Assembly (NCBI RefSeq): GCF_038005985.1
Contig: NZ_JBBOUI010000001.1
Location: forward strand, 1,012,001 to 1,076,000
Source of the DNA: Solibacillus sp. FSL R7-0682
GTDB taxonomy: Bacteria; Bacillota; Bacilli; Bacillales_A; Planococcaceae
Length of the DNA: 64,000 nucleotides
Reading direction: 5' to 3'
Under the pieces are notes generated by a model. That model was not told where the DNA came from. It made no database searches and saw only the letters and a program-made list of their open reading frames with translations. Positions 1 to 64,000 of the stretch are shown here, one piece after another (within the stretch, counting starts at the first letter, position 1; each line of letters starts with the position of its first letter). Made by a program: the position numbers and the translations under genes.

Positions 1-356
1 CTGCACCAACACGTATTCAAGGTACATTTGTAACCGATGATGAAATTGAAGAAATTATCGAATTCGTACGTGAACAAGGCGAACCAGAGTATATTTTCAA
101 ACAAGAGGAGCTTTTAAAGCGCACAGAAGCGGCAGAAGACCAAGATGAACTTTTTGAAGAAGTATGCCGTTTCGTTTATGAACAAGGTTCTGCCTCAACA
201 TCATTATTACAACGTCGCTACCATATCGGGTACAATCGTGCAGCACGATTGATTGATATGTTAGAGCGTCAAGGCTATGTTTCTGAGCCAAAAGGAAGCA
301 AACCGAGAGATGTGTTTATTACAGAAGAAGATTTAGCCGTACAATTTGGTGACTAA
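1..356 (+). CDS. sftA: DNA translocase SftA/FtsK family, C-terminal end (partial)
   Basis: The reading frame is open from the window edge (first full codon at position 3) to a TAA at 354-356. About 117 residues are visible. They contain the winged-helix gamma domain of FtsK/SpoIIIE translocases: a segment ending in a CRFVYEQGSASTSLLQRRY-like helix, then the IGYNRAARLIDMLERQGYV recognition helix that binds polar DNA motifs such as KOPS/SRS. These motor proteins pump chromosomal DNA through the closing septum. Position directly upstream of murC matches B. subtilis sftA (ytpT) rather than spoIIIE, so the SftA assignment rests on synteny. The motor and N-terminal parts lie outside the window. Confidence 0.85.
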   Translation, partial: APTRIQGTFVTDDEIEEIIEFVREQGEPEYIFKQEELLKRTEAAEDQDELFEEVCRFVYEQGSASTSLLQRRYHIGYNRAARLIDMLERQGYVSEPKGSKPRDVFITEEDLAVQFGD

Positions 357-425
357 AGTACTACTAATTTGAATGAATTCAATTTTTAGAATTGTCGTTC
401 ATTTATCGTTCAGAGTAATTAGTGC

Positions 426-431
426 TATAAT
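426..431 (+). promoter_or_regulatory. Candidate -10 element for murC
   Basis: TATAAT stands in the 120-bp gap between sftA and murC. The -35 is weak (TTTATC at 402-407, 18-bp spacing). It suggests murC has its own promoter. Confidence 0.4.
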
Positions 432-513
432 GTAGGCATACATTTCAATTAATAATTGATAAAAAATTGATAATTCAATGGGATCTTGGTATCCTAGGAG
501 GGTTTTAACAATA

Positions 514-1815
514 ATGACACGCTATCATTTTACAGGTATTAAAGGTTCAGGAATGAGTCCACTTGCACAAATTCTATTTGATTCAGGAGAGCAAGTGCAA
601 GGTTCGGATGTCGACACATATTATTTTACAGAGCAACCTTTGCGTGACCGCGGAATTGAGATTTTAACATTTGATGAAAACAATATAAAAGAAGGATTAA
701 CAGTCATTGCAGGGAATGCCTTTCCGGATGACCATCCTGAATTAGTACGTGCACGTGAATTAGGTGTAGAAGTGATTCGATACCACAAATTTTTAGGCGA
801 TTATATGAATCGATATACATCAATTGCGATTACAGGAGCGCATGGTAAAACATCTACAACAGGTTTAATGAGTCATGTTATTGACGGCTTTATGCCAACT
901 TCATTCCTGATCGGTGATGGTACAGGGGCAGGAAAACCTGACGCTTCTTATTTCGTAATGGAAGCATGCGAATATCGCAGACATTTCTTAGCATATCATC
1001 CTGATTATGCAGTTATGACGAATATTGATTTTGATCACCCAGACTATTTTGCGAATATTGACGATGTATATAATGCTTTCCAATCGTTAGCCTTACAAGT
1101 GAATAAAGCAATTATTGCTTGCGGTGATGATGAGCAATTACAAAAAATTCAAGCAAATGTCCCAGTTGTTTACTACGGCTTTGGACAAGAAAATGACTTT
1201 GCTGCACGCAATGTTGTAAAAACAACGGAAGGCACGGAGTTCGAAGTATATGTACGTAATGAATTTTATAGCAAGTTCTTCATTCCATTATTTGGGGATC
1301 ATACTGTATTAAATTCATTAGCAGTAATTTCTCTTTGTCACTACGAAGGGATTCCTGCAAACTTAATTCAAGAGCGTTTTCATACGTATGGTGGCGTTAA
1401 ACGTCGCTTTACAGAGACAATTATTGGAGATGAAGTGTTAGTGGATGACTATGCACACCATCCAACAGAAATTGCAGCAACGTTACAATCAGCACGTCAA
1501 AAGTATCCAGAACGTGAACTCGTAGCAATTTTCCAACCTCATACGTTTACGAGAACAAAGGCATTTTTACAAAATTTTGCTGATAGCTTAAGTGGTGCAG
1601 ACGCGATTTATTTATGTGATATTTTTGGTTCAGCACGTGAGAAACAAGGGGAGCTGTCAATTCACGATTTATGTAATTTAATTGAAGGTTGTGAAGTGTT
1701 GCAGCTTGAAACAATTGAACATTTGCAAAAACATCAACATGCAGTATTCCTATTTATGGGTGCTGGTGATGTTCACAAATATCAAGACGCTTTTGAAAAG
1801 CTTTTGAAAAAATAA
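514..1815 (+). CDS. murC: UDP-N-acetylmuramate--L-alanine ligase
   Basis: MurC adds L-alanine to UDP-MurNAc, the first amino-acid step of peptidoglycan precursor synthesis in the cytoplasm, using ATP. The protein (433 residues) shows the N-terminal nucleotide-sugar loop GIKGSGMS near residues 8-15, the Mur-ligase P-loop GAHGKTSTT at 108-116, and the conserved [10 protein letters not shown] and DYAHHPTEI motifs. The ATG at 514 is preferred because AGGAGGG sits about 10 bases upstream. An in-frame ATG at 478 lacks a ribosome binding site. The neighbours sftA, ytxG and ytxH reproduce the B. subtilis order. Nothing looks missing from the family pattern. Confidence 0.97.
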
Positions 1816-1872
1816 TAAGACAAATTTTGCACAATTTCTTTAGTTAAGCAATTATCTCTTTTTGACGAATAA

Positions 1873-1906
1873 AACAGCTTAGTCCGCCATGGATAAGCTG
1901 TTTTTC
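1873..1906 (+). terminator. Terminator after murC
   Basis: AACAGCTTA and TAAGCTGTT form a stem followed by a T-rich tract, 57 bases after the murC stop codon. Confidence 0.75.
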
Positions 1907-2071
1907 TTCAAACTATTATACATAACAATACTGTACATATTGAATTTAGTGTTTTATCAGATTGATGAATGGGAATTATGTAACTATGGACGAAAATGTA
2001 ATTGATTTTTAAAAGGATTGTTACTCTTTTTGTCGAATATTAAAAGTGAATTAGATATAGGAGGTCATCAG

Positions 2072-2581
2072 ATGGAAGTAGTACTTTATATTGCGGCATT
2101 AATTGCAGCAGTGGGCTTTTTAGTGTTATGTGTTAGTATTGGTATGACAATGTTCTCGCTTAAGAACACATTAAATTCAATCGCGGGGACAGTGGCAGGC
2201 ATTGAAGGACAAATGGAAGGCATCACGCGTGAGACGACAAGTCTTTTAACAAAAACAAACGCACTAGCTGATGACATTTCAGATAAATCGGAAAAACTTA
2301 ATTCTGTTGTTCATGCTGTAAAAGGTGTAGGTGATTCAGTTAATGGGTTAAATACATCTATACAACGAATCACTTCTTCGATTACAACTGAAGTTCAAAA
2401 AAACGAAGAAAAAATTGCGCAAGTAGTGCAATGGAGCAATGTAGCAATGGGCATTGCAGATCAATGGAAACAGCGTAAGCCAATTAATCAAGAAGATGTT
2501 GTATATACAAGTACAAAAACAAACGAAACACCACCTGGGCTTACACCGAAATCAAAATTTAGTTTTTTAAAGAAAAAGTAA
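2072..2581 (+). CDS. ytxG: DUF948 family membrane-anchored protein (YtxG-like)
   Basis: A 169-residue protein with one N-terminal membrane helix (about residues 5-27) followed by a long amphipathic helical region rich in S/T/N/V heptads. This is the DUF948 layout, and the tail is lysine-rich (ending FLKKK). B. subtilis YtxG is a general-stress protein of unknown molecular role. The start at 2072 is chosen because TAGGAGGT lies 7-8 bases upstream; a GTT/TTG-rich extension to 2018 is not supported. It is followed after 33 bases by ytxH, probably in one operon, as in B. subtilis ytxGHJ. No ytxJ-like gene follows here. Confidence 0.85.
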   Translation: MEVVLYIAALIAAVGFLVLCVSIGMTMFSLKNTLNSIAGTVAGIEGQMEGITRETTSLLTKTNALADDISDKSEKLNSVVHAVKGVGDSVNGLNTSIQRITSSITTEVQKNEEKIAQVVQWSNVAMGIADQWKQRKPINQEDVVYTSTKTNETPPGLTPKSKFSFLKKK

Positions 2582-2614
2582 AGACTAAGCACTTAAGCAA
2601 AGGGAGAGCTAAGT

Positions 2615-3031
2615 ATGACAGAAAAGCCGGTAACATATCAAACACCTCAAGATTATACAAAGATTAATGATGCAATTTATGGAGAGGAGACGGTTCATGT
2701 GAAAGATTTTGTCATTGGCGCTTTTGTTGGCGGAATTGTTGGTGCCGCTGTAGCGCTGCTGCTCGCACCAAAAGCAGGTAGTGAATTACGTAATGATGTG
2801 GCGGTTCAAGCTGTTACGTTAAAGGAACAGTCTTCAACTTTAGTTGAAAAAGTGAAGGCGAAAACTGCAAAACAACCACCTGCAATGGATGATGGTACAG
2901 TTTCTTCTGAAGGAGAAGAACCTTTAGAGGATGCAGTAGAAGAGGTACTAAAGGATTTGACAGAAAGTATGAATGACAAGGAAGAGAAAGTAGAATTGGC
3001 AAACTCAACACGCCACTCTTCCATCGAATAA
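2615..3031 (+). CDS. ytxH: YtxH domain-containing protein
   Basis: The 138-residue protein has the YtxH hallmark: a glycine/alanine-rich membrane segment (GAFVGGIVGAAVALLLAPKAG, roughly residues 32-52) followed by a charged helical tail. The tail is strongly acidic here (EEPLEDAVEEVLKDLTE). YtxH-family proteins are linked to sigma-B general stress in B. subtilis, but their molecular role is unknown. AAGGGAGAG before the ATG supports the start. The gene directly follows ytxG and ends at a strong terminator. Confidence 0.85.
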   Translation: MTEKPVTYQTPQDYTKINDAIYGEETVHVKDFVIGAFVGGIVGAAVALLLAPKAGSELRNDVAVQAVTLKEQSSTLVEKVKAKTAKQPPAMDDGTVSSEGEEPLEDAVEEVLKDLTESMNDKEEKVELANSTRHSSIE

Positions 3032-3036
3032 AAAAT

Positions 3037-3069
3037 AACGGCATCCCAAATTTATGGGTGCCGTTTTTA
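3037..3069. terminator. Bidirectional terminator between ytxH and the FtsA-like gene
   Basis: AACGGCATCCCA and TGGGTGCCGTT pair with one bulge. A T-run follows on the plus strand and an A-run precedes, so it can serve both converging genes. Confidence 0.8.
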
Positions 3070-3078
3070 TATGTAATC

Positions 3079-5238
3079 TTAAGGTTGCGCGATAGGATAT
3101 TCGGTCAATTGAATTTCTAATTGATCGCCACCAAAAATATCTGCATCAAAGGTTGTAGGCTGACCGTTACGTAAAATAGTAAAAGATCCTTTAAATGCAA
3201 CTGGTAACTGCCAACTAGAAAAGCGGAAAACATCCTGGTAAATCCATTTACCTGACTCTTTTTCTACAATTTTTATCGTTGCTCCATTTGGAACGGTTGA
3301 TTTTCCTTCTGTAATACGACCGTTTACAAAAAAATCATGGGCAGTTTTAATAAGCTCTACCTGTTCATTTTGGAACGTAACAACGATTTTATCCTCTAAT
3401 ACGTAATTCAGCTGATTTGCAATAGCTTCCGCAGTCGGTAACGAGCCTTGCGCGAAAGTAATAAGATCCCCATTCTGTATTGGATATTGTAGTTTTCCAG
3501 GCTTACCGTTTATGAATAATTGCGATGAGAATTCAGGAAAGTACATAGGTTTACCATCTAGATGAATACTATAGGCGTTAAATTGCTCATACTTGGATAG
3601 GTTATTTGTAAAATTTAAAGCATCCACAATCGTTTCGATCGTTTTAAATTCAATCACGTCACGGTCCTTTAAAGGTGTATCGAGCTTAATGGGGTTACCA
3701 TTGACATATACGTGCGGCTCCATCTTATAGGTAGTGTCTTGAATCGTAATAGTTTTAACTGCGGCATCGTCAATAATATCGCGTACGCTTACAGTTGCAT
3801 CTGCTCCATTAATCCCTGGGACAAGCTCAATCTTATCGCCATTGATGATTTGCGTTTTCGTTGTAGCGGCTTTTCCATTAAGTAAAATTTGCGCAGGTTG
3901 CCCATGTTCACCAGGAACGAAAATACTTTGGCCATTTACTGTTAAAGATATACCGTGACCTGGTTTTCCGTAGAGTTGCTTTGCTCGTATGTTGGCAGCT
4001 AAAAAAGCATCTCCTACTGTCATTTCCTTTAATTCAAATAAACGTACAATTTGGTCATTCACTGTAATGGACATGTAATGAATAGGCGCCTTTTGTGCTG
4101 CTATAGCAATTCCAATAGGTGTAACAAGCTCAGGAGTAGCAGCAATCCCTTCTGCCCGTGTTAAATTTTGGATTGCGTCAATACCGCGAACTGCGACACG
4201 ATTTGCAGGAAGCTCTAAAATTTTCCCTAATTCATCCGTTAAGTTTGGTGTTAAACTCCCCCCACCGACTAACATAACTGCTTTTGGGGGAACTGAGTTG
4301 TTTAAACGTAATATTTCTTCGCCAATTGATTTGGCCAAATTTTGAATAGCAGGATAAATCGATTGAATGACTTCTTCTCGAGGGAAGTACTGATCGAAGC
4401 CTAAAATGTCTTGAATTAAAATTTCATCATTTGAATGCATTTGACGTTTTGCAATTTCAGCTACTGGGAAGTCTAGTAAGTAATGATCACTTAGTGCTTC
4501 TGTAATTTCATCGCCAGCTGTTGGTACCATTCCATATGCTACAATCGTACTTTTATCTGTTATAGCAATATCAGAAGTACCTGCCCCAATATCGACTAAA
4601 GCAACATTTAAACGGCGCATAGAAGGAGGAATTAAAACATTAATTGCAGCAATAGGCTCTAATGTTAAAGCCTCCATTTCTAAATCTGCACGCTTTAATG
4701 CTGCTAGTAAAGATTCTACAACGACACGCGGTAAGAAAGTAGCGATTACTTCAACTGATGCTTCATCACCTTGTTGGTCAACTAAGCTACCAATTTCTTC
4801 ACCATCTAAACGGAAGTAAAGTACAGAATAACCAACGCAATAATAATGATTGTTTTTTGAGTCTTCCTTTTGCTGGAGCAGTTGTTGCTGTGCCTGCTGC
4901 ACTGCTTGTAATTCTAACCGGCTAATATCTTCTTCAGTAAAAATTGGGCGATTTTTAATTTCGACGGTAACGCTAGCTTGCTCGGTTTTTAATGCGCGTC
5001 CAGCAGCTGCAACACTTACTTTTTTTAGTGGACCGTGCTTTTGTTCTAATTCCTTCTTTATTTCTTGAATGAGTTCAGCTACGTATATAACATTATGTAT
5101 TTGTCCATCAACCATGGCACGTTCTTTATGTTCTTTCACTAAAATATCTGCAACATGATATTGGTCGCCTTGCTGCTCAAGAATGATACCAACAACGGAA
5201 CGCGTGCCGATATCTAGCGCAAACAATTTATTCGTCAT
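3079..5238 (-). CDS. FtsA/PilM-like actin-fold protein with repeated C-terminal modules
   Basis: A 719-residue protein. Residues 1 to about 370 carry the actin-like ATPase signature of FtsA/PilM: phosphate-1 LDIGTRSVVG (9-18), phosphate-2 VDIGAGTSDIAI (215-226) and adenosine motif MLVGGGSLTPN (322-332), with an SHS2-like insertion. The remaining half is not FtsA. It shows about five units of 55-65 residues, each with an x-V-N-G-x core followed by an N-G-D-x-I strand (cores near 452, 512, 575, 637 and 690). They look like small beta-grasp folds. There is no FtsZ-binding amphipathic C-terminal helix. A role as scaffold or envelope-assembly ATPase is inferred; it is probably not the main FtsA of the divisome. 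AAAGGAAG precedes the ATG, and a cre-like site overlaps that region. Confidence 0.7.
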   Translation of the reverse strand: MTNKLFALDIGTRSVVGIILEQQGDQYHVADILVKEHKERAMVDGQIHNVIYVAELIQEIKKELEQKHGPLKKVSVAAAGRALKTEQASVTVEIKNRPIFTEEDISRLELQAVQQAQQQLLQQKEDSKNNHYYCVGYSVLYFRLDGEEIGSLVDQQGDEASVEVIATFLPRVVVESLLAALKRADLEMEALTLEPIAAINVLIPPSMRRLNVALVDIGAGTSDIAITDKSTIVAYGMVPTAGDEITEALSDHYLLDFPVAEIAKRQMHSNDEILIQDILGFDQYFPREEVIQSIYPAIQNLAKSIGEEILRLNNSVPPKAVMLVGGGSLTPNLTDELGKILELPANRVAVRGIDAIQNLTRAEGIAATPELVTPIGIAIAAQKAPIHYMSITVNDQIVRLFELKEMTVGDAFLAANIRAKQLYGKPGHGISLTVNGQSIFVPGEHGQPAQILLNGKAATTKTQIINGDKIELVPGINGADATVSVRDIIDDAAVKTITIQDTTYKMEPHVYVNGNPIKLDTPLKDRDVIEFKTIETIVDALNFTNNLSKYEQFNAYSIHLDGKPMYFPEFSSQLFINGKPGKLQYPIQNGDLITFAQGSLPTAEAIANQLNYVLEDKIVVTFQNEQVELIKTAHDFFVNGRITEGKSTVPNGATIKIVEKESGKWIYQDVFRFSSWQLPVAFKGSFTILRNGQPTTFDADIFGGDQLEIQLTEYPIAQP

Positions 5239-5239
5239 A

Positions 5240-5253
5240 TGAAAACGCTTCCT
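5240..5253. promoter_or_regulatory. Candidate CcpA cre site over the RBS of the FtsA-like gene
   Basis: TGAAAACGCTTCCT fits the cre consensus TGWAARCGYTWNCW at all 14 positions. It lies immediately upstream of the minus-strand start codon, overlapping the Shine-Dalgarno sequence. A weaker 11/14 site (TTGAAGCGCTAAAT) is at 5287-5300. Binding here would act as a roadblock or promoter-proximal block. Confidence 0.5.
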
Positions 5254-5414
5254 TTCAAAAAAATTATCATACTATACTTTAGCGAGTTGAAGCGCTAAAT
5301 TAAAAATGCGTGACATTCTATCTTGAGTTGATTATAATGAATTTATTACTTAAAAATGTATCATACTTTTAAGTTATCTGAAAGTGCCGGATACGAGGAA
5401 GAGGGGAAAGAAAG

Positions 5415-6500
5415 ATGAGTCAACAGGATTTAGAAAGCTTACGTAGTGAAATCGATCGTTTAAATTTAGAAATTTTGAATTTAATAAATGAACGTGCAGC
5501 AGTTGTTGAAGAAATTGGAAAAATCAAAGAAAAGCAAGGCGTTAATCGCTATGACCCATTACGTGAGCGTCATATGCTGGATTTAATTAAGAAACATAAC
5601 AATGGTCCATTAAATCAGATGACGGTTGATTTTATTTTTAAACAAATCTTCAAAACGGCTCTGAAACAACTTGAAGCAGAAAAGAAAAAGGAATTACTTG
5701 TTTCACGAAAAGAAAAGTCAGAAGATACTGTCATTAATGTCAATGGTGAGCTAATTGGTACAGGAACACCTTCCTTTGTCTTCGGACCATGCGCAGTTGA
5801 GTCTTATGAGCAAGTAGCGGCAGTTGCAGCATCAATCCAGGAAAAAGGATTAAAATTAATCCGTGGAGGAGCTTATAAACCTCGTACATCACCATACGAT
5901 TTCCAAGGACTAGGATTAGATGGCTTAAAAATTTTAAAAGATGTTTCTAAGGAGTACGGCTTAGGCGTAATAACAGAAATTGTTACTCCAGCAGATTTAG
6001 AGCATGCGTTAGATTACATCGATGTCATTCAAATTGGTGCACGTAACATGCAAAACTTCGAATTATTAAAAGCGGCGGGTGCTACTAATAAACCCGTCTT
6101 ATTAAAACGAGGTTTAGCAGCAACAATCGATGAATTTATCCATGCTGCAGAATACATTATGTCAAAAGGTAATGAGAATATTATTCTATGTGAGCGCGGT
6201 ATTCGTACTTACGAAAAAGCAACACGTAATACATTAGATATTTCAGCTGTTCCAATTTTAAAACAGGAAACGCATTTACCAGTAATGGTAGACGTGACGC
6301 ATTCAACTGGACGTCGTGATTTATTGTTACCATGTGCAAAAGCAGCAATTGCAATTGGTGCAGATGGAGTAATGGCAGAAGTTCACCCTGATCCATCAAT
6401 CGCATTATCAGATCAGCAGCAACAAATGGATATTCCTACTTTCAATGCTTTCTACGATGAAATTTTAAAATTCATGAAGCAATATGAAGTGTCAAAATAA
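5415..6500 (+). CDS. aroA: Bifunctional chorismate mutase / DAHP synthase
   Basis: The enzyme condenses phosphoenolpyruvate and erythrose-4-phosphate into DAHP, the entry of the shikimate pathway. Its N-terminal AroQ-type chorismate mutase domain (residues 1 to about 88, [18 protein letters not shown] helix) provides feedback sensing by chorismate/prephenate. The class I-beta DAHP synthase domain follows (about 105-355), with [26 protein letters not shown] and the metal/PEP region [19 protein letters not shown]. The length of 361 residues matches B. subtilis AroA (AroG). AGAGGGGAAAG precedes the ATG. It lies next to ccpA, as in B. subtilis. Confidence 0.96.
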
Positions 6501-6512
6501 CTTTCTATCGGA

Positions 6513-6550
6513 AGTCCCTCTAAGTCTGAATGATTTTAGAGGGCTTTTTT
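6513..6550 (+). terminator. Terminator after aroA
   Basis: CCCTCTAA/TTAGAGGG stem followed by CTTTTTTT. Confidence 0.85.
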
Positions 6551-6565
6551 TGTTGTAATAAGGTG

Positions 6566-6594
6566 TTAAGTTTACGAGTAAACTTAATTATGCT
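6566..6594 (+). promoter_or_regulatory. Perfect inverted repeat (candidate MarR operator) and -10 region
   Basis: TTAAGTTTAC-GA-GTAAACTTAA (6566-6587) is a perfect 10-bp inverted repeat with a 2-bp spacer. It is followed at once by TATGCT (6589-6594), a plausible -10 box. The MarR-family gene starts 54 bases further on. MarR proteins usually bind such 16-22-bp palindromes and repress their own promoters. Confidence 0.55.
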
Positions 6595-6647
6595 AAGCTA
6601 AGCTTTACAATCTATTTTGAAATAATTAAGTAAAGGTACGATTTATA

Positions 6648-7085
6648 ATGGAACAAAATAACCTTTTTCATTTGATTCATATGCTAGAACAAATGAATAA
6701 TGAGAACATTGTCCGTTTTACAAGGCAGTTTCCTTATCCAATAGGAATATCACCTATTTTAGTATTATCGGAGCTCAAACTAGAAGGTGCAAAAAAGCAA
6801 GTAGAGCTTGCTGAACTTCTTGGCTATACGAAAGGTGCTATGACAAATATCGCAAATAAATTAGTGGCAACTGGTCTAGCAAAACGTGTATATGACGAAA
6901 ATGATCGTAGAATCATTCAACTTTGTATTACAGAAAAAGGCATGGAAGCATTAAATGTAGCACAACAAATTGGCGAACAAATTTATGTTGATATTTTTTC
7001 TGTTTTATCAAAAGATGAGCTAACGACCTATTTAAATTTACAGGAAAAATTATTAACAGGATTACAGCAAAAAAATAATGGATGA
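6648..7085 (+). CDS. MarR family winged-helix transcriptional regulator
   Basis: A 145-residue protein with the MarR architecture. Dimerising helices are at both ends. The central winged helix (about residues 50-100) has recognition helix LLGYTKGAMTNIANKLVATG and the wing YDENDRRIIQLCITEKG, containing the conserved D-R-R. The ligand and targets are unknown. A perfect inverted repeat lies 60-80 bases upstream, which suggests autoregulation. The ribosome binding site is modest (AAAGGTACG). No divergent or downstream enzyme or efflux gene is adjacent, so the regulon may lie elsewhere. Confidence 0.88.
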   Translation: MEQNNLFHLIHMLEQMNNENIVRFTRQFPYPIGISPILVLSELKLEGAKKQVELAELLGYTKGAMTNIANKLVATGLAKRVYDENDRRIIQLCITEKGMEALNVAQQIGEQIYVDIFSVLSKDELTTYLNLQEKLLTGLQQKNNG

Positions 7086-7124
7086 AAGGGTTTGTCTGAA
7101 ACACTATGTTCAGGCAAACCCTTT
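7085..7124 (+). terminator. Terminator after the MarR gene
   Basis: A long stem of AAAGGGTTTGTCTGAA with TTCAGGCAAACCCTTT (15-16 bp) begins at the stop codon. Confidence 0.75.
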
Positions 7125-7357
7125 GCTTAATGTATTAATATTAGTCATTCAATTGGCAGTAATTATAAATTTTTATTGGAATAAGGGCAACTTTTGACCA
7201 AATTTTGCTCTATTCATGACAATTCGAGTGATTCACTAGGTTTTCAATTGAAAATGGAAATGAAAGTATTATATCATAACAATATACATAACTTCGAATA
7301 CACGAATAACGTATTCACAATCAATGTGTAGACGAATGCTAAAAAGGGGGAGATTTT

Positions 7358-8359
7358 TTGACTGTCACAATATATGATGTTGCGCGTGAAGCAAATGTAT
7401 CAATGGCAACGGTATCACGAGTAGTAAATGGTAACCAAAATGTAAAGCCAGCAACGAGAAAAAAGGTATTAGAAGTCATCGAACGACTGGAATACCGACC
7501 AAATGCAGTAGCACGTGGTTTAGCAAGTAAAAAAACGACATCGGTAGGAGTCATCATCCCTGATATTTCGAATAATTTAAACGCTGAGCTTGCACGTGGT
7601 ATTGAAGACATTGCGACAATGTACCGCTACAATATTATTTTAGCTAATTCAGATCAAAACGAAGAAAAAGAATTAACATTGTTAAATACGATGCTAGGGA
7701 AGCAAGTCGATGGTATCGTGATGATGAGTGAAGAAGTTACTGAAAATATTCAACGAGCAGTAGAAGCATGTTCTGTTCCGATCGTACTAGCTGGCTCGAT
7801 TAGCTCCACAGAAAAGGTTGCTTCCGTTAATATTGATTATTACAATGCTGCATTAGAGGCTGTTCAGTTGTTTATTCAAAATGGTCATAAGCGCATAGCC
7901 TTTGTATCGGGTCCACTTCAATATACTGTTAATGGACAGTATAAGTTAAAGGCGTATAAGGACGCTCTTGAACTTGCAGGGATTGAACTCGATGAAGCGT
8001 TAATTGTTGCTGGTGATGGCTCATATGATGACGGACTAGAAAGTTGGACGACATTAAGTGAGATTGATCAACCACCTACTGCTATTTTTGTCGGAAACGA
8101 TGAATTAGCAATTGGTTTAGTACATGGTGCACAAGATAGTGGAAAACATGTACCAAACGATATTGAAATAATTAGCTTTGAAAATTCTAAACTAGCTCGT
8201 ATGGTCCGCCCACAATTAACAAGTGTCGTATTACCGCTTTATGATATTGGTGCAGTAGCAATGCGCTTGTTGACAAAGTATATGAACAAAGAAGAAGTGG
8301 ATGAGCAAAATGTAATTTTACCACACCGAATTGAACTACGAGACTCAAGTGAAAAATAA
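7358..8359 (+). CDS. ccpA: Catabolite control protein A, LacI family
   Basis: CcpA is the global carbon catabolite regulator. Bound to HPr-Ser46-P it binds cre sites to repress or activate transcription. The 333-residue protein opens with the LacI helix-turn-helix [20 protein letters not shown] and the hinge helix region [15 protein letters not shown], both characteristic of CcpA. A periplasmic-binding-protein-like effector domain follows (about 60-330). The start codon is TTG at 7358 behind GGGGGAGA. The neighbours aroA on one side and acuCBA/acsA on the other match the B. subtilis ccpA locus; motPS, which follow ccpA in B. subtilis, are absent. Confidence 0.96.
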
Positions 8360-8361
8360 GC

Positions 8362-8397
8362 AAAAACGCCCCTTCCAATTAGCGGAAGAGGCGTTTT
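8362..8397. terminator. Bidirectional terminator between ccpA and the Usp gene
   Basis: AAAACGCC-CCTTCC pairs with GGAAG-AGGCGTTTT between two converging genes. Confidence 0.8.
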
Positions 8398-8407
8398 CAT
8401 TTCTAAA

Positions 8408-8821
8408 TTACTTCACTAATAAAGTAGAGCAATTTGCATTTTTTGATACATATGTACTTACACTTCCAAATACCATTTCAAGCATGGGGTTTAGTCCACG
8501 ACAGCCAATAACTACTAAATCAACATTTTTGTCATTTGCATAATTGGAAATCATTCGTCCGGCTGACCCATGAGAAATTGTCACTTTGTAGTTTGAATGA
8601 TTTTCTTTAATGTGATTTTCTTCTCGTGCAAATTTTTGTCGGTACTCCGCTTCTAAATTATCTAGCGTACCGGCTTTAACTGCTTCAGATGTAATGCCTT
8701 CAGTAGATAGTACGGAAATAATCTCAATTAAAGATTCTTCTGAAGCGATTTTCACTGCATCTTGTGCAGCGCGGAAAGAGTTTTCTGAGCCATCAACTGC
8801 TAATAGAATATGTTTATACAT
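8408..8821 (-). CDS. Universal stress protein, UspA family
   Basis: A 137-residue Usp domain. It starts MYKHILLAVDGSENSFRA (ATP/adenosine-binding beta-1 and D-G-S motif). It ends with VIGCRGLNPMLEMVFGSVS and NCSTLLVK, close to the ATP-binding G-x2-G-x9-G(S/T) pattern. Usp proteins are small cytosolic stress proteins that often bind ATP; the specific role is unknown. GGAGG precedes the ATG. It is monocistronic, convergent with ccpA. A second Usp paralogue lies at 46026-46472. Confidence 0.9.
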   Translation of the reverse strand: MYKHILLAVDGSENSFRAAQDAVKIASEESLIEIISVLSTEGITSEAVKAGTLDNLEAEYRQKFAREENHIKENHSNYKVTISHGSAGRMISNYANDKNVDLVVIGCRGLNPMLEMVFGSVSTYVSKNANCSTLLVK

Positions 8822-8912
8822 TATAAAACCTCCATTTAAAGATAATGTTTGATAATATAACCATTATATTACAAAATTAAATGGATAGGTTGTTTTATAA
8901 AATTTTCACCAA

Positions 8913-8948
8913 AAAGACACATCCTTTAAATAGTTAGGATGTGTCTTT
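8913..8948 (-). terminator. Terminator after acuC
   Basis: AAAGACACATCCT/AGGATGTGTCTTT forms a 13-bp stem. On the minus strand it is followed by a T-run, just past the acuC stop. Confidence 0.8.
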
Positions 8949-8969
8949 CTTTATGTTGGTAAATTAATA

Positions 8970-10133
8970 TTAGGAACGATTTTTTTCAGTTCGAATAATA
9001 TGTAATGCTTTTTGGAGCATTTGTGCATTTTTTTCTTGAATTTCAATTTTACGAGGAATTGCCTCATAAAGTGACTTTGGATCATCCCATGTAGGAATAA
9101 ATGGTACAGGTGATTCAGGCTGCCATTTATCGAGCCAAGCTTGTGGTAATGGACCAGTTGGCGCAATTTGATCTGTCATTTCAGTCCAAATGAGAGACCA
9201 TGCGCGTGGTACGACACGCCAAATATCGTAGCCGCCACCCCCAACGGCAATCCAGCGCCCATTACAATATTCATGGGCAAGCTTATGAGCAAGTTTTGGG
9301 ATTTCTCTATAAATATTCATCGTACCGTATAAATGTGTTAAAGGATCAAAATAATGAGCATCTGCTCCATTTTGTGTAAACACAACGTCCGGTTTAAAAA
9401 ATTCAAATACTTCACGCATCGATTGCTCATATATTTCTAAAAAACTTTCATCTTCTGTAAAGGCATCGATAGGGAAATTAAACGATGTACCATAGCCTTC
9501 ACCATTTCCTCGTTCGGTAATATTGCCGGTACCAGGAAATAAATAACGACCAGTTTCGTGAATTGATAATGTACACACATTTGGATCATCATAAAAGGAC
9601 CACTGCACACCATCCCCATGATGTGCATCTGTATCGACATACAACACGCGTAATCCGTATTTTTCTTGTATATATTTAATGGCGACACTGCTATCATTGT
9701 ATATGCAAAAGCCCGATGCTCTTCCTCGGAACCCGTGATGTAGCCCTCCACCAAGATTAATTGCATGCTCTGATTTTCCTTGGAGTACATGATCTACCGC
9801 CTGTAGAGTACCACCAACGAGCAGCGCACTTGCTTCATGCATATTTGGAAACATGGGTGTATCTTCTGTCCCTATTCCATATGGTTCGCCTTGCTGTTTA
9901 GTTAATTTACCGTGTCCCGCCTTTTTAACAATTTCAATATATTGAGGATCATGCGCAAGGGCAATTTCTTCATCTGTTGCTACACGCGCAGGTATGATAT
10001 CTTCATCTTGTAAAGCACCAATGTTTTTTAGTAGATCAATTGTTAAGTGTAGTCGTTTATGGTTAAACGGGTGAGTGTCCGAAAATTTGTAATTAAGTTG
10101 ATCTGGCGAATAAACAAAAACAGCTTTTTTCAT
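8970..10133 (-). CDS. acuC: Acetoin utilization protein AcuC, histone deacetylase family
   Basis: AcuC is a zinc-dependent lysine deacetylase. In B. subtilis it removes the inhibitory acetyl group that AcuA places on acetyl-CoA synthetase. The 387-residue protein shows class I/II HDAC motifs: LGGGLHHGF, VLYVDTDAHHGDGVQWSFYD (active-site His pair and Asp ligands) and TQNGADAHYFDPLTHL, plus GGGGYD near residue 300. Its ATG overlaps the acuB stop codon by four bases (ATGA), so the two are translationally coupled. The order acuA-acuB-acuC, divergent from acsA, is as in B. subtilis. Confidence 0.95.
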   Translation of the reverse strand: MKKAVFVYSPDQLNYKFSDTHPFNHKRLHLTIDLLKNIGALQDEDIIPARVATDEEIALAHDPQYIEIVKKAGHGKLTKQQGEPYGIGTEDTPMFPNMHEASALLVGGTLQAVDHVLQGKSEHAINLGGGLHHGFRGRASGFCIYNDSSVAIKYIQEKYGLRVLYVDTDAHHGDGVQWSFYDDPNVCTLSIHETGRYLFPGTGNITERGNGEGYGTSFNFPIDAFTEDESFLEIYEQSMREVFEFFKPDVVFTQNGADAHYFDPLTHLYGTMNIYREIPKLAHKLAHEYCNGRWIAVGGGGYDIWRVVPRAWSLIWTEMTDQIAPTGPLPQAWLDKWQPESPVPFIPTWDDPKSLYEAIPRKIEIQEKNAQMLQKALHIIRTEKNRS

Positions 10134-10777
10134 AACGTTACGCCAGGTACATTTGGCCAGAGGACGTTATATCCACGCTGGCGCAAGTCTTCAATAACTA
10201 GTAAAGGATTAATTACTTGTAGACGGACACTTAAAATGCGAGATTTGTCATTATTACCATCAGGATAGACAAGAACACTTAGTACATTGGCATTGTTTTC
10301 GTGGAATACTTTCGTAATTTCATAGAGCATACCAGGACGATCTGAGACACGAATGTCGACTCTCGAAGCAGGCTTATTTGTACCAGTTAACTCAATATAC
10401 GTATACAATAAATCAGTTGTTGTAACAATTCCGACTAACGCACCAGCAGATACAATCGGAAGGCAGCTTATTTTTGATTCATAAAAGGTTAAAGCAATTT
10501 CTTCTACTGAATCTAAAGGGTGGCCTACCATTGGATTTTTCGTCATCACATTTTCAATTGGCGCATCATAAATAGAAGAGTTTGGTTCCTCACGTAAGCA
10601 TGAAGGGAGCGCATTTTTTATATCATGCTCTGTAACAATACCTATGACGTAATTCTCATCATTGACGATTGGAAGATGCCTGATTTTCTTCTCGCGCATG
10701 AGTAGAACAGCATCACGAACTGTGTTATGAGGTAAAAGTGTATGTATTTCGGTATTCATAATTTCTTCGACGATCAT
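10130..10777 (-). CDS. acuB: AcuB, CBS-pair and ACT domain protein
   Basis: A 215-residue protein with two CBS motifs (about residues 7-60 and 77-130), a typical adenine-nucleotide sensor pair. A C-terminal ACT-like domain follows (about 137-205, starting RVDIRVSDRPGMLYEITKVF). It belongs to the acetoin utilization/acetyl-CoA synthetase control operon, and its exact biochemical function is not established. GGGGATTG precedes the ATG. It lies 25 bases after acuA and overlaps acuC by four bases. Confidence 0.93.
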   Translation of the reverse strand: MIVEEIMNTEIHTLLPHNTVRDAVLLMREKKIRHLPIVNDENYVIGIVTEHDIKNALPSCLREEPNSSIYDAPIENVMTKNPMVGHPLDSVEEIALTFYESKISCLPIVSAGALVGIVTTTDLLYTYIELTGTNKPASRVDIRVSDRPGMLYEITKVFHENNANVLSVLVYPDGNNDKSRILSVRLQVINPLLVIEDLRQRGYNVLWPNVPGVTL

Positions 10778-10802
10778 TATTCAATCCCCTTTGTGATAAG
10801 AA

Positions 10803-11435
10803 TTAATACATGAAGCGACTTCTAAAGCGAAGCCTGTCAAATCGTTCAAGCGTATCAGCTTGAACTCGTGAACCAACGCGTGCCATTAAACAATTTGCGG
10901 GATGGGAAGTGATTTCAGGGTCATCTGTCGCGTAATATTCAAAATTGGCCGATGTCATCATACGCTCCATCATATTACGATAATCCCAAACATTGAGTCC
11001 TGTCCCTTTCAAATCCCAATGCCAGTAATATTCAGTTGTAATAATTAAATAATCTTCCATTCCATCATCCATTAAAGATACTTCTAATAATTTTTTTCCT
11101 ATACCTGTTCCACGGAAAGAAGGTATGACTTCAATTGCCCCTAGCTCAATCATATTCGGAATACGATCCTCAGCCCAACGCTCTAACGGGTCAGGATAAA
11201 GATAAGTGACATAGCCCATTACAATGTTTCCCTGCCGAACAAGTATAATTCTTCCTTCTTCTAACTTAGCAATATCAACAAGTGCTGCATGTTGTTGGTG
11301 TGAAGGTCTAAAAGCTTTTAAATCTTCGTGTAAAGTATACGAAGCAAGTTGCTCAGACGGAACGGGACCTTCCACTAAAACTTTACCATTCCTCGTCTCG
11401 AATTCAACACAATAGTATTTTTTCACATGATTCAT
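10803..11435 (-). CDS. acuA: Protein acetyltransferase AcuA (GNAT)
   Basis: AcuA transfers acetyl from acetyl-CoA to a lysine of AcsA and thereby inactivates it. The protein has a GNAT fold with the acetyl-CoA-binding motif A IPSFRGTGIGKKLLEV (around residue 110). With the start at 11435 it has 210 residues, the B. subtilis length, and AGGTGGTG lies just upstream. An in-frame ATG 30 bases further out would sit close to a TATAAT box and is less likely. First gene of acuABC, divergent from acsA with about 160 bases between the starts. Confidence 0.93.
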   Translation of the reverse strand: MNHVKKYYCVEFETRNGKVLVEGPVPSEQLASYTLHEDLKAFRPSHQQHAALVDIAKLEEGRIILVRQGNIVMGYVTYLYPDPLERWAEDRIPNMIELGAIEVIPSFRGTGIGKKLLEVSLMDDGMEDYLIITTEYYWHWDLKGTGLNVWDYRNMMERMMTSANFEYYATDDPEITSHPANCLMARVGSRVQADTLERFDRLRFRSRFMY

Positions 11436-11539
11436 AATCACACCACCTGCTTGTAATATTTCCATTATACAAGATTTTATGCGAAAATACGCTAATTCTT
11501 ACAAAAAATAACTAAATTATTAGAAAATTAAAAATGTTT

Positions 11540-11568
11540 TGCTAATAATAATATTTTTCCTGTAAAAT
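11540..11568 (+). promoter_or_regulatory. Candidate acsA promoter
   Basis: TTGCTA (11539-11544) and extended -10 TGTAAAAT (11561-11568) are separated by 18 bases. Transcription would begin near 11575, which rules out the ATG at 11575 as start. No convincing cre site was found between acsA and acuA. Confidence 0.5.
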
Positions 11569-11598
11569 GGTGATATGTTTGAAGAAAAAGGGGGATTC

Positions 11599-13326
11599 AT
11601 GGGGATGAAAATAATGGAGAAATTAGCTATAGTTCCAGGGGAGCATTGTTTAAAAAACTATGAGGAAACAGTAGCTACTCACAATTGGACAAATACTGAG
11701 AAAGCTTTTACTTGGTATGAAACGGGGAAAGTTAATATTGCATATGAAGCAATCGACAGACATGTTGAAACACCGCTAAAGGACAAAGATGCCCTTCATT
11801 ATTCGGATGGTGTTCGTAAAGAAACATACACATTTCATGACATGAAGCAAAATTCAAACAAAGCAGCGAATGTATTTCAGGATAAAGCGAATTTGAAAAA
11901 AGGTGACCGTCTATTTATCTTTATGCCGAGAACACCAGAATTGTATTTTAGTCTTTTAGGCGCTTTAAAAATGGGGGTCATTGTAGGTCCACTATTTGAA
12001 GCATTTATGGAAGGTGCAGTTTATGACAGATTAGCGGATAGTGAGGCAACAGCAGTTGTAACAACGCCTGCATTACTTGGACGAATTCCGATTGATCAAC
12101 TACCTAACTTAAAAACAGTATTCGTTGTTGGTGAAAACATTGTGGAGACAGATGTGATTGTTGACTTTAATAAGTATTTTGATGAGGCATCTGTTCACTT
12201 TGAGATTGAATGGATGGATAAAGAAGATGGCTCCATTTTACATTATACATCTGGATCAACAGGGGCACCTAAGGGTGTTTTACATGTACATTATGCAATG
12301 GTACAGCAATACGAAACAGCCAAATGGGTATTAGACTTAAAAGAAGATGATATTTATTGGTGTACAGCTGATCCAGGATGGGTAACGGGAACAGCTTATG
12401 GGATTTTCGGCCCTTGGTTAAATGGCGTTACGAACGTTATTATTGGCGGACGTTTTAGTCCCCAAGCTTGGTATGCTGCAATAGAACAGTATGGTGTTAC
12501 AGTGTGGTATAGTGCACCAACTGCATTCAGAATGTTAATGGGCGCTGGACCAAATATTTTAAAACAGTACAATTTATCTTCATTGCGACACGTTTTATCA
12601 GTTGGGGAGCCGTTAAATCCAGAAGTTATCCGTTGGGGAATAGAAGCATTAAATCATCGCATACATGATACGTGGTGGATGACGGAAACGGGTGGCCATA
12701 TGATTTGTAACTATCCATCAATGGAAATTAAACCAGGGTCAATGGGGAAACCAATACCCGGTATTTATGCAACAATTGTTGATGACGATGGAAATGAACT
12801 GCCCCCATTTACGATGGGAAATTTAGCAATACGAAAAGGATGGCCAGCTATGATGCGGCAAATTTGGGGCAATCAAGAGCGCTATGAATCATACTTCATA
12901 AAAGGAGAGTGGTATGTTTCTGGTGACTCTGCTTATATGGATGATGAAGGCTACTTCTGGTTCCAAGGGCGTGTAGACGATGTCATTATGACTGCAGGGG
13001 AGCGTGTTGGACCATTTGAAGTTGAAAGTAAACTGCTGGAACATCCAGATATTTTAGAAGCTGGCGTAATAGGGAAACCAGATCCAGTGCGTGGTGAGAT
13101 TATTAAGGCGTTCATTTCATTACGTGAAGGTGTCGAGCCTTCTGAACAATTAGAAGTTGAAATTCGTGAATTTGTAAAACATGGTTTATCAGCTCACGTA
13201 GCTCCGAGAGAAATAGAATTCAAAGATAAACTTCCAAAAACCCGTAGCGGCAAAATAATGAGACGTGTATTAAAGGCATGGGAGCTAGAACTTCCAACAG
13301 GGGATTTGTCGACGATGGAAGATTAA
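11599..13326 (+). CDS. acsA: Acetyl-CoA synthetase
   Basis: AcsA activates acetate to acetyl-CoA through acetyl-AMP. The protein (about 575 residues) contains the AMP-binding P-loop YTSGSTGAPKGVLHVH, the WWMTETGG motif, GEWYVSGDSAYMD and the C-terminal acetylation-target motif TRSGKIMRR. The lysine in that motif is the AcuA/AcuC-controlled residue in B. subtilis. The start is ATG 11599 or 11605, behind AAAGGGGGA. An upstream ATG at 11575 coincides with the predicted transcription start. The divergent acuABC operon encodes its modifying enzymes. A hairpin inside a repeat element 28 bases after the stop may terminate the transcript. Confidence 0.96.
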   Translation: MGMKIMEKLAIVPGEHCLKNYEETVATHNWTNTEKAFTWYETGKVNIAYEAIDRHVETPLKDKDALHYSDGVRKETYTFHDMKQNSNKAANVFQDKANLKKGDRLFIFMPRTPELYFSLLGALKMGVIVGPLFEAFMEGAVYDRLADSEATAVVTTPALLGRIPIDQLPNLKTVFVVGENIVETDVIVDFNKYFDEASVHFEIEWMDKEDGSILHYTSGSTGAPKGVLHVHYAMVQQYETAKWVLDLKEDDIYWCTADPGWVTGTAYGIFGPWLNGVTNVIIGGRFSPQAWYAAIEQYGVTVWYSAPTAFRMLMGAGPNILKQYNLSSLRHVLSVGEPLNPEVIRWGIEALNHRIHDTWWMTETGGHMICNYPSMEIKPGSMGKPIPGIYATIVDDDGNELPPFTMGNLAIRKGWPAMMRQIWGNQERYESYFIKGEWYVSGDSAYMDDEGYFWFQGRVDDVIMTAGERVGPFEVESKLLEHPDILEAGVIGKPDPVRGEIIKAFISLREGVEPSEQLEVEIREFVKHGLSAHVAPREIEFKDKLPKTRSGKIMRRVLKAWELELPTGDLSTMED

Positions 13327-13340
13327 TCTAAATGCAATGT

Positions 13341-13572
13341 TGCTGGGACAAAACAAAAACATCATTTTTCTCGAGTGAGAAAAATGATGTTTTTTTGTAA
13401 TTGGTTTCCGTTGCGGGGACGCTTTCCGGCGGCGTGGTCTGAGCCTGTTGTCTAAACGTAACGCTATTCCCCCAGGAGTCGCCCCTCCACTACAACCAAT
13501 TTATTAAGTATCCTTTTTTTAATACTGTACTTTACCATAAATAGAGAAATTTTCACTTCTGTCCGAGCCTCA
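13341..13572. repeat. Intergenic TIR-bounded repeat, copy 1
   Basis: It is bounded by imperfect inverted ends (TGCTGGGACA at 13341 and TGTCCGAGCC near 13560). It contains a perfect 18-bp hairpin (13355-13372/13377-13394, loop GAGT), then the shared words ATTGGTTTCCGTT, CTGAGCCTGT and GGAGTCG. A second copy lies at 49072-49272. Such non-coding repeats with TTTCC-CTGAGCC-GGAGTCGCCCC words are dispersed in Bacillales genomes. The hairpin also serves as an acsA terminator. Confidence 0.75.
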
Positions 13573-13621
13573 TTTTTTTACGATTCTCTGTTTCTAAATA
13601 AAAAATTTAGAATAATTTGTT

Positions 13622-13667
13622 TTTATATAAAAATACAGTTGACTAAATAATTATACATATCTATACT
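13622..13667 (+). promoter_or_regulatory. argC promoter with candidate ArgR/AhrC box
   Basis: TTGACT (13639-13644) and TATACT (13662-13667) are separated by 17 bases. TTTATATAAAAATACAGT (13622-13639) overlaps the -35 and matches the ARG-box core AATAAAAATTCA (11 of 18 positions overall). Arginine repression is inferred. Confidence 0.6.
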
Positions 13668-13740
13668 TATTTTTATCTTTAGAAAAGAATTAAGTAATTA
13701 AAATAAGACATTGTTTTTAAACATAAATTGAGGTGACATG

Positions 13741-14775
13741 ATGAAGGTAGGTATTATAGGGGCAACTGGTTATGGGGGATTAGAATTATTAAGGTTCTTG
13801 CATAATCATAAAGAGGTTGAAGCAATTGAGCTGTTCACTTCTTCGGAAGAAGGGACTATTTTTTCAAATAAGTTTCCACATTTAGTTGATTTGTATAATC
13901 AGCCGTTACAAAAAATAGATTATGATGTGCTGGCAAATTTTGATGTTGTTTTTGCAAGCACGCCTTCTGGAGTATCAAGTAACTTATTTCCACCACTTAT
14001 TGGCTTAGGTCCAAAACTCATCGATTTATCAGGTGATTTTCGTTTGAAAGATTTATCGAGCTATGAATTTTGGTACAAAAAAAACCCTGCTCCAAAGGAG
14101 GCTGTTGAAAAAAGTGTATACGGTTTAACCGAATGGAACGAAGAGGCAATCTCTCAAGCCGAATTAATTGCAAACCCTGGATGCTATCCAACTGCCGTCC
14201 TACTTTCATTATTGCCATTATTAAAAGAAAGTTTAATCGATCCGAGTTTTTTAATAATTGATGCAAAGAGCGGCATTTCAGGTGCAGGAAATAAGCCTTC
14301 ACAAAGTACGCATTATAGTGAGGCGAATGAAAGTTTTTCGATTTATAAAATTAATGAGCATCAGCATATCCCTGAAATTGAGCAGGCGATTTCGATGTTC
14401 GCTAATGTGGAGGCAAATATAACATTTAATACACATTTAGTACCAATGACACGTGGAATACTGGCAACTTCATACGCTCAGGTGACATCAGGTGTGACAC
14501 AGCAACAATTAGTTGATTGCTTAGCTTCGACATATGTGAATAACCCATTTGTACGTGTCATTCAAGATGCTACATCGATTGGAACAAATCGTGTGAAAGG
14601 CTCCAATTACTGTGATATTTATGTAAAGCTCGATGAACGAACAAACCGTGCCACAATTATTAGTGTGATTGATAATTTAGTAAAGGGTGCAGCAGGTCAG
14701 GCAATTCAAAATATGAATGTTCAGTTTGGATTACCGCAACAAACAGGGTTACAACTTGTACCTTATTTCATTTAA
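13741..14775 (+). CDS. argC: N-acetyl-gamma-glutamyl-phosphate reductase
   Basis: ArgC reduces N-acetylglutamyl phosphate with NADPH, the third step of arginine biosynthesis. About 344 residues. NADP-binding GATGYGGLELLRFL is at the N-terminus, the active-site cysteine lies in ANPGCYPTAVLLSL, and there is a conserved HxPEIEQ histidine region. Two adjacent ATGs (13738, 13741) follow AGGTGA, and the second has better spacing. First gene of argCJBD; 45 bases separate it from argJ. In B. subtilis argCJBD lies elsewhere, so its place between acsA and the tyrS region is a rearrangement. Confidence 0.95.
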   Translation: MKVGIIGATGYGGLELLRFLHNHKEVEAIELFTSSEEGTIFSNKFPHLVDLYNQPLQKIDYDVLANFDVVFASTPSGVSSNLFPPLIGLGPKLIDLSGDFRLKDLSSYEFWYKKNPAPKEAVEKSVYGLTEWNEEAISQAELIANPGCYPTAVLLSLLPLLKESLIDPSFLIIDAKSGISGAGNKPSQSTHYSEANESFSIYKINEHQHIPEIEQAISMFANVEANITFNTHLVPMTRGILATSYAQVTSGVTQQQLVDCLASTYVNNPFVRVIQDATSIGTNRVKGSNYCDIYVKLDERTNRATIISVIDNLVKGAAGQAIQNMNVQFGLPQQTGLQLVPYFI

Positions 14776-14820
14776 ATAATTTCATCCTACAGAACTTACA
14801 TAACAAAGGGAGGATTTAAA

Positions 14821-16044
14821 ATGGCTTCAACAATTGAAATGAAAAAATTATCTAGTAAAAATATTGTTTCTCCAAAAGGATTTACAGCAGCAGGTGTTCA
14901 TTGCGGTATTAAACATAAGAAAAAAGATTTAGCAATACTCGTTAGTGAAGTACCAGCTAGTGTTGCAGGTGTATTCACAACAAATGCTATACAGGCGGCA
15001 CCAATTAAAGTAACAAAAGAAGTAGTTTATGAAGCAAAGAAAATGCAGGCAATTATTGTTAACTCAGGAAATGCGAATGCTTGTACGGGCAAGCAAGGAT
15101 TAGCGGACGCCTATGAAATGCAACGATTAGCTGCACAAAAATTAGGGATTGATAGTCATTTAATAGGAGTGGCATCAACTGGTGTTATCGGTGAAATCAT
15201 GAAGATGGAGCCAGTGGAAAAAGGCGTAAAAATGCTACAACCTGAATCCAAATTGGAAAATGGCATTGATTTTGCGCAAGCCATTATGACAACAGATACT
15301 GTCATGAAAAACACAACTTATGCAACGATTGTTGATGGTAAAGAAGTCATTGTATCAGGCGCAGCAAAGGGCTCAGGTATGATTGAACCTAATATGGCAA
15401 CGATGTTAGGCTTCATTACAACAGATGCTAAGATCGAATCGGATGAATTACAAAAAGCGTTGTCAAGTGTAACAGATTGTACATTTAACTCAATCACGGT
15501 AGACGGTGATACGTCAACGAATGATACAGTAATTGTCATGGCAAATGGTTTAGCAGGTAATAATCCATTAACCCCTACGCATCCAGATTGGGATAATTTT
15601 TATACAGCACTACGTCTCGTTGCAGAAGATTTAGCAAAATCAATTGCACGAGATGGAGAAGGAGCTACAAAATTAATTGAAGTGGAAGTTGCTGGTGCCG
15701 TTTCAGATGAAGAAGCACGTAAAATAGCAAAAACAGTTGTCGGTTCACCCCTGGTTAAAACTGCGGTATTTGGCTGTGATGCAAACTGGGGACGTATTAT
15801 AGCCGCTGTTGGTTATTCTGGGGCTATCGTTGATCCAGATAAAATTACGATTAAAATCGGTGGCGCAACGATGGTTGAAAATGGCGAGCCAATCAAGTTT
15901 TCGGAAGAAGCGCTTATTGAAATTTTAAAGCAGCCTGAAGTGAAAATTTTTGTTTCTTTAGATGTTGGTGAAGGACACGGATTTGCATGGGGGTGTGATT
16001 TAACTTATGACTATGTTCAAATCAATGCATCATACCGCTCGTAA
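14821..16044 (+). CDS. argJ: Ornithine acetyltransferase / N-acetylglutamate synthase
   Basis: ArgJ moves acetyl from N-acetylornithine to glutamate, recycling the acetyl group. Bifunctional forms also use acetyl-CoA. The 407-residue precursor has the self-cleavage site in PNMATMLGF (cut between Ala and the nucleophilic Thr), giving alpha and beta chains. It also has the conserved GCDANWGRI motif and the C-terminal sequence DLTYDYVQINASYRS. GGGAGGATTT precedes the ATG. It is followed by, and overlaps, argB. Confidence 0.96.
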   Translation: MASTIEMKKLSSKNIVSPKGFTAAGVHCGIKHKKKDLAILVSEVPASVAGVFTTNAIQAAPIKVTKEVVYEAKKMQAIIVNSGNANACTGKQGLADAYEMQRLAAQKLGIDSHLIGVASTGVIGEIMKMEPVEKGVKMLQPESKLENGIDFAQAIMTTDTVMKNTTYATIVDGKEVIVSGAAKGSGMIEPNMATMLGFITTDAKIESDELQKALSSVTDCTFNSITVDGDTSTNDTVIVMANGLAGNNPLTPTHPDWDNFYTALRLVAEDLAKSIARDGEGATKLIEVEVAGAVSDEEARKIAKTVVGSPLVKTAVFGCDANWGRIIAAVGYSGAIVDPDKITIKIGGATMVENGEPIKFSEEALIEILKQPEVKIFVSLDVGEGHGFAWGCDLTYDYVQINASYRS

Positions 16045-16783
16045 AATGGTCATCAAGCTAGGAGGCAGTACATTAGAAGGTTTGAATGAGACGTTCTTTC
16101 ATAATTTCAAAGCGTTACAGGAGCAGGGAGTTCAATTAATTATTACTCATGGAGGTGGCCCTGCCATTAATCGTGCATTAGCTGCTGCAGGTATTACCTC
16201 TTACACGATCAATGGCTTACGCGTAACGAGTGAAGAAATGATTGATATTGTACAATCGACGTTAATTGGTAAAGTAAATCCAGCACTTGTCCATGAGCTA
16301 ACTGCTGCTGGCATTTCAGCAATTGGTTTAAATGGCTTTGATGGAGGGCTTTTACAAAGTAATTTTATTGATGCTTCTACCTATGGGTATGTAGGGCAAG
16401 TAGATAAGGTCAATGTCGAGCTAGTTGAGTCATTATTAAAGTTAAATATTGTTCCGGTAATTGCTTGTATAGGGGCGACAAAAGACGGACAAGGGCTTAA
16501 TATTAATGGTGATACTGTTGCGAGTGAAGTAGCATTGGCAGTAGGAGCAGATTGTTTGTTTTTAGTAACCGATGTAGCAGGTATTCGTATAGATGATATG
16601 TTTCAAACGGAAGTGACACCATCTCAAATTAATCAATGGATTGAGGAAGGGAATATTTATGGTGGCATGATCCCTAAAGTACAAGGTGCTTTAAACTGTT
16701 TAGCCGCAGGAATTCCATCTGTTCAAATTGTTAATGAAACGCTAACAGGAACGACTATTTTAAGTGAGGAGCTTGTTAAATGA
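16007..16783 (+). CDS. argB: Acetylglutamate kinase
   Basis: ArgB phosphorylates N-acetylglutamate. The family core begins with MVIKLGGSTLEG (amino-acid-kinase phosphate loop), followed by THGGGPAINRAL, and ends with NIYGGMIPKVQGAL. Three starts are possible: 16007 (38-base overlap with argJ, behind a GGGGGTG about 12 bases away), 16025 and 16046. The last would give the shortest N-terminus and begin just after the argJ stop. None has an ideal ribosome binding site, so translational coupling to argJ is likely. It overlaps argD by four bases. Confidence 0.93.
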   Translation: MTMFKSMHHTARKMVIKLGGSTLEGLNETFFHNFKALQEQGVQLIITHGGGPAINRALAAAGITSYTINGLRVTSEEMIDIVQSTLIGKVNPALVHELTAAGISAIGLNGFDGGLLQSNFIDASTYGYVGQVDKVNVELVESLLKLNIVPVIACIGATKDGQGLNINGDTVASEVALAVGADCLFLVTDVAGIRIDDMFQTEVTPSQINQWIEEGNIYGGMIPKVQGALNCLAAGIPSVQIVNETLTGTTILSEELVK

Positions 16784-17913
16784 GTGCATTATTTCGAAAT
16801 TACGCAAGAAGACCTTTTGCGATTGTTGAAGGAAAAGGGACAGAAGTTTTTGATACGACAGGGAAGCGTTATTTAGATTTTACAAGTGGTATTGCCGTTT
16901 GTAGTTTAGGTCATGCGCACCCGGCAATTGTTGAAGCGATTCAAAAGCAAAGTGAGAAGCTTTGGCATATTAGTAATTTGTTTGAAAGCCCTGGTCAAGA
17001 GCAATTAGCGGCATCGTTAGTAAAGGACTTGCATTTATCTTATGCATTTTTCTGTAATAGTGGTGCTGAAGCAAATGAAGCAGCCATAAAAATTGCTCGT
17101 AAACATACAGGTAAGCATAAAATTATCGTATTCCAACAAAGCTTCCATGGTCGTACTTTTGGTGCAATGAGCGCAACAGGTCAAGATAAAGTACGTAGCG
17201 GATTTGGTCCGTTAGTTAGTGAATTTATTACATTACCATTCAATGACGTAGCTGCTTTGAAGGCCGCAGTTGACGGTGAAACAGCTGCGATTATGCTAGA
17301 GCTAATTCAAGGCGAAGGTGGTGTAAATGCTGTAACGGATGAATTTGCACAAGCAATTCATGACATTCAACAGTCATCGGATATTTTAGTCATTGTTGAC
17401 GAAGTACAAACAGGAATTGGGCGTACTGGTACTCGCTTTGCTTTTGAGCAAACAGTTATTAAACCTAACATTGTGTCAATGGCTAAAGGGCTTGGAGGCG
17501 GCTTCCCAATTGGAGGCATTTTAGGAACATCTGAGTTATTCGATACATTTAGTGCAGGTACACATGGTACGACATTTGGAGGCAATCCATTAGGGGTAGC
17601 AGTAGCACAAAAAGTAATCGAGCTTATTTTTGATGAAGCTTTTTTACAGAACGTACAACAAAAATCTACATACTTCGTTACAAAATTAAAAGAAGCATTC
17701 CCTGAGGAACAATATACGATTCAAGGTAAGGGCTTAATGCTTGGATTAGGACTTGGTGGCGAGGATGTGGCTTCGTTTGTAGCTGCTTTAGACGAAGCGG
17801 GGTTATTAACAGTAGCGGCAGGACCTAAAGTAATTCGTCTGTTACCACCATTAACGGTGACAGAACAAGAGATAGATGAAGCTGTTGCCATTTTAAAAAC
17901 AGTTATTAAATAG
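16780..17913 (+). CDS. argD: Acetylornithine aminotransferase
   Basis: A class III PLP aminotransferase that makes N-acetylornithine from the semialdehyde with glutamate as donor. The 377-residue protein shows FCNSGAEANEAAIKIAR, SFHGRTFGAMSATGQ, IVDEVQTGIGRTG (PLP Asp) and SMAKGLGGGFPIGG (Schiff-base lysine). Its ATG overlaps the argB stop (ATGA), with GTGAGGAG upstream. Last gene of argCJBD. carAB and argF, which extend this operon in B. subtilis, are absent; a terminator follows immediately. Confidence 0.95.
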   Translation: MSALFRNYARRPFAIVEGKGTEVFDTTGKRYLDFTSGIAVCSLGHAHPAIVEAIQKQSEKLWHISNLFESPGQEQLAASLVKDLHLSYAFFCNSGAEANEAAIKIARKHTGKHKIIVFQQSFHGRTFGAMSATGQDKVRSGFGPLVSEFITLPFNDVAALKAAVDGETAAIMLELIQGEGGVNAVTDEFAQAIHDIQQSSDILVIVDEVQTGIGRTGTRFAFEQTVIKPNIVSMAKGLGGGFPIGGILGTSELFDTFSAGTHGTTFGGNPLGVAVAQKVIELIFDEAFLQNVQQKSTYFVTKLKEAFPEEQYTIQGKGLMLGLGLGGEDVASFVAALDEAGLLTVAAGPKVIRLLPPLTVTEQEIDEAVAILKTVIK

Positions 17914-17914
17914 T

Positions 17915-17960
17915 AAAAAGTGCGATACTCCTGAACAATTAGGAGTATCGCACTTTTTTT
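17915..17960. terminator. Bidirectional terminator between argD and the PBP gene
   Basis: An 18-bp perfect stem (17915-17932 with 17941-17958) is flanked by A- and T-runs and lies between converging genes. Confidence 0.9.
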
Positions 17961-17962
17961 AA

Positions 17963-20818
17963 TTATTCTACAGGTGGTGGCTCAATTGGTTCGATGTCGA
18001 TAATATCCTCATCAATGATATCACCGATTTCATCTTCAGGCTCTTCAATTTCCTCAGTAGGTGGTGGCGGTGCAACAATTATTTCGCCAACTTCATTTGA
18101 GTATTGTGACTCTAAGCCTGTAATGTCAACTGCTACAACAACATAGTGAACTCCTGGAGATACATTCATTTGATAACTTTCATATGATTTTACTGATTTA
18201 ACGAGAGAGATTCCCCCGTTCGTAATACTGTATACGCGGTACCCAACAATATCATTTGATCCTGAAGCAGTCCATGTTAGTGAACCATTTGCTAAGGATG
18301 CATGGACAGAACTAGGTGAAACATTATCTGCATTAAATGGGACACCAGAAACTACCCCTTTACCTGAGCTAAATGATAATAATTTCGATGCATCACCGCC
18401 AAGAGAGCCGAGCATGCGATCAATAAATGTTTGATTCAAACCGTACCCTTTCATTTCTACAAACTCAGTTGGTGTTGTAGGTAAGGCAGCATACGTATTG
18501 CCATTAATAACAACAGATGTAGAAGATACAAAACTATCATCTGGCTGTGTCGGTAATAGAACATTTCTATTAAATAAATCGGAAATAACGAGTCCTGCAT
18601 CTGAGCAAGATGCTGAAGGTGCCATACCTGAAATACCACAGAACGATTCTGTTACTACATTTTCAGGCTTTTTAAATGGTTCTTTTGTGCCGATGAATTC
18701 TGGATTTATATCATATAACGAATTCATGTAGGTTGCCCATAGTGTATTGACACGATAACTTGGGTGCTGATAACGATTGTTAAATGCATTTAACGAACGA
18801 GGTACGTCATAACCTAACCATACACCTAAAGAGATATTTGGGTTGTAGCCAACTAACCATACGTCATTATGGTCCTGCGTAGTACCTGTTTTAGCCGCAA
18901 AGTCAGATGAGAATTTTAATAAGCTTTGAGCACGTGTTGCTGTACCACCTTGCTGTAATACATCACGTAACATATCTGTCATCATATAGGCTGTTTCTTC
19001 TGAGAATACTTCTACTGGCTCAACTTTATGCTCATAAATGATATTACCATCTAAATCTTCAATGCGTTCAATCATGTAGGCATCAATAAATTGTCCCTTA
19101 TTTGCGAATGTAGCGTATGCATTTACATTTTCTTCTACTGATGCACCATAAGTTAACCCACCAATAGAAGTTGAAAGGTTAACATAATCACCTGCCGTTA
19201 ATTTAGAGAAGCCCATTTTTTCAAGATACGTGGCAGGGCGACGGTCTAAAATTGAATTATATAGACGTAGTACCGGCAAGTTTTGTGAAGATGCAACTGC
19301 TTGACGAGCAGGTATAATTCCTAACTCTTGATTAGGGTTATAGTTTACTGGTTTATAGTCATCATATTCACGAACAAACTTCACATCAACAACCGGGCTA
19401 CCTGCGCCAATGACACCATATTCTAGTGCAGGTGCATAAGCGAGTAATGGTTTCATCGTAGAACCATTAGAACGATATGCTCGTGTTGCGTGATTTAATT
19501 GCTCTAATTGGTGATCACGGCCACCAACGAAGCTTAAAATTTTTCCTGTACTATTTTCAATGACAATACTACCAGTTTGTACAGGAACATCTACTTCGAT
19601 TTCTTCCCCCGTTTCAGGGTCCTTTTCTTTCTTCTTATAAGTTTGTCCGTATAATGTAAATTCGTCCGTTACTTTTTGCATTGCATCATACATGTCTTTA
19701 TTAATTGTTGAGTAAATGCGATAACCACCTGAACGAATTGTACGGTCTGCTAAAATCGTGTATTTATCCTTCAAATTGGACTCTTCTTGTAAACGAGCTG
19801 GATCAACGCCATCCTTTTCAGCTAGAATTTTTGCGAAAATTTCTTTTGTTTGCATTTCTAGCTCAGCTGTTAACCAAGGATACTTATCTTCAGGTCGCTC
19901 TTCGTATTCTTTTAAATCTTTCGTAATATCGTAAGTGAGAGCCTCTTCATATTCTTTGTCAGTAATATAACCGGCTTCTTGCATACGGTATAATACAGTT
20001 TTCATACGATCGATGCCTGGCTTCATCCCTTCCGCACTTTTCCGCTCGCCTTTATTTGTAAACGGCGTATATTTAAAAGGTGCTTGAGGAATTCCTGCGA
20101 TATAGGCAGCTTGAGGTAGATTTAATTTCGCTGCGGATATACCGAATATACCTTGGGCAGCTGTTTCAATTCCGGCGATATTTCGACCAGATGAATTACG
20201 ACCATACGGAATAATATTTAAGTATGCCTCTAATATTTCTTCCTTCGTCATAAATTGCTCCAAACGTACAGCAAGTAGAATTTCCTTCGCTTTACGTTCA
20301 TATGAAACTTCATTTGTTAAAATTTGATTTTTAATTAATTGTTGCGTTAATGTAGAACCACCTGTTTGTGTAGATGAATTCGATACGTCTTGAAGCAACC
20401 CGCGTAATACGGCTTTTGGTACAATACCAGTATGTTCACGGAAATATTCATCCTCTGTCGCAAGAACAGCATTAATAACAGTTGGTGATATATTAGCAAG
20501 CGATGTTTCTCGGCGATCTAAATCTGTACGGATTTTCCCTATGTAAATATCGTTTGCAAAATATATTTCACTTGTTTCGTCGTAACTAAAAATTTGTTCA
20601 CGCATATCTTCTTTTGAGCGTAAAGGTTCATCTTTAACTAAAGAAGCAAAATAACCTGCACCGATACTGCCAACAAAAATTGTGATTGTGACAATAAAGA
20701 TTATAGCTAATAGGAATAAGTTCCAAAATACGTCTCCAGCAATACGGAAGTGACGCATCCTTTTTGAAGAAACAAGGATTTCGATTTTTTCATTTAATTT
20801 ATCGAGCCATTTTCTCAC
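17963..20818 (-). CDS. Class A penicillin-binding protein (transglycosylase/transpeptidase) with FN3-like domain
   Basis: A 951-residue bifunctional murein synthase. It has a cytoplasmic N-terminus and a membrane helix at about 30-58. The glycosyltransferase GT51 domain has EDEYFREHTG (catalytic Glu near 122) and GGSTLTQQL (153-161). The transpeptidase has STMK (Ser 453), SQN (511-513) and KTGT (643-646). After about residue 830 a fibronectin-type-III-like domain follows, then a proline- and acid-rich tail (918-951) of Glu/Asp/Ile repeats. It builds and cross-links septal or lateral wall outside the membrane. GTG start behind AGGAGGT. It is divergent from tyrS. The paralogue name (PBP1A versus PBP2D/4-like) cannot be fixed from the sequence alone. 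Confidence 0.93.
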   Translation of the reverse strand: MRKWLDKLNEKIEILVSSKRMRHFRIAGDVFWNLFLLAIIFIVTITIFVGSIGAGYFASLVKDEPLRSKEDMREQIFSYDETSEIYFANDIYIGKIRTDLDRRETSLANISPTVINAVLATEDEYFREHTGIVPKAVLRGLLQDVSNSSTQTGGSTLTQQLIKNQILTNEVSYERKAKEILLAVRLEQFMTKEEILEAYLNIIPYGRNSSGRNIAGIETAAQGIFGISAAKLNLPQAAYIAGIPQAPFKYTPFTNKGERKSAEGMKPGIDRMKTVLYRMQEAGYITDKEYEEALTYDITKDLKEYEERPEDKYPWLTAELEMQTKEIFAKILAEKDGVDPARLQEESNLKDKYTILADRTIRSGGYRIYSTINKDMYDAMQKVTDEFTLYGQTYKKKEKDPETGEEIEVDVPVQTGSIVIENSTGKILSFVGGRDHQLEQLNHATRAYRSNGSTMKPLLAYAPALEYGVIGAGSPVVDVKFVREYDDYKPVNYNPNQELGIIPARQAVASSQNLPVLRLYNSILDRRPATYLEKMGFSKLTAGDYVNLSTSIGGLTYGASVEENVNAYATFANKGQFIDAYMIERIEDLDGNIIYEHKVEPVEVFSEETAYMMTDMLRDVLQQGGTATRAQSLLKFSSDFAAKTGTTQDHNDVWLVGYNPNISLGVWLGYDVPRSLNAFNNRYQHPSYRVNTLWATYMNSLYDINPEFIGTKEPFKKPENVVTESFCGISGMAPSASCSDAGLVISDLFNRNVLLPTQPDDSFVSSTSVVINGNTYAALPTTPTEFVEMKGYGLNQTFIDRMLGSLGGDASKLLSFSSGKGVVSGVPFNADNVSPSSVHASLANGSLTWTASGSNDIVGYRVYSITNGGISLVKSVKSYESYQMNVSPGVHYVVVAVDITGLESQYSNEVGEIIVAPPPPTEEIEEPEDEIGDIIDEDIIDIEPIEPPPVE

Positions 20819-20880
20819 TTCATCGACCTCCTAAAATCTTGTTTATTATAGCATATTTGATATCTAAACGAACATAGTTA

Positions 20881-20908
20881 TTGACATCGTTCATATATTG
20901 AGTAGAAT
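20881..20908 (+). promoter_or_regulatory. tyrS promoter
   Basis: TTGACA (20881-20886), 16-base spacer, TAGAAT (20903-20908), about 25 bases before the T-box leader. Confidence 0.65.
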
Positions 20909-20930
20909 AGAACTTATAATTTCAAGCAAA

Positions 20931-21160
20931 GAAGAGTTTGAAGTAGTGGAGACATTCCCTGATGTAGAGAGCTAGCGGATGGTGAAAGCTAGACAAAGTG
21001 TTTTCATGAATTACGTACTTGGAGCTTGAACGTTTCGTCGCGATATAGACGCTTAAAGTGGAAGAAAGGTTACATTTCTTCAAGCCGGGTGGTACCGCGT
21101 TAAATGATGATAATTTGACGTCCCTGCATGCAGTTTGCGTGTAGGGACGTTTTTTATTTC
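20931..21160 (+). ncRNA. T-box riboswitch leader of tyrS (tyrosine)
   Basis: A classical T-box leader. Stem I elements AGAGAGCT and GGATGGTG are near 20967-20982. TAC codons in the specifier region (21012-21014 or 21016-21018) match tyrosine. The antiterminator T-box GGGTGGTACCGCG is at 21087-21099. A competing terminator ACGTCCCT/AGGGACGT (21118-21150) with a T-run ends it. Uncharged tRNA-Tyr pairing stabilises the antiterminator and turns on tyrS. Confidence 0.93.
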
Positions 21161-21188
21161 CTTACATGGTAAACAATAAAACATGTAA

Positions 21189-22472
<1,284 letters not shown>

Positions 22473-22523
22473 CTCTTTGCATTAAATAGAACAAAGTAGT
22501 TAATGAATGGACATTATGATAAA

Positions 22524-22573
22524 GAGGCTCCCTAAAGAAAATGACTATTTTTCTTTTTGGGAAGCCTTTTTAT
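22524..22573 (+). terminator. Terminator after tyrS
   Basis: AGGCTCCCTAAAGAAAA pairs with TTTTCTTTTTGGGAAGCCT, then TTTT. A short open frame beginning at 22507 runs through this hairpin and is not a gene. Confidence 0.75.
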
Positions 22574-22633
22574 TTGGAATAAAAAGGATAATGACCTTTA
22601 TTGTCGAATGGTTTTATTATGGGGGTGTAGACA

Positions 22634-23803
22634 ATGGATTGGTCAAAAACTATTTACAATATAATAGTTGTTGTTGTTTTATTGATTGTTTTTATTCACT
22701 TTACAATAGGTTTATTATTAATTGTATTATTGAATGGGAATATTCAATGGATTCCTTTTGTGATTACAGCCGGTATAGTAATTTTGATAAATTGTATTCT
22801 CTTTACATTTCGTTTTTTTACATCCAAAAAGCGGAATCTTATTGTAGCTAGTATAAGTGTGTTAGCACTTTCAATTGCATTAATTCAACCCATTCAATAT
22901 TATTTGAAAAACCGTATTCCAACGGTTGGTGCAGATGTTGATGTTTATCAATATATACCGTTTTCGACTGTTGATTCAGTTGTTAAATTAGAGAAGCAGG
23001 CAACCGTTCAACTAACAGAATCGTTGCCAATTATTGATGGGGCAACAGCTTTTTATCCCTTATACGCAGCGGTGGCTGAAGCATTGTATCCAGAAAAAGA
23101 ATATAACCCTTATGATAGCGAAGTCATGGTGAATAAAACACCTACAGCATATCAAAATTTAATTGATGGTCGTGTCGATCTCATTTTTGTATTAGCGCCT
23201 TCTGAGCAGCAAAAAAATAGAGCGAAAATACAAGGTGTAGAATTAAAGCTTACGCCGATTGGCAAAGAAGCATTTGTCTTTTTTGTGCATGCAAAAAATA
23301 AAGTTGAAGGGCTTTCACTTCAACAAATAAAGGATATTTATTCTGGTGAAGTTACAAACTGGTCACAAGTTGGGGGTGGAAGTGATGCGATTCGTGCCTT
23401 CCAGAGACCGCAAGACAGTGGCTCTCAAACAGCTCTGCAAAACTTAATGGATGATACACCAATAATGGATGCACCTACTGAAAATGTAGCACAAGGTATG
23501 GGAAGTATTATTGAAGAAGTTGCAAACTATCGTAATTATAAAAATGCAATTGGTTATACATTCCGTTATTATTCGAATGAAATGGTACAAAATAAAGAGA
23601 TTAAATTATTGGAAATCGATGGTGTGGCTCCAACAAAAGAGATGATTCGGTCAAATACCTATCCGATTACGAATGAGTTTTATATTGTAACCACACAAAA
23701 CAGTAATCCAAAAAGTCAGGAAATTATTGATTGGATGCTGTCAGATGAAGGGCAACGATTGCTTGAAAATGTAGGATATGTACCTATTAGGGAACTAGAT
23801 TAA
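22634..23803 (+). CDS. Membrane-anchored PstS-like substrate-binding protein
   Basis: A 389-residue protein. Residues 1-90 hold three hydrophobic helices (about 8-36, 41-62 and 69-88) without a lipobox. The rest is a type II periplasmic-binding-protein fold of the phosphate-binding PstS type: an IDGATAFYPLYAAVAE-like beta-1 region, IYSGEVTNWSQVGGG, and the ligand-loop FQRPQDSGSQTALQ that resembles R-x-x-G-S-G-T. Phosphate or another oxyanion is the likely ligand, inferred from the fold. No permease or ATPase genes are adjacent, so it may sense rather than transport. GGGGGTG precedes the ATG. Confidence 0.75.
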   Translation: MDWSKTIYNIIVVVVLLIVFIHFTIGLLLIVLLNGNIQWIPFVITAGIVILINCILFTFRFFTSKKRNLIVASISVLALSIALIQPIQYYLKNRIPTVGADVDVYQYIPFSTVDSVVKLEKQATVQLTESLPIIDGATAFYPLYAAVAEALYPEKEYNPYDSEVMVNKTPTAYQNLIDGRVDLIFVLAPSEQQKNRAKIQGVELKLTPIGKEAFVFFVHAKNKVEGLSLQQIKDIYSGEVTNWSQVGGGSDAIRAFQRPQDSGSQTALQNLMDDTPIMDAPTENVAQGMGSIIEEVANYRNYKNAIGYTFRYYSNEMVQNKEIKLLEIDGVAPTKEMIRSNTYPITNEFYIVTTQNSNPKSQEIIDWMLSDEGQRLLENVGYVPIRELD

Positions 23804-23841
23804 TTTTACTTACTAAAAATAAGACATTCCTATGCAATCTC

Positions 23842-23870
23842 TTTGATTCACCTCCTAATATAGGTATAAT
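23842..23870 (+). promoter_or_regulatory. Promoter of the Yip1-family gene
   Basis: TTGATT (23843-23848) and TATAAT (23865-23870) with a 16-base spacer. Confidence 0.6.
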
Positions 23871-23903
23871 AAAAGTTATGCATTATTGTAGGAGGTTTAC
23901 ATT

Positions 23904-24536
23904 TTGAGTGGACAACAATTAACGCATGTAGATGATCGGCATGCAATTCTAAGTATTGCGATAAAGCCTCGTGATACATTTCAATATGTTTTAAAAGAGA
24001 AAAAACTTTCATATTTTATGATTATTGGAATCATTGGTATGTTTGGTAGCAATTTGGTGACCTTAATCGGAACAGATATTTATGGACAGTCTTCATTAGG
24101 TGATATTGTTTTTTCAGCATTTATGTCTGGAATATTGTTCTACTTTCTTTCGACAGCGCTCGTTGCTGGGGTATTATTGTTATCAGCGAAAGTATTAGGT
24201 GGAAAAGGTACTTTCAAAGAGATGTTTCGTATGATTAGTATGACAATGGTGCCTTATATTTGGCTTTTACCAGTGATCCTATTTTGGATGCAATTTGCAC
24301 CACAATCCTTCTTCGAAATTCCGTACATAGAAAGTACGCTTGCAGATTATATTATTCAATTTATTTGTGGAACCTTTGTAATGGTGGCAAGTATTTGGAC
24401 ATTTATTTTAACGGTTGTTGGAATATCAGAGGTACATAAATTGTCAAAATGGAAAGCCTTTTTTGCCTCAATTTTAGTCGTAATTGTTTTAGGAATTGTT
24501 GTAGCATTTGCGTTGCTTAATGGTATTGCTTTTTAA
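23904..24536 (+). CDS. Yip1-family integral membrane protein
   Basis: A 210-residue protein. It has a cytosolic N-terminus containing the family-typical IKPRDTFQYVL segment, then about five membrane helices (near 37-55, 72-97, 112-130, 148-170 and 182-205). The pattern matches the Yip1 family found in many Bacillales, for which no precise function is known. TTG start at 23904 with AGGAGGT seven bases upstream. It is monocistronic with its own promoter and terminator. Confidence 0.75.
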   Translation: MSGQQLTHVDDRHAILSIAIKPRDTFQYVLKEKKLSYFMIIGIIGMFGSNLVTLIGTDIYGQSSLGDIVFSAFMSGILFYFLSTALVAGVLLLSAKVLGGKGTFKEMFRMISMTMVPYIWLLPVILFWMQFAPQSFFEIPYIESTLADYIIQFICGTFVMVASIWTFILTVVGISEVHKLSKWKAFFASILVVIVLGIVVAFALLNGIAF

Positions 24537-24549
24537 GTTATTTAAACTA

Positions 24550-24594
24550 AAAAGACATTCCTTATGGTGTTTTACACCAATGGAAATGTCTTTT
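24550..24594. terminator. Bidirectional terminator between the Yip1 and symporter genes
   Basis: AAAAGACATTCC and GGAAATGTCTTTT form the base of a stem between converging genes. Confidence 0.7.
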
Positions 24595-24596
24595 AA

Positions 24597-25847
24597 TTAT
24601 TTTATAGCAATTGCATGACCTGCTTCTGTTTCGTGGAATTCCTTTTCAGATTTCGATACAATGACACATGCTACCCCGTTACCGATTAAATTCGTAACAG
24701 CACGGGCTTCTGACATGAAGCGGTCTACCCCAATAAGTAATGCAATCCCTTCGACTGGAACCATTGGGAAGGCGGCTAAAGTAGCAGCTAATGTAATGAA
24801 GCCAGAACCTGTAACACCAGCGGCACCTTTTGAAGTAATCATCAGTACCCCTAATAAAGTAATAACTTCAATCCAAGATAGGTCTACGCCATACGCTTGC
24901 GCAATAAATAATGCTGCCATTGATAAATAAATCGAGGTACCGTCTAAGTTAAATGAATAACCGGTTGGGACAACAAGTCCTACTACTTGCTTAGAACAGC
25001 CTAAGTTTTCAAGTTTCCGCATCATGGATGGTAATGCGGATTCAGATGAAGATGTCCCGATTACTAGGAAAATCTCATCTTTAATGTAAGCAATGTATTT
25101 AAATATATTAAAGCCGTAAAAACGAGCGATTAAACCAAGGACAACAACGATGAATAAAAACATAGTAATGTACACAGCGACCATTAATAGGCCAAGGGAT
25201 TTTAATGAACCAAGTCCGAAGTTACCTATTGTATAGGCCATTGCTCCGAAAGCACCGATTGGCGATACTTTCATTACCATTCCTACAATTTTGAAGAAAA
25301 TTTCAGATACTTGTTCACAAAACGAAATGACTGGTTTTGATTTTTCACCAAGTGCAGCAGCTGCAATCCCAAATAAAACTGCGCAAAGTAAAGTAGGTAA
25401 TAGATCCCCATTCGCAAGTGCACCAAAAAAATTATCTGGAATAATATTATAGATAAATCCACCTAAGCCCGCATCACTATTTTCTTCAGCAGCTGTAGTG
25501 TATTTCGAAATATCTGCATCACCAGCTTTTGATGTATCAATACCTGCTCCAGCATTTATAATAACTGCTACACAAATACCAATCGCTAAAGCAATCGTGG
25601 AAACGATTTCAAAATACAGTAGCGCTTTGCCGCCGATTTTCCCAACCTTTTTCATGTCTCCCATACTACCAATACCGATAACAACCGTTAAAAAGATAAT
25701 AGGGGCGATTAACATTTTAATTAATTTAATAAATAGATCTGCTAAAATTTTTAAACTAGCCCCAAATTCAGGCCAAATCGCACCAACAATAATACCGAGT
25801 ATGATAGCTACAATAACTTGTACCGTCAAATTTTTTAGGTACTTCAT
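24597..25847 (-). CDS. Dicarboxylate/amino acid:cation symporter (DAACS family)
   Basis: A 416-residue transporter with eight or so membrane helices and the DAACS signature. This comprises the serine-rich re-entrant loop GTSSSESALPSMMRKLE, VVPTGYSFNLDGTSIYLSM in helix 7, and KGAAGVTGSGFITLAATLA. It imports C4-dicarboxylates or glutamate/aspartate with H+ or Na+; which substrate cannot be read from sequence. The ATG at 25847 is preferred over a TTG six bases further out, because GAAGGA has good spacing only to the ATG. Monocistronic. Confidence 0.9.
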   Translation of the reverse strand: MKYLKNLTVQVIVAIILGIIVGAIWPEFGASLKILADLFIKLIKMLIAPIIFLTVVIGIGSMGDMKKVGKIGGKALLYFEIVSTIALAIGICVAVIINAGAGIDTSKAGDADISKYTTAAEENSDAGLGGFIYNIIPDNFFGALANGDLLPTLLCAVLFGIAAAALGEKSKPVISFCEQVSEIFFKIVGMVMKVSPIGAFGAMAYTIGNFGLGSLKSLGLLMVAVYITMFLFIVVVLGLIARFYGFNIFKYIAYIKDEIFLVIGTSSSESALPSMMRKLENLGCSKQVVGLVVPTGYSFNLDGTSIYLSMAALFIAQAYGVDLSWIEVITLLGVLMITSKGAAGVTGSGFITLAATLAAFPMVPVEGIALLIGVDRFMSEARAVTNLIGNGVACVIVSKSEKEFHETEAGHAIAIK

Positions 25848-26584
25848 GGACAATCCTTCTTCCTATTCATGTATGATAAAAATCTGCTTTATGTGTCTGA
25901 ACGATTGTTATAATACACCTAAAAAAATGAGTTGTGTAATTTTGTTCATAAAAAATACTTAATTTTTAATCTGTTTTATTTAGTTGAAAATACTGAATTT
26001 CTGTTTATAAAACTTATTTTCTGTTCTGTGTTAGTAATGAACTGTTCTATTACAACTCGTTTGAATATAAAAAAACATCGTAAAATTCTATTTTGTTCAT
26101 TTTGTTCATTAGGGTAATATCAATCAACTTTGTAAAATATAAAGAAGATTTGTTGTACTTATCCCAGTCGTGTAGCAAGTTCAAAAAAGAATTTGCATCC
26201 ATCTGAAATCGATATACTCTCGGTGCTAGGGATTGAATCACTTTTGGGGAAGTTGGGAGTGATGAAAATAGATAAATTGCTCGATAGCATGTTGTATTTC
26301 TTTCTATAAACATTTGCATTATCAAATGCGAGTAGAAGGGCTTAATTTAATATGTAAATTGAAAGAGCAAAGTTCTCCAATAACCTTATAGAATGTTGCC
26401 TGAACTTTTACTCTTCCTTAAAAAATTTTGAAGTGACTTTATCAAATAGATAAATCATGGGTATTCTTCCCGTTCTATTTTGGTAACTACCATACCGAAA
26501 ATGGGGAGTATCTATTTTAAATTAAGTTGAAGTACTTACGACAATGATTGTTGATTATGAAGTTAACTTATCGAGATAGCTCTT
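25848..26584. other. Gene-poor gap of about 740 bases
   Basis: AT-rich sequence between the symporter and the YVTN gene. Only short unconvincing frames occur (for instance a 91-codon minus-strand frame ending at 26050 without a ribosome binding site). No RNA gene, terminator or mobile-element end was recognised beyond the upstream region of the symporter near 25850-25920. Confidence 0.5.
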
Positions 26585-27625
26585 CTAATAACAAATTGTT
26601 CCGGTTTCAATACCGGTAGGTCCGTTAAATCCTGGGAGAGTTGCAATCACTGTATTAGTTGCTATTTTTACGACGGATACAGTATTGTCAGCTTGATTAG
26701 TAACATAAGCAAATTTTCCATTCGGCAAAACTGTTACTTGATCTGGTGATAATCCTACAGGGATCGTTGCAATTACCATATTTGTTATAGTATTTATGAC
26801 GGATACCGTATTACTCCCTTTATTTACAATGTAAACAAGAGTTCCATTAGGTGTAATTGCTGTTCCTACAGGACCTGTTCCTACAGGGATTGTAGTAATA
26901 ACTGTATTTGTTACTGTATTAATGACAGATACATTGTTACTATTTTCGTTTGTAACGTAAGCAAATTGGCCGTTTGGAGTGAGAACGATTGACCTCGGGC
27001 GAATTCCAACAGGGATTGTTGCAACTACAGTATTAGTAGTGGTATTTATGACAGATACAGTACCTGAATTCTCATTGGCGACATAAGCAAACGCACTATT
27101 CGGAGTGAAAGCTATACCTTGAGGTTGGAGTCCTACCGGAATAGTAGCAGTTACGGTATTAGTAGCGGTATTTATGACAGATATGGTGTTTGATCCGTGA
27201 TTGGATACATAAGCAAGTATTCCATTTGGTGAAATAGCTACACCAAGGGGATTAACCCCTACTGGAATGGTAGCAATTGGCGTATTAGTAGCAGTACTAA
27301 AAACCGTTACATTATTCGAGAAGTAAGCTGGAACATAACCAAATACCCCATTTGGTGTAATCGCTATTTCTAAAGGTGCGGATCCTACTGGAATGCTCGC
27401 GACTATTGTATTTGTCGCTGTATCAATTACCGATACTCTATTATCAGGATTGGTTATCTGACCAGCGTCGGTAACGTACACTAAATAATGACAGGGTGGG
27501 GTTGGAGGCACTGGCAAATATGGTAGCTTACTACAACAAGGACAGCAACGAGGGCAACAACAATAACATGGATTTGATTTAAACTTGAACTTGAATCTAT
27601 TAAGATATCTTTGTTCTTTTTCCAC
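26585..27625 (-). CDS. Seven-repeat YVTN beta-propeller protein with cysteine-rich N-terminus
   Basis: A 346-residue protein (353 if read from the ATG at 27646). After a basic, cysteine-cluster head (CYCCCPRCCPCC) and a proline-rich linker come seven repeats of about 42 residues. Each starts Y-V/I-x-N and contains S-V-I-N-T-x-T-N-T-V-x-A-T-I-P-V-G and TPNG; together they are enough to close a seven-bladed propeller. There is no signal peptide. YVTN proteins are surface or adhesive proteins in many microbes. A spore-surface role is inferred from the Cys-rich head and a sigma-K-like -10. The GTG at 27625 is preferred because GAAAGGA lies eight bases upstream, while the ATG lacks space for one. 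Confidence 0.8.
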   Translation of the reverse strand: MEKEQRYLNRFKFKFKSNPCYCCCPRCCPCCSKLPYLPVPPTPPCHYLVYVTDAGQITNPDNRVSVIDTATNTIVASIPVGSAPLEIAITPNGVFGYVPAYFSNNVTVFSTATNTPIATIPVGVNPLGVAISPNGILAYVSNHGSNTISVINTATNTVTATIPVGLQPQGIAFTPNSAFAYVANENSGTVSVINTTTNTVVATIPVGIRPRSIVLTPNGQFAYVTNENSNNVSVINTVTNTVITTIPVGTGPVGTAITPNGTLVYIVNKGSNTVSVINTITNMVIATIPVGLSPDQVTVLPNGKFAYVTNQADNTVSVVKIATNTVIATLPGFNGPTGIETGTICY

Positions 27626-27643
27626 ATTGAACATCCTTTCTAT

Positions 27644-27663
27644 CATATAGTAATACTATATGC
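27644..27663 (-). promoter_or_regulatory. Palindrome with sigma-K-like -10 upstream of the YVTN gene
   Basis: CATATAGTA-A-TACTATATG (27644-27662) is a perfect 9-bp inverted repeat. On the minus strand GCATATAGTA matches the mother-cell sigma-K -10 GCATANNNTA. The -35 AC is about four bases too distant, so sigma-K is only a possibility. Confidence 0.35.
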
Positions 27664-27941
27664 AAAAAAGAATATGCTTTTTGTACATATTACCTAAACA
27701 AATACTACGAATAGTGTCGATTGAATGTTTCTATTTTCCAATGGAATATTGTATACTCTCAGCACCCTCATTAATATATTGTAAGAGGAAATATAAAAAT
27801 ATCGCACTTTAGTTTTTGGAGAAGAAACCGAGCGATTATTAAGTAAGAATTACCAAAAACTAGCTTTAATAAAATAGAAAATTCTAAAGAAAGGAACATG
27901 CGTTTTAATAAAAATTACCTCCAGTTGGAAGCGATATAAAT
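27663..27941. other. AT-rich gap
   Basis: About 280 bases with no open frame, hairpin or promoter that I can support. Confidence 0.4.
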
Positions 27942-28145
27942 GTGATAACAATCGTGATTTTACATAAAAATAGAGAAAAAGTTGAACGGAGTGTTAATTA
28001 TTCGATGTTTAAAAATGAAGAAGAGTTTATTGAAGCATCGGAAGAAAAGCTTTTAGCAATCGTAAAAAATGGGGTACAAACCGGTTCTGGTTTTATCTAT
28101 AGAAGAAATTACAACTATGGTTAGTCATAATTTCGGTCCCTAATA
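27942..28145 (+). pseudogene. Frameshifted paralogue of the 65-residue protein at 29692
   Basis: From GTG 27942 the frame reads MITIVILHKNREKVERSVNY..., clearly related to MIPIVFLHKSGEEVKLSVNY of the gene at 29692. Both share an NEEEFI block and a LAIVK/IAIVK block. After that the frame diverges and stops at 28124. Shifting frame near 28068 restores the match: GYKPVLVLSIEEITTMVSHN here against GYNAVQILTSGENTSMFSHN there, with a stop at 28145. The alignment implies loss of two net bases. The function of either copy is unknown. Confidence 0.6.
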
Positions 28146-28183
28146 ATAAACTCAAAATGTTACATTGTCTTTTTTGACGAATA

Positions 28184-28277
28184 GATAAGAAAAACCCTCG
28201 AAACAAAGGGATTTCCCAGTGTTTCGAGGGTTGAAATTATCTCGGAATAATTAACGAGAGAAGAAGTTATTACGATG
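28184..28277. repeat. Diverged duplicate of the rpsD 3' end and terminator
   Basis: It aligns with 31461-31558. Both read ATAAGAAAA(A)CCC.CG, a hairpin closing with CGAGGGTT, ATCTC-GAATAATTAA and ATTAACGAGAG, then TAC-GAT. Gaps and roughly one mismatch in five show age. The terminator stem AACCCTCGAAAC/GTTTCGAGGGTT (28193-28204/28221-28232) is intact. With the copy beside rpsD it brackets a 3.3-kb group of small genes. Confidence 0.65.
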
Positions 28278-28437
28278 ATTTATAATGCTCAAAATAAAAT
28301 ATAAATTAATGAAATATCTTGAAGGGTCTATAAAATCAATTTAAGAATAAAATTGAAACAATTAATACTTTTAAATTAAATAACATACCTTTATATAACT
28401 GAAAACTTGAATTTCAGCGAAAGGAGATAATATCTGA

Positions 28438-28782
28438 ATGAAAAAAATACTGATTGCAGTTCTTTTTAGTTCTTTTATTTTTTTAATTCCTAATTCGATT
28501 ACAGCAAACAAAACTGATACCAAAATAGAAATGGAAAAAAACAACACATTATCAGATGCATCTTTATTAAATGATAATGTAGATAAGCGATTACACACAT
28601 ATAAAATATTAGATAAACAAACACTTATCAAGAAATTAGAAGAACATCAAAAACTTCGAATTATTGAAGAAATAAAAAAACATAATGCTATATCAATTAC
28701 ATCTGTATTAACTGATAGTGAAGGAAATGTATTAAGCACATACACAATATATAAAGATGATAATCGAATTATAAAACATTAG
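28438..28782 (+). CDS. Small secreted protein of unknown function
   Basis: A 114-residue protein with a clear signal peptide (MKKILIAVLFSSFIFLIPNSITA, probable cleavage after ITA near residue 23). A lysine- and glutamate-rich helical mature part follows and ends in a beta-rich segment. No known family was recognised. AAGGAGAT nine bases upstream supports the ATG. It stands just inside the duplicated rpsD end, as the first gene of the small-gene island. Confidence 0.6.
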   Translation: MKKILIAVLFSSFIFLIPNSITANKTDTKIEMEKNNTLSDASLLNDNVDKRLHTYKILDKQTLIKKLEEHQKLRIIEEIKKHNAISITSVLTDSEGNVLSTYTIYKDDNRIIKH

Positions 28783-28918
28783 TACCTATACCCAAACTAG
28801 TCAATCTCGTGATATTCAGGAGAATCATTTTAGTAGAGGACTTTTTGAATTTATTGACGATTATTTAAAACTGTATAATAATGTATATGATGAAAGGCTA
28901 TTCATCGTTGCGTGATGT

Positions 28919-28946
28919 AAGAGGGTGAGCAATCACTCTCTTTTTT
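28919..28946 (+). terminator. Terminator upstream of the SOS-type operon
   Basis: AGAGGGTGA/TCACTCTCT stem followed by seven T residues. Confidence 0.75.
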
Positions 28947-28948
28947 TA

Positions 28949-28995
28949 TTGCCAAAATACGAACGTTCGTTCTATAATAATGAGAACTAATGTTC
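28949..28995 (+). promoter_or_regulatory. Promoter with two LexA (SOS) boxes
   Basis: TTGCCA (28949-28954), 18 bases, TATAAT (28973-28978). GAACGTTCGTTC (28961-28972) and GAACTAATGTTC (28984-28995) each match GAAC-N4-GTTC, the core of the B. subtilis LexA box. They flank the -10 on both sides. LexA binding would block RNA polymerase until DNA damage. Confidence 0.75.
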
Positions 28996-29013
28996 GTAAA
29001 AGGGAGTGGCAAT

Positions 29014-29235
29014 ATGAAAAAGCAATTAGTAAAAGCAATGCAACGTAATCAATTAGTGGATATTATGTATATGGCGAAAGATAAGTCGATTACTAAACGT
29101 CGTATCAAAGTGATTGCTATGACTGGAGATACATTGGCAGCATATTGTTTTGTTCGCCAAGCCAAGCGTACATTTAAAATTGATAATGTATTAGCAGTAA
29201 TGCCTGTCATCTACGGAGAACGAGTGGTGATTTAA
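29014..29235 (+). CDS. Small WYL-like protein, SOS-type operon
   Basis: A 73-residue protein. Its C-terminal part (AAYCFVRQAKRTFKIDNVLAVMP) resembles the core of WYL domains, where an R-T-F-x-x-D-x-I pattern is common. The N-terminal half is basic. In other Bacilli similar short proteins accompany YolD-like proteins and Y-family repair polymerases; that comparison is from memory. The ATG at 29014 follows GGGAGTGG; an upstream ATG at 28990 overlaps the second LexA box and is unlikely. The next gene starts two bases after its stop. Confidence 0.6.
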   Translation: MKKQLVKAMQRNQLVDIMYMAKDKSITKRRIKVIAMTGDTLAAYCFVRQAKRTFKIDNVLAVMPVIYGERVVI

Positions 29236-29236
29236 T

Positions 29237-29605
29237 ATGAATGCACTCATAGAATTAAGTAACGATATACATCGATTCATCATTCTTGAAGTATTGTTGA
29301 AAACGTTAGAGCGCGATCAACAACATTTGAATGATTTAAAAATGGCTGATGTATTTAATGAATGGTACACATTGAAAAACAATGAAACATTTGAAGAATT
29401 GAAAAATGTAAAAAGCAAATTATATAAAGCAGGATGCAAGATTGAAAAAGGTAAGAATGATGGTGCATTTACAGAGTACATCATAGTAATTAGAGGGAAA
29501 ACCGAAACGAAAAGGTACTCAAATATCGCATTAAGGAATTGGGTAAGAGAAGAAACAAAGCGATTATTGAATATGAGTTATCATACACCTGCTGACCGAA
29601 AGTAA
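29237..29605 (+). CDS. Hypothetical helical protein, second gene of the SOS-type operon
   Basis: A 122-residue, charged, mainly helical soluble protein (FIILEVLLKTLERDQQHL near the N-terminus, a small beta segment around residues 75-95). I do not recognise its family. It starts two bases after the WYL-like gene, with GTGGTGATTT as ribosome binding site, so both are read from the LexA-box promoter. A DNA-damage-related role is suggested only by that promoter. Confidence 0.6.
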   Translation: MNALIELSNDIHRFIILEVLLKTLERDQQHLNDLKMADVFNEWYTLKNNETFEELKNVKSKLYKAGCKIEKGKNDGAFTEYIIVIRGKTETKRYSNIALRNWVREETKRLLNMSYHTPADRK

Positions 29606-29607
29606 AA

Positions 29608-29640
29608 AAATGCCCAAAAAGAAAGTTTCGGGCATTTCAT
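29608..29640 (+). terminator. Terminator of the SOS-type operon
   Basis: AAATGCCC/GGGCATTT stem three bases after the stop codon. Confidence 0.7.
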
Positions 29641-29691
29641 TCAAAATCACTTCCAAATAATGTATTTTGTTGTTAGGAGGTGATAATAATC

Positions 29692-29889
29692 TTGATACCA
29701 ATCGTATTTTTACACAAAAGTGGTGAAGAAGTTAAATTGAGTGTTAATTACTTAATGTTTAATAATGAAGAAGAATTTATAAAAACATCTGAAGAAACGC
29801 TCATCGCTATAGTAAAAGACTTGGGGTATAATGCAGTTCAAATTTTAACTTCAGGAGAAAATACAAGTATGTTCAGTCATAATAGATAA
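29692..29889 (+). CDS. Small hypothetical protein (intact paralogue of 27942)
   Basis: A 65-residue protein starting MIPIVFLHKSGEEVKLSVNY. The TTG at 29692 is chosen because AGGAGGTGA lies eight bases upstream; a GTG at 29680 overlaps that ribosome binding site. The middle block NNEEEFIKTSEETLIAIVKDLG is conserved in the frameshifted copy at 27942. The closely spaced acidic residues and short length suggest a small regulatory or antitoxin-like protein, but this is a guess. Confidence 0.55.
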   Translation: MIPIVFLHKSGEEVKLSVNYLMFNNEEEFIKTSEETLIAIVKDLGYNAVQILTSGENTSMFSHNR

Positions 29890-29922
29890 GCCATCCACAT
29901 ACTCGATTGTGGATGGCGCTTT
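29890..29922 (+). terminator. Terminator after the 65-residue gene
   Basis: GCCATCCACA/TGTGGATGGC 10-bp stem followed by GCTTTTATT. Confidence 0.8.
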
Positions 29923-30096
29923 TATTACCGAAGGAAATCATTAATAGAGTTTTAATTCTCGATACTGGACCTACTTCATCAAAGATTAATGGTGCCTGCA
30001 TCTATCTTTATTATACGCTTATTAACCAATCTACCTAAATAAAAAGTAGACCAAAAAAATAAAGATAAATTGATGGGTAATTTTAATTCCGCCTAT

Positions 30097-30438
30097 TTAT
30101 TCCAAGGTAGGTTGTGATGCAGCGCATACTCCACTACAGTAAACTGTACCAGCGTACCTTACAGAAGTTTTATTAACATCAGGGACATAAATAGCAAAAA
30201 CCATTGGTATTCTTCCACTATAGCCGAGGGAATCACTATAATAATATGAGTCGTCCCCCTTTACAAATCCGTCATATACTACTTCATGTACAACATATCT
30301 ACTGATTGCTAATGGTGTAACTTCGTCGCTCAATGTACTGCCGGAGATAGAAGATGCAGATGTTTGGTTAACTGATGAACCAAAAGACATTATTAATGAT
30401 AGACCCACTAATCCGATTAAGCTGATTAACTTTTTCAT
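30097..30438 (-). CDS. Secreted small protein with aromatic beta-rich C-terminus
   Basis: A 113-residue protein. The signal peptide (about residues 1-29, ending near NQTSA) precedes a Ser/Thr linker, then a mature domain rich in Tyr, Gly, Val and Asp (GDDSYYYSDSLGYSGRIPMV). Two cysteines lie close together near the C-terminus (TVYCSGVCAASQ), able to form a disulfide. I do not recognise the family; an extracellular or bacteriocin-like role is possible but unproven. ATG at 30438 behind AAGGAGAG. It lies alone on the minus strand. Confidence 0.6.
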   Translation of the reverse strand: MKKLISLIGLVGLSLIMSFGSSVNQTSASSISGSTLSDEVTPLAISRYVVHEVVYDGFVKGDDSYYYSDSLGYSGRIPMVFAIYVPDVNKTSVRYAGTVYCSGVCAASQPTLE

Positions 30439-30711
30439 AATAAACAACTCTCCTTTATAATTAATTACTAAAATTCATACTTCCTCCTTCTTTACATATA
30501 CTATACAACGCTCACCATTTACTTCAATGCTTAAAAAGTATGAATATTCCGATAAATTATGACATTTTTTTCACTAGGTTACGTAAACGGAAAAGTTAGT
30601 ACTATTAACTAAGTGGTATGACTGGTCTTTATTGTGGTAAAACTGCATGTGTAAGGAAAAGAAGTTCTTAAAACAGGCTAAAATTTAGTTAGGAAAGGAA
30701 GAGGCAAGATC

Positions 30712-31140
30712 ATGATCATGATGAAAAAATTATTAACTATTGGAGCTGCATTAAGCGCTATTATGGTAGGAGCATATAATGGCGATTCGAAGGTTGAAAA
30801 AGTAAAACCAGAAGTGTTTGTTGAACAAGAACACACAAATCTTCCAATTCAGGAATATACAAACTTTTTAATTTCAGAAGAAATGGAGTTAGAAAAAGAT
30901 ATTGCAAATGAAACAGGTTTTGAAGAAGAATCCATAAAGGTTAATTTAATGCCTATTTCCGGAGGAGAATACCCAGAAATAGCGTGTGTAATTTTATTAT
31001 CCACAGAGAACAAGCTTAATAAGACAACTGAACAACTCATAGTAAAAAATATAATGACCGCTGTATCTGACATAAAAAACACAAAGCTTAGTGAGAAACA
31101 CATCTCTATTTTATATGAAAAAGGGGAAATTCTTAATTAA
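30712..31140 (+). CDS. Hypothetical exported protein, lipobox-like site without cysteine
   Basis: A 142-residue protein. The N-terminus MIMMKKLLTIGAALSAIMVGAYNG has the n-h pattern of a lipoprotein signal, but where a lipobox would need Cys the sequence has Tyr (VGAY). The mature part is acidic, with a beta-strand/helix pattern ending SEKHISILYEKGEILN. No family is recognised, though the size and layout resemble small Bacillus sporulation lipoproteins of the YhcN/YlaJ kind. AAGGAAGAGG precedes the ATG. A sporulation role is only speculation. Confidence 0.5.
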   Translation: MIMMKKLLTIGAALSAIMVGAYNGDSKVEKVKPEVFVEQEHTNLPIQEYTNFLISEEMELEKDIANETGFEEESIKVNLMPISGGEYPEIACVILLSTENKLNKTTEQLIVKNIMTAVSDIKNTKLSEKHISILYEKGEILN

Positions 31141-31264
31141 CACGCAGTTAAGAGAATGTTGAAAAAGATTCACTTCAACTAACAGGTAGCTCTAGTTGAA
31201 ATTTCGATTCTAGTATCATCAATCTTTATTACGTAAACAAAGCGAGAAATATGGTTTCCCAACA

Positions 31265-31303
31265 ATGCCAAAAAAGAAGAAGAAAAAGAAGAAAAATGAG
31301 TGA
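31265..31303 (+). CDS. Possible 12-residue polylysine mini-ORF
   Basis: ATG at 31265 encodes MPKKKKKKKKNE followed by TGA. A hairpin CCTTTCACA/TGTGAAGGG with T-run follows 12 bases later (31315-31343), like a terminator. No good ribosome binding site is present, so coding status is doubtful; the purine run may be chance. Confidence 0.2.
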   Translation: MPKKKKKKKKNE

Positions 31304-31314
31304 AATATATATAG

Positions 31315-31343
31315 CCTTTCACACAATTTGTGAAGGGTTTTTC
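31315..31343 (+). terminator. Terminator-like hairpin
   Basis: CCTTTCACA/TGTGAAGGG stem followed by TTTTTCTTTT, within a 320-base gap between the 142-residue gene and the rpsD terminator. Confidence 0.6.
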
Positions 31344-31460
31344 TTTTATGTAAATGTACATCTGCCCGATATATATTATAAATTTTAGGTTCCCCCAGCG
31401 GTCCCCCAATTTTAATCAAAAATAATCGTAAATTGTCGTATTGAAAAATTAAATGAATAT

Positions 31461-31507
31461 ATAAGAAAACCCCCGTAACATAAGGTTTCCCAAATGTTCC
31501 GAGGGTT
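31461..31507 (-). terminator. Terminator after rpsD
   Basis: TGTTCCGAGGGTT pairs with AACCCCCGTAACA. On the minus strand a T-run follows. This region is duplicated at 28184-28277. Confidence 0.75.
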
Positions 31508-31537
31508 AAAAAATCTCGAATAATTAACTCGAAAGAA

Positions 31538-32140
31538 TTAACGAGAGTAGTACTCTACGATTAATTGCTCGCTGATTTCAGAAGATAATTCAGAGCGCTC
31601 TGGTAAACGTACGAAAGTACCTACTTTAGAGTCAGCATCGAATGATAAATATTCTGGTACGAAGCTATTTACTTCGATTGATTCAGCAACTACTGATAAG
31701 TTAGCTGATTTCTCACGTAAAGAGATCGTTTGACCTGGTTTTACTGAGTATGATGGGATGTCAAGGCGTTTACCATCAACTAAGATGTGGCCATGGTTTA
31801 CTAATTGACGAGCTGCACGACGAGTGCGAGCTAAACCTAAACGGTAAACTAGGTTGTCAAGGCGAGTTTCAAGTAAGATCATGAAGTTTTCACCGTGTAG
31901 ACCTTTTAATTTACCAGCTTTGTTGTAAACGTTTTTGAATTGACGTTCAGTCATACCATACATATGACGTAATTTTTGTTTTTCAGTTAATTGTAGACCG
32001 TACTCTGATTTTTTACCACGAGAGTTTGGACCGTGTTGACCTGGTGCGTAAGGGCGTTTAGCAATTTCTTTACCTGTGCCGCTTAATGAAATACCAAGAC
32101 GACGAGAAAGTTTCCAAGATGGACCTGTATAACGAGACAT
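31538..32140 (-). CDS. rpsD: 30S ribosomal protein S4
   Basis: S4 binds 16S rRNA early in 30S assembly. The 200-residue protein shows the N-terminal [21 protein letters not shown], typical of the Bacillus zinc-independent form. The central S4 domain begins [25 protein letters not shown]. It ends [20 protein letters not shown] precedes the ATG. As in B. subtilis it is monocistronic with a long leader, so autoregulation by S4 is likely. Confidence 0.98.
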
Positions 32141-32340
32141 AATTGTGTCTCCTCCTTTAAATTTGGTTTTTGTTGTAAAAGAAAAAACCAGTTGTACCCG
32201 ACATTAAATGGTATTTTATTTTCATGCATCTTCGCCCATGCAGCCGAAAGGGTTACACAATACACCATTCTGTCTATACAGAAGGAATAAAATACTACAT
32301 TTAAGTTATACAACTACTGCATTCATTTTACACAAAAGCT
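32141..32340 (-). promoter_or_regulatory. rpsD leader (candidate S4 autoregulatory RNA) and promoter region
   Basis: About 200 bases precede rpsD without a gene. On the minus strand there are paired segments (for example GGTTTTTTC with GAAAAAACC-like arms near 32165-32192) and a TGTAAAAT -10-like word at about 32328-32335. B. subtilis rpsD has an S4-binding leader, so the same is inferred here. Confidence 0.45.
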
Positions 32341-32457
32341 ATTGTAACTTTTTTTATATCATTCGTCAACAATGAGTAATTACAGCTTTAGAAAAAGAAT
32401 CTAGTATAGTTTACTCATATTAATCCTAAATACCTATAACCTTATTTAGTCATAAAT

Positions 32458-32486
32458 TTGACAAACGTTGAATATAGAAATAAATG
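32458..32486 (+). promoter_or_regulatory. Possible promoter upstream of the GGDEF gene
   Basis: TTGACA (32458-32463), 17-base spacer, TAAATG. A second AT-rich TATACTATATAATAAG block lies at about 32553-32570, closer to the gene, and may be the real -10. Confidence 0.35.
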
Positions 32487-32610
32487 AGATATAAATCCAT
32501 AATTAACTAGAAAAATATTACAAAAATTAATAGTCAAATAGGCATGAAAAGTGTATACTATATAATAAGTATAAGTAACTGATACGGTAAGTGAAAGAAT
32601 AGGTGATTTA

Positions 32611-34485
32611 ATGATAGAGTATCAACATAAAATTGATCGTTTTAAATCTGAAGTCTTGAGCCTTTGTATAAATTCGAATGAACAATTATATAAATTTATA
32701 GAATACTTCTCTATTCTAAAGGACGGTTTACAAAATTATTTTGGAATAGAAGATAGCTATTTATTTAAGGTTGAAGATGGGCTATTTAAACTTCTAAACA
32801 AAAAGATTGAGAATTTGTCTTTAAACACCCATCTACCCATATCAATCATTGAACCTTATGTAAAAAACAAAGAAATTATTGCTTTACCAGCAGAACTAAA
32901 AAAGATAGATTGTCTACAAAATCATACAGGTTTAATGCCACTTCGTGTAGATGGTCAACTTGTAGGTTTGATTATTTTTAAGACTGCCAAAACGTCTATC
33001 CCACTGAATGATAAATTTGCAGAAAATTTAATTAATGAAGTTTCGTTTGTGTTTGAGTTTTTAATACAGAGCTATGAAATTCAGTCGAAAGAGCAAAAGT
33101 ACCGTAAATTATATAATATGGCGGATTTATTTCATTCTACAATGGATATTGATGTCATTTTAGAAAATGTGCTTGTTTCAATTGAGGAAAATTTCCCTGA
33201 ATTAGAGGTCGAATTAATTTTATCAAACGATCAAGATCGTCAAACAAGAATTCGAATAAAGCAGTTTGACTACTTATCAGAAAGACCATCTACAATTGAA
33301 GCCTTTGTTTCTGGCGAGTTAAAAGAAGAAGTTGTGCCCGATGATGGGGATTGTCGATTACTTAACGCTCCGATTAAAGGTCGTCAAGCGATATACGGAA
33401 TTCTACAAGTAAAGGCACCCTCTTCCTACTTATTTACAAATACCGAGAAAGAATTTATTCGCATGCTCGCACAAGCATCGGGGAATTCTTTAGAAAACGC
33501 CAAATTATACCACCAATCCCATCGATTAATTAGTGATCTACAATTAATTAACGAAACTTCCCATCGTTTAAATATGAAACTCACAATCAATGAAATGTTA
33601 TTGTTTTTACAAAAACAACTACTAAAGTCATTTCAACCGATGGAAATCGGGTTCCTATTTAAAAATGGTAACAAGTTTGAATTTACAAAGGCATGTACAC
33701 CTTTTTTTAAAACAGACGTAGGTAAGAAATATATTCAACATGTTGAACAGCATTTTGAAGTAACCCAGGACCCATTGTTTATTGCTGATTTTAGTCGATT
33801 ACTATCAGAAGAAGTTGAGTTTAAATCCGTTATGGCAATCCCAATGATTGTTGAAGAGAACATTAATGGCTTTAGTATTGTACTGCATCGGGACTCCTAT
33901 TTCTTCTCGTTTGATAGCTTTAAACTAATGCAATCGCTTATACATCATTCGTCACTGGCCATTTCAAATTCTCTATTGCGTGAACAGCTACAAGAAATGG
34001 TTGACCGTGATCATTTAACAAAATTGTATGCACGAAGTTATTCAGATGCATATGTTGAAAAATCAATTGAAAAAGATGATTCGGGAATGTTTTTGTTAAT
34101 CGATATCGATAATTTTAAAAAGGTTAATGATACGTATGGTCACCAAGTCGGGGATGAAATTCTAGTGCAGATTAGTACGCAACTACAGCGGAAAATTGGA
34201 ACGAGGGGAATTTGTTCGCGCTGGGGTGGTGAAGAATTAGCAATTTATATTCCAAATATTTTAGACCATGAGGCAATAAAAGTATCGAAGGAACTGGTAG
34301 AAGTTGTCCCACAAGTGACAAGCCCTTCTGTCACTATTTCGGCGGGTATGATTACATGGAGTAAGGAAAAGCGCCCGGATTTTCAAAAAATATTTTTACA
34401 GGCAGACACAGCTTTATACAGTGCAAAAAATACAGGTAAAAACCGTGTATGTATATTTGAAGAACGAATGCAATTACAATTTTAA
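32611..34485 (+). CDS. GAF and GGDEF domain protein (probable diguanylate cyclase)
   Basis: A 624-residue cytosolic protein. Two GAF-like sensor regions (about residues 20-150 and 300-440) flank a linker with a third GAF-like segment. The GGDEF domain (about 450-615) has the active-site motif RWGGEEL (537-543) and the DIDNFKKVNDTYGHQVGDE nucleotide/metal region. This fits c-di-GMP synthesis from two GTP. The inhibitory I-site RxxD, expected a few residues before GGEEL, reads GTRG, so product feedback is probably absent. B. subtilis carries a similar gene (ytrP) at this locus. TAGGTGATTT precedes the ATG. Confidence 0.88.
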   Translation: MIEYQHKIDRFKSEVLSLCINSNEQLYKFIEYFSILKDGLQNYFGIEDSYLFKVEDGLFKLLNKKIENLSLNTHLPISIIEPYVKNKEIIALPAELKKIDCLQNHTGLMPLRVDGQLVGLIIFKTAKTSIPLNDKFAENLINEVSFVFEFLIQSYEIQSKEQKYRKLYNMADLFHSTMDIDVILENVLVSIEENFPELEVELILSNDQDRQTRIRIKQFDYLSERPSTIEAFVSGELKEEVVPDDGDCRLLNAPIKGRQAIYGILQVKAPSSYLFTNTEKEFIRMLAQASGNSLENAKLYHQSHRLISDLQLINETSHRLNMKLTINEMLLFLQKQLLKSFQPMEIGFLFKNGNKFEFTKACTPFFKTDVGKKYIQHVEQHFEVTQDPLFIADFSRLLSEEVEFKSVMAIPMIVEENINGFSIVLHRDSYFFSFDSFKLMQSLIHHSSLAISNSLLREQLQEMVDRDHLTKLYARSYSDAYVEKSIEKDDSGMFLLIDIDNFKKVNDTYGHQVGDEILVQISTQLQRKIGTRGICSRWGGEELAIYIPNILDHEAIKVSKELVEVVPQVTSPSVTISAGMITWSKEKRPDFQKIFLQADTALYSAKNTGKNRVCIFEERMQLQF

Positions 34486-34491
34486 AAAAGT

Positions 34492-34530
34492 AAGGAGAAT
34501 GACCTTAATACGGGTTATTCTCCTTTTCTT
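34492..34530. terminator. Terminator after the GGDEF gene
   Basis: AAGGAGAATGACC/GGGTTATTCTCCTT stem followed by TTCTT. Confidence 0.8.
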
Positions 34531-34544
34531 ATATACATAATGAT

Positions 34545-35024
34545 TTAAATATGTCGAAGTAACGTGTGAACGAATAGCTCTAAACCTTTTTGATCTTCAG
34601 CAGTAAAGCGACTTACAATTGGACTATCGATATCTAATACACCAATTACTGCGTTATTTTTAATTAAAGGAATGACAATTTCAGACTTCGAAGCTGCATC
34701 ACAGGCAATGTGTCCAGGGAACGCATGAACATCGTCAACAACAAGAGTATGTTGCTGTTCTACAGCTGATCCACATACACCACGACCAACAGGGATTCGA
34801 ACACAGGCAGGTAGTCCTTGGAAAGGCCCTAGAACAAGCTCGCCGTCCTTCATTAAATAAAATCCAACCCAGTTAATTTGATCTAAAAACTGATTTAATA
34901 GGGCCGATGCATTGCTCAAGTTAGCAATCATATCTTTTTCACCATCAAGCAGCGCATCAAGTTGTTTTGAGACTAATTGATATTGTTCTGTTATGGTACC
35001 AGTGTAATTTAATTTTGAAAACAT
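34545..35024 (-). CDS. ytsP: Free methionine-R-sulfoxide reductase-type GAF protein (YtsP-like)
   Basis: A 159-residue single GAF domain. It has the three cysteines of the free-Met-R-sulfoxide reductase family in PACVRIPVGRGVCGSAV and FPGHIACDAASKSEIVIPL, and the fold-closing GVLDIDSP. It would reduce free methionine-R-sulfoxide with thioredoxin-like donors. The ATG at 35024 has GGAGG eight bases upstream; a longer frame to 35156 runs through the hisJ coding region and is rejected. It lies 13 bases after hisJ, in one operon. Confidence 0.88.
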   Translation of the reverse strand: MFSKLNYTGTITEQYQLVSKQLDALLDGEKDMIANLSNASALLNQFLDQINWVGFYLMKDGELVLGPFQGLPACVRIPVGRGVCGSAVEQQHTLVVDDVHAFPGHIACDAASKSEIVIPLIKNNAVIGVLDIDSPIVSRFTAEDQKGLELFVHTLLRHI

Positions 35025-35037
35025 AAGAATCCTCCAC

Positions 35038-35841
35038 TTATAAATGATATTTTTCAGAAATAGTATTGTAATACTGATGTAAATCCTTAGCAGTATGGGC
35101 ATCTGATCCAAATACGATCGGCAACTGAATAGATTGAGCGTACTTAATTGATCCATCTGGTGGATATGTTTCTTTACAGAAAGGCTTGCTTAAACCTGCA
35201 CTATTTAAATCTAATGCATAATTGTTCTCTTTCATATGCTTGAGAACCGCTTCGATTTGTTGTTGGTCATCAATATATTCACCGTGAGCTAGCTGAAATT
35301 TATGAATCAACGTTGGATGGCCGATTCGCTTTGGCTTAAAAGGACCTAAATCGGCATCAATGGATTGAATGACTGTATCATAGTACTGCTTGTACATCGC
35401 TTGGATACCACCAACTTGGTTAGCGAAATTTAAATAAACCTCTTTAGAGAAATCGATGCAGTAATATGTATTATCGTGTTGTAAAAAGTGTACAGATAGT
35501 ATAGCATCATCTAAATATTTTCCAAATTTATTCAAAAAACTACATGTTTCTTCTTCATATCCTGTAATATAGTCAACTTCTAAACCAATTTTAATTTTTA
35601 TTTCTGATTTGTATTTTTCTTTCAATTGTTGAAGCTGCTGAAAATAGTTTAGTAAATATTTCATATCCATGCCACTATCTTGATCAGGTGTTGGATCATT
35701 AAAACCTTTAGGCAATGGTGCGTGTTCTGTAAAGGTGATTTCATCGAATCCACTAACTATTGCCTTTTCAATGTATAGTTCAAAAGAATCAGGGCTTCCG
35801 TGTGGGCAAAAAGGTGTATGTATATGACCGTCTCTTTTCAT
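35038..35841 (-). CDS. hisJ: Histidinol-phosphatase, PHP family
   Basis: HisJ removes phosphate from histidinol phosphate in histidine biosynthesis. The 267-residue protein opens with the PHP metal-binding motif DGHIHTPFCPHG (His 6, His 8, His 14). It has EITFTEHAPLP, GLEVDYITGYE, a HFLQ motif, RIGHPTLIHKF and the last-domain motif FGSDAHTAKDL. GGAGATTCGC precedes the ATG. B. subtilis hisJ (ytvP) is at the same place beside ytsP and ezrA. Confidence 0.92.
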   Translation of the reverse strand: MKRDGHIHTPFCPHGSPDSFELYIEKAIVSGFDEITFTEHAPLPKGFNDPTPDQDSGMDMKYLLNYFQQLQQLKEKYKSEIKIKIGLEVDYITGYEEETCSFLNKFGKYLDDAILSVHFLQHDNTYYCIDFSKEVYLNFANQVGGIQAMYKQYYDTVIQSIDADLGPFKPKRIGHPTLIHKFQLAHGEYIDDQQQIEAVLKHMKENNYALDLNSAGLSKPFCKETYPPDGSIKYAQSIQLPIVFGSDAHTAKDLHQYYNTISEKYHL

Positions 35842-35981
35842 TTCGCGAATCTCCTTTTTTTATATGATGCTAGAAGTGAAAAAAACCATGAAATAATTAA
35901 ACAAATTAATAAAAACGTGGTATTATTAGTAATACATATATAGCCAGTTTATTGATTTTATTTGGGATTAGGGGGCTTACA

Positions 35982-37688
35982 ATGATAAATTATATCATCA
36001 TTGTTGTCGTCATACTATTAGCATTATTGATTGCTGGATTAGTAGTAAGACGCAAGCATAATGCAGAGATAAGACGATTAGAAAAAGAAAAGATGCAAAT
36101 CCAGCATTATCCGATTTTTGAAGAGTTAGCAAAAGTGAAGGCATTAAATATGAACGGACAAACTGAAGAACTATTCGAAAACTGGCGTAATCGTTGGTTG
36201 GACATAGTGGATATTCAAGTTCCAAAGCTAGATGAAATGTTATTTGATGCGGAAGAATATATTGACCGCTTTAAATTTAAAAAAGCAACATTAACTGAAC
36301 GGGAAATTGAACAGGAAATTGCAAAATGTGAGCAAGTTCGAGTAGAGATTATTGCTGAATTGGACGAATTAATAGGGAGTGAAGAAAAAAATCGTATAGA
36401 GATGGAGCAATTAAAAGAATATTACCGCTCAGCTCGAAAAACGATTTTAGCTCACCAACATTCATTTGGTCCTGCGTTAGGACAGCTTGAAAAGAGATTA
36501 GAGCAGTTTACACCTAAATTTGAAGAATTTGACGAATTGACGAAAGACGGGAATTATTTACAAGCCCGTGAAATTGTCCTGCAACTCAATAGTGAAGCAC
36601 AAACGATTTTTAAATATTTAAGTGAAGTACCAACGTTATTAACTGATATTCAAGCAAAAATACCTACAGCGATTCATGAACTTAGAAATGGGCAGCGTGA
36701 AATGGAAGAGCAAAAATACTATTTACGTCATTTAGAGCTGACAGAGTATTTAGATGGTCTTGAAAAAGAATTAGAGACATTAAAAACAGCAATTGCGGAA
36801 TTAAATTTACAAACGGTAGCGCCACGTATTCAAGAAATTAATGATGAAATTGATAATTACTATGATTTACTTGAAAAAGAGGTAGTAGCGCGTAATTATG
36901 TAGAAAGAAATTGCTCAGCAATGTTTAGTACAATCAATGAAGTGATACGTTCGACAAAAGATATAAGTGATGAAGTAGCATATGTACAGCATAGCTATCG
37001 CTTGCAAGATAAGGAAGCTGAAATTCCGAAAGTTGGTCTAAAGCATTTGGAAGTATTGCAAAAGCGTTATGAATTATTATCAACTCGTGTTCAGGAAGAA
37101 AAGTCAGCGTATTCAAGCTTACAAGAAGAGCTTCTAAACATTACAGAGGAAATCGAGCGTATTGCTGAAGAACAGGAAAGCTTTTCAAACAAGCTAAAAA
37201 ATTTACGTATTGATGAAAATCAGGCGCGAGCAGATTTAGAAAATTTAAAACGTTTATTACAAAATACGGAGCGATTACTTAGTCGTGCCAACATCCCTGG
37301 TATACCTGAAGAGATGGATGCACGTTTAGAGGAATCAGCAGAGAAAATTTATGTCGTTGTACAAAGTTTACAGGAAGTACCGTTAAATATTGTACAAGTA
37401 AATCAAAATTTATTAAATGCGAAACAATGTATTGAAGAAACGCATGATCGTGCACAAGAAATGATTGAGAATGTATTAATTATTGAGCGCTTGATCCAAT
37501 TTGGAAATCGCTACCGTGCAACAAATCGTCAAGTACACGAAAGTTTACTCGAAGCGGAAGATGCATTTAAAAAATTCCGTTACGTAAAAGCACTTGAAGA
37601 TGCGGCAAAAGCGGTTGAAACGGTTGATCCTAATGCGATTAAACGAATTGAAGATTTAGTACAGGAGCAGTTGCTTATAAAATCATAA
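35982..37688 (+). CDS. ezrA: Septation ring formation regulator EzrA
   Basis: EzrA is a membrane-anchored spectrin-like protein that limits FtsZ ring formation at the poles and helps coordinate septal wall synthesis. The 568-residue protein has a single N-terminal helix (about 3-22) and then continuous coiled coil. It includes EELFENWRNRWLDI and the C-terminal QFGNRYRATNRQVHESLLEAE segment typical of EzrA. The ATG at 35982 is chosen over an upstream one at 35952 because TTAGGGGG lies directly before it. Divergent from hisJ. Confidence 0.95.
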   Translation: MINYIIIVVVILLALLIAGLVVRRKHNAEIRRLEKEKMQIQHYPIFEELAKVKALNMNGQTEELFENWRNRWLDIVDIQVPKLDEMLFDAEEYIDRFKFKKATLTEREIEQEIAKCEQVRVEIIAELDELIGSEEKNRIEMEQLKEYYRSARKTILAHQHSFGPALGQLEKRLEQFTPKFEEFDELTKDGNYLQAREIVLQLNSEAQTIFKYLSEVPTLLTDIQAKIPTAIHELRNGQREMEEQKYYLRHLELTEYLDGLEKELETLKTAIAELNLQTVAPRIQEINDEIDNYYDLLEKEVVARNYVERNCSAMFSTINEVIRSTKDISDEVAYVQHSYRLQDKEAEIPKVGLKHLEVLQKRYELLSTRVQEEKSAYSSLQEELLNITEEIERIAEEQESFSNKLKNLRIDENQARADLENLKRLLQNTERLLSRANIPGIPEEMDARLEESAEKIYVVVQSLQEVPLNIVQVNQNLLNAKQCIEETHDRAQEMIENVLIIERLIQFGNRYRATNRQVHESLLEAEDAFKKFRYVKALEDAAKAVETVDPNAIKRIEDLVQEQLLIKS

Positions 37689-37997
37689 GCATAACGGTTA
37701 CATGTTAAGCTGTTTCGCGTTATAATAGGGTGAAACTTTAATCAGTATGGTCATATGCCAGCGAATGTTTAGTCTTCACTATTAGGTCATATAAATTACT
37801 GACCGTTAATACGGGATAAAATAGCAAAATGGGAGGGCTGTAGAAAAAGTTCAATAACTTTTCCTACAGCCCTATAGTATGTAGTAAATTTTTAATTAAT
37901 ATTTATTTCTATAGTGAAAAGAAATGTTTTGAAATAATTTTGTATTAATTTCTACATCATTCCATTTTGAATCGATAAAAAAGAAGGTAGAGCGTAA
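37689..37997 (+). other. Gap with a long hairpin
   Basis: This 309-base gap contains one hairpin at 37834-37873 (AGGGCTGTAGAAAAAGTT with a complementary arm, one mismatch, loop CAAT). No T-run follows directly, so it could be an RNA structure or a weak terminator. Nothing else is visible except the nifZ ribosome binding site. Confidence 0.5.
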
Positions 37998-39140
37998 ATG
38001 ATTTACTTAGATAACAGTGCTACAACAAAACCACATAAAGAAGTACTTGCAACTTTTATGCAAGTAAATGATTTGTACTATGCAAATCCATCTTCTATTC
38101 ACCGAGCAGGTGTCGAATCGAACGCATTATTAACGAAAGCACGCGAGCAAATGGCACAGTTATTATATACAGAACCGAACAATGTATTGTTTACAGGTGG
38201 TGGCACAGAATCAAATAACTTTGCTCTGTATGGCATTGCAAAAGCAACAGGTTTTAGAGGGAAACATATTATAACAACGGAAATTGAACATCCTTCAATC
38301 TTAGAAGCCGTAAAGCGTCTTCAAGACGAAGGATATGAAATTGACTATTTAAAAGTAAATAGAGAAGGCGTTATTTCGATTGAAGAGTTGAAGCAACTTG
38401 TTCGTAAAGATACTGTTATTGTAAGTATTATGCACGTCAATAACGAAATGGGCGCTATTCAGCCAATAGAACAGGCAGCGAAAGTGATTCATGAAAATAG
38501 TCAAGCCATTTTCCATGTGGACGCTATTCAAAGCTTTGGAAAATTACCTGTAAAATTTAATGGAGAACAGGGACCAGATGTTATTTCGATTTCAGGTCAC
38601 AAAATTCACTCATTAAAAGGAACTGGCGTTTTAGCATTTCGTAAAAAGCCAATGCTCAAACCATTCATCGTCGGTGGTGGACAAGAATTTGGTTTGCGAA
38701 GTGGTACTGTGGCAGTTCCTCAAGCAGTAGCAATGGCCAAAGCAGCCCGATTAGCTGTTGAAGCGATGCCAGAACAGCTAACTAAGTTTAAAAAATGGTT
38801 TACACAGCTACATGATTTTTTTGCGCAATTTGGCTCTGAAGTTTATGTACTTTCCTCGCGAAATGGAGCACCACACATCCTGTCTTTTAGTGTACGTGGG
38901 TTAAAAGGTGAAATTTTAATTAATGCCCTGCAAAAAAGGAACATTATTGTATCTACATCAAGTGCTTGTTCTTCAAAGCAGACAAAAACAAGTCATGTTG
39001 TAGAAGCGCTTAATATAGACAGTCGATATAAAAATGGTGTACTTCGTATTAGCTTTGGTGCTAATACTACAGATGAAGAAATCTCAGCATTTGAAAAAGA
39101 ATTTACAGCTGTTATGAAAGAGTTAAAAGGAGAAAAATAA
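37998..39140 (+). CDS. nifZ: Cysteine desulfurase (NifZ/IscS-like), partner of ThiI
   Basis: This PLP enzyme takes sulfur from cysteine and passes the persulfide to ThiI for 4-thiouridine in tRNA. The 380-residue protein has the PLP lysine in SGHKIHSLKGTGVL and the catalytic cysteine in STSSACSSKQ. The gene ends three bases before thiI, as in the B. subtilis nifZ-thiI pair, and this pairing argues for the tRNA-dedicated desulfurase. GAAGGTAGAG precedes the ATG. Confidence 0.92.
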   Translation: MIYLDNSATTKPHKEVLATFMQVNDLYYANPSSIHRAGVESNALLTKAREQMAQLLYTEPNNVLFTGGGTESNNFALYGIAKATGFRGKHIITTEIEHPSILEAVKRLQDEGYEIDYLKVNREGVISIEELKQLVRKDTVIVSIMHVNNEMGAIQPIEQAAKVIHENSQAIFHVDAIQSFGKLPVKFNGEQGPDVISISGHKIHSLKGTGVLAFRKKPMLKPFIVGGGQEFGLRSGTVAVPQAVAMAKAARLAVEAMPEQLTKFKKWFTQLHDFFAQFGSEVYVLSSRNGAPHILSFSVRGLKGEILINALQKRNIIVSTSSACSSKQTKTSHVVEALNIDSRYKNGVLRISFGANTTDEEISAFEKEFTAVMKELKGEK

Positions 39141-39143
39141 CTA

Positions 39144-40355
39144 ATGATTTTTAAAGAAATTTTAGTTCGCTACGGTGAATTATCAACAAAAGGTCGTAAC
39201 AAAAAGGATTTTATTAACCGTTTACGAGATAATGTACGTTATTCATTCAATGATATTATGCCATTAAAGATTCGTGCTGAACGTGATCGTATGTTTATAG
39301 AAATAGAAAATGATGAAAAATTTAGTGTGTTAATGGATCGACTTCCACATGTATTTGGCATACAATCGTTTAGTCCAGTTGCATCTTGTGGTAAAGATTT
39401 AGACGAAATGAAAGCTCTAGCCTTCGAAATTTTAGAAGAATACCGTGATAAAGGTGATTTAACTTTTAAAGTAGAAGTACATCGAACAGATAAAACATTC
39501 CCATTAGATACGCATGAATTACAACGTGAAATGGGTGCAACGATTTTACCGAAGTTCTCGAATTTTAAAGTTCAAGTTAAAAAACCAGATGTTGCATTAC
39601 GAATTGAAGTGCGTGAAGATGCGATTTACATGATGGCTCAAGTTATTCCAGGAGCTGGTGGGATGCCAATTGGCTCAAACGGTAAATCGTTACTCATGCT
39701 TTCAGGTGGTATTGATAGCCCAGTTGCTGGTTATTTAATGATGAAGCGCGGTGTACGTATCGATGCGATTCACTTCTTTAGTCCGCCTTATACAAGTGAT
39801 AATGCATTACAAAAAGTAAAAGAGCTAGCCAATGAATTAACAAAATTCGGCGCTAATATTCGTTTGCATGTAATTCCATTTACAGAATTGCAAGTTGCAG
39901 TAAAAGACAATGTACCTGATAACATGTCTATGACATCTACTCGTCGCATGATGATGAAAGTTGCTGATAAAGTACGTGAAGAAGTAGGTGCATTAGGTAT
40001 TGTTACTGGTGAAAGTTTAGGACAAGTTGCATCACAAACATTAGAAAGCTTAACGGCAATTAATGATGTAACAAGTACACCAATTTTACGTCCATTAATT
40101 GCAGCAGACAAGCTTGATATCATTAAAATTGCAAAAGACATCGGTACGTATGAAACATCTATTCAACCATTTGAAGACTGTTGTACCGTTTTTACGCCAG
40201 CAAGTCCAAAAACAAAGCCAAAGCTTGAAAAAGTTCAACACTTTGAAAGCTTTACTGAATTCGATGAATTAATCGAACGTGCCGTAAAAAACCGTGAAGT
40301 TCATATTTTCCCGCAAAAAGAAGTGAAAGCAGATAAATTTGCGGATTTACTATAA
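39144..40355 (+). CDS. thiI: tRNA 4-thiouridine synthase ThiI
   Basis: ThiI adenylates U8 of tRNA and transfers sulfur to give s4U. The 403-residue protein contains an N-terminal ferredoxin-like/THUMP region (about 1-165), the PP-loop LMLSGGIDSPVAGYLM and the cysteine pair EDCCTVFTPASPKTKP. It lacks the rhodanese extension seen in E. coli, as does B. subtilis ThiI, so NifZ must supply persulfide directly. Three bases separate it from nifZ. Confidence 0.96.
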   Translation: MIFKEILVRYGELSTKGRNKKDFINRLRDNVRYSFNDIMPLKIRAERDRMFIEIENDEKFSVLMDRLPHVFGIQSFSPVASCGKDLDEMKALAFEILEEYRDKGDLTFKVEVHRTDKTFPLDTHELQREMGATILPKFSNFKVQVKKPDVALRIEVREDAIYMMAQVIPGAGGMPIGSNGKSLLMLSGGIDSPVAGYLMMKRGVRIDAIHFFSPPYTSDNALQKVKELANELTKFGANIRLHVIPFTELQVAVKDNVPDNMSMTSTRRMMMKVADKVREEVGALGIVTGESLGQVASQTLESLTAINDVTSTPILRPLIAADKLDIIKIAKDIGTYETSIQPFEDCCTVFTPASPKTKPKLEKVQHFESFTEFDELIERAVKNREVHIFPQKEVKADKFADLL

Positions 40356-40468
40356 ACTTTTACGAAAATGAAAATGACTTCCTAATGTAAGAAACATTTA
40401 CCTATAAAATCGCATGTATGATATTCCTCTGACGGCACATTCTAATTGCACAAGGAGGTGAGAGATAC

Positions 40469-40675
40469 ATGGCATCAAACAACAATGGTAGCTCAAACAA
40501 ATTAAGCGTACCTGGTGCACAACAAGCACTTGATCAAATGAAATACGAAATTGCTCAAGAGTTTGGCGTACAACTAGGACCAGAAGCTTCATCTCGTGCA
40601 AACGGTTCAGTAGGTGGAGAAATTACTAAACGCCTTGTTCAAATGGCGGAACAACAACTTCGAGGTTCAAAATAA
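40469..40675 (+). CDS. sspA: Alpha/beta-type small acid-soluble spore protein
   Basis: A 68-residue SASP that coats and protects spore DNA. It has the germination protease site YE-IAQEFGV (cleavage after Glu 27) and the second conserved block [31 protein letters not shown] precedes the ATG. Expression is expected in the forespore under sigma-G. A -10-like CATGTATGATA lies about 55 bases upstream, but no clear -35 was confirmed. B. subtilis sspA is at the same place after thiI. Confidence 0.95.
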
Positions 40676-40694
40676 CAACAAAAAACCCCGAAAG

Positions 40695-40732
40695 AGGAAT
40701 TGTGACTTTAACCGGTTGCAGTTCCTTTTTTA
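40695..40732 (+). terminator. Terminator after sspA
   Basis: AGGAATTGTGACT pairs (with G-U pairs) with GGTTGCAGTTCCT, followed by TTTTT. Confidence 0.6.
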
Positions 40733-40856
40733 ATTTGGCAATATCAATTAGGGAACATACATATAAAAATAAAACGACTGTTCTTTTGAAATTATTGGGT
40801 GGAATTATTATACTAAAGTGGTAAGTATCATTTTTTATCAAAGGGGAGAGTAAGAA

Positions 40857-42428
40857 ATGAACGACAAACTACTAGTGGCACCTGAAAGTTATAACATAGT
40901 GCATGAGTTTGAAAAGCATGTGAACAAGGGGATTAAAACAGCACTAATTATTCAAGAAGAAAATGGTGAGCAATCGACATATACATATGAAGAATTGCTC
41001 TTAAAAGCAAATCAAGTTGCCAATGTATTTCATGCACAAGGTCTTCAAAAAGGGGATGTCATTTTAATTATGCTTCCACGATGTGTAGAAGCATATGTTG
41101 CGTATATTGCCGCATTAAAAGCAGGTCTTGTCATTATTCCTAGCTCGGAGTTACTGCGTGCAAAAGATATTGATTATCGACTAATTCATTCAAATGCAAA
41201 AGCAATTATTGTAATGGAGGATTTAGTTGAAGAATTTGAACATGTAAAAAGCATAACAAATGTAATATCTTTTATTATAGGAAGAAAAATAGGGAATTGG
41301 CTTCCGATTATGGAGCTAGCAGAAGAATATTCGACAGAATTTCCTAATACCAATACAAAAGCTTCAGACTTGGCATTTTTAGCTTACACATCTGGTACTA
41401 CCGGTAATCCAAAAGGTGTTATGCATACACATGGTTGGGGATATGCGCATTTACGTACTACCGCATCAGAGTGGCTAGGTGTTAAGGATGGGGATATCGT
41501 ATGGGCGACAGCAGCTCCAGGTTGGCAAAAGTGGATTTGGAGTCCGTTTTTAGCCGTATTAGGTAGTGGCGCGACAGCCTTCGTATATAAAGGGAAATTT
41601 GAAGCAACGAAGTATTTGCAATTAATTGAACAGCAGCAAATTAATGTACTATGTTGCACACCAACTGAATATCGTATGATGGCCAAGTTAGATCAATTAG
41701 GGGATTATAATTTAGGCTCATTACGTAGTGCCGTTTCTGCAGGGGAACCGTTAAATCGAGAAGTGATTGAAACATTTGAAAGGGAGCATCGTATTGTTGT
41801 GCGTGATGGCTACGGTCAAACGGAAAATACATTGCTTATTGGTACAATGTTAAACACTGATTTACGCCCAGGCTCGATGGGGAAACCAACACCTGGGAAT
41901 AAAATCGAATTAATAGACGAAAACGGTGAAATTGTGGCAGATGGCGAAGTAGGTGATATAGCTGTTCATCGATCGACACCGGCGCTATTTAAAGGCTATT
42001 ATAAAGATCCGGAAAGAACTGCTATTCAATTTCGTGGTGAGTGGTATGTAACAGGAGATCGTGCAAAGAAGGATAAAGACGGTTATTTCTGGTTTGAAGG
42101 CAGAAATGACGATATTATTATTTCTTCAGGGTATACAATTGGTCCATTCGAAGTGGAAGATGCATTAACAAAACATCCTGAAGTTCAAGAATGTGCGGTT
42201 GTTGCAAGTCCGGATGAAATTCGCGGAAATGTAGTTAAGGCATTTGTCGTATTAAAAGACAAGTCATTAAAAGAAAAACCGACAATAATCGAAGAGTTAC
42301 AAAATCATGTGAAAGAACTGACAGCACCTTATAAGTATCCACGTATTATTGAATTTTTAGATGAACTCCCAAAAACTATTTCTGGCAAAATACGTCGAGT
42401 AGAGTTGCGTTTAAAAGAAGGAAAATAA
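40857..42428 (+). CDS. ytcI: Acyl-CoA synthetase (AMP-forming), medium-chain type
   Basis: A 523-residue adenylate-forming ligase. It has the P-loop YTSGTTGNPKGVMHTHGW, the conserved VVRDGYGQTENTLLIG and GEWYVTGDRAKKDKDGYFW, and the C-terminal lysine motif LPKTISGKIRRVELR. It is a paralogue of AcsA in this window, and its substrate is probably a longer carboxylic acid. B. subtilis ytcI lies at the same locus between sspA and sppA. AAGGGGAGAG precedes the ATG. Confidence 0.9.
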   Translation: MNDKLLVAPESYNIVHEFEKHVNKGIKTALIIQEENGEQSTYTYEELLLKANQVANVFHAQGLQKGDVILIMLPRCVEAYVAYIAALKAGLVIIPSSELLRAKDIDYRLIHSNAKAIIVMEDLVEEFEHVKSITNVISFIIGRKIGNWLPIMELAEEYSTEFPNTNTKASDLAFLAYTSGTTGNPKGVMHTHGWGYAHLRTTASEWLGVKDGDIVWATAAPGWQKWIWSPFLAVLGSGATAFVYKGKFEATKYLQLIEQQQINVLCCTPTEYRMMAKLDQLGDYNLGSLRSAVSAGEPLNREVIETFEREHRIVVRDGYGQTENTLLIGTMLNTDLRPGSMGKPTPGNKIELIDENGEIVADGEVGDIAVHRSTPALFKGYYKDPERTAIQFRGEWYVTGDRAKKDKDGYFWFEGRNDDIIISSGYTIGPFEVEDALTKHPEVQECAVVASPDEIRGNVVKAFVVLKDKSLKEKPTIIEELQNHVKELTAPYKYPRIIEFLDELPKTISGKIRRVELRLKEGK

Positions 42429-42481
42429 TTATTTGTCGATATTTCCCGGGAAAGGCAAGCCCTCGAGGAATGAAAAATATT

Positions 42482-42520
42482 AGGTGGTCCATAAGATTAA
42501 ACTTATTGGCCACCTTTTCA
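42482..42520 (+). terminator. Terminator after ytcI
   Basis: AGGTGGTCCATAAG/CTTATTGGCCACCTT stem, then TTC. Confidence 0.7.
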
Positions 42521-42661
42521 AATGTAGAAAAATGTAAATTTGAAAATTAACTACATAACGTACTATGTATAGGTAGCTAGAGCATATTTTAAGTATTAAT
42601 TTGTACCAACATGAAACTTTTTGTAGAATAATATCGTACAGAAAGAAAAGGAGGAATAAGG

Positions 42662-43672
42662 ATGAATACAAAAAGAATGGTAGCACTAATTATTGCTGCT
42701 GTGTTATTGTTTTTCTCAATTGGGATTAACACAATTATTACTATATTTAAAACAGATTTCTTTAGTAGCTTCGATAGTATGTTGGAATCAGAAAACTTAA
42801 CCTATGAAAATGTAGTAGAAAATGGCGATTTCACTAGTCGTATTGCTCATTTAGAAGTAAATGGTGTAATTCAAGATGTTGGAGAACCGAGCATATGGGA
42901 AACGGTAGATTATAATCACCGCCTATTTATGAATCAATTAGAGTCGGTGCTACAAGATGATACGATTAAAGGGATAGTGCTATCGGTAAACTCTCCTGGC
43001 GGTGGTGTGATCGAATCTGCAGAAATTCATGAGAAGCTACTTGAAATAAAAGAAAAGAAAAATATTCCAATTTATGTAGCGATGGGATCGTTAGCAGCTT
43101 CGGGAGGCTATTATATTTCTGCTCCTGCTGACAAAATATTTGCTCAGCGAGAAACACTTACAGGTTCGATTGGTGTAATTATGCAATCAATTAACTATGG
43201 AAAGCTAGCAGAAAAAATTGGTATTGAGTTTGAGACAATTAAATCAGGCGAGCATAAGGATATGTTTGGTGGAGTCCGTCCTTCAACACCTGAGGAAATC
43301 GCGATGCTACAAGAAATGATTGATGAATCGTATGAACAATTCGTTGATATAATCGAACAAGGTCGAGGTATGTCAGAGGCTGAAGTGAAAAAAGTGGCGG
43401 ATGGACGAATTTTAGGTGGAACTCAAGCATTAAAAGCGGGATTAGTAGATGAAATAGGTAATGAAAATGATGTAATTAATGCTATGCGATCAGACTTTAG
43501 TCTTGAAGATGCACAACTATTTGAATATACGATGGAATCATCTAGCTGGGCTTCATTATTGGGTGTAAAAATAGGTTCAATGTTTACGCCTTCAGCGGAG
43601 TCACAATATTTATCGAAAATTATTTCATCAACTAATTCACCACGCATGATGTATTTATACGGTGAATACTAA
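42662..43672 (+). CDS. sppA: Signal peptide peptidase SppA
   Basis: A membrane serine protease that degrades released signal peptides. The 336-residue protein has one N-terminal helix (about 8-28) and an S49 peptidase domain. The nucleophile is Ser 147 in MGSLAASGGYY and the general base is Lys 199 in SGEHKDMFGG, the same numbers as in B. subtilis SppA. AAAGGAGGAA precedes the ATG. It is co-oriented with the RDD gene 14 bases downstream. Confidence 0.94.
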   Translation: MNTKRMVALIIAAVLLFFSIGINTIITIFKTDFFSSFDSMLESENLTYENVVENGDFTSRIAHLEVNGVIQDVGEPSIWETVDYNHRLFMNQLESVLQDDTIKGIVLSVNSPGGGVIESAEIHEKLLEIKEKKNIPIYVAMGSLAASGGYYISAPADKIFAQRETLTGSIGVIMQSINYGKLAEKIGIEFETIKSGEHKDMFGGVRPSTPEEIAMLQEMIDESYEQFVDIIEQGRGMSEAEVKKVADGRILGGTQALKAGLVDEIGNENDVINAMRSDFSLEDAQLFEYTMESSSWASLLGVKIGSMFTPSAESQYLSKIISSTNSPRMMYLYGEY

Positions 43673-43686
43673 GGGGAGGGATTACG

Positions 43687-44178
43687 ATGACTGAGATAAT
43701 CGAAACAATAGATACAAAACCAAGTATTGTAGCCCCCTCTGTACAATTAAAAACTGCAGGCTTTTGGATGCGCTTTTGGGCATTTATTCTGGATTCCCTT
43801 GTAATTAGTGCGATTGTCGGAATTACAATTCGTCCTCTCTTTTCAGTGATGGACTGGGATATAGTAGGGTCAAACTGGTATGCACCGATTACGATTTTAT
43901 CAGGTCTCATTTTTTATGGCTATTTTGTATTAATGACGAAATTTTTAAAACAAACGATCGGAAAAATGGTGTTTGGATTAAAAGTTGAAAAGGATAATGG
44001 AGAGCCATTAGATTGGATGACGGTGTTATTCCGGGAAGGTGTTGGGCGATTTATTAATGGTACACTATTGCATTTACCATATATTATCGTTGCATTTACA
44101 CCACAAAACAAAAGTTTAGCTGATTATTTTGCGGATACCGTAGTAGTACATGAAAATATCTATGTAGAGAATGTTTAA
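43687..44178 (+). CDS. yteJ: RDD family membrane protein (YteJ-like)
   Basis: A 163-residue protein with three predicted membrane helices and the RDD signature, with the arginine in GFWMRFWAFILDSLVIS and the first Asp in the same segment. The second conserved block is KQTIGKMVFGLKVEKDNG. RDD proteins are of unknown function, possibly ion transporters. It sits in one operon with sppA, as in B. subtilis. GGGGAGGGATT precedes the ATG. Confidence 0.88.
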   Translation: MTEIIETIDTKPSIVAPSVQLKTAGFWMRFWAFILDSLVISAIVGITIRPLFSVMDWDIVGSNWYAPITILSGLIFYGYFVLMTKFLKQTIGKMVFGLKVEKDNGEPLDWMTVLFREGVGRFINGTLLHLPYIIVAFTPQNKSLADYFADTVVVHENIYVENV

Positions 44179-44227
44179 TGTATGTTTGAAGGGGTATGTG
44201 TAATTATCGACACCTTCATAGTGAAGT

Positions 44228-44270
44228 AAGAGCTGACTTGTAAGGAATACTTACAGGTCAGCTCTTTTCT
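44228..44270 (+). terminator. Terminator after the RDD gene
   Basis: AAGAGCTGACTTGTAAG/CTTACAGGTCAGCTCTT 17-bp stem followed by TTTCT. Confidence 0.85.
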
Positions 44271-44358
44271 TTCAATAGATATGAGATTTTCAAGTTCACT
44301 TAGTTGCAATTATTATTTTGTTTTTAGTAATATAAGGGAATAACAAGGAGGCGTTCAT

Positions 44359-44865
44359 ATGGCACAAGTAACATTTAAAAATGGTCCAGTAACATTAATT
44401 GGTAATGAAGTAAAAGTAGGAGATACAGCACCTGACTTTAAAGTGTTAGCAACAGATTTATCAGAAGTAACATTAAAAGATTCAGAAGGTAAAATTCGTT
44501 TATTTTCTGTAGTTCCGTCTTTAGATACAGGTGTATGCGATCAGCAAACACGTAAATTCAATGAGGCTGCGGCTGAGCTTGGAGATAACGTTATTATTTA
44601 TACTGTATCAATGGATTTACCATTCGCTCAAAAGCGTTGGTGCGGAGCAGCAGGAATCGACAATGTGGTGACTGTATCTGATCACCGTGATGCATCGTTT
44701 GGTGAAGCATATGGCGTACATATTAAAGAATTACGCCTATTAACGCGCTCAATTTTCGTAGTAGATGCAGATGGGAAAGTAACATACGTTGAGTATGTTC
44801 CAGAGGCGACAAATCATCCGAACTACGAAGCTGCAATTGAAGCAGTAAAGGCTCTTTCTAAATAA
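44359..44865 (+). CDS. tpx: Thiol peroxidase
   Basis: An atypical 2-Cys peroxiredoxin that reduces peroxides using thioredoxin. The 168-residue protein has the peroxidatic Cys 60 in [15 protein letters not shown] and the resolving Cys 95 in KRWCGAAGI, with the Tpx-type [10 protein letters not shown] motif between. AAGGAGGCG precedes the ATG. B. subtilis tpx lies at the same place, upstream of ytxK. Confidence 0.96.
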
Positions 44866-44912
44866 TTTCGTTTTTATTGATTTTGTTGTAAAGTGAATAA
44901 GAAGTAATGTAG

Positions 44913-44944
44913 ACCCACTCAATACATTTTGAGTGGGTTATTCA
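44913..44944 (+). terminator. Terminator after tpx
   Basis: ACCCACTCAA/TTGAGTGGGT stem followed by TATTC. Confidence 0.7.
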
Positions 44945-45007
44945 TTTCATAAAAAAACAGGTATACTGTTGTAGACGAATATAGGGAATATTGAAGGAGT
45001 TTTCGTA

Positions 45008-45937
45008 ATGGAAAAGTTTGAACAAATTTTTAGTTATTTAAATGGTCGTGCGGAGGAGCTATCAAATGCACAAGAGATAGACTACTTAGAATCACTCCTG
45101 CAAACATTAGAAGATACACTTGATGGGAAATATGACTGGCATGTAGATGGTGCAACAAAAGAAGATATGCGAAAGGCAATCCAAATTGCTATTTTAAAAG
45201 GAATGCGTAAAAGCTCTCAACCAAATCATCAAATGACACCAGATACACTTGGCTTACTAGTTAGTCATTTTGTTGAGCAATGCTTTGAAAAAGAACTAGC
45301 GGCAGGTACAATTAATGTAGTAGACCCTGCACTAGGTACTGGTAATTTACTGTACACATTAATGAATGCTCTCAATGGAAAAATTCAAGCAACAGGAGTA
45401 GAGGTTGATGAATTATTAATTCGTTTAGCTGCCGCAACAGGAGATTTAATTGAACAACCTGTGACATTGTTCCGTCAAGATGCATTAGAAAAACTATTAG
45501 TAGATCCTGTCGATGCAGTTATTTGTGATTTACCAGTAGGTTACTATCCAAACGAAGATGTAGCGGTAGATTATGAGCTATGTGCGACAGAAGGAATGAG
45601 TTATGCCCACCATTTATTTATCGAACAAGCATTAAATTATACTAAAGAAGGTGGCTTTGCATTTTTCTTAATCCCAGTTAATCTATTCGAGTCGGAGCAA
45701 GCAAAACAATTGCATAAATTTATTAAAGATCATGCTTGGATTCAAGCTGTGATTCAGCTACCAGAAAATCTATTTTCTTCACGCGCTCATGAGAAGAGCA
45801 TTTTAATTCTTCAAAAGCAAAGTCCAGCATTAAAAGCGCCACGTGAAGTGCTGCTTGCCAAGGTACCAAATATGTCAAATCGACAAGCACTTGCAATGTT
45901 CTTTGAGAAAGTCAGCATGTGGAAAGAAGGAAAATAA
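45008..45937 (+). CDS. ytxK: SAM-dependent methyltransferase of the YtxK type
   Basis: A 309-residue class I methyltransferase resembling the catalytic core of type I restriction HsdM proteins. Motif I is VVDPALGTGNLLYTL. Motif IV, normally NPPY in N6-adenine methyltransferases, reads ICDLPVGYYPNEDV. No specificity or restriction subunit is nearby. B. subtilis ytxK occupies the same place after tpx; there it is followed by ackA, which is missing here. The substrate is unknown. AAGGAG precedes the ATG. Confidence 0.85.
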   Translation: MEKFEQIFSYLNGRAEELSNAQEIDYLESLLQTLEDTLDGKYDWHVDGATKEDMRKAIQIAILKGMRKSSQPNHQMTPDTLGLLVSHFVEQCFEKELAAGTINVVDPALGTGNLLYTLMNALNGKIQATGVEVDELLIRLAAATGDLIEQPVTLFRQDALEKLLVDPVDAVICDLPVGYYPNEDVAVDYELCATEGMSYAHHLFIEQALNYTKEGGFAFFLIPVNLFESEQAKQLHKFIKDHAWIQAVIQLPENLFSSRAHEKSILILQKQSPALKAPREVLLAKVPNMSNRQALAMFFEKVSMWKEGK

Positions 45938-45944
45938 TACAATA

Positions 45945-45992
45945 AAAAACGGCTAGCTTCCAAACGAAAATTGGAAGCTAGCCGTTTTTAAA
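45945..45992. terminator. Bidirectional terminator between ytxK and the second Usp gene
   Basis: A perfect 19-bp stem (45945-45963 with 45971-45989) between converging genes. Confidence 0.9.
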
Positions 45993-46025
45993 TAGTAAAC
46001 GTTTACATAAACAGTGACATTAAAA

Positions 46026-46472
46026 TCACTCTGGCGTACGGATAACTAATACGTCACATTTTGCTGAACGTACAATTGCTTCTGATACAGACCCAATTAA
46101 GAAACGTTCTACCGCGTTTAATCCAGTTGCTCCACAAATAATTAAGTCAGCTTCTACAACTTTTGAAAGTTCTTTTGTAATGATGTTCTTTGGTGAACCA
46201 TATTCGATAACTAAGTTTACATTCGTAATACCAGCTTCTTCAGCTTGCTTTTTGTAGCCATTTAATAATTCTTCAGAATGCTGTTGAGCACGCTCTGCGA
46301 TTGAACGATCATACGCTTCAATTGCAGCAAATGAACGTGTATCAATAACATTTACTAGATTGATTGTTGCACCTTCATTACGTTTTGCAACATCGATTGA
46401 TTTACGGAATGCGTATTCTGCTTCTTTTGAACCATCAACTGCTACTACAATGCTTTTATAATGATTTGCCAT
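46026..46472 (-). CDS. Universal stress protein, UspA family (second copy)
   Basis: A 148-residue Usp domain starting HYKSIVVAVDGSKEAEYAF. It ends with the ATP-binding pattern CGATGLNAVERFLIGSVSEAIV and CDVLVIRTPE, closer to the classic G-x2-G-x9-G-S motif than the copy at 8408-8821. It is probably an ATP-binding stress protein. The ATG at 46472 is favoured over one two codons upstream because AGGAGG has proper spacing. It is monocistronic, divergent from ald. Confidence 0.9.
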   Translation of the reverse strand: MANHYKSIVVAVDGSKEAEYAFRKSIDVAKRNEGATINLVNVIDTRSFAAIEAYDRSIAERAQQHSEELLNGYKKQAEEAGITNVNLVIEYGSPKNIITKELSKVVEADLIICGATGLNAVERFLIGSVSEAIVRSAKCDVLVIRTPE

Positions 46473-46689
46473 TTTCATTACCTCCTAATTGTCTATACTG
46501 TTATTATAGCAAATGTTTTTTGATTGGAAATAGCTAACAACGAAAAATGTATTTAATTACTAAATAATTCATTATTTCTACCAATTATTTTTGTAGACAT
46601 ACAATTTTTTTGTAAGAATGCTATACTAAAATACAAAAAATCAGTTGAAATAAATTAATGTTCGGGTTGTAGTTTATTTGTAGTTTAGA

Positions 46690-46718
46690 TTGACAATTCT
46701 GAAAATATTATATATTAA
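46690..46718 (+). promoter_or_regulatory. Candidate ald promoter
   Basis: TTGACA (46690-46695) and TATTAA (46713-46718) with a 17-base spacer lie in the 327-base gap between the Usp gene and ald. Nothing else is seen in that gap. Confidence 0.45.
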
Positions 46719-46799
46719 AAATATAGCTACTATTTTTTGAATAAAGTTGGTAGAATGGATTTGATTTAACATATGTTTAATGACAGGGAGGAATTTACG

Positions 46800-47936
46800 T
46801 TGAAAATTGGGGTACCAAAGGAAATTAAAAATAATGAGAATCGTGTAGCGATGACACCAGCAGGAGTATTATCGTTAATCGCGAATGGACATGAAGTGTA
46901 TATTGAAACAGGTGCTGGGTTAGGATCTGCTTTTACAGATGAGGATTATTTATTAGCAGGTGCACAGATTGTCAACACTGCAGCTGAGGCATGGAATGCT
47001 GAGATGGTTATGAAAGTAAAAGAACCAATTTCAAGTGAATATGGATACTTCCGTGAAGGATTAATTCTATTTACATATTTACACTTAGCACCAGAGCCAG
47101 AGTTAACAAAAGCATTACTTGAAAATCGTGTAGTAGGTATTGCATATGAGACAGTGCAATTACCAAATCGTTCTTTACCATTATTAACACCGATGAGCGA
47201 AGTGGCAGGAAAAATGGCCACTCAAATTGGCGCTCATTATTTAGAAAAAGTACCAGGTGGGAAAGGGATTTTACTTGGTGGGGTTTCAGGTGTTCCGCGC
47301 GGGAAGGTGACAGTAATCGGGGGCGGTATAGCAGGAACAAATGCCGCAAAAGTAGCAGTAGGAATGGGGGCAGATGTGACGATTATTGATTTAAGTCCAG
47401 AGCGACTTCGTCAATTAGAGGACATTTTCGGTCGTGATGTTCAAACGTTAATTTCGAATCCATACAATATTGCAGATGCTGTACGTTCCGCAGACTTAGT
47501 AATAGGTTCTGTATTAATTCCTGGGGCGAAGGCACCGAAGCTTGTAACTGAAGAAATGATACGTTCGATGTCACCAGGTTCAGTAGTTGTTGATATTGCA
47601 ATTGATCAAGGTGGATGCTTCGAAACATCAGAAAAGGTAACGACACATGACAATCCAACATTTACGAAACATGGTGTAGTTCACTATACGGTGGCTAATA
47701 TGCCAGGAGCGGTGCCACGTACTTCAACAATGGCATTAACGAACAATACAGTACCTTATGCCTTACAAATTGCAAATAAGGGCTTTCTAAAAGCTTGTTT
47801 AGATAACCATGCGTTAAAATTAGGTGTAAACACATTAAATGGTCACGTTGTTTATGAAGCGGTTGCTGATGCACAAGGTTTACCATATGTGGCAGTGGAT
47901 GATATTTTAGAATCATTAGCAGGTTTACACGAATAA
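46800..47936 (+). CDS. ald: Alanine dehydrogenase
   Basis: This enzyme interconverts alanine and pyruvate with NAD, used for alanine catabolism and for sporulation in B. subtilis. The 378-residue protein starts [22 protein letters not shown]. It shows [14 protein letters not shown] (substrate lysine region), the Rossmann loop [15 protein letters not shown] and [16 protein letters not shown] start at 46800 with AGGGAGG eight bases upstream; an upstream ATG at 46773 would lack it. Confidence 0.95.
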
Positions 47937-47946
47937 AATTGATAAT

Positions 47947-47996
47947 AAAAAATACTGCATCATTTTGTAAATTCAAAATGATGCAGTATTTTGTTT
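47947..47996. terminator. Bidirectional terminator between ald and the SH3 gene
   Basis: AAAATACTGCATCATTTTG/CAAAATGATGCAGTATTTT stem between converging genes. Confidence 0.85.
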
Positions 47997-48019
47997 AATA
48001 AATTCATACAGACAACTAA

Positions 48020-48787
48020 TTATTTTACAGAGGTTAACTCTGTAGTAATATTTTCATTAATATCTGTTATACGGATAATTCCGTAATCTTTAGCTAAGTA
48101 AAGCTTTGATCCATTTGGATATTTTAAGACGACGACATTATTAAACGTACCTGCTTTCGTTGTGATTGTTGAGGAAGTACTTTCAACATCTACCTTTGTG
48201 TTATGAACTGTGCTAGAACTTTCATCTACATCATAAATTGTTGTATTTTTTTTTATTGGATAAGTAAGGGAGAAGAAAAAGACATCAGAATAGGCAACAC
48301 CAAATTGAAAGCTTTCATTTGTTTCCATATATGTGTAGCCAATATAATCACTTTCTAATAATTCCACTGAATTTTTAACATACGGATTAATAGAAGCAGT
48401 ATAGGTTTTTTTCTTTTGTCCTTCAAATGAAGGCTCGTACGTATACTGGCGTCCTACCTTTGGCATTAATCCATTAGTTACAACAGGAGAGACAGTCTTT
48501 TTTACTTTCAGCTTTTCATTCTTGAATGAAGAAGATTTTATATATCCTTTTTTGCCACTATATTCTACGTAAGACCAGTCCCTTTTTTGACTATGAACAA
48601 TTATTTTTGATTGGTTATTGATCACGAGAATCTTTTTCGCATTTTCTTTAGGCGCATCACGCATAATAAGATCATTTTTTAACTGAATTGTTTTTGTTGA
48701 GGCGGCATGGGTCAATTGTTCATTAGAAAAGCTCATTGTAAACAAGGAGAGTAATACTATAAACGGTAGTAATATTCTTTTTTTCAT
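48020..48787 (-). CDS. Secreted SH3b-domain protein
   Basis: A 255-residue exported protein with a signal peptide (residues 1 to about 29, ending near THAAS). A bacterial SH3 domain follows (about 34-92: NDLIMRDAPKENAKKILV and WSYVEYSGKKGYIKSSSF), of the kind that binds wall peptides. The C-terminal half is an unrecognised beta-rich domain ending KLYLAKDYGIIRITDINEN, a pattern seen in Bacillus cell-surface proteins of unknown role. GGAAGGACG precedes the ATG. Confidence 0.78.
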   Translation of the reverse strand: MKKRILLPFIVLLSLFTMSFSNEQLTHAASTKTIQLKNDLIMRDAPKENAKKILVINNQSKIIVHSQKRDWSYVEYSGKKGYIKSSSFKNEKLKVKKTVSPVVTNGLMPKVGRQYTYEPSFEGQKKKTYTASINPYVKNSVELLESDYIGYTYMETNESFQFGVAYSDVFFFSLTYPIKKNTTIYDVDESSSTVHNTKVDVESTSSTITTKAGTFNNVVVLKYPNGSKLYLAKDYGIIRITDINENITTELTSVK

Positions 48788-48890
48788 AATGCACGTCCTT
48801 CCGCGTGTTAATAATTATCTATTCCTCTTTATAGGTAATAAAAAACGAGTAAAATAATGTCATTTTTATATACAAAATAAAAAAGTCGTC

Positions 48891-48914
48891 ATTTTAGAAC
48901 AGGACGACTTTTCA
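48891..48914. terminator. Terminator-like hairpin
   Basis: AAAAGTCGTC/GACGACTTTT 10-bp stem with a 2-12 base loop, in the gap between the SH3 gene and the repeat copy. Confidence 0.6.
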
Positions 48915-49071
48915 TTGCATTTTATGCTGTTAATTTAGAAATGATTCCTCTATATATTTTTTGTACCAGTTGTGCTAAAGCGTAAACTGTTTCGAAGCTA
49001 TCGTCAGGAAATTCGGCAATACTAAATAAATACACAACCTTGATTTTATAGGTTTACAATATATAAAAATG

Positions 49072-49272
49072 GGGTGAGGCTGGGACAAAACAAAAATACA
49101 ATTTTTCTCTTCCGGAGAAAAATTGTATTTTTTAATGCGCGTAAAATTGGTTTCCGTTCCAGGTACGGCCTGAGCCTGTAGTCTCAGGCGTCGTGCTGCC
49201 CGCCGGAGTCGGTTTTTATTATTCAAATTTTGCAAAATACAAAAGCTTTCTACTTATGTCCCAGTCTCACCC
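49072..49272. repeat. Intergenic TIR-bounded repeat, copy 2
   Basis: The ends GGGTGAGGCTGGGACA (49072-49087) and TGTCCCAGTCTCACCC (49257-49272) are inverted repeats with 15 of 16 matches. Inside are an 18-bp perfect hairpin (49092-49109/49115-49132) and the same words as copy 1 (ATTGGTTTCCGTT, CTGAGCCTGTAGTCT, GGAGTCG). It lies directly 3' of pepQ. No coding frame. Confidence 0.8.
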
Positions 49273-49282
49273 AAAAATTAAA

Positions 49283-50371
49283 TTATAGAATTACAAGCTC
49301 TTTAGTGAATTTCGTTAATACTTCAACACCATCATTTGTTACAACTACATCATCCTCGATACGTACACCAGCGATATTTGTTTTATAAATGCCTGGCTCA
49401 ATTGTGAAAACAGTACCTTCATTTAATACCATTTCGTTTGCTCCTGTAATCGAAGGGAATTCATGCACTGAAATACCAAGGCCATGACCTAGTCGGTGGG
49501 TAAAGTATTCACCAAAACCAGCATCTGTGATTACATCTCGTGCAATTTTGTCTAAGTCCATAGCGCGAACGCCCGGTTTTACTGCAGCGATGGCATCTTC
49601 ATTCGCTTTTCGCACTGTGTTGTAAATATTCTTTTGTTCTTCAGATGGTTCGCCAAATGCAACTGTTCGTGTAATATCTGAGCAATAACCTTCGTAAATA
49701 ACACCTAAATCAAATAAAATAAGGTCACCCTTTTTAATTTTACGGTCCCCAGGTGTGCCATGTGGAGAAGCAGCCTTTTCCCCTGCTAGTACCATCGTTT
49801 CAAAGCTCATTGCATAACCTTTTGCTTTAATTGCAGATTCAATTGTATTTAGAATTTCCATTTCTGTTATGCCTTCAGCAATTGTGTCGCAACCAACTTG
49901 TATTGCGAAGTCTGCTAATTCAGCTGCCTTTCGCATTTTTTCAAGCTCTTTCTCATCTTTACGGATGCGAAGTGCATTCACTTTTTCATCAATATTTGCG
50001 AATTTAATAGTAGGATATTGTTGTTGGATGGCTTCATAGCGCTCAACTGTTAAATGTGATTTTTCAATCGCTAAAGTAGCAAAGTCTCCATTACGAGTTG
50101 CTACTGTTTTTGCGACAACATCCCAAGCATTTTCCGTATCTTCATGACCGACAACTTCAAATGTCCAACCTGCTGCAACTACATCTGGCATCTCCATTTT
50201 CGGGCAAATTAAAAATGGCTCGGTATCCTTGAATACCATTACACCTAAAAGACGCTCATGAGGATCGCTTTTGAAGCCAGAAAAATAAAAAACATTGTCT
50301 GGTGTAGTAATGAATGCAGCGTCAATTGCATTTTCTTTTAGAAAGCTTTGTAATTCGTTTAGTTTTGACAT
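49283..50371 (-). CDS. pepQ: Xaa-Pro dipeptidase / M24 aminopeptidase
   Basis: A 362-residue metallopeptidase with the creatinase N-domain and the M24 pita-bread catalytic domain. The five metal ligands lie in LFDLGVIYEGYCSDITRTV (two Asp), HRLGHGLGISVHEFPS (His), TVFTIEPGIY (Glu) and GVRIEDDVVV (Glu). It releases N-terminal residues from X-Pro peptides; the exact specificity is inferred. AAAGGAG precedes the ATG. Confidence 0.9.
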   Translation of the reverse strand: MSKLNELQSFLKENAIDAAFITTPDNVFYFSGFKSDPHERLLGVMVFKDTEPFLICPKMEMPDVVAAGWTFEVVGHEDTENAWDVVAKTVATRNGDFATLAIEKSHLTVERYEAIQQQYPTIKFANIDEKVNALRIRKDEKELEKMRKAAELADFAIQVGCDTIAEGITEMEILNTIESAIKAKGYAMSFETMVLAGEKAASPHGTPGDRKIKKGDLILFDLGVIYEGYCSDITRTVAFGEPSEEQKNIYNTVRKANEDAIAAVKPGVRAMDLDKIARDVITDAGFGEYFTHRLGHGLGISVHEFPSITGANEMVLNEGTVFTIEPGIYKTNIAGVRIEDDVVVTNDGVEVLTKFTKELVIL

Positions 50372-50503
50372 AATGAAAAACTCCTTTGATTTATAGATTA
50401 TAAATCGATTTTATAATATTCCCTTTAAGCATATCAAAAAAAGGAGATTTCTGCAGAGTTATCGAAATGAAGTAACAATGCAATTTTTTTGGAGGTATAA
50501 ATT

Positions 50504-51184
50504 ATGCAAATTTCATTTCATGGGCATTCAGTTGTAAAAATCATCACGAATGGGACGACAATTTTAATAGATCCTTTTATTAGTGGAAATGGCCAAACAG
50601 ATTTAGTAGTAGAAAATGAAAAGCCAGATGTCATTTTATTAACTCATGGTCATAACGATCACGTTGGAGATACAGTAGCGTTGGCAAAAGCACACGATGC
50701 ACTTGTTATCGCACCGAATGAACTGGCAGATTATTTAGGCTGGCAAGGATGTAAAGTGCACAATATGCATATCGGTGGTGCGAAACAATTTGAGTTTGGA
50801 AAAGTGAAATTTACACAAGCATTCCATGGCTCCTCCTATGTAACCAAAAATAATGATATTATTTATACAGGTATGCCAGCTGGGATTTTATTTACAGCAG
50901 AAGGAAAGACAATTTATCATGCAGGAGATACAGCATTGTTTGGTGATATGGAGTTAATTGGGAAACGTCATCCAATTGATATTGCCTTTTTACCAATCGG
51001 TGATAATTTTACAATGGGTCCTGAGGATGCAGCTTACGCGGTATCCTTATTAAAGCCGAAAATTGTAGTCCCAATTCATTACAATACATTCCCACCAATC
51101 GAGCAAGATCCACAACAATTTGCAGACTTAGTACAGGAAGCAGAAGTACAAATAGTAAGTCCAGGAGAAACAGTGAAGTTTTAA
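50504..51184 (+). CDS. ytkL: Metal-dependent hydrolase YtkL (UPF0173, MBL fold)
   Basis: A 226-residue metallo-beta-lactamase-fold protein with the metal motif [12 protein letters not shown], a second His in QAFHGSS, Asp in [12 protein letters not shown] and a final His in [15 protein letters not shown]. The substrate is unknown. B. subtilis ytkL lies in the same neighbourhood. GGAGGTATAA precedes the ATG. Confidence 0.9.
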
Positions 51185-51197
51185 TACGAAATGATGT

Positions 51198-51232
51198 GGT
51201 CCAATAAGATTTTTCTTATTGGACCGTTTTAT
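51198..51232 (+). terminator. Terminator after ytkL
   Basis: GGTCCAATAAG/CTTATTGGACC 11-bp stem followed by GTTTTATG. Confidence 0.75.
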
Positions 51233-51352
51233 GTTAAATTTCGTACAGTGAATGGAGTAAAGCAAGCAATACATAGTTAAAATTGTATAATTTAGGGGCT
51301 TAAATGTGTTACACTAAATACAGAAATGAAAGATGGGAAATAGGTGATAAAG

Positions 51353-52660
51353 TTGTCAACAAAACATGAAAAAATATTACAATACATCGAATCCCTACCA
51401 GTAGGCGATAAAATATCTGTCCGTCAAATTGCTAAAGAAATGCAAGTAAGTGAAGGGACAGCCTATCGTGCAATTAAAGAAGCGGAAAATCGCCGACTAG
51501 TTAGCTCAATCGAACGTGTAGGTACAATTCGTATAGAAAAGAAAAAGAAAGAGAATATCGAACGTCTTACATTTGCAGAAATTGTAAATATTATCGATGG
51601 TCAAGTTTTAGGTGGGAAATCGGGCTTACATAAAACTTTAACAAAATTCGTAATAGGCGCAATGAAGCTAGACGATATGATGCGTTATACGGACGCGGGA
51701 AGTTTATTAATTGTCGGGAACCGTACACAAGCTCATGAATACGCTTTAAAAACAGGGGCTGCTGTATTAATTACTGGTGGGTTCGATACGACAGATGACA
51801 ATAAAAATTTAGCAGATGAATTAGATTTACCTATTATTTCAACAAGCTATGATACATTTACTGTAGCGACAATGATTAACCGTGCAATATATGACCAATT
51901 AATTAAGAAGGATATTTTGTTAATTGAAGATATTTATGTGCCAATGGAAGATACGGCTGTGTTGAAAAATACGCATACTTTAGCAGATTTCCATAAAGAA
52001 AATCAACGTACAACGCACGGAGCATTTCCAGTTGTTACAGCTCAAAATAAGCTTGTCGGAATGATTACAAGTAAAGATGTTATTGGTAAAGATGAATTGG
52101 AGCCGATCGATAAAGTAATGACGAAAAATCCAATTGCTGCATCAATGAAAACAAGTGTTGCATCAGCGGGACATCGTATGATTTGGGAAGGAATCGATTT
52201 ACTCCCTGTTATCGATGAGGATGGGATTTTAAAAGGTGTTATTAGTCGTCAAGATGTATTAAAAGCGTTACAACTAGCACAACGTCAGCCACAGCATGGT
52301 GAAACAATTGATGATTTAGTCAAAAATGAAATGCGTGTGCTTGGTGATGAGGAAATTGTCGTAGAATTTACGGTAACGCCACAAATGACAAACCATTTTG
52401 GGGCTATATCTTATGGGGCTTTTACGACTTTACTTTCGGAAGTTGGCTCATTTGCTTTAAAGCGTCATAAACGTGGAGAGGCTGTTGCTGAAAATATGAC
52501 GATTTACTTCATTAAGCCTGTACAAATGGAAAGTGTTCTTACAGTTAAGCCGCGAATTTTAGATATGTCACGTAAGTTTGTAAAAATGGATTTTGAAGTA
52601 TTTAACGGTTCGTTATTAGTTGGAAAAGCGATGATGATGTTCCAACTGCTAGAAAGATAA
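51353..52660 (+). CDS. ytoI: Multidomain regulator YtoI (HTH, DRTGG, CBS pair, hotdog)
   Basis: A 435-residue protein. An N-terminal winged helix (SVRQIAKEMQVSEGTAYRAI, about 20-45) is followed by a DRTGG domain (about 75-180), two CBS motifs (about 190-310) and a C-terminal hotdog thioesterase-like domain (about 330-430). This is the exact layout of B. subtilis YtoI, whose function is not known; an adenosine-nucleotide-responsive regulator is likely. The TTG at 51353 gives MSTKHEKILQYIESLPVG and has AGGTG six bases upstream; a GTG at 51344 overlaps that site. Confidence 0.88.
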   Translation: MSTKHEKILQYIESLPVGDKISVRQIAKEMQVSEGTAYRAIKEAENRRLVSSIERVGTIRIEKKKKENIERLTFAEIVNIIDGQVLGGKSGLHKTLTKFVIGAMKLDDMMRYTDAGSLLIVGNRTQAHEYALKTGAAVLITGGFDTTDDNKNLADELDLPIISTSYDTFTVATMINRAIYDQLIKKDILLIEDIYVPMEDTAVLKNTHTLADFHKENQRTTHGAFPVVTAQNKLVGMITSKDVIGKDELEPIDKVMTKNPIAASMKTSVASAGHRMIWEGIDLLPVIDEDGILKGVISRQDVLKALQLAQRQPQHGETIDDLVKNEMRVLGDEEIVVEFTVTPQMTNHFGAISYGAFTTLLSEVGSFALKRHKRGEAVAENMTIYFIKPVQMESVLTVKPRILDMSRKFVKMDFEVFNGSLLVGKAMMMFQLLER

Positions 52661-52672
52661 GTTACTGCATAA

Positions 52673-52713
52673 AAAAGGGGCATTCCACATATAGTATGGC
52701 GCCCCTTTTCTTC
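52673..52713 (+). terminator. Terminator after ytoI
   Basis: AAAAGGGGC pairs with GCCCCTTTT around a longer loop, with a T-rich tail. Confidence 0.6.
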
Positions 52714-52739
52714 ATGGATAAGTGTCTTGAATAAATTTC

Positions 52740-53051
52740 TTATTTGTTTAATTCGTATTCTTCTATCACGTATTTACCTTCGTGACGCATACGCTTGAAA
52801 TTATTCGAGCTAAGCCCTGCACCAATCAATACAAATAGAACAGCTACAATGTAGCCAATCCAATCAGGATATAAAATTGTAGCATTTAAACCGAAGAACA
52901 CAAGGAATAATCCTAATGCGATACCAGCTTTTGCTGTATACCATTTTTTACGAATTGGTAAAGTTGAACGGAATTGCTTTGTTTTGAAGTAAAAATAAAA
53001 CACGATGGAAATAATGATAAAAGCTACTAACAAAAAATTTAAAAAAACCAT
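52740..53051 (-). CDS. ytpI: YtpI-like small membrane protein
   Basis: A 103-residue protein with three hydrophobic segments (about 3-22, 42-62 and 66-84) and a basic loop (RSTLPIRKKWYTAKAG). The family is known from B. subtilis YtpI, which lies next to ytoI and nrnA (ytqI), as here. No function is known. GGGAGG precedes the ATG. Confidence 0.8.
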   Translation of the reverse strand: MVFLNFLLVAFIIISIVFYFYFKTKQFRSTLPIRKKWYTAKAGIALGLFLVFFGLNATILYPDWIGYIVAVLFVLIGAGLSSNNFKRMRHEGKYVIEEYELNK

Positions 53052-53143
53052 AGTGAACCTCCCAATTGCATAGCTACTAAATATTGTAACTACTTTTATT
53101 GGAAAATGCGACTGGAATTCACTAGCTTTTAGGGGGAATCAGA

Positions 53144-54088
53144 ATGAAACGTCAAATCATTGACACAATTAAACAATATGAAACGATCATTTTACATCGT
53201 CATGTGCGCCCAGATCCAGATGCTTATGGTTCTCAAATTGGACTAGCAGAATTAATTCGTACAAACTATCCAGAAAAAAGTGTTTATGTAGTAGGGGAGC
53301 ATGAAGATTCGTTATCATTTTTAGCAACGCCACAACTAATTGAAGACGACAAGTTCGACGGAGCGTTAATAATCGTTACAGATACGGCAAATACAGAGCG
53401 TATTGACGACCAACGATATAAAAGAGGCGCCTTCATTATTAAAATTGATCATCACCCTAATGATGACGTTTATGGCGACTTATTATGGGTAGATACGAGT
53501 GCAAGCTCTTGTAGCGAAATGGTTTATGATTTATTTGAAGAGGCGCAAGGTTATGCGAATTGGACAATGTCGGACAATGCGGCTCGTTTATTATTTGCAG
53601 GAATTGTGGGCGATACAGGTCGCTTTATCTTCCCGAGTGCAAGTGAAAAAACATTTGAAACAGCGGGTCATTTAATTAAATATAATTTCAACCGTACAGC
53701 TTTATTTGATGGCATGTACGAAATGGACCGTAAGCTACTTCATTTACAAGGTTATATTTATCAAAACTTTACGATTGATGAATATGGCACAGCGTATATT
53801 AAAATTACACAGGAAATTTTAAAAGAATTCGATGTAACACCATCCGAAACATCTTTATTAGTTGGTTCACTTGGTAATGTGAAAGGAATATGTGCTTGGG
53901 TCATGTTCATAGAAGAAAATGATTCTATTCGTGTACGTCTCCGTTCAAAAGGACCAGTAATAAATGGATTGGCAAAAAAGTACAATGGTGGTGGGCATCC
54001 ATTAGCATCCGGTGCTACAGCTTATTCCTGGGAAGAAACAGATCAAGTAATCGAAGAATTAACAGAAATTTGTCGCAGCTTTAAATAA
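53144..54088 (+). CDS. nrnA: NanoRNase / pAp phosphatase NrnA (DHH-DHHA1)
   Basis: NrnA degrades 2-5-mer RNAs and dephosphorylates 3'-phosphoadenosine 5'-phosphate, recycling nucleotides and sulfur-assimilation by-products. The 314-residue protein has the DHH signatures HRHVRPDPDAYGSQIG, DTANTERI and DHHPNDD. Its C-terminal DHHA1 domain ends with NGGGHPLASGATAYSW. TAGGGGGAAT precedes the ATG. It lies 20 bases before dnaE, in an operon. Confidence 0.95.
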   Translation: MKRQIIDTIKQYETIILHRHVRPDPDAYGSQIGLAELIRTNYPEKSVYVVGEHEDSLSFLATPQLIEDDKFDGALIIVTDTANTERIDDQRYKRGAFIIKIDHHPNDDVYGDLLWVDTSASSCSEMVYDLFEEAQGYANWTMSDNAARLLFAGIVGDTGRFIFPSASEKTFETAGHLIKYNFNRTALFDGMYEMDRKLLHLQGYIYQNFTIDEYGTAYIKITQEILKEFDVTPSETSLLVGSLGNVKGICAWVMFIEENDSIRVRLRSKGPVINGLAKKYNGGGHPLASGATAYSWEETDQVIEELTEICRSFK

Positions 54089-54108
54089 TAGAGAGGGGGG
54101 TATCGATC

Positions 54109-57100
54109 ATGTCTGTTTATCCACAAATACGGACAAGTGCCGACTTATTAAAAAGTACGATTCGTATCGAAGAACTCATCCCTTTTTTAAAACAACAAGA
54201 GGCAGAAGCATGTGCAATCGTGAATACGAAACTGTACGGGCTTTTGCCTTTTTATCATCAGATGAAAAAGGCTGGCATTCATCCAGTAATCGGTTTGACG
54301 ATACAGCTAGAAGTAACCGAAGAAGTGTCATTACCACTGGTTCTCTATGCACAAGAGACAACTGGCTACAAAAATTTATTGAAAATTTCAAGCAGTATTG
54401 CGATTCGCCCACAACAAACAATTCCACTCCGTTGGTTACTTGCTTACGGGAAAGGCATTGCGTTTGTAATTCCAGCACTCGAACAACAACAAATTTGGCT
54501 CCAACAGCAATATGCGCCAGTACTAGAAAAGTTTCGAGAAAGCTTCGGGGCGTATTTATACGTAGGTATTACGCGCTTAAATGGCGTGTCAGAATATGAA
54601 CAAACAGTTGTACAATGGGCAACGACGAATTCCTTGCCAATTATTGCGACCCATGAAAGCTTTTTTTTAAAAGAAGAAGACTTCTTTTCCTATGAAGTTG
54701 CACAAGCAATTGAAAATGGTGTAAAGCTCAGTGATTCAGTAGAAAATATGACTTTAAGAGGGAGTTATGTTTTGTCAAAAGAAGAGTGGATTACACGCTT
54801 CGCTGATCAAAAGCAATGGCTTGAACAAACGAGGGCGCTACTATTAAGCTGCCAAGTAACGATAGCGAATAATGAAGTGTATATGCCAAAATTCCCTCTT
54901 GCCCCAGGTCAAACGGCAGAGGCCATTCTACAAGAGCAAGTGATAGTAGGTTTAAAATGGCGGTTACAAGTACAGGCGTTGCCGAAAGAATATGAAGAGC
55001 GCATGCTATATGAGCTACATATTATTCAATCGATGGGCTACTCGGATTATTTTTTAATCGTTGCAGATTTTATGCGCTTTGCCCGCGATGAAAATATTTT
55101 AACTGGTCCAGGGCGTGGTTCTTCAGCCTCGTCACTTGTTGCCTATGCATTGCAAATTACGCAGGTGGACCCACTTCAATTTGATTTATTATTTGAACGT
55201 TTTTTAAATCCAGAACGTGTGTCATTACCGGATATCGATATTGACTTTATTGATACAAGACGTCATGAGGTCATTCAATATGTAGCACGAAAATATGGAA
55301 AGCAACATGTCGCGCAAATTATTACATTTGGAACATTATCGGCAAAGGCGGTTGCAAGAGATGTAGCAAGGATGTTCAATTTTGAAAATGAAACATTAGA
55401 AATGATTTCGAAGCTGATTCCGAATAAGTTGGGTATCACTTTGAAGGAAGCCTATGCTATGTCGGAACGATTACGTGATTGGATACAAGCAGAACCAATT
55501 CATCAAAAATGGTTCGCCGCTGCACTGCGATTAGAGGGATTACCAAGAAATGCATCGACACATGCTGCAGGGGTTGTTTTAAGTCCTGTACCACTTGTTG
55601 AAGTTGTGCCAATTGAAGAAGGGCATGATGATATTTTTTTAACACAATGGCCTATGTTAGAAGTAGAACAAACAGGACTACTTAAAATTGATTTTTTAGG
55701 CTTACGTAATTTAACTATTATTGAACAAATACGTCGTTCTATTCAATACAGTCATCAGCTCCAGCTCGATATTAATCAAATTCCATTAGATGATGAAGCG
55801 ACGTTCCAACTTCTTCAGCAAGGCGATACTTCGGGAATTTTTCAGCTTGAATCCGACGGCATGAAAAATGCTTTACGGGAAATAAAACCTACCGATTTTT
55901 TAGATATTGTGGCGGTAAATGCCCTCTACCGACCAGGTCCTATGGATTTTATTCCAGTGTATGCAAGAAGAAAACATCAGCAAGAGCCTGTTAACATGCC
56001 GCATCCAGCACTCGCTCCAATATTACAAGAAACATATGGTGTCATTATCTATCAAGAGCAAATTATGAGGATAGCGAATAGAATGGCAGGTTTTACAATT
56101 GGACAGGCGGATTTGCTACGCCGTGCAGTAAGTAAAAAAAAGCGTGAAGTTTTAGAAGCACAACGTGAGGCATTCGTTCTAGGTGCATGTAATCAAGGGT
56201 ACTCAGAACAAGTTGCAGATGAAGTTTATGCATTAATTGTGCGATTTGCTGATTACGGATTCGCCAAAAGTCACGCAGTTGCCTATAGTATGATTTCTTA
56301 TCAAATGGCTTATTTAAAAGCAAATTTCCCAGTTGATTTTTATGCAGCTTTGTTAACAAACGCTACAGGTAATTCAGAAAAGCTTGCACAAATTATTGCA
56401 GAAGTTAAAATGCGTGGAATTGACATTTTACCACCATCGATTAATCGGAGTATGCGTCTTTTTAACGTTGAAAATGGAAAAATTCGCTTTAGCTTATCTG
56501 CTATAAAAGGTGTTCCACAGCCGTTTTTACAAAAATTATTAACAGCACGTAAAGAAAAGCATAAGGGATTTGAATCAATATTTGACTTAGCGGTCTCTAT
56601 GACTACCGCTAATTTTACACGAAAAATAATTGAGCCATTAATTAAAGCTGGCGCACTTGACGATTTTGGAAAGGATAGGGCAACACTTCTTGCGACAATT
56701 GAAGGTGCTCAAAAACAAGCCGATTTCATACGACCAACCACGGGTGAAGATTTATTTAGTGGAGATTTTTTTGCATTTGGTAAACCAAAATATAATGAAG
56801 TTACACCAATGCCAGAAAAAATAAAGCTACAATTTGAAAAAGAAGTACTTGGTTTTTATTTATCCGATCATCCGATTGTTAAAGTACGTGCACAATTTCC
56901 TGAAGTGACCACTACCGTTCAATCCATGACAAAGCTTAAAGAAAATACTTACGTAAAACTTATTGGCTTCGTTAGTGAAATACGACAATTACGAACAAAA
57001 CGAGGGGAACTAATGGCGTTTGTTCAATTAGAAGATGAATTTGGCATTGTTTCACTAACGATATTTCCGAAAGAATATGAAGGGATTTATGGGAAATTAC

Positions 57101-57189
57101 AGGAAGATACATTACTATATGTAGAAGGGTCATTTGAGTATCGTTTTAATAAACCACAAGTGAAAGTGAAACAAATTATTATAAAATAA
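54109..57189 (+). CDS. dnaE: DNA polymerase III alpha subunit DnaE
   Basis: DnaE is the lagging-strand/initiating replicative polymerase of Firmicutes. The 1026-residue protein carries an N-terminal PHP domain (residues about 1-200), which looks degenerate with few metal ligands. The palm has the catalytic Asp pair in SLPDIDIDF and GPGRGSSASSLVAYAL. The finger motif RRAVSKKKREVLEAQREAF and a C-terminal OB fold follow (FVSEIRQLRTKRGELMAF). It is about 90 residues shorter than B. subtilis DnaE (about 1115). AGAGAGGGGGG precedes the ATG. Its terminator is interrupted by an insertion sequence. Confidence 0.93.
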   Translation: MSVYPQIRTSADLLKSTIRIEELIPFLKQQEAEACAIVNTKLYGLLPFYHQMKKAGIHPVIGLTIQLEVTEEVSLPLVLYAQETTGYKNLLKISSSIAIRPQQTIPLRWLLAYGKGIAFVIPALEQQQIWLQQQYAPVLEKFRESFGAYLYVGITRLNGVSEYEQTVVQWATTNSLPIIATHESFFLKEEDFFSYEVAQAIENGVKLSDSVENMTLRGSYVLSKEEWITRFADQKQWLEQTRALLLSCQVTIANNEVYMPKFPLAPGQTAEAILQEQVIVGLKWRLQVQALPKEYEERMLYELHIIQSMGYSDYFLIVADFMRFARDENILTGPGRGSSASSLVAYALQITQVDPLQFDLLFERFLNPERVSLPDIDIDFIDTRRHEVIQYVARKYGKQHVAQIITFGTLSAKAVARDVARMFNFENETLEMISKLIPNKLGITLKEAYAMSERLRDWIQAEPIHQKWFAAALRLEGLPRNASTHAAGVVLSPVPLVEVVPIEEGHDDIFLTQWPMLEVEQTGLLKIDFLGLRNLTIIEQIRRSIQYSHQLQLDINQIPLDDEATFQLLQQGDTSGIFQLESDGMKNALREIKPTDFLDIVAVNALYRPGPMDFIPVYARRKHQQEPVNMPHPALAPILQETYGVIIYQEQIMRIANRMAGFTIGQADLLRRAVSKKKREVLEAQREAFVLGACNQGYSEQVADEVYALIVRFADYGFAKSHAVAYSMISYQMAYLKANFPVDFYAALLTNATGNSEKLAQIIAEVKMRGIDILPPSINRSMRLFNVENGKIRFSLSAIKGVPQPFLQKLLTARKEKHKGFESIFDLAVSMTTANFTRKIIEPLIKAGALDDFGKDRATLLATIEGAQKQADFIRPTTGEDLFSGDFFAFGKPKYNEVTPMPEKIKLQFEKEVLGFYLSDHPIVKVRAQFPEVTTTVQSMTKLKENTYVKLIGFVSEIRQLRTKRGELMAFVQLEDEFGIVSLTIFPKEYEGIYGKLQEDTLLYVEGSFEYRFNKPQVKVKQIIIK

Positions 57190-57270
57190 ATAATAAAAGA
57201 GCGTTATTCTAATGGGTGAACTGAACCCTATTTTGTAGACAGTTTAATAAAAAACAAGATAGCCATTTAA

Positions 57271-58215
57271 TTAGGCTGCGATTAGATGACTTCGGTAACT
57301 CGCCGGAGTCATCTTTTTTAATGTCCATTGCTTTCTTGTGTGGTTGTAATGCGTGATATAGTCAATGACTTGTGTATGTAGCTCCGTGAAACTTTCAGCT
57401 TCATGATAATCGACTTCATCTTTAAAATGACCAAAGAACGATTCCATTGGCGCATTATCTAGACAGTTTCCTCGACGTGACATAGATTGTTTTAACCCCA
57501 TGTCTTTCACAAGCTTCTGAAATCCTGGATGCGTATAATGAAACCCCTGATCCGAATGAATCATTGCTTCCGGATGAAGATTCCCATCCAAATGATGTTT
57601 TAATTGTTCAAGTGTTTCATAAACAATCGACAATTTAAGAGTAGTAGCTAGTTTATACGCAACGATTTCTCTTGTTGCGACATCTTTTACACATGATAAA
57701 TAAGCCGTACGGCCACCCTTATATTGGAGATAGGTAATGTCTGTTAAGAAGACTTTTCCTGGCTCGTCTTGTTTGAATGCCCGATTTAAGTAATTTGGAA
57801 TTTGACGATGTGCTTCATTCGCTTTTTCTATAAGTCGATAAGGATTGGCACGACGAACCTTCGCATACAAATTAAATTTACGCATCAATCGAAGAATTTT
57901 TTTATGGTTCATCGGTTTCCCTAATTGGTCCACCAGTTCCATATAAAACCCTCGATAACCAATTTTGCCTTTTGCTTCATCATAGATTACTTTTAGTAAA
58001 AGATAATCTTGATAATCAGCTTCTTCACGTAATGAATGTTTCTCCATATTTTGTCGCCATTTATAGTAACCACTCGAGCTGACATTTGCTACTTCACAAA
58101 GATACCGTGTCATATTTTTGAGTTGAAATAATCGAATCGTTTCACTGATTGCTTGATATTTTTCTTTGGGTGTTAAAAACGATTCTTCTTCGCCTGCCTT
58201 TCCATTTCGTCGAGC
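57271..58215 (-). CDS. IS3-family transposase OrfB (DDE integrase), likely made as OrfAB fusion
   Basis: The minus-strand frame, read from the frameshift site at 58215-58221, continues without a stop to 57271. From the internal ATG at 58113 it is a 280-residue rve integrase. DDE residues: Asp in VFLTDITYLQYKGG, Asp in MIHSDQGFHY, Glu in NAPMESFFGHFKDE. The N-terminal VANVSSSGYYKWRQ helix is typical. It would catalyse transposition through a figure-eight/circle intermediate, as known for IS3 elements. Confidence 0.88.
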   Translation of the reverse strand, partial: ARRNGKAGEEESFLTPKEKYQAISETIRLFQLKNMTRYLCEVANVSSSGYYKWRQNMEKHSLREEADYQDYLLLKVIYDEAKGKIGYRGFYMELVDQLGKPMNHKKILRLMRKFNLYAKVRRANPYRLIEKANEAHRQIPNYLNRAFKQDEPGKVFLTDITYLQYKGGRTAYLSCVKDVATREIVAYKLATTLKLSIVYETLEQLKHHLDGNLHPEAMIHSDQGFHYTHPGFQKLVKDMGLKQSMSRRGNCLDNAPMESFFGHFKDEVDYHEAESFTELHTQVIDYITHYNHTRKQWTLKKMTPASYRSHLIAA

Positions 58216-58601
58216 TTTTTTAAGAGCGCTAGCTCTGCTTCCAATAGATGAATACGAGCTTCTGCTTTCTCTAACTTTTTATCAGCTGATAATTTTTCGG
58301 CACGTGGGCGACCTGTACTGCCTTTTCCACGACGCTCTTGTGTAAAACCATCCTCACCGTATGTTTGATAAATTTTCTTCCACCTATGAACAGCACTTTG
58401 AACTTTTTTAATCCCGATGATTTCTAAATCAAAGCCTGCAGCTTTGAAGATTTCGGTAGGCCCTTTGCCTTTTAGATTTTCTTGAACAGCTTTTAATTTG
58501 AAAGCTACTGTATATTGAATAGATCGATCGGTTATCAAAACGACATTTGGATTCTGTTCAATTTGTCGACGTTGATGTTCGTTAAAAATTATTTTACTCA
58601 T
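58173..58601 (-). CDS. IS3-family OrfA, helix-turn-helix protein
   Basis: A 142-residue DNA-binding protein with two helix-turn-helix regions (FKLKAVQENLKGKGPTEIF and GIKKVQSAVHRWKKIYQTYG). A leucine-heptad coiled coil (about 110-130) leads into the slippery site. The sequence A-AAA-AAG (minus strand, 58221-58215) permits -1 slippage to OrfB. GGGAGAACATC precedes the ATG. It regulates and helps target transposition. Confidence 0.88.
   Translation of the reverse strand: MSKIIFNEHQRRQIEQNPNVVLITDRSIQYTVAFKLKAVQENLKGKGPTEIFKAAGFDLEIIGIKKVQSAVHRWKKIYQTYGEDGFTQERRGKGSTGRPRAEKLSADKKLEKAEARIHLLEAELALLKKLDEMERQAKKNRF
58215..58221 (-). other. Programmed -1 frameshift site (A AAA AAG)
   Basis: On the minus strand the codons TTA AAA AAG include the heptamer A AAA AAG. 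After -1 slippage the frame reads on through SFLTPKEKYQAISE into OrfB. This is the usual IS3-family mechanism. Confidence 0.75.
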
Positions 58602-58837
58602 GATGTTCTCCCGTTCTTAAATCGTATGGTCAGTATAACGGGGATTTCTAGGAATGAAAATAGAAAAAACCCCGAATAGGTCACTTTTTTCTAAAGTGTC
58701 TACTATTCGGGGTTCAGTTCAGGGAATTAGGAACGCTCTTTTTTATATTGTTTTCTATTTATGCTCGAAAAGGTTTTTGATTAAGTTATAAATGTATGAA
58801 TTTCTTTATATATAAATAATACAATTTACGTTTTCTC

Positions 58838-58890
58838 TTTACAATAACAAAAACATTTTGTATTCTAGATTAGAACTGGTCAGACCACTT
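58838..58890 (+). promoter_or_regulatory. Promoter and FadR-type operator of the fadR-like/accDA operon
   Basis: TTTACA (58838-58843), 17 bases, TATTCT (58861-58866). Just after the expected start site, AACTGGTCAGACCACTT (58874-58890) is a palindrome around TGGTC-A-GACCA. It resembles E. coli FadR sites such as CTGGT-N-x-GACCAG. Placement at +1 to +17 suits repression by the gene's own product. Confidence 0.6.
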
Positions 58891-58912
58891 TTAGATAATT
58901 GAGGTGAGTAAA

Positions 58913-59548
58913 GTGGAGCAAAAGCCTGCCAAAAAAATGTTTTTACAAATTGTGAAGCAATTACGTGACTTAATAGCAGAGCAAAATATTCAAGAAGGAG
59001 AAAAATTGCCTTCTGAAAGGGTGTTGAGTGAGCAGCTTCAAGTTGGTCGATCTTCTGTCAGGGAGGCACTACGAAGTTTGGAGCTACTAGGTCTAATTGA
59101 AACAAGGCATGGTGGGGGTACTTATTTAGCAAGCGTGCAACAACATCAGTTTGTCGAAATTGTTGGCTCCTTTATATTACAAGATGGGAAGTCAATTGAA
59201 GATGTTGAAGCAACTAGACAAATGCATGAAAAAGAGGCGATTCGACTAATTTGCCGGTCTCTATCATTACGTTCGCTCCCGATATGGGAAAGCTTTTTTA
59301 TTAAGGTTGAGTTAGAGCAACCGTTGGCTAGAAAAGACATTTTACGAGAATGTATGATTGTTTCAGGCAATCGCTTAGCTTATAAAATTTGGCTACAATT
59401 ATCGGCTTATAGTAACCAATCAATGCAACAGGAACTGTTGAAAATGGAAAAACTACATGTAGAAACGATGATTACATCAATGCAAATGGGTTACGAAAAA
59501 GAAGCAATAGAAGCTTATGAAAAATGGATGACAATTATAAAAGATTGA
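58913..59548 (+). CDS. FadR/GntR-family transcriptional regulator
   Basis: A protein of about 211 residues. Winged helix with [20 protein letters not shown] and [23 protein letters not shown] (about 28-75), followed by a short helical FCD-like effector domain with few metal-ligand His residues. FCD regulators sense organic acids or acyl-CoA. The position immediately before accDA (about 30 bases) and the FadR-like operator point to control of malonyl-CoA synthesis; this is inference. GTG at 58913 is spaced well from GAGGTGA; GTG 58904 overlaps it. B. subtilis lacks this gene here (it uses FapR for fatty-acid genes). Confidence 0.8.
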
Positions 59549-59579
59549 GAACTTCATGGGAATTCAAAGGGGGATTATG

Positions 59580-60452
59580 ATGTCAATTCGAGATATATTT
59601 TCAATTAGTCGTAAAAAAAACATGGGAACAATTACAAAAAAAACAGATGAAAAAGCTTTTCCTGAAGGCATTGTAACGAAATGTCCAAAATGTAAAACAA
59701 TTCATGTCACAAAGGAAATTGAGAAAAATTTAAAAGTATGTCCAAAATGTGAATTTCATTTTAATATGACAGCAATCGAACGTATTAACTCATTTTTAGA
59801 CGCAGATTCATTTACTTCGATGGATGATCATTTACAAACAATCAATCCATTAAACTTTCCGGCCTACGTGGAAAAGGTCAATGCGGATAAATTAAAAACG
59901 GGATTAAACGAAGCCGTCCTAACTGGTGTTGGGGCATTAAAGGGAATGCAAGTTGTTGTTGCTGTCATGGACTCACATTTCCGTATGGGATCGATGGGTT
60001 CAGTCGTTGGAGAAAAAATTACTCGTGCTGTAGAAAAAGCAACGGAATTACGTGTTCCTTTTATTATATTTACAGCAAGTGGCGGGGCACGTATGCAAGA
60101 AGGTGTGTTATCGCTCATGCAAATGGCCAAAACAAGTGTTGCCCTAAAACGCCACAGTGACGAAGGGTTACTATATATTTCCATTTTGACACATCCAACT
60201 ACTGGTGGTGTCTCTGCAAGTTTTGCATCAATTGGTGATTTTAATATTGCAGAGCCTCAAAGCTTAATTGGTTTTGCTGGGAGACGTGTTATCGAGCAAA
60301 CCGTACGTGAGAAATTGCCGGAGGATTTCCAAACAGCAGAATTTTTACTAGATCATGGTCAGCTTGATGCAATATTTAGCCGACTAGAGATGCGAGACAA
60401 AATTGCAACGATTGTAAAATTACATGTACAGGAGGGGATTTTACATGACTAA
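59580..60452 (+). CDS. accD: Acetyl-CoA carboxylase carboxyltransferase subunit beta
   Basis: With AccA it transfers carboxyl from biotin carrier protein to acetyl-CoA, giving malonyl-CoA, the first committed step of fatty-acid synthesis. The 290-residue protein has a zinc ribbon ([20 protein letters not shown] and the closing CPKC pattern). The carboxyltransferase core has [29 protein letters not shown] and [15 protein letters not shown]. The ATG at 59580 lies six bases from AAAGGGGG; upstream ATGs at 59556 and 59577 are less well spaced. It overlaps accA by eight bases. Confidence 0.95.
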
Positions 60453-61401
60453 ATTAATGGCCTTTGAAGAACCCGTTGTAAAACTACGTGAAAAAATTGA
60501 TGAATTAAAAACAATCGCTGTAGAAGCAGAAGTAGATATGAGTGGGGAAATTGAAAAGCTTGAAACACGGTTACAGCAATTAGAGCAAAGTATTTATGCT
60601 AATATGGAGCCGTGGGACCGTGTACAAGTAGCACGTCATCCTGAACGTCCTACGACACTTGATTATATATCACGTATTTTTGATGATTTTATTGAGTTAC
60701 ATGGTGATCGTACTTTTAAAGATGATGCAGCCATTGTTGGTGGAATTGCTTCTTTTAATGGGCAACCAGTGACAATTATCGGGCACCAGCGTGGTAAAAC
60801 AACAAAAGAAAATATTCGCCGTAACTTTGGGATGCCTCATCCTGAGGGCTACCGTAAAGCATTACGATTAATGAAGCAAGCAGAAAAGTTTAAACGTCCG
60901 ATCATTTGTTTTATTGATACAAAAGGTGCTTATCCGGGGAAAGCTGCGGAAGAGCGTGGACAAAGTGAGGCTATCGCAAGAAATCTGTTTGAAATGGCAG
61001 GACTAAGGGTACCGATTATTAGTATTGTTATTGGTGAAGGTGGAAGTGGTGGTGCACTTGCATTAGGAGTAGCCAACAAAATACTAATGCTTGAAAATGC
61101 TACTTATTCAGTTATTTCACCAGAAGGAGCAGCTTCGATTTTATGGAAGGATGCGAGCTATGCAAAACAAGCAGCAGAGGCGATGAAAATTACAGCACCA
61201 GATTTAAAGCAATTGCAAATTATTGATGGCATCATTCCAGAAGTGGCTGGTGGTGCACATAAAAATATTGAAAAACAAATCCTTACGATGAGAGAATGTA
61301 TTCTTGATACGTTGAATGAATTATCTCAAATGACTGAAGAGCAATTAATTGAAAATCGTTATTCTAAATTTAAAAATATTGGACAATTTGCCGAGCTATA
61401 A
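60445..61401 (+). CDS. accA: Acetyl-CoA carboxylase carboxyltransferase subunit alpha
   Basis: The partner of AccD. The 318-residue protein shows the coiled N-terminal region ([17 protein letters not shown]), then [37 protein letters not shown], the CoA-binding [20 protein letters not shown] and [15 protein letters not shown]. The ATG at 60445 has ACAGGAGGGG just upstream and overlaps the accD stop, so the two subunits are translationally coupled. A terminator separates it from pfkA. Confidence 0.95.
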
Positions 61402-61428
61402 TCCTTGTAATTGGTAGATTTAGGGACT

Positions 61429-61464
61429 AAAGAATGCGTGGAAGCGCATTCTTTAATTTTTTTG
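61429..61464 (+). terminator. Terminator after accA
   Basis: AAAGAATGCG/CGCATTCTTT 10-bp stem followed by a T-rich tract (TAATTTTTTT). Confidence 0.85.
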
Positions 61465-61544
61465 TAAAGCTTTGTATAAATGTTGCCTTGAATAGTTACA
61501 TATAGATGTTTTTTTATGTTAATGTGAGTGTATGAGTAATCTGA

Positions 61545-62519
<975 letters not shown>

Positions 62520-62541
62520 TGTACAACGGAGATGACAGAAT

Positions 62542-64000
62542 ATGAGAAAAACGAAAATTGTATGTACGATTGGACCAGCAAGTGAATCACCAGAGATGTT
62601 AGATAAATTAATCACTGCGGGAATGAATGTAGCACGGTTAAACTTCTCTCACGGAAATCATGAGGAGCATGCGATTCGAATTGCAGCAATTCGTGATGCA
62701 TCAGAGCGTATGAAAAAACCAGTGGGCATTTTATTAGACACAAAAGGTCCAGAAATTCGTACACATTCGATGGAAAACGGAGAATTACACTTAGTTACTG
62801 GACAAGTAATCGATATTTCAATGACAGAAGTTTTAGGCAACGAATCTGTTTTTTCTGTTACGTATGAACGATTAATTGAAGACGTTGAGCAAAATGACAT
62901 TATTTTATTGGATGATGGATTAATTCAATTACGTGTGCTAGCAAAAGATTTAGAAGCAGGTCGTATTCATACAATCGTTGAAAACGCAGGTATTTTAAAA
63001 AATAAAAAAGGTGTAAACGTTCCGGGTGTATCAGTGAAATTACCTGGTATTACAGAGAAAGATGCAGCGGATATTTTATTCGGTATCGATCAAGGCGTAG
63101 ACTTTATTGCAGCATCATTTGTACGTACTGCTAAGGATGTATTAGAAATTCGTGAGTTATTAGAGCAAAATAATGGTAGCCACATTCAAATTATCCCAAA
63201 AATTGAAAACCAAGAAGGCGTAGATAATATCGATGAAATTATCGAAGTTTCAGATGGTTTAATGGTAGCACGTGGAGATTTAGGAGTTGAAATTCCAGCT
63301 GAAGAAGTACCGCTTGTTCAAAAGTCCTTAATTAAAAAATGTAATCAAGTAGGTAAACCAGTTATTACAGCAACTCAAATGTTAGACTCGATGCAACGCA
63401 ACCCGCGTCCAACACGTGCGGAAGCATCAGACGTAGCAAACGCTATTTTTGATGGTACAGATGCAATTATGTTATCAGGTGAAACGGCTGCTGGTCTTTA
63501 TCCAGTAGAATCAGTTACAACAATGAACAAAATTGCATTACGTACAGAAAATTCATTAGACTATCGTGCAATTGTAACGCAACGTAGCCGCGAAAAAGGA
63601 GCGAATATGACAGAGGCAATTTCACAAGCTGTTGCCTTTACATCTATTAATTTAGGTGTAAGTGCCGTATTAGCGCCAACAGAAAGTGGAAACACGGCAC
63701 GCATGATTGCGAAGTATCGCCCTGGTGTATCCATTATCGCCGTAACAAGTCAGACTACTACTGCTCAAAAATTAACATTAGTTTGGGGCGTTAAGCCAAT
63801 CGTGACACAGCGTGTGACGACAACAGATGAAATTTTAGAGCTTTCAGTTGATGAAGCATTAAAATATGAATATGTAAGTCACGGGGATGTTGTTATCATT
63901 ACTGCAGGTGTACCAGTTGGTGAAGCTGGGACAACGAACTTAATGAAAGTACACGTGATCGGGGATTTATTGGCACGTGGTCAAGGAATTGGTAAAGCTT
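62542..64000 (+). CDS. pyk: Pyruvate kinase (5' part, runs off the window)
   Basis: Pyk converts phosphoenolpyruvate and ADP to pyruvate and ATP. The 486 visible residues include [63 protein letters not shown] (Mg/phosphoryl site), [19 protein letters not shown] and [14 protein letters not shown]. The allosteric C-domain follows. Bacillus enzymes carry an extra C-terminal PEP-utilizer-like domain, which would lie outside. ATG at 62542 behind CGGAGATGA. Same operon as pfkA. Confidence 0.96.

Follow-up and report, generated by a model that had tools for sequence, protein, structure and literature searches.

Mobile elements that use rpsD as their attachment gene have been described in Streptococcus agalactiae, namely SagCI, which sits at the 3' end of the gene, and PICI1 and PICI2 (PMC4129442, PMC7487436), and SOS operons of the UvrX-YolD type have been described on mobile elements of Gram-positive bacteria (PMC6511836, PMC13239906). 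The locus presented here lies in a 64,000-nucleotide stretch of the genome of Solibacillus sp. FSL R7-0682 (the window) and shares with the streptococcal elements the use of rpsD as attachment gene; as integration at the rpsD 3' end is known already from streptococci (PMC4129442), it is a further case. The streptococcal elements, as those accounts portray them, are ~15 kb satellites of another bacterial order with an integrase and a primase, whereas the window shows neither gene and carries the end of an endolysin gene. Its small operon resembles the described UvrX-YolD operons in its LexA boxes and in a small protein of the WYL/YolD type, and differs from them, as they are depicted there, in having no Y-family polymerase. 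What we found in relatives indicates that rpsD, a streptococcal integration site, also serves prophages and satellites of the Lysinibacillus/Planococcaceae group.

We read the island beside rpsD as the rpsD-side end of a prophage or, with greater likelihood, of two related prophages in tandem, from which the integrase and the rest have been deleted, and we put the probability of this reading at roughly 0.85. It is carried by a direct repeat, a fusion at the left copy of this repeat (A), the gene order, the G-runs at the right copy (B), integrase-bearing elements in relatives and relatives in which the site is empty, all of which are observed. The sequence-only reading had proposed a degraded element at the rpsD 3' end that lost its integrase. 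The relatives' elements, the empty sites and the rpsD-side layout support this well; what has to be revised is the left copy, which is not a plain host-side repeat, and the extent of the insertion, which is ~26.1-31.5 kb (Table 1).

Table 1. Features of the rpsD-side island, with positions in the window.
Feature	Position	Strand	Basis or remark
Host sequence upstream of gltP, common to G009 and G013	25852..26128	.	Left edge of insertion; local alignment to L033, L037
Beta-propeller (lactonase-type) repeat protein gene, within insertion	26585..27646	-	Pfam Lactonase 1.6e-26
Decayed 3' end, second copy of SOS gene o29237	27797..27881	+	Repeat with 29521-29605
o27942, paralogue of o29680	27942..28124	+	Repeat comparison
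Lone G-run AGGGACCG on the left side of A, perhaps an arm-site relic	28133..28141	-	110 bp from core-side stop
Terminator hairpin, copy A	28184..28235	.	Alignment, shuffles
Core, copy A, ATTAACGAGAG on + strand	28250..28260	-	Alignment, core search, shuffles
Endolysin reading-frame end, LTREEVITMIYNAQNKI-stop	28251..28304	+	First codons overlap core; related full genes are endolysins
o28438, small protein, signal-like N-terminus	28438..28782	+	ORF list
Two LexA-type boxes	28961..28995	+	Motif search
WYL-domain small protein, putative YolD-like role	29014..29235	+	Pfam WYL at cut-off
o29237, partner of WYL protein	29237..29605	+	Own-genome copies
o29680, small ORF	29680..29889	+	ORF list
o30100, small secreted-type protein	30097..30447	-	ORF list
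o30712, small secreted-type protein	30712..31140	+	ORF list
Paired G-runs GGGGGACCGCTGGGGG, putative arm-type site	31392..31407	-	Motif search
Terminator hairpin, copy B	31461..31515	.	Alignment, shuffles
Core of copy B, rpsD end TACTACTCTCGTTAAT	31537..31552	-	Core search
rpsD	31538..32140	-	ORF list

The duplication first noticed between 28184-28277 and 31461-31558 proved well above chance: the alignment scores 75, while the best of 300 dinucleotide-preserving shuffles (25001-31440) reached 35 and the top place elsewhere in the window 28. Taken apart, the terminator block scores 59 (shuffle maximum 35) and the core block 40 (shuffle maximum 34), or 36 without the endolysin letters (shuffle maximum 30), and each of these scores was reached in 0 of 2000 shuffles. 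In a search of the own genome with the terminator half of A, setting aside the opposite strand of the same hairpin, copy B is the sole other place at E < 0.02 (E 7.8e-8). The repeat is also longer than first noted, with 27797-28255 recurring, order kept, within 29521-31528 (29521-29883 vs 27797-28131, 69%, E 6.5e-48; 31418-31528 vs 28142-28255, 73%, E 2e-14), and both copies run from the end of the SOS gene through a small ORF and the terminator to the rpsD end. The stretch around the G-run left of A matches B weakly, at a score reached by 45 of 2000 shuffles, and no third core was found in the window at two or fewer mismatches.

Both copies had been taken for the rpsD 3' end, which for A holds over the 11 nt ATTAACGAGAG only: B has the full core, A has these letters and the terminator, and the rest of the right part of A, from 28254/28260 to 28303-28312, corresponds to the 3' ends of endolysin genes, at 93% in L040 (44 nt), 83% in L041 (53 nt) and 78% in L037 (54 nt). 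Copy A is a fusion, with the tail of a phage endolysin gene to the right of the shared core letters. A plain attL/attR bracket was rejected because a further copy of this element end adjoins A on the left. Under the prophage-end reading A is best taken as a place where two phage sequences meet and not as a repeat on the host side; what looks like a plain direct repeat can thus be a phage-phage junction and not the outer end of an element. A 16/16 match of A to TWCTWCTCTCGTTAAT was set aside, since its second W was picked after seeing A and its last letters are endolysin-derived.

In Planococcaceae relatives the rpsD 3' end serves elements as their attachment site, and intact relatives of the presumed decayed viruses still occupy it in neighbouring species. 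The sequence-only reading had suggested looking for elements with an integrase between direct repeats of the rpsD end, and such elements were found: a tyrosine integrase immediately precedes the distal core in G184, G084, G168 (whose two rpsD-end matches sit on separate contigs) and Lysinibacillus antri, and also, at a contig edge, in G199. These elements span ~15 kb in G184 and G084, where they are satellite-like, and 42 kb in L. antri, and in G184 the satellite stands in tandem with a second element of ~54 kb; G044 and G147 carry islands at rpsD in which no integrase was noticed. The rpsD-end pattern is duplicated on one strand at distances of 15.7 kb (G184), 11.4 kb (G044) and 7.7 kb (G147), with identity over 21-22 bp, the element count leaving out G132 (matches 141 kb apart) and G194 and G033 (over 1 Mb apart).

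The L. antri prophage (L191-L193) runs from rpsD through small genes and a convergent endolysin, and further on to the integrase and the core. It resembles the window in its site, in the small genes adjoining rpsD, in the convergent endolysin and in paired G-runs, and differs in having its own integrase, a core pair identical over ~14 bp only and small genes that are not those of the window. The tandem elements of G184 (L150, L201, L202) are likewise two in a row, with cores between them and G-runs beyond the middle core, whereas both of their integrases are kept and the first element is satellite-like. In Metasolibacillus (L070) the order is rpsD, G-runs, genes for a WYL protein and a Y-family polymerase, and endolysin. 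A prophage region of the own genome ends with endolysin, small gene, SOS pair and small gene. An endolysin or a fragment of one convergent with rpsD was also seen in G013, G001 and G002; the fragment in G002 (L026:2579-2932) gave no match to lysis families and is called from tblastn to the L066 endolysin only (60%, 57 aa). The window keeps this rpsD-side order, with rpsD, core, terminator, paired G-runs, accessory genes and, convergent with rpsD as in L191 and L070, the endolysin end.

Paired G-runs occur past the rpsD stop in 12 of 101 rpsD downstream regions, compared with 13 of 20200 shuffles; their expected position in rpsD elements is about 120 bp past the stop, and those at B lie at +130. 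They may act as integrase arm sites, and with the core this arm-like motif makes it possible to identify decayed copies by looking at the rpsD flank only. The strict motif is absent from G044 and from the rpsD side of G184. A tblastn search with two rpsD-type integrases against 80 named rpsD loci (10 kb reach) found none, and the motif in L086, L107, L108, L117, L126 and L127 is therefore not tied to an integrase.

That no integrase remains in the island was borne out, as no integrase family was found among the seven island proteins scanned (some short ORFs lay outside the scan); with none beside the distal core, the island is therefore a remnant and not an element. The same seven proteins include no structural or packaging genes and no primase, divergent regulators or integrase of a phage satellite (PICI). 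The claim that the whole 22.5-31.5 kb stretch is an insertion hot spot fails, the genes between tyrS and rpsD being conserved in relatives: among the 15 compared, a Yip1-like gene is present in all 14 whose contig spans the place and a PBP-like gene in 13 of these, the fifteenth (G004) stopping at a contig edge. Empty sites do exist, and against unoccupied G009, in which host sequence lies 64 bp beyond the rpsD stop, host sequence in the window reaches ~26128; the final ~20 columns of this left-edge alignment are uncertain, and the L033 match stops 64 bp past its rpsD stop. The beta-propeller gene has no copy among the other loci compared.

The prophage or prophages would have been inserted by recombination of a putative tyrosine integrase at the last rpsD codons, which would supply rpsD with the same tail as before and with a terminator from the phage and so leave the gene unharmed. 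Later loss would have taken away the integrase, the genes for structural proteins and the greater part of the endolysin, leaving beside rpsD core B, the terminator, the paired G-runs, accessory genes with a presumably SOS-controlled pair and the endolysin end. A deletion would have joined core A to the endolysin end, and core A would separate this remnant from a second one on the left (terminator, o27942, SOS-gene end). We infer two prophages as more likely than one duplicated remnant. A single remnant of the same origin, differing from the preferred reading in prophage number only, may, less probably, have been duplicated in tandem by recombination between the rpsD end and a similar endolysin-end stretch, with the left copy then mostly lost; one event would explain why A is fused and why the repeat keeps its order, and the composite of SOS end and o29680 is present in both repeat copies and absent beside the SOS copies of L066 and L067. 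However, o29680 matches the L041 copy at 83% and o27942 at 77%, and the divergence of o27942 and o29680 (dS 0.75, dN 0.17 over 42 codons) resembles that of separate prophages and is well above that of rpsD between sister species (~0.2), dS being taken over only 24 synonymous sites and rpsD being a codon-biased yardstick; a tyrS comparison proved to be out of frame and was discarded. This divergence speaks for two prophages, as does the tandem precedent in G184.

It is improbable that the island was left by a phage satellite, or by an integrative element of another kind, and not by a full prophage, for although satellite-like elements of ~15 kb (G184, G084) and the islands of G044 and G147 with no noticed integrase occupy the same site, the window has an endolysin end in the order of the full prophages of L. 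antri and Metasolibacillus, and the listed ORFs of the G184 and G084 elements show, by eye, no endolysin. The missing integrase and the short core at A would also fit host genes met by chance beside an rpsD terminator copied through ordinary rearrangement, which is very hard to credit given that core, terminator, G-runs and endolysin end follow one another just as they do in genuine elements at rpsD. Counting against the prophage-end reading are the lack of an integrase in the island, the 11-nt core at A, the weak arm stretch to its left, the lack of a third core, the lack of strict G-runs in G044 and on the rpsD side of G184, the lack of rpsD-type integrases in the 80 named loci, the lack of phage matches for o29237 and o29680, and an SOS pair that does not always lie by an endolysin: it does so in 3 of 19 relative loci (~1.5 kb flanks), and its own-genome copy in L067 is among genes that look ordinary by eye.

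The proposed SOS-type operon has two LexA-type boxes (GAACN4GTTC, 28961-28972 and 28984-28995), which also precede the pair in L066, L067, L047 and L059, and the pair is probably under SOS control in the cell. The WYL protein is 82% identical to its counterpart in L066 and 75% to that in L067; its match to the YolD of G001 (E 0.029) was not relied on. Its partner o29237 has own-genome copies at 92% and 84% and weakly resembles the SOS-operon partner in G001 (E 4e-5); its structure model (mean pLDDT 92) found no match in the PDB at E 0.001 (best E 0.13). Elsewhere, o29680 occurs as broken copies only, all in the own genome (1 of 151 genomes), and neither o29237 nor o29680 matched phage records or viral contigs. 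A PADLOC scan returned WYL-domain matches and nothing else, o30100 had no family match, and o28438 and o30712 had no credible one. Matches of o28438 named for Shiga toxin B cover its first 37 residues only (12.5 bits in one scan; 16.5 bits in another, whose cut-off is 201) and were judged to be chance because they fall on the signal-like N-terminus.

It is conceivable, if rather doubtful, that satellites and prophages stack in tandem at the rpsD 3' end as a docking site common to Planococcaceae and Bacillaceae, the endolysin-rpsD stretch tending to be kept on decay since the host has adopted the SOS pair.

The duplicated rpsD end described in the sequence-only reading, at 28184-28277 (copy A) and 31461-31558 (copy B, adjoining rpsD itself), stands well above chance: the alignment scores 75, whereas none of 300 dinucleotide-preserving shuffles exceeded 35 and the best-scoring place elsewhere in the window reached 28. 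The repeat extends beyond these copies: 28142-28255 recurs at 31418-31528 (73%, E 2e-14) and 27797-28131 at 29521-29883 (69%, E 6.5e-48), and about 1.5 kb (29884-31418) is present in the right repeat only, without a left counterpart. In the left repeat, a copy of o29237, the partner of a WYL-domain gene in the SOS pair, survives as a decayed 3' end and is followed by o27942, a paralogue of o29680. The terminator half of A has B as its sole other match in the genome at E <0.02, the hairpin's own other strand aside. The right end of the query 28160-28300 also matches two further places in the genome, both 3' ends of endolysin-type genes (L040 and L041), and 28251-28304 encodes LTREEVITMIYNAQNKI followed by a stop. 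This stretch matches L040 at 93%, L041 at 83% and an endolysin gene of the relative G013, convergent with rpsD and 247 bp from its stop, at 78%; the genes in L041 and G013 have matches to endolysin families, and the L040 gene is linked to that of G013 by tblastn only. Because its right part matches endolysin 3' ends, A consists of the terminator and ATTAACGAGAG, joined to the end of an endolysin gene; its rpsD-like letters are limited to these 11 core letters, the likeness of the following letters to the core being partly due to chance.

An empty site is found in the relative G009, where the counterpart of window 25852-26128 stops at a distance of 64 bp beyond the rpsD stop codon. Since the match ends there, the insertion covers about 26129-31537, and not the whole 22.5-31.5 kb as had been proposed; its part at 26.1-27.8 kb includes a beta-propeller gene with no copy in the other loci compared.

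Features in the window and in loci of related genomes
Feature	Position	Remark
T-box leader ahead of tyrS	window 20920-21128	Rfam RF00230, 93.5 bits
Beta-propeller repeat gene	window 26585-27646	inside inserted stretch
WYL-domain small protein gene	window 29014-29235	SOS pair
o29237 and relatives	window 29237-29605; L066, L067, L047-L062	
Interval between two rpsD-end cores (G147)	L152 5350-13043	7.7 kb; regulator, transporter, catabolic enzymes (by eye)
Large genes directly past rpsD and its paired G-runs (Neobacillus niacini)	L086 10689-16717	by eye like a cluster for peptide modification (SagB/YcaO-type), which may be cargo of the rpsD site

Integrase-bearing elements bounded by rpsD-end repeats, whose existence in relatives the sequence-only reading had proposed to check, are present, e.g., in G184, G084 and Lysinibacillus antri. 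The core pattern GARTWYTAYTCYCGTTAA occurs in 123 of 200 family genomes, with same-strand pairs 15.7 kb apart in G184, 11.4 kb in G044 and 7.7 kb in G147, identical over 21-22 bp (by eye). A 406-aa tyrosine integrase stops just short of the distal core in G184; none was noticed among the ORFs listed between the cores of G044 and G147. Among 30 loci of related integrases, the best ones from 73 genomes with a match, the core (at most 2 mismatches) lies directly past the integrase in five (G184, G084, G168, G199 and G179), the pair in G084 being spaced by 14.8 kb. The G179 endolysin was found at 100% in L. antri (locus L071, NZ_RYYR01000002.1), where rpsD is followed by small genes, a convergent endolysin and, further on, the integrase and a core 42 kb from rpsD, the core pair having only about 14 bp in common. 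In G184 another integrase lies 54 kb past the middle core, together with a third core (3 mismatches), and the genome therefore holds two tandem elements (L150, L202, L201), one satellite-like and one of ~54 kb with lysis and tail genes (by eye), with separate integrases of the same clade. Published passages place SagCI in the rpsD 3' end of S. agalactiae (PMC4129442) and PICI1 and PICI2 in rpsD (PMC7487436), list a pneumococcal prophage site with the S4 gene (PMC8637289) and give yolD, beside uvrX, as the site of IME8 of L. sphaericus (PMC13239906). No Bacillales case of rpsD integration was among the literature matches listed, and for a Lysinibacillus prophage at rpsD the single match listed concerns Macrococcus.

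Of 101 rpsD downstreams, 12 have the motif GGGG-N6..9-GGGG, a putative integrase arm site, at 107-136 bp from the rpsD stop, versus 13 of 20200 shuffled stretches; carriers include B (+130), L. antri (+131), a Metasolibacillus locus (L070, +119), G084, G168 and G147. It lies past the middle core rather than at the rpsD side in G184, is absent from the G044 rpsD downstream and recurs on the integrase side, at -91/-92, in three of four elements. Two rpsD-type integrases gave no tblastn match in 80 named loci (reach at most 10 kb), six motif-bearing ones included. At A there is one G-run, at +110, in surroundings that show a weak match to B (score reached by 45 of 2000 shuffles).

Towards rpsD, the window holds the end of the endolysin gene, a small protein, the SOS pair and o29680, then two small proteins of secreted type, and finally the G-runs, the terminator and the core. 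Past rpsD in L070 lie, on the opposite strand, a Y-family polymerase gene with a WYL gene, regulator-like genes, an endolysin (63% to that of G013) and a holin-like gene, the regulator-like and holin-like genes being assigned by eye. A prophage region elsewhere in the host genome, whose integrase lies at 1523 kb, shows at its far end an endolysin (by family match), a small gene, the SOS pair, a small gene and then aroK-like and gcvT-like genes, an order established mostly by eye. Endolysin fragments occur in the corresponding interval by rpsD of G001 and G002, and G001 also has a uvrX-yolD operon there. Of 19 other loci of the SOS pair, only 3 have an endolysin within about 1.5 kb, and in L067, in the host genome, the pair sits among ordinary-looking genes (by eye); both observations speak against a fixed association of the two.

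We consider the island very probably a prophage remnant (about 0.85), and within this reading two prophages at the rpsD end are ranked above one. A single remnant that was later duplicated would account for the fused copy A by one event. However, the divergence between o27942 and o29680 is dS 0.75 and dN 0.17 over 42 codons, a small sample, which resembles that of SOS genes of separate loci and exceeds the dS of about 0.2 for rpsD, a codon-biased yardstick, between sister species, and o29680 is closer to the L041 copy (83%) than to o27942 (77%). No third core (at most 2 mismatches) was found in the window, which after decay fits either one prophage or two.

In the SOS pair, o29237 differs from its own-genome copies by dN 0.04-0.07 and dS 0.64-0.67, and the WYL gene by dN 0.10-0.14 and dS 0.47-0.74; LexA-type boxes precede the pair in the window and in all four other loci inspected. 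The low dN and these boxes suggest that the pair retains a function. YolD has been assigned to a WYL-like superfamily (PMC6511836), and the WYL protein may therefore take the part of YolD without the polymerase. The predicted model of o29237 is a confident alpha-alpha-beta3-alpha arrangement (mean pLDDT 92) with no fold match in the PDB, and a weak relative of o29237 adjoins YolD and UvrX in G001.
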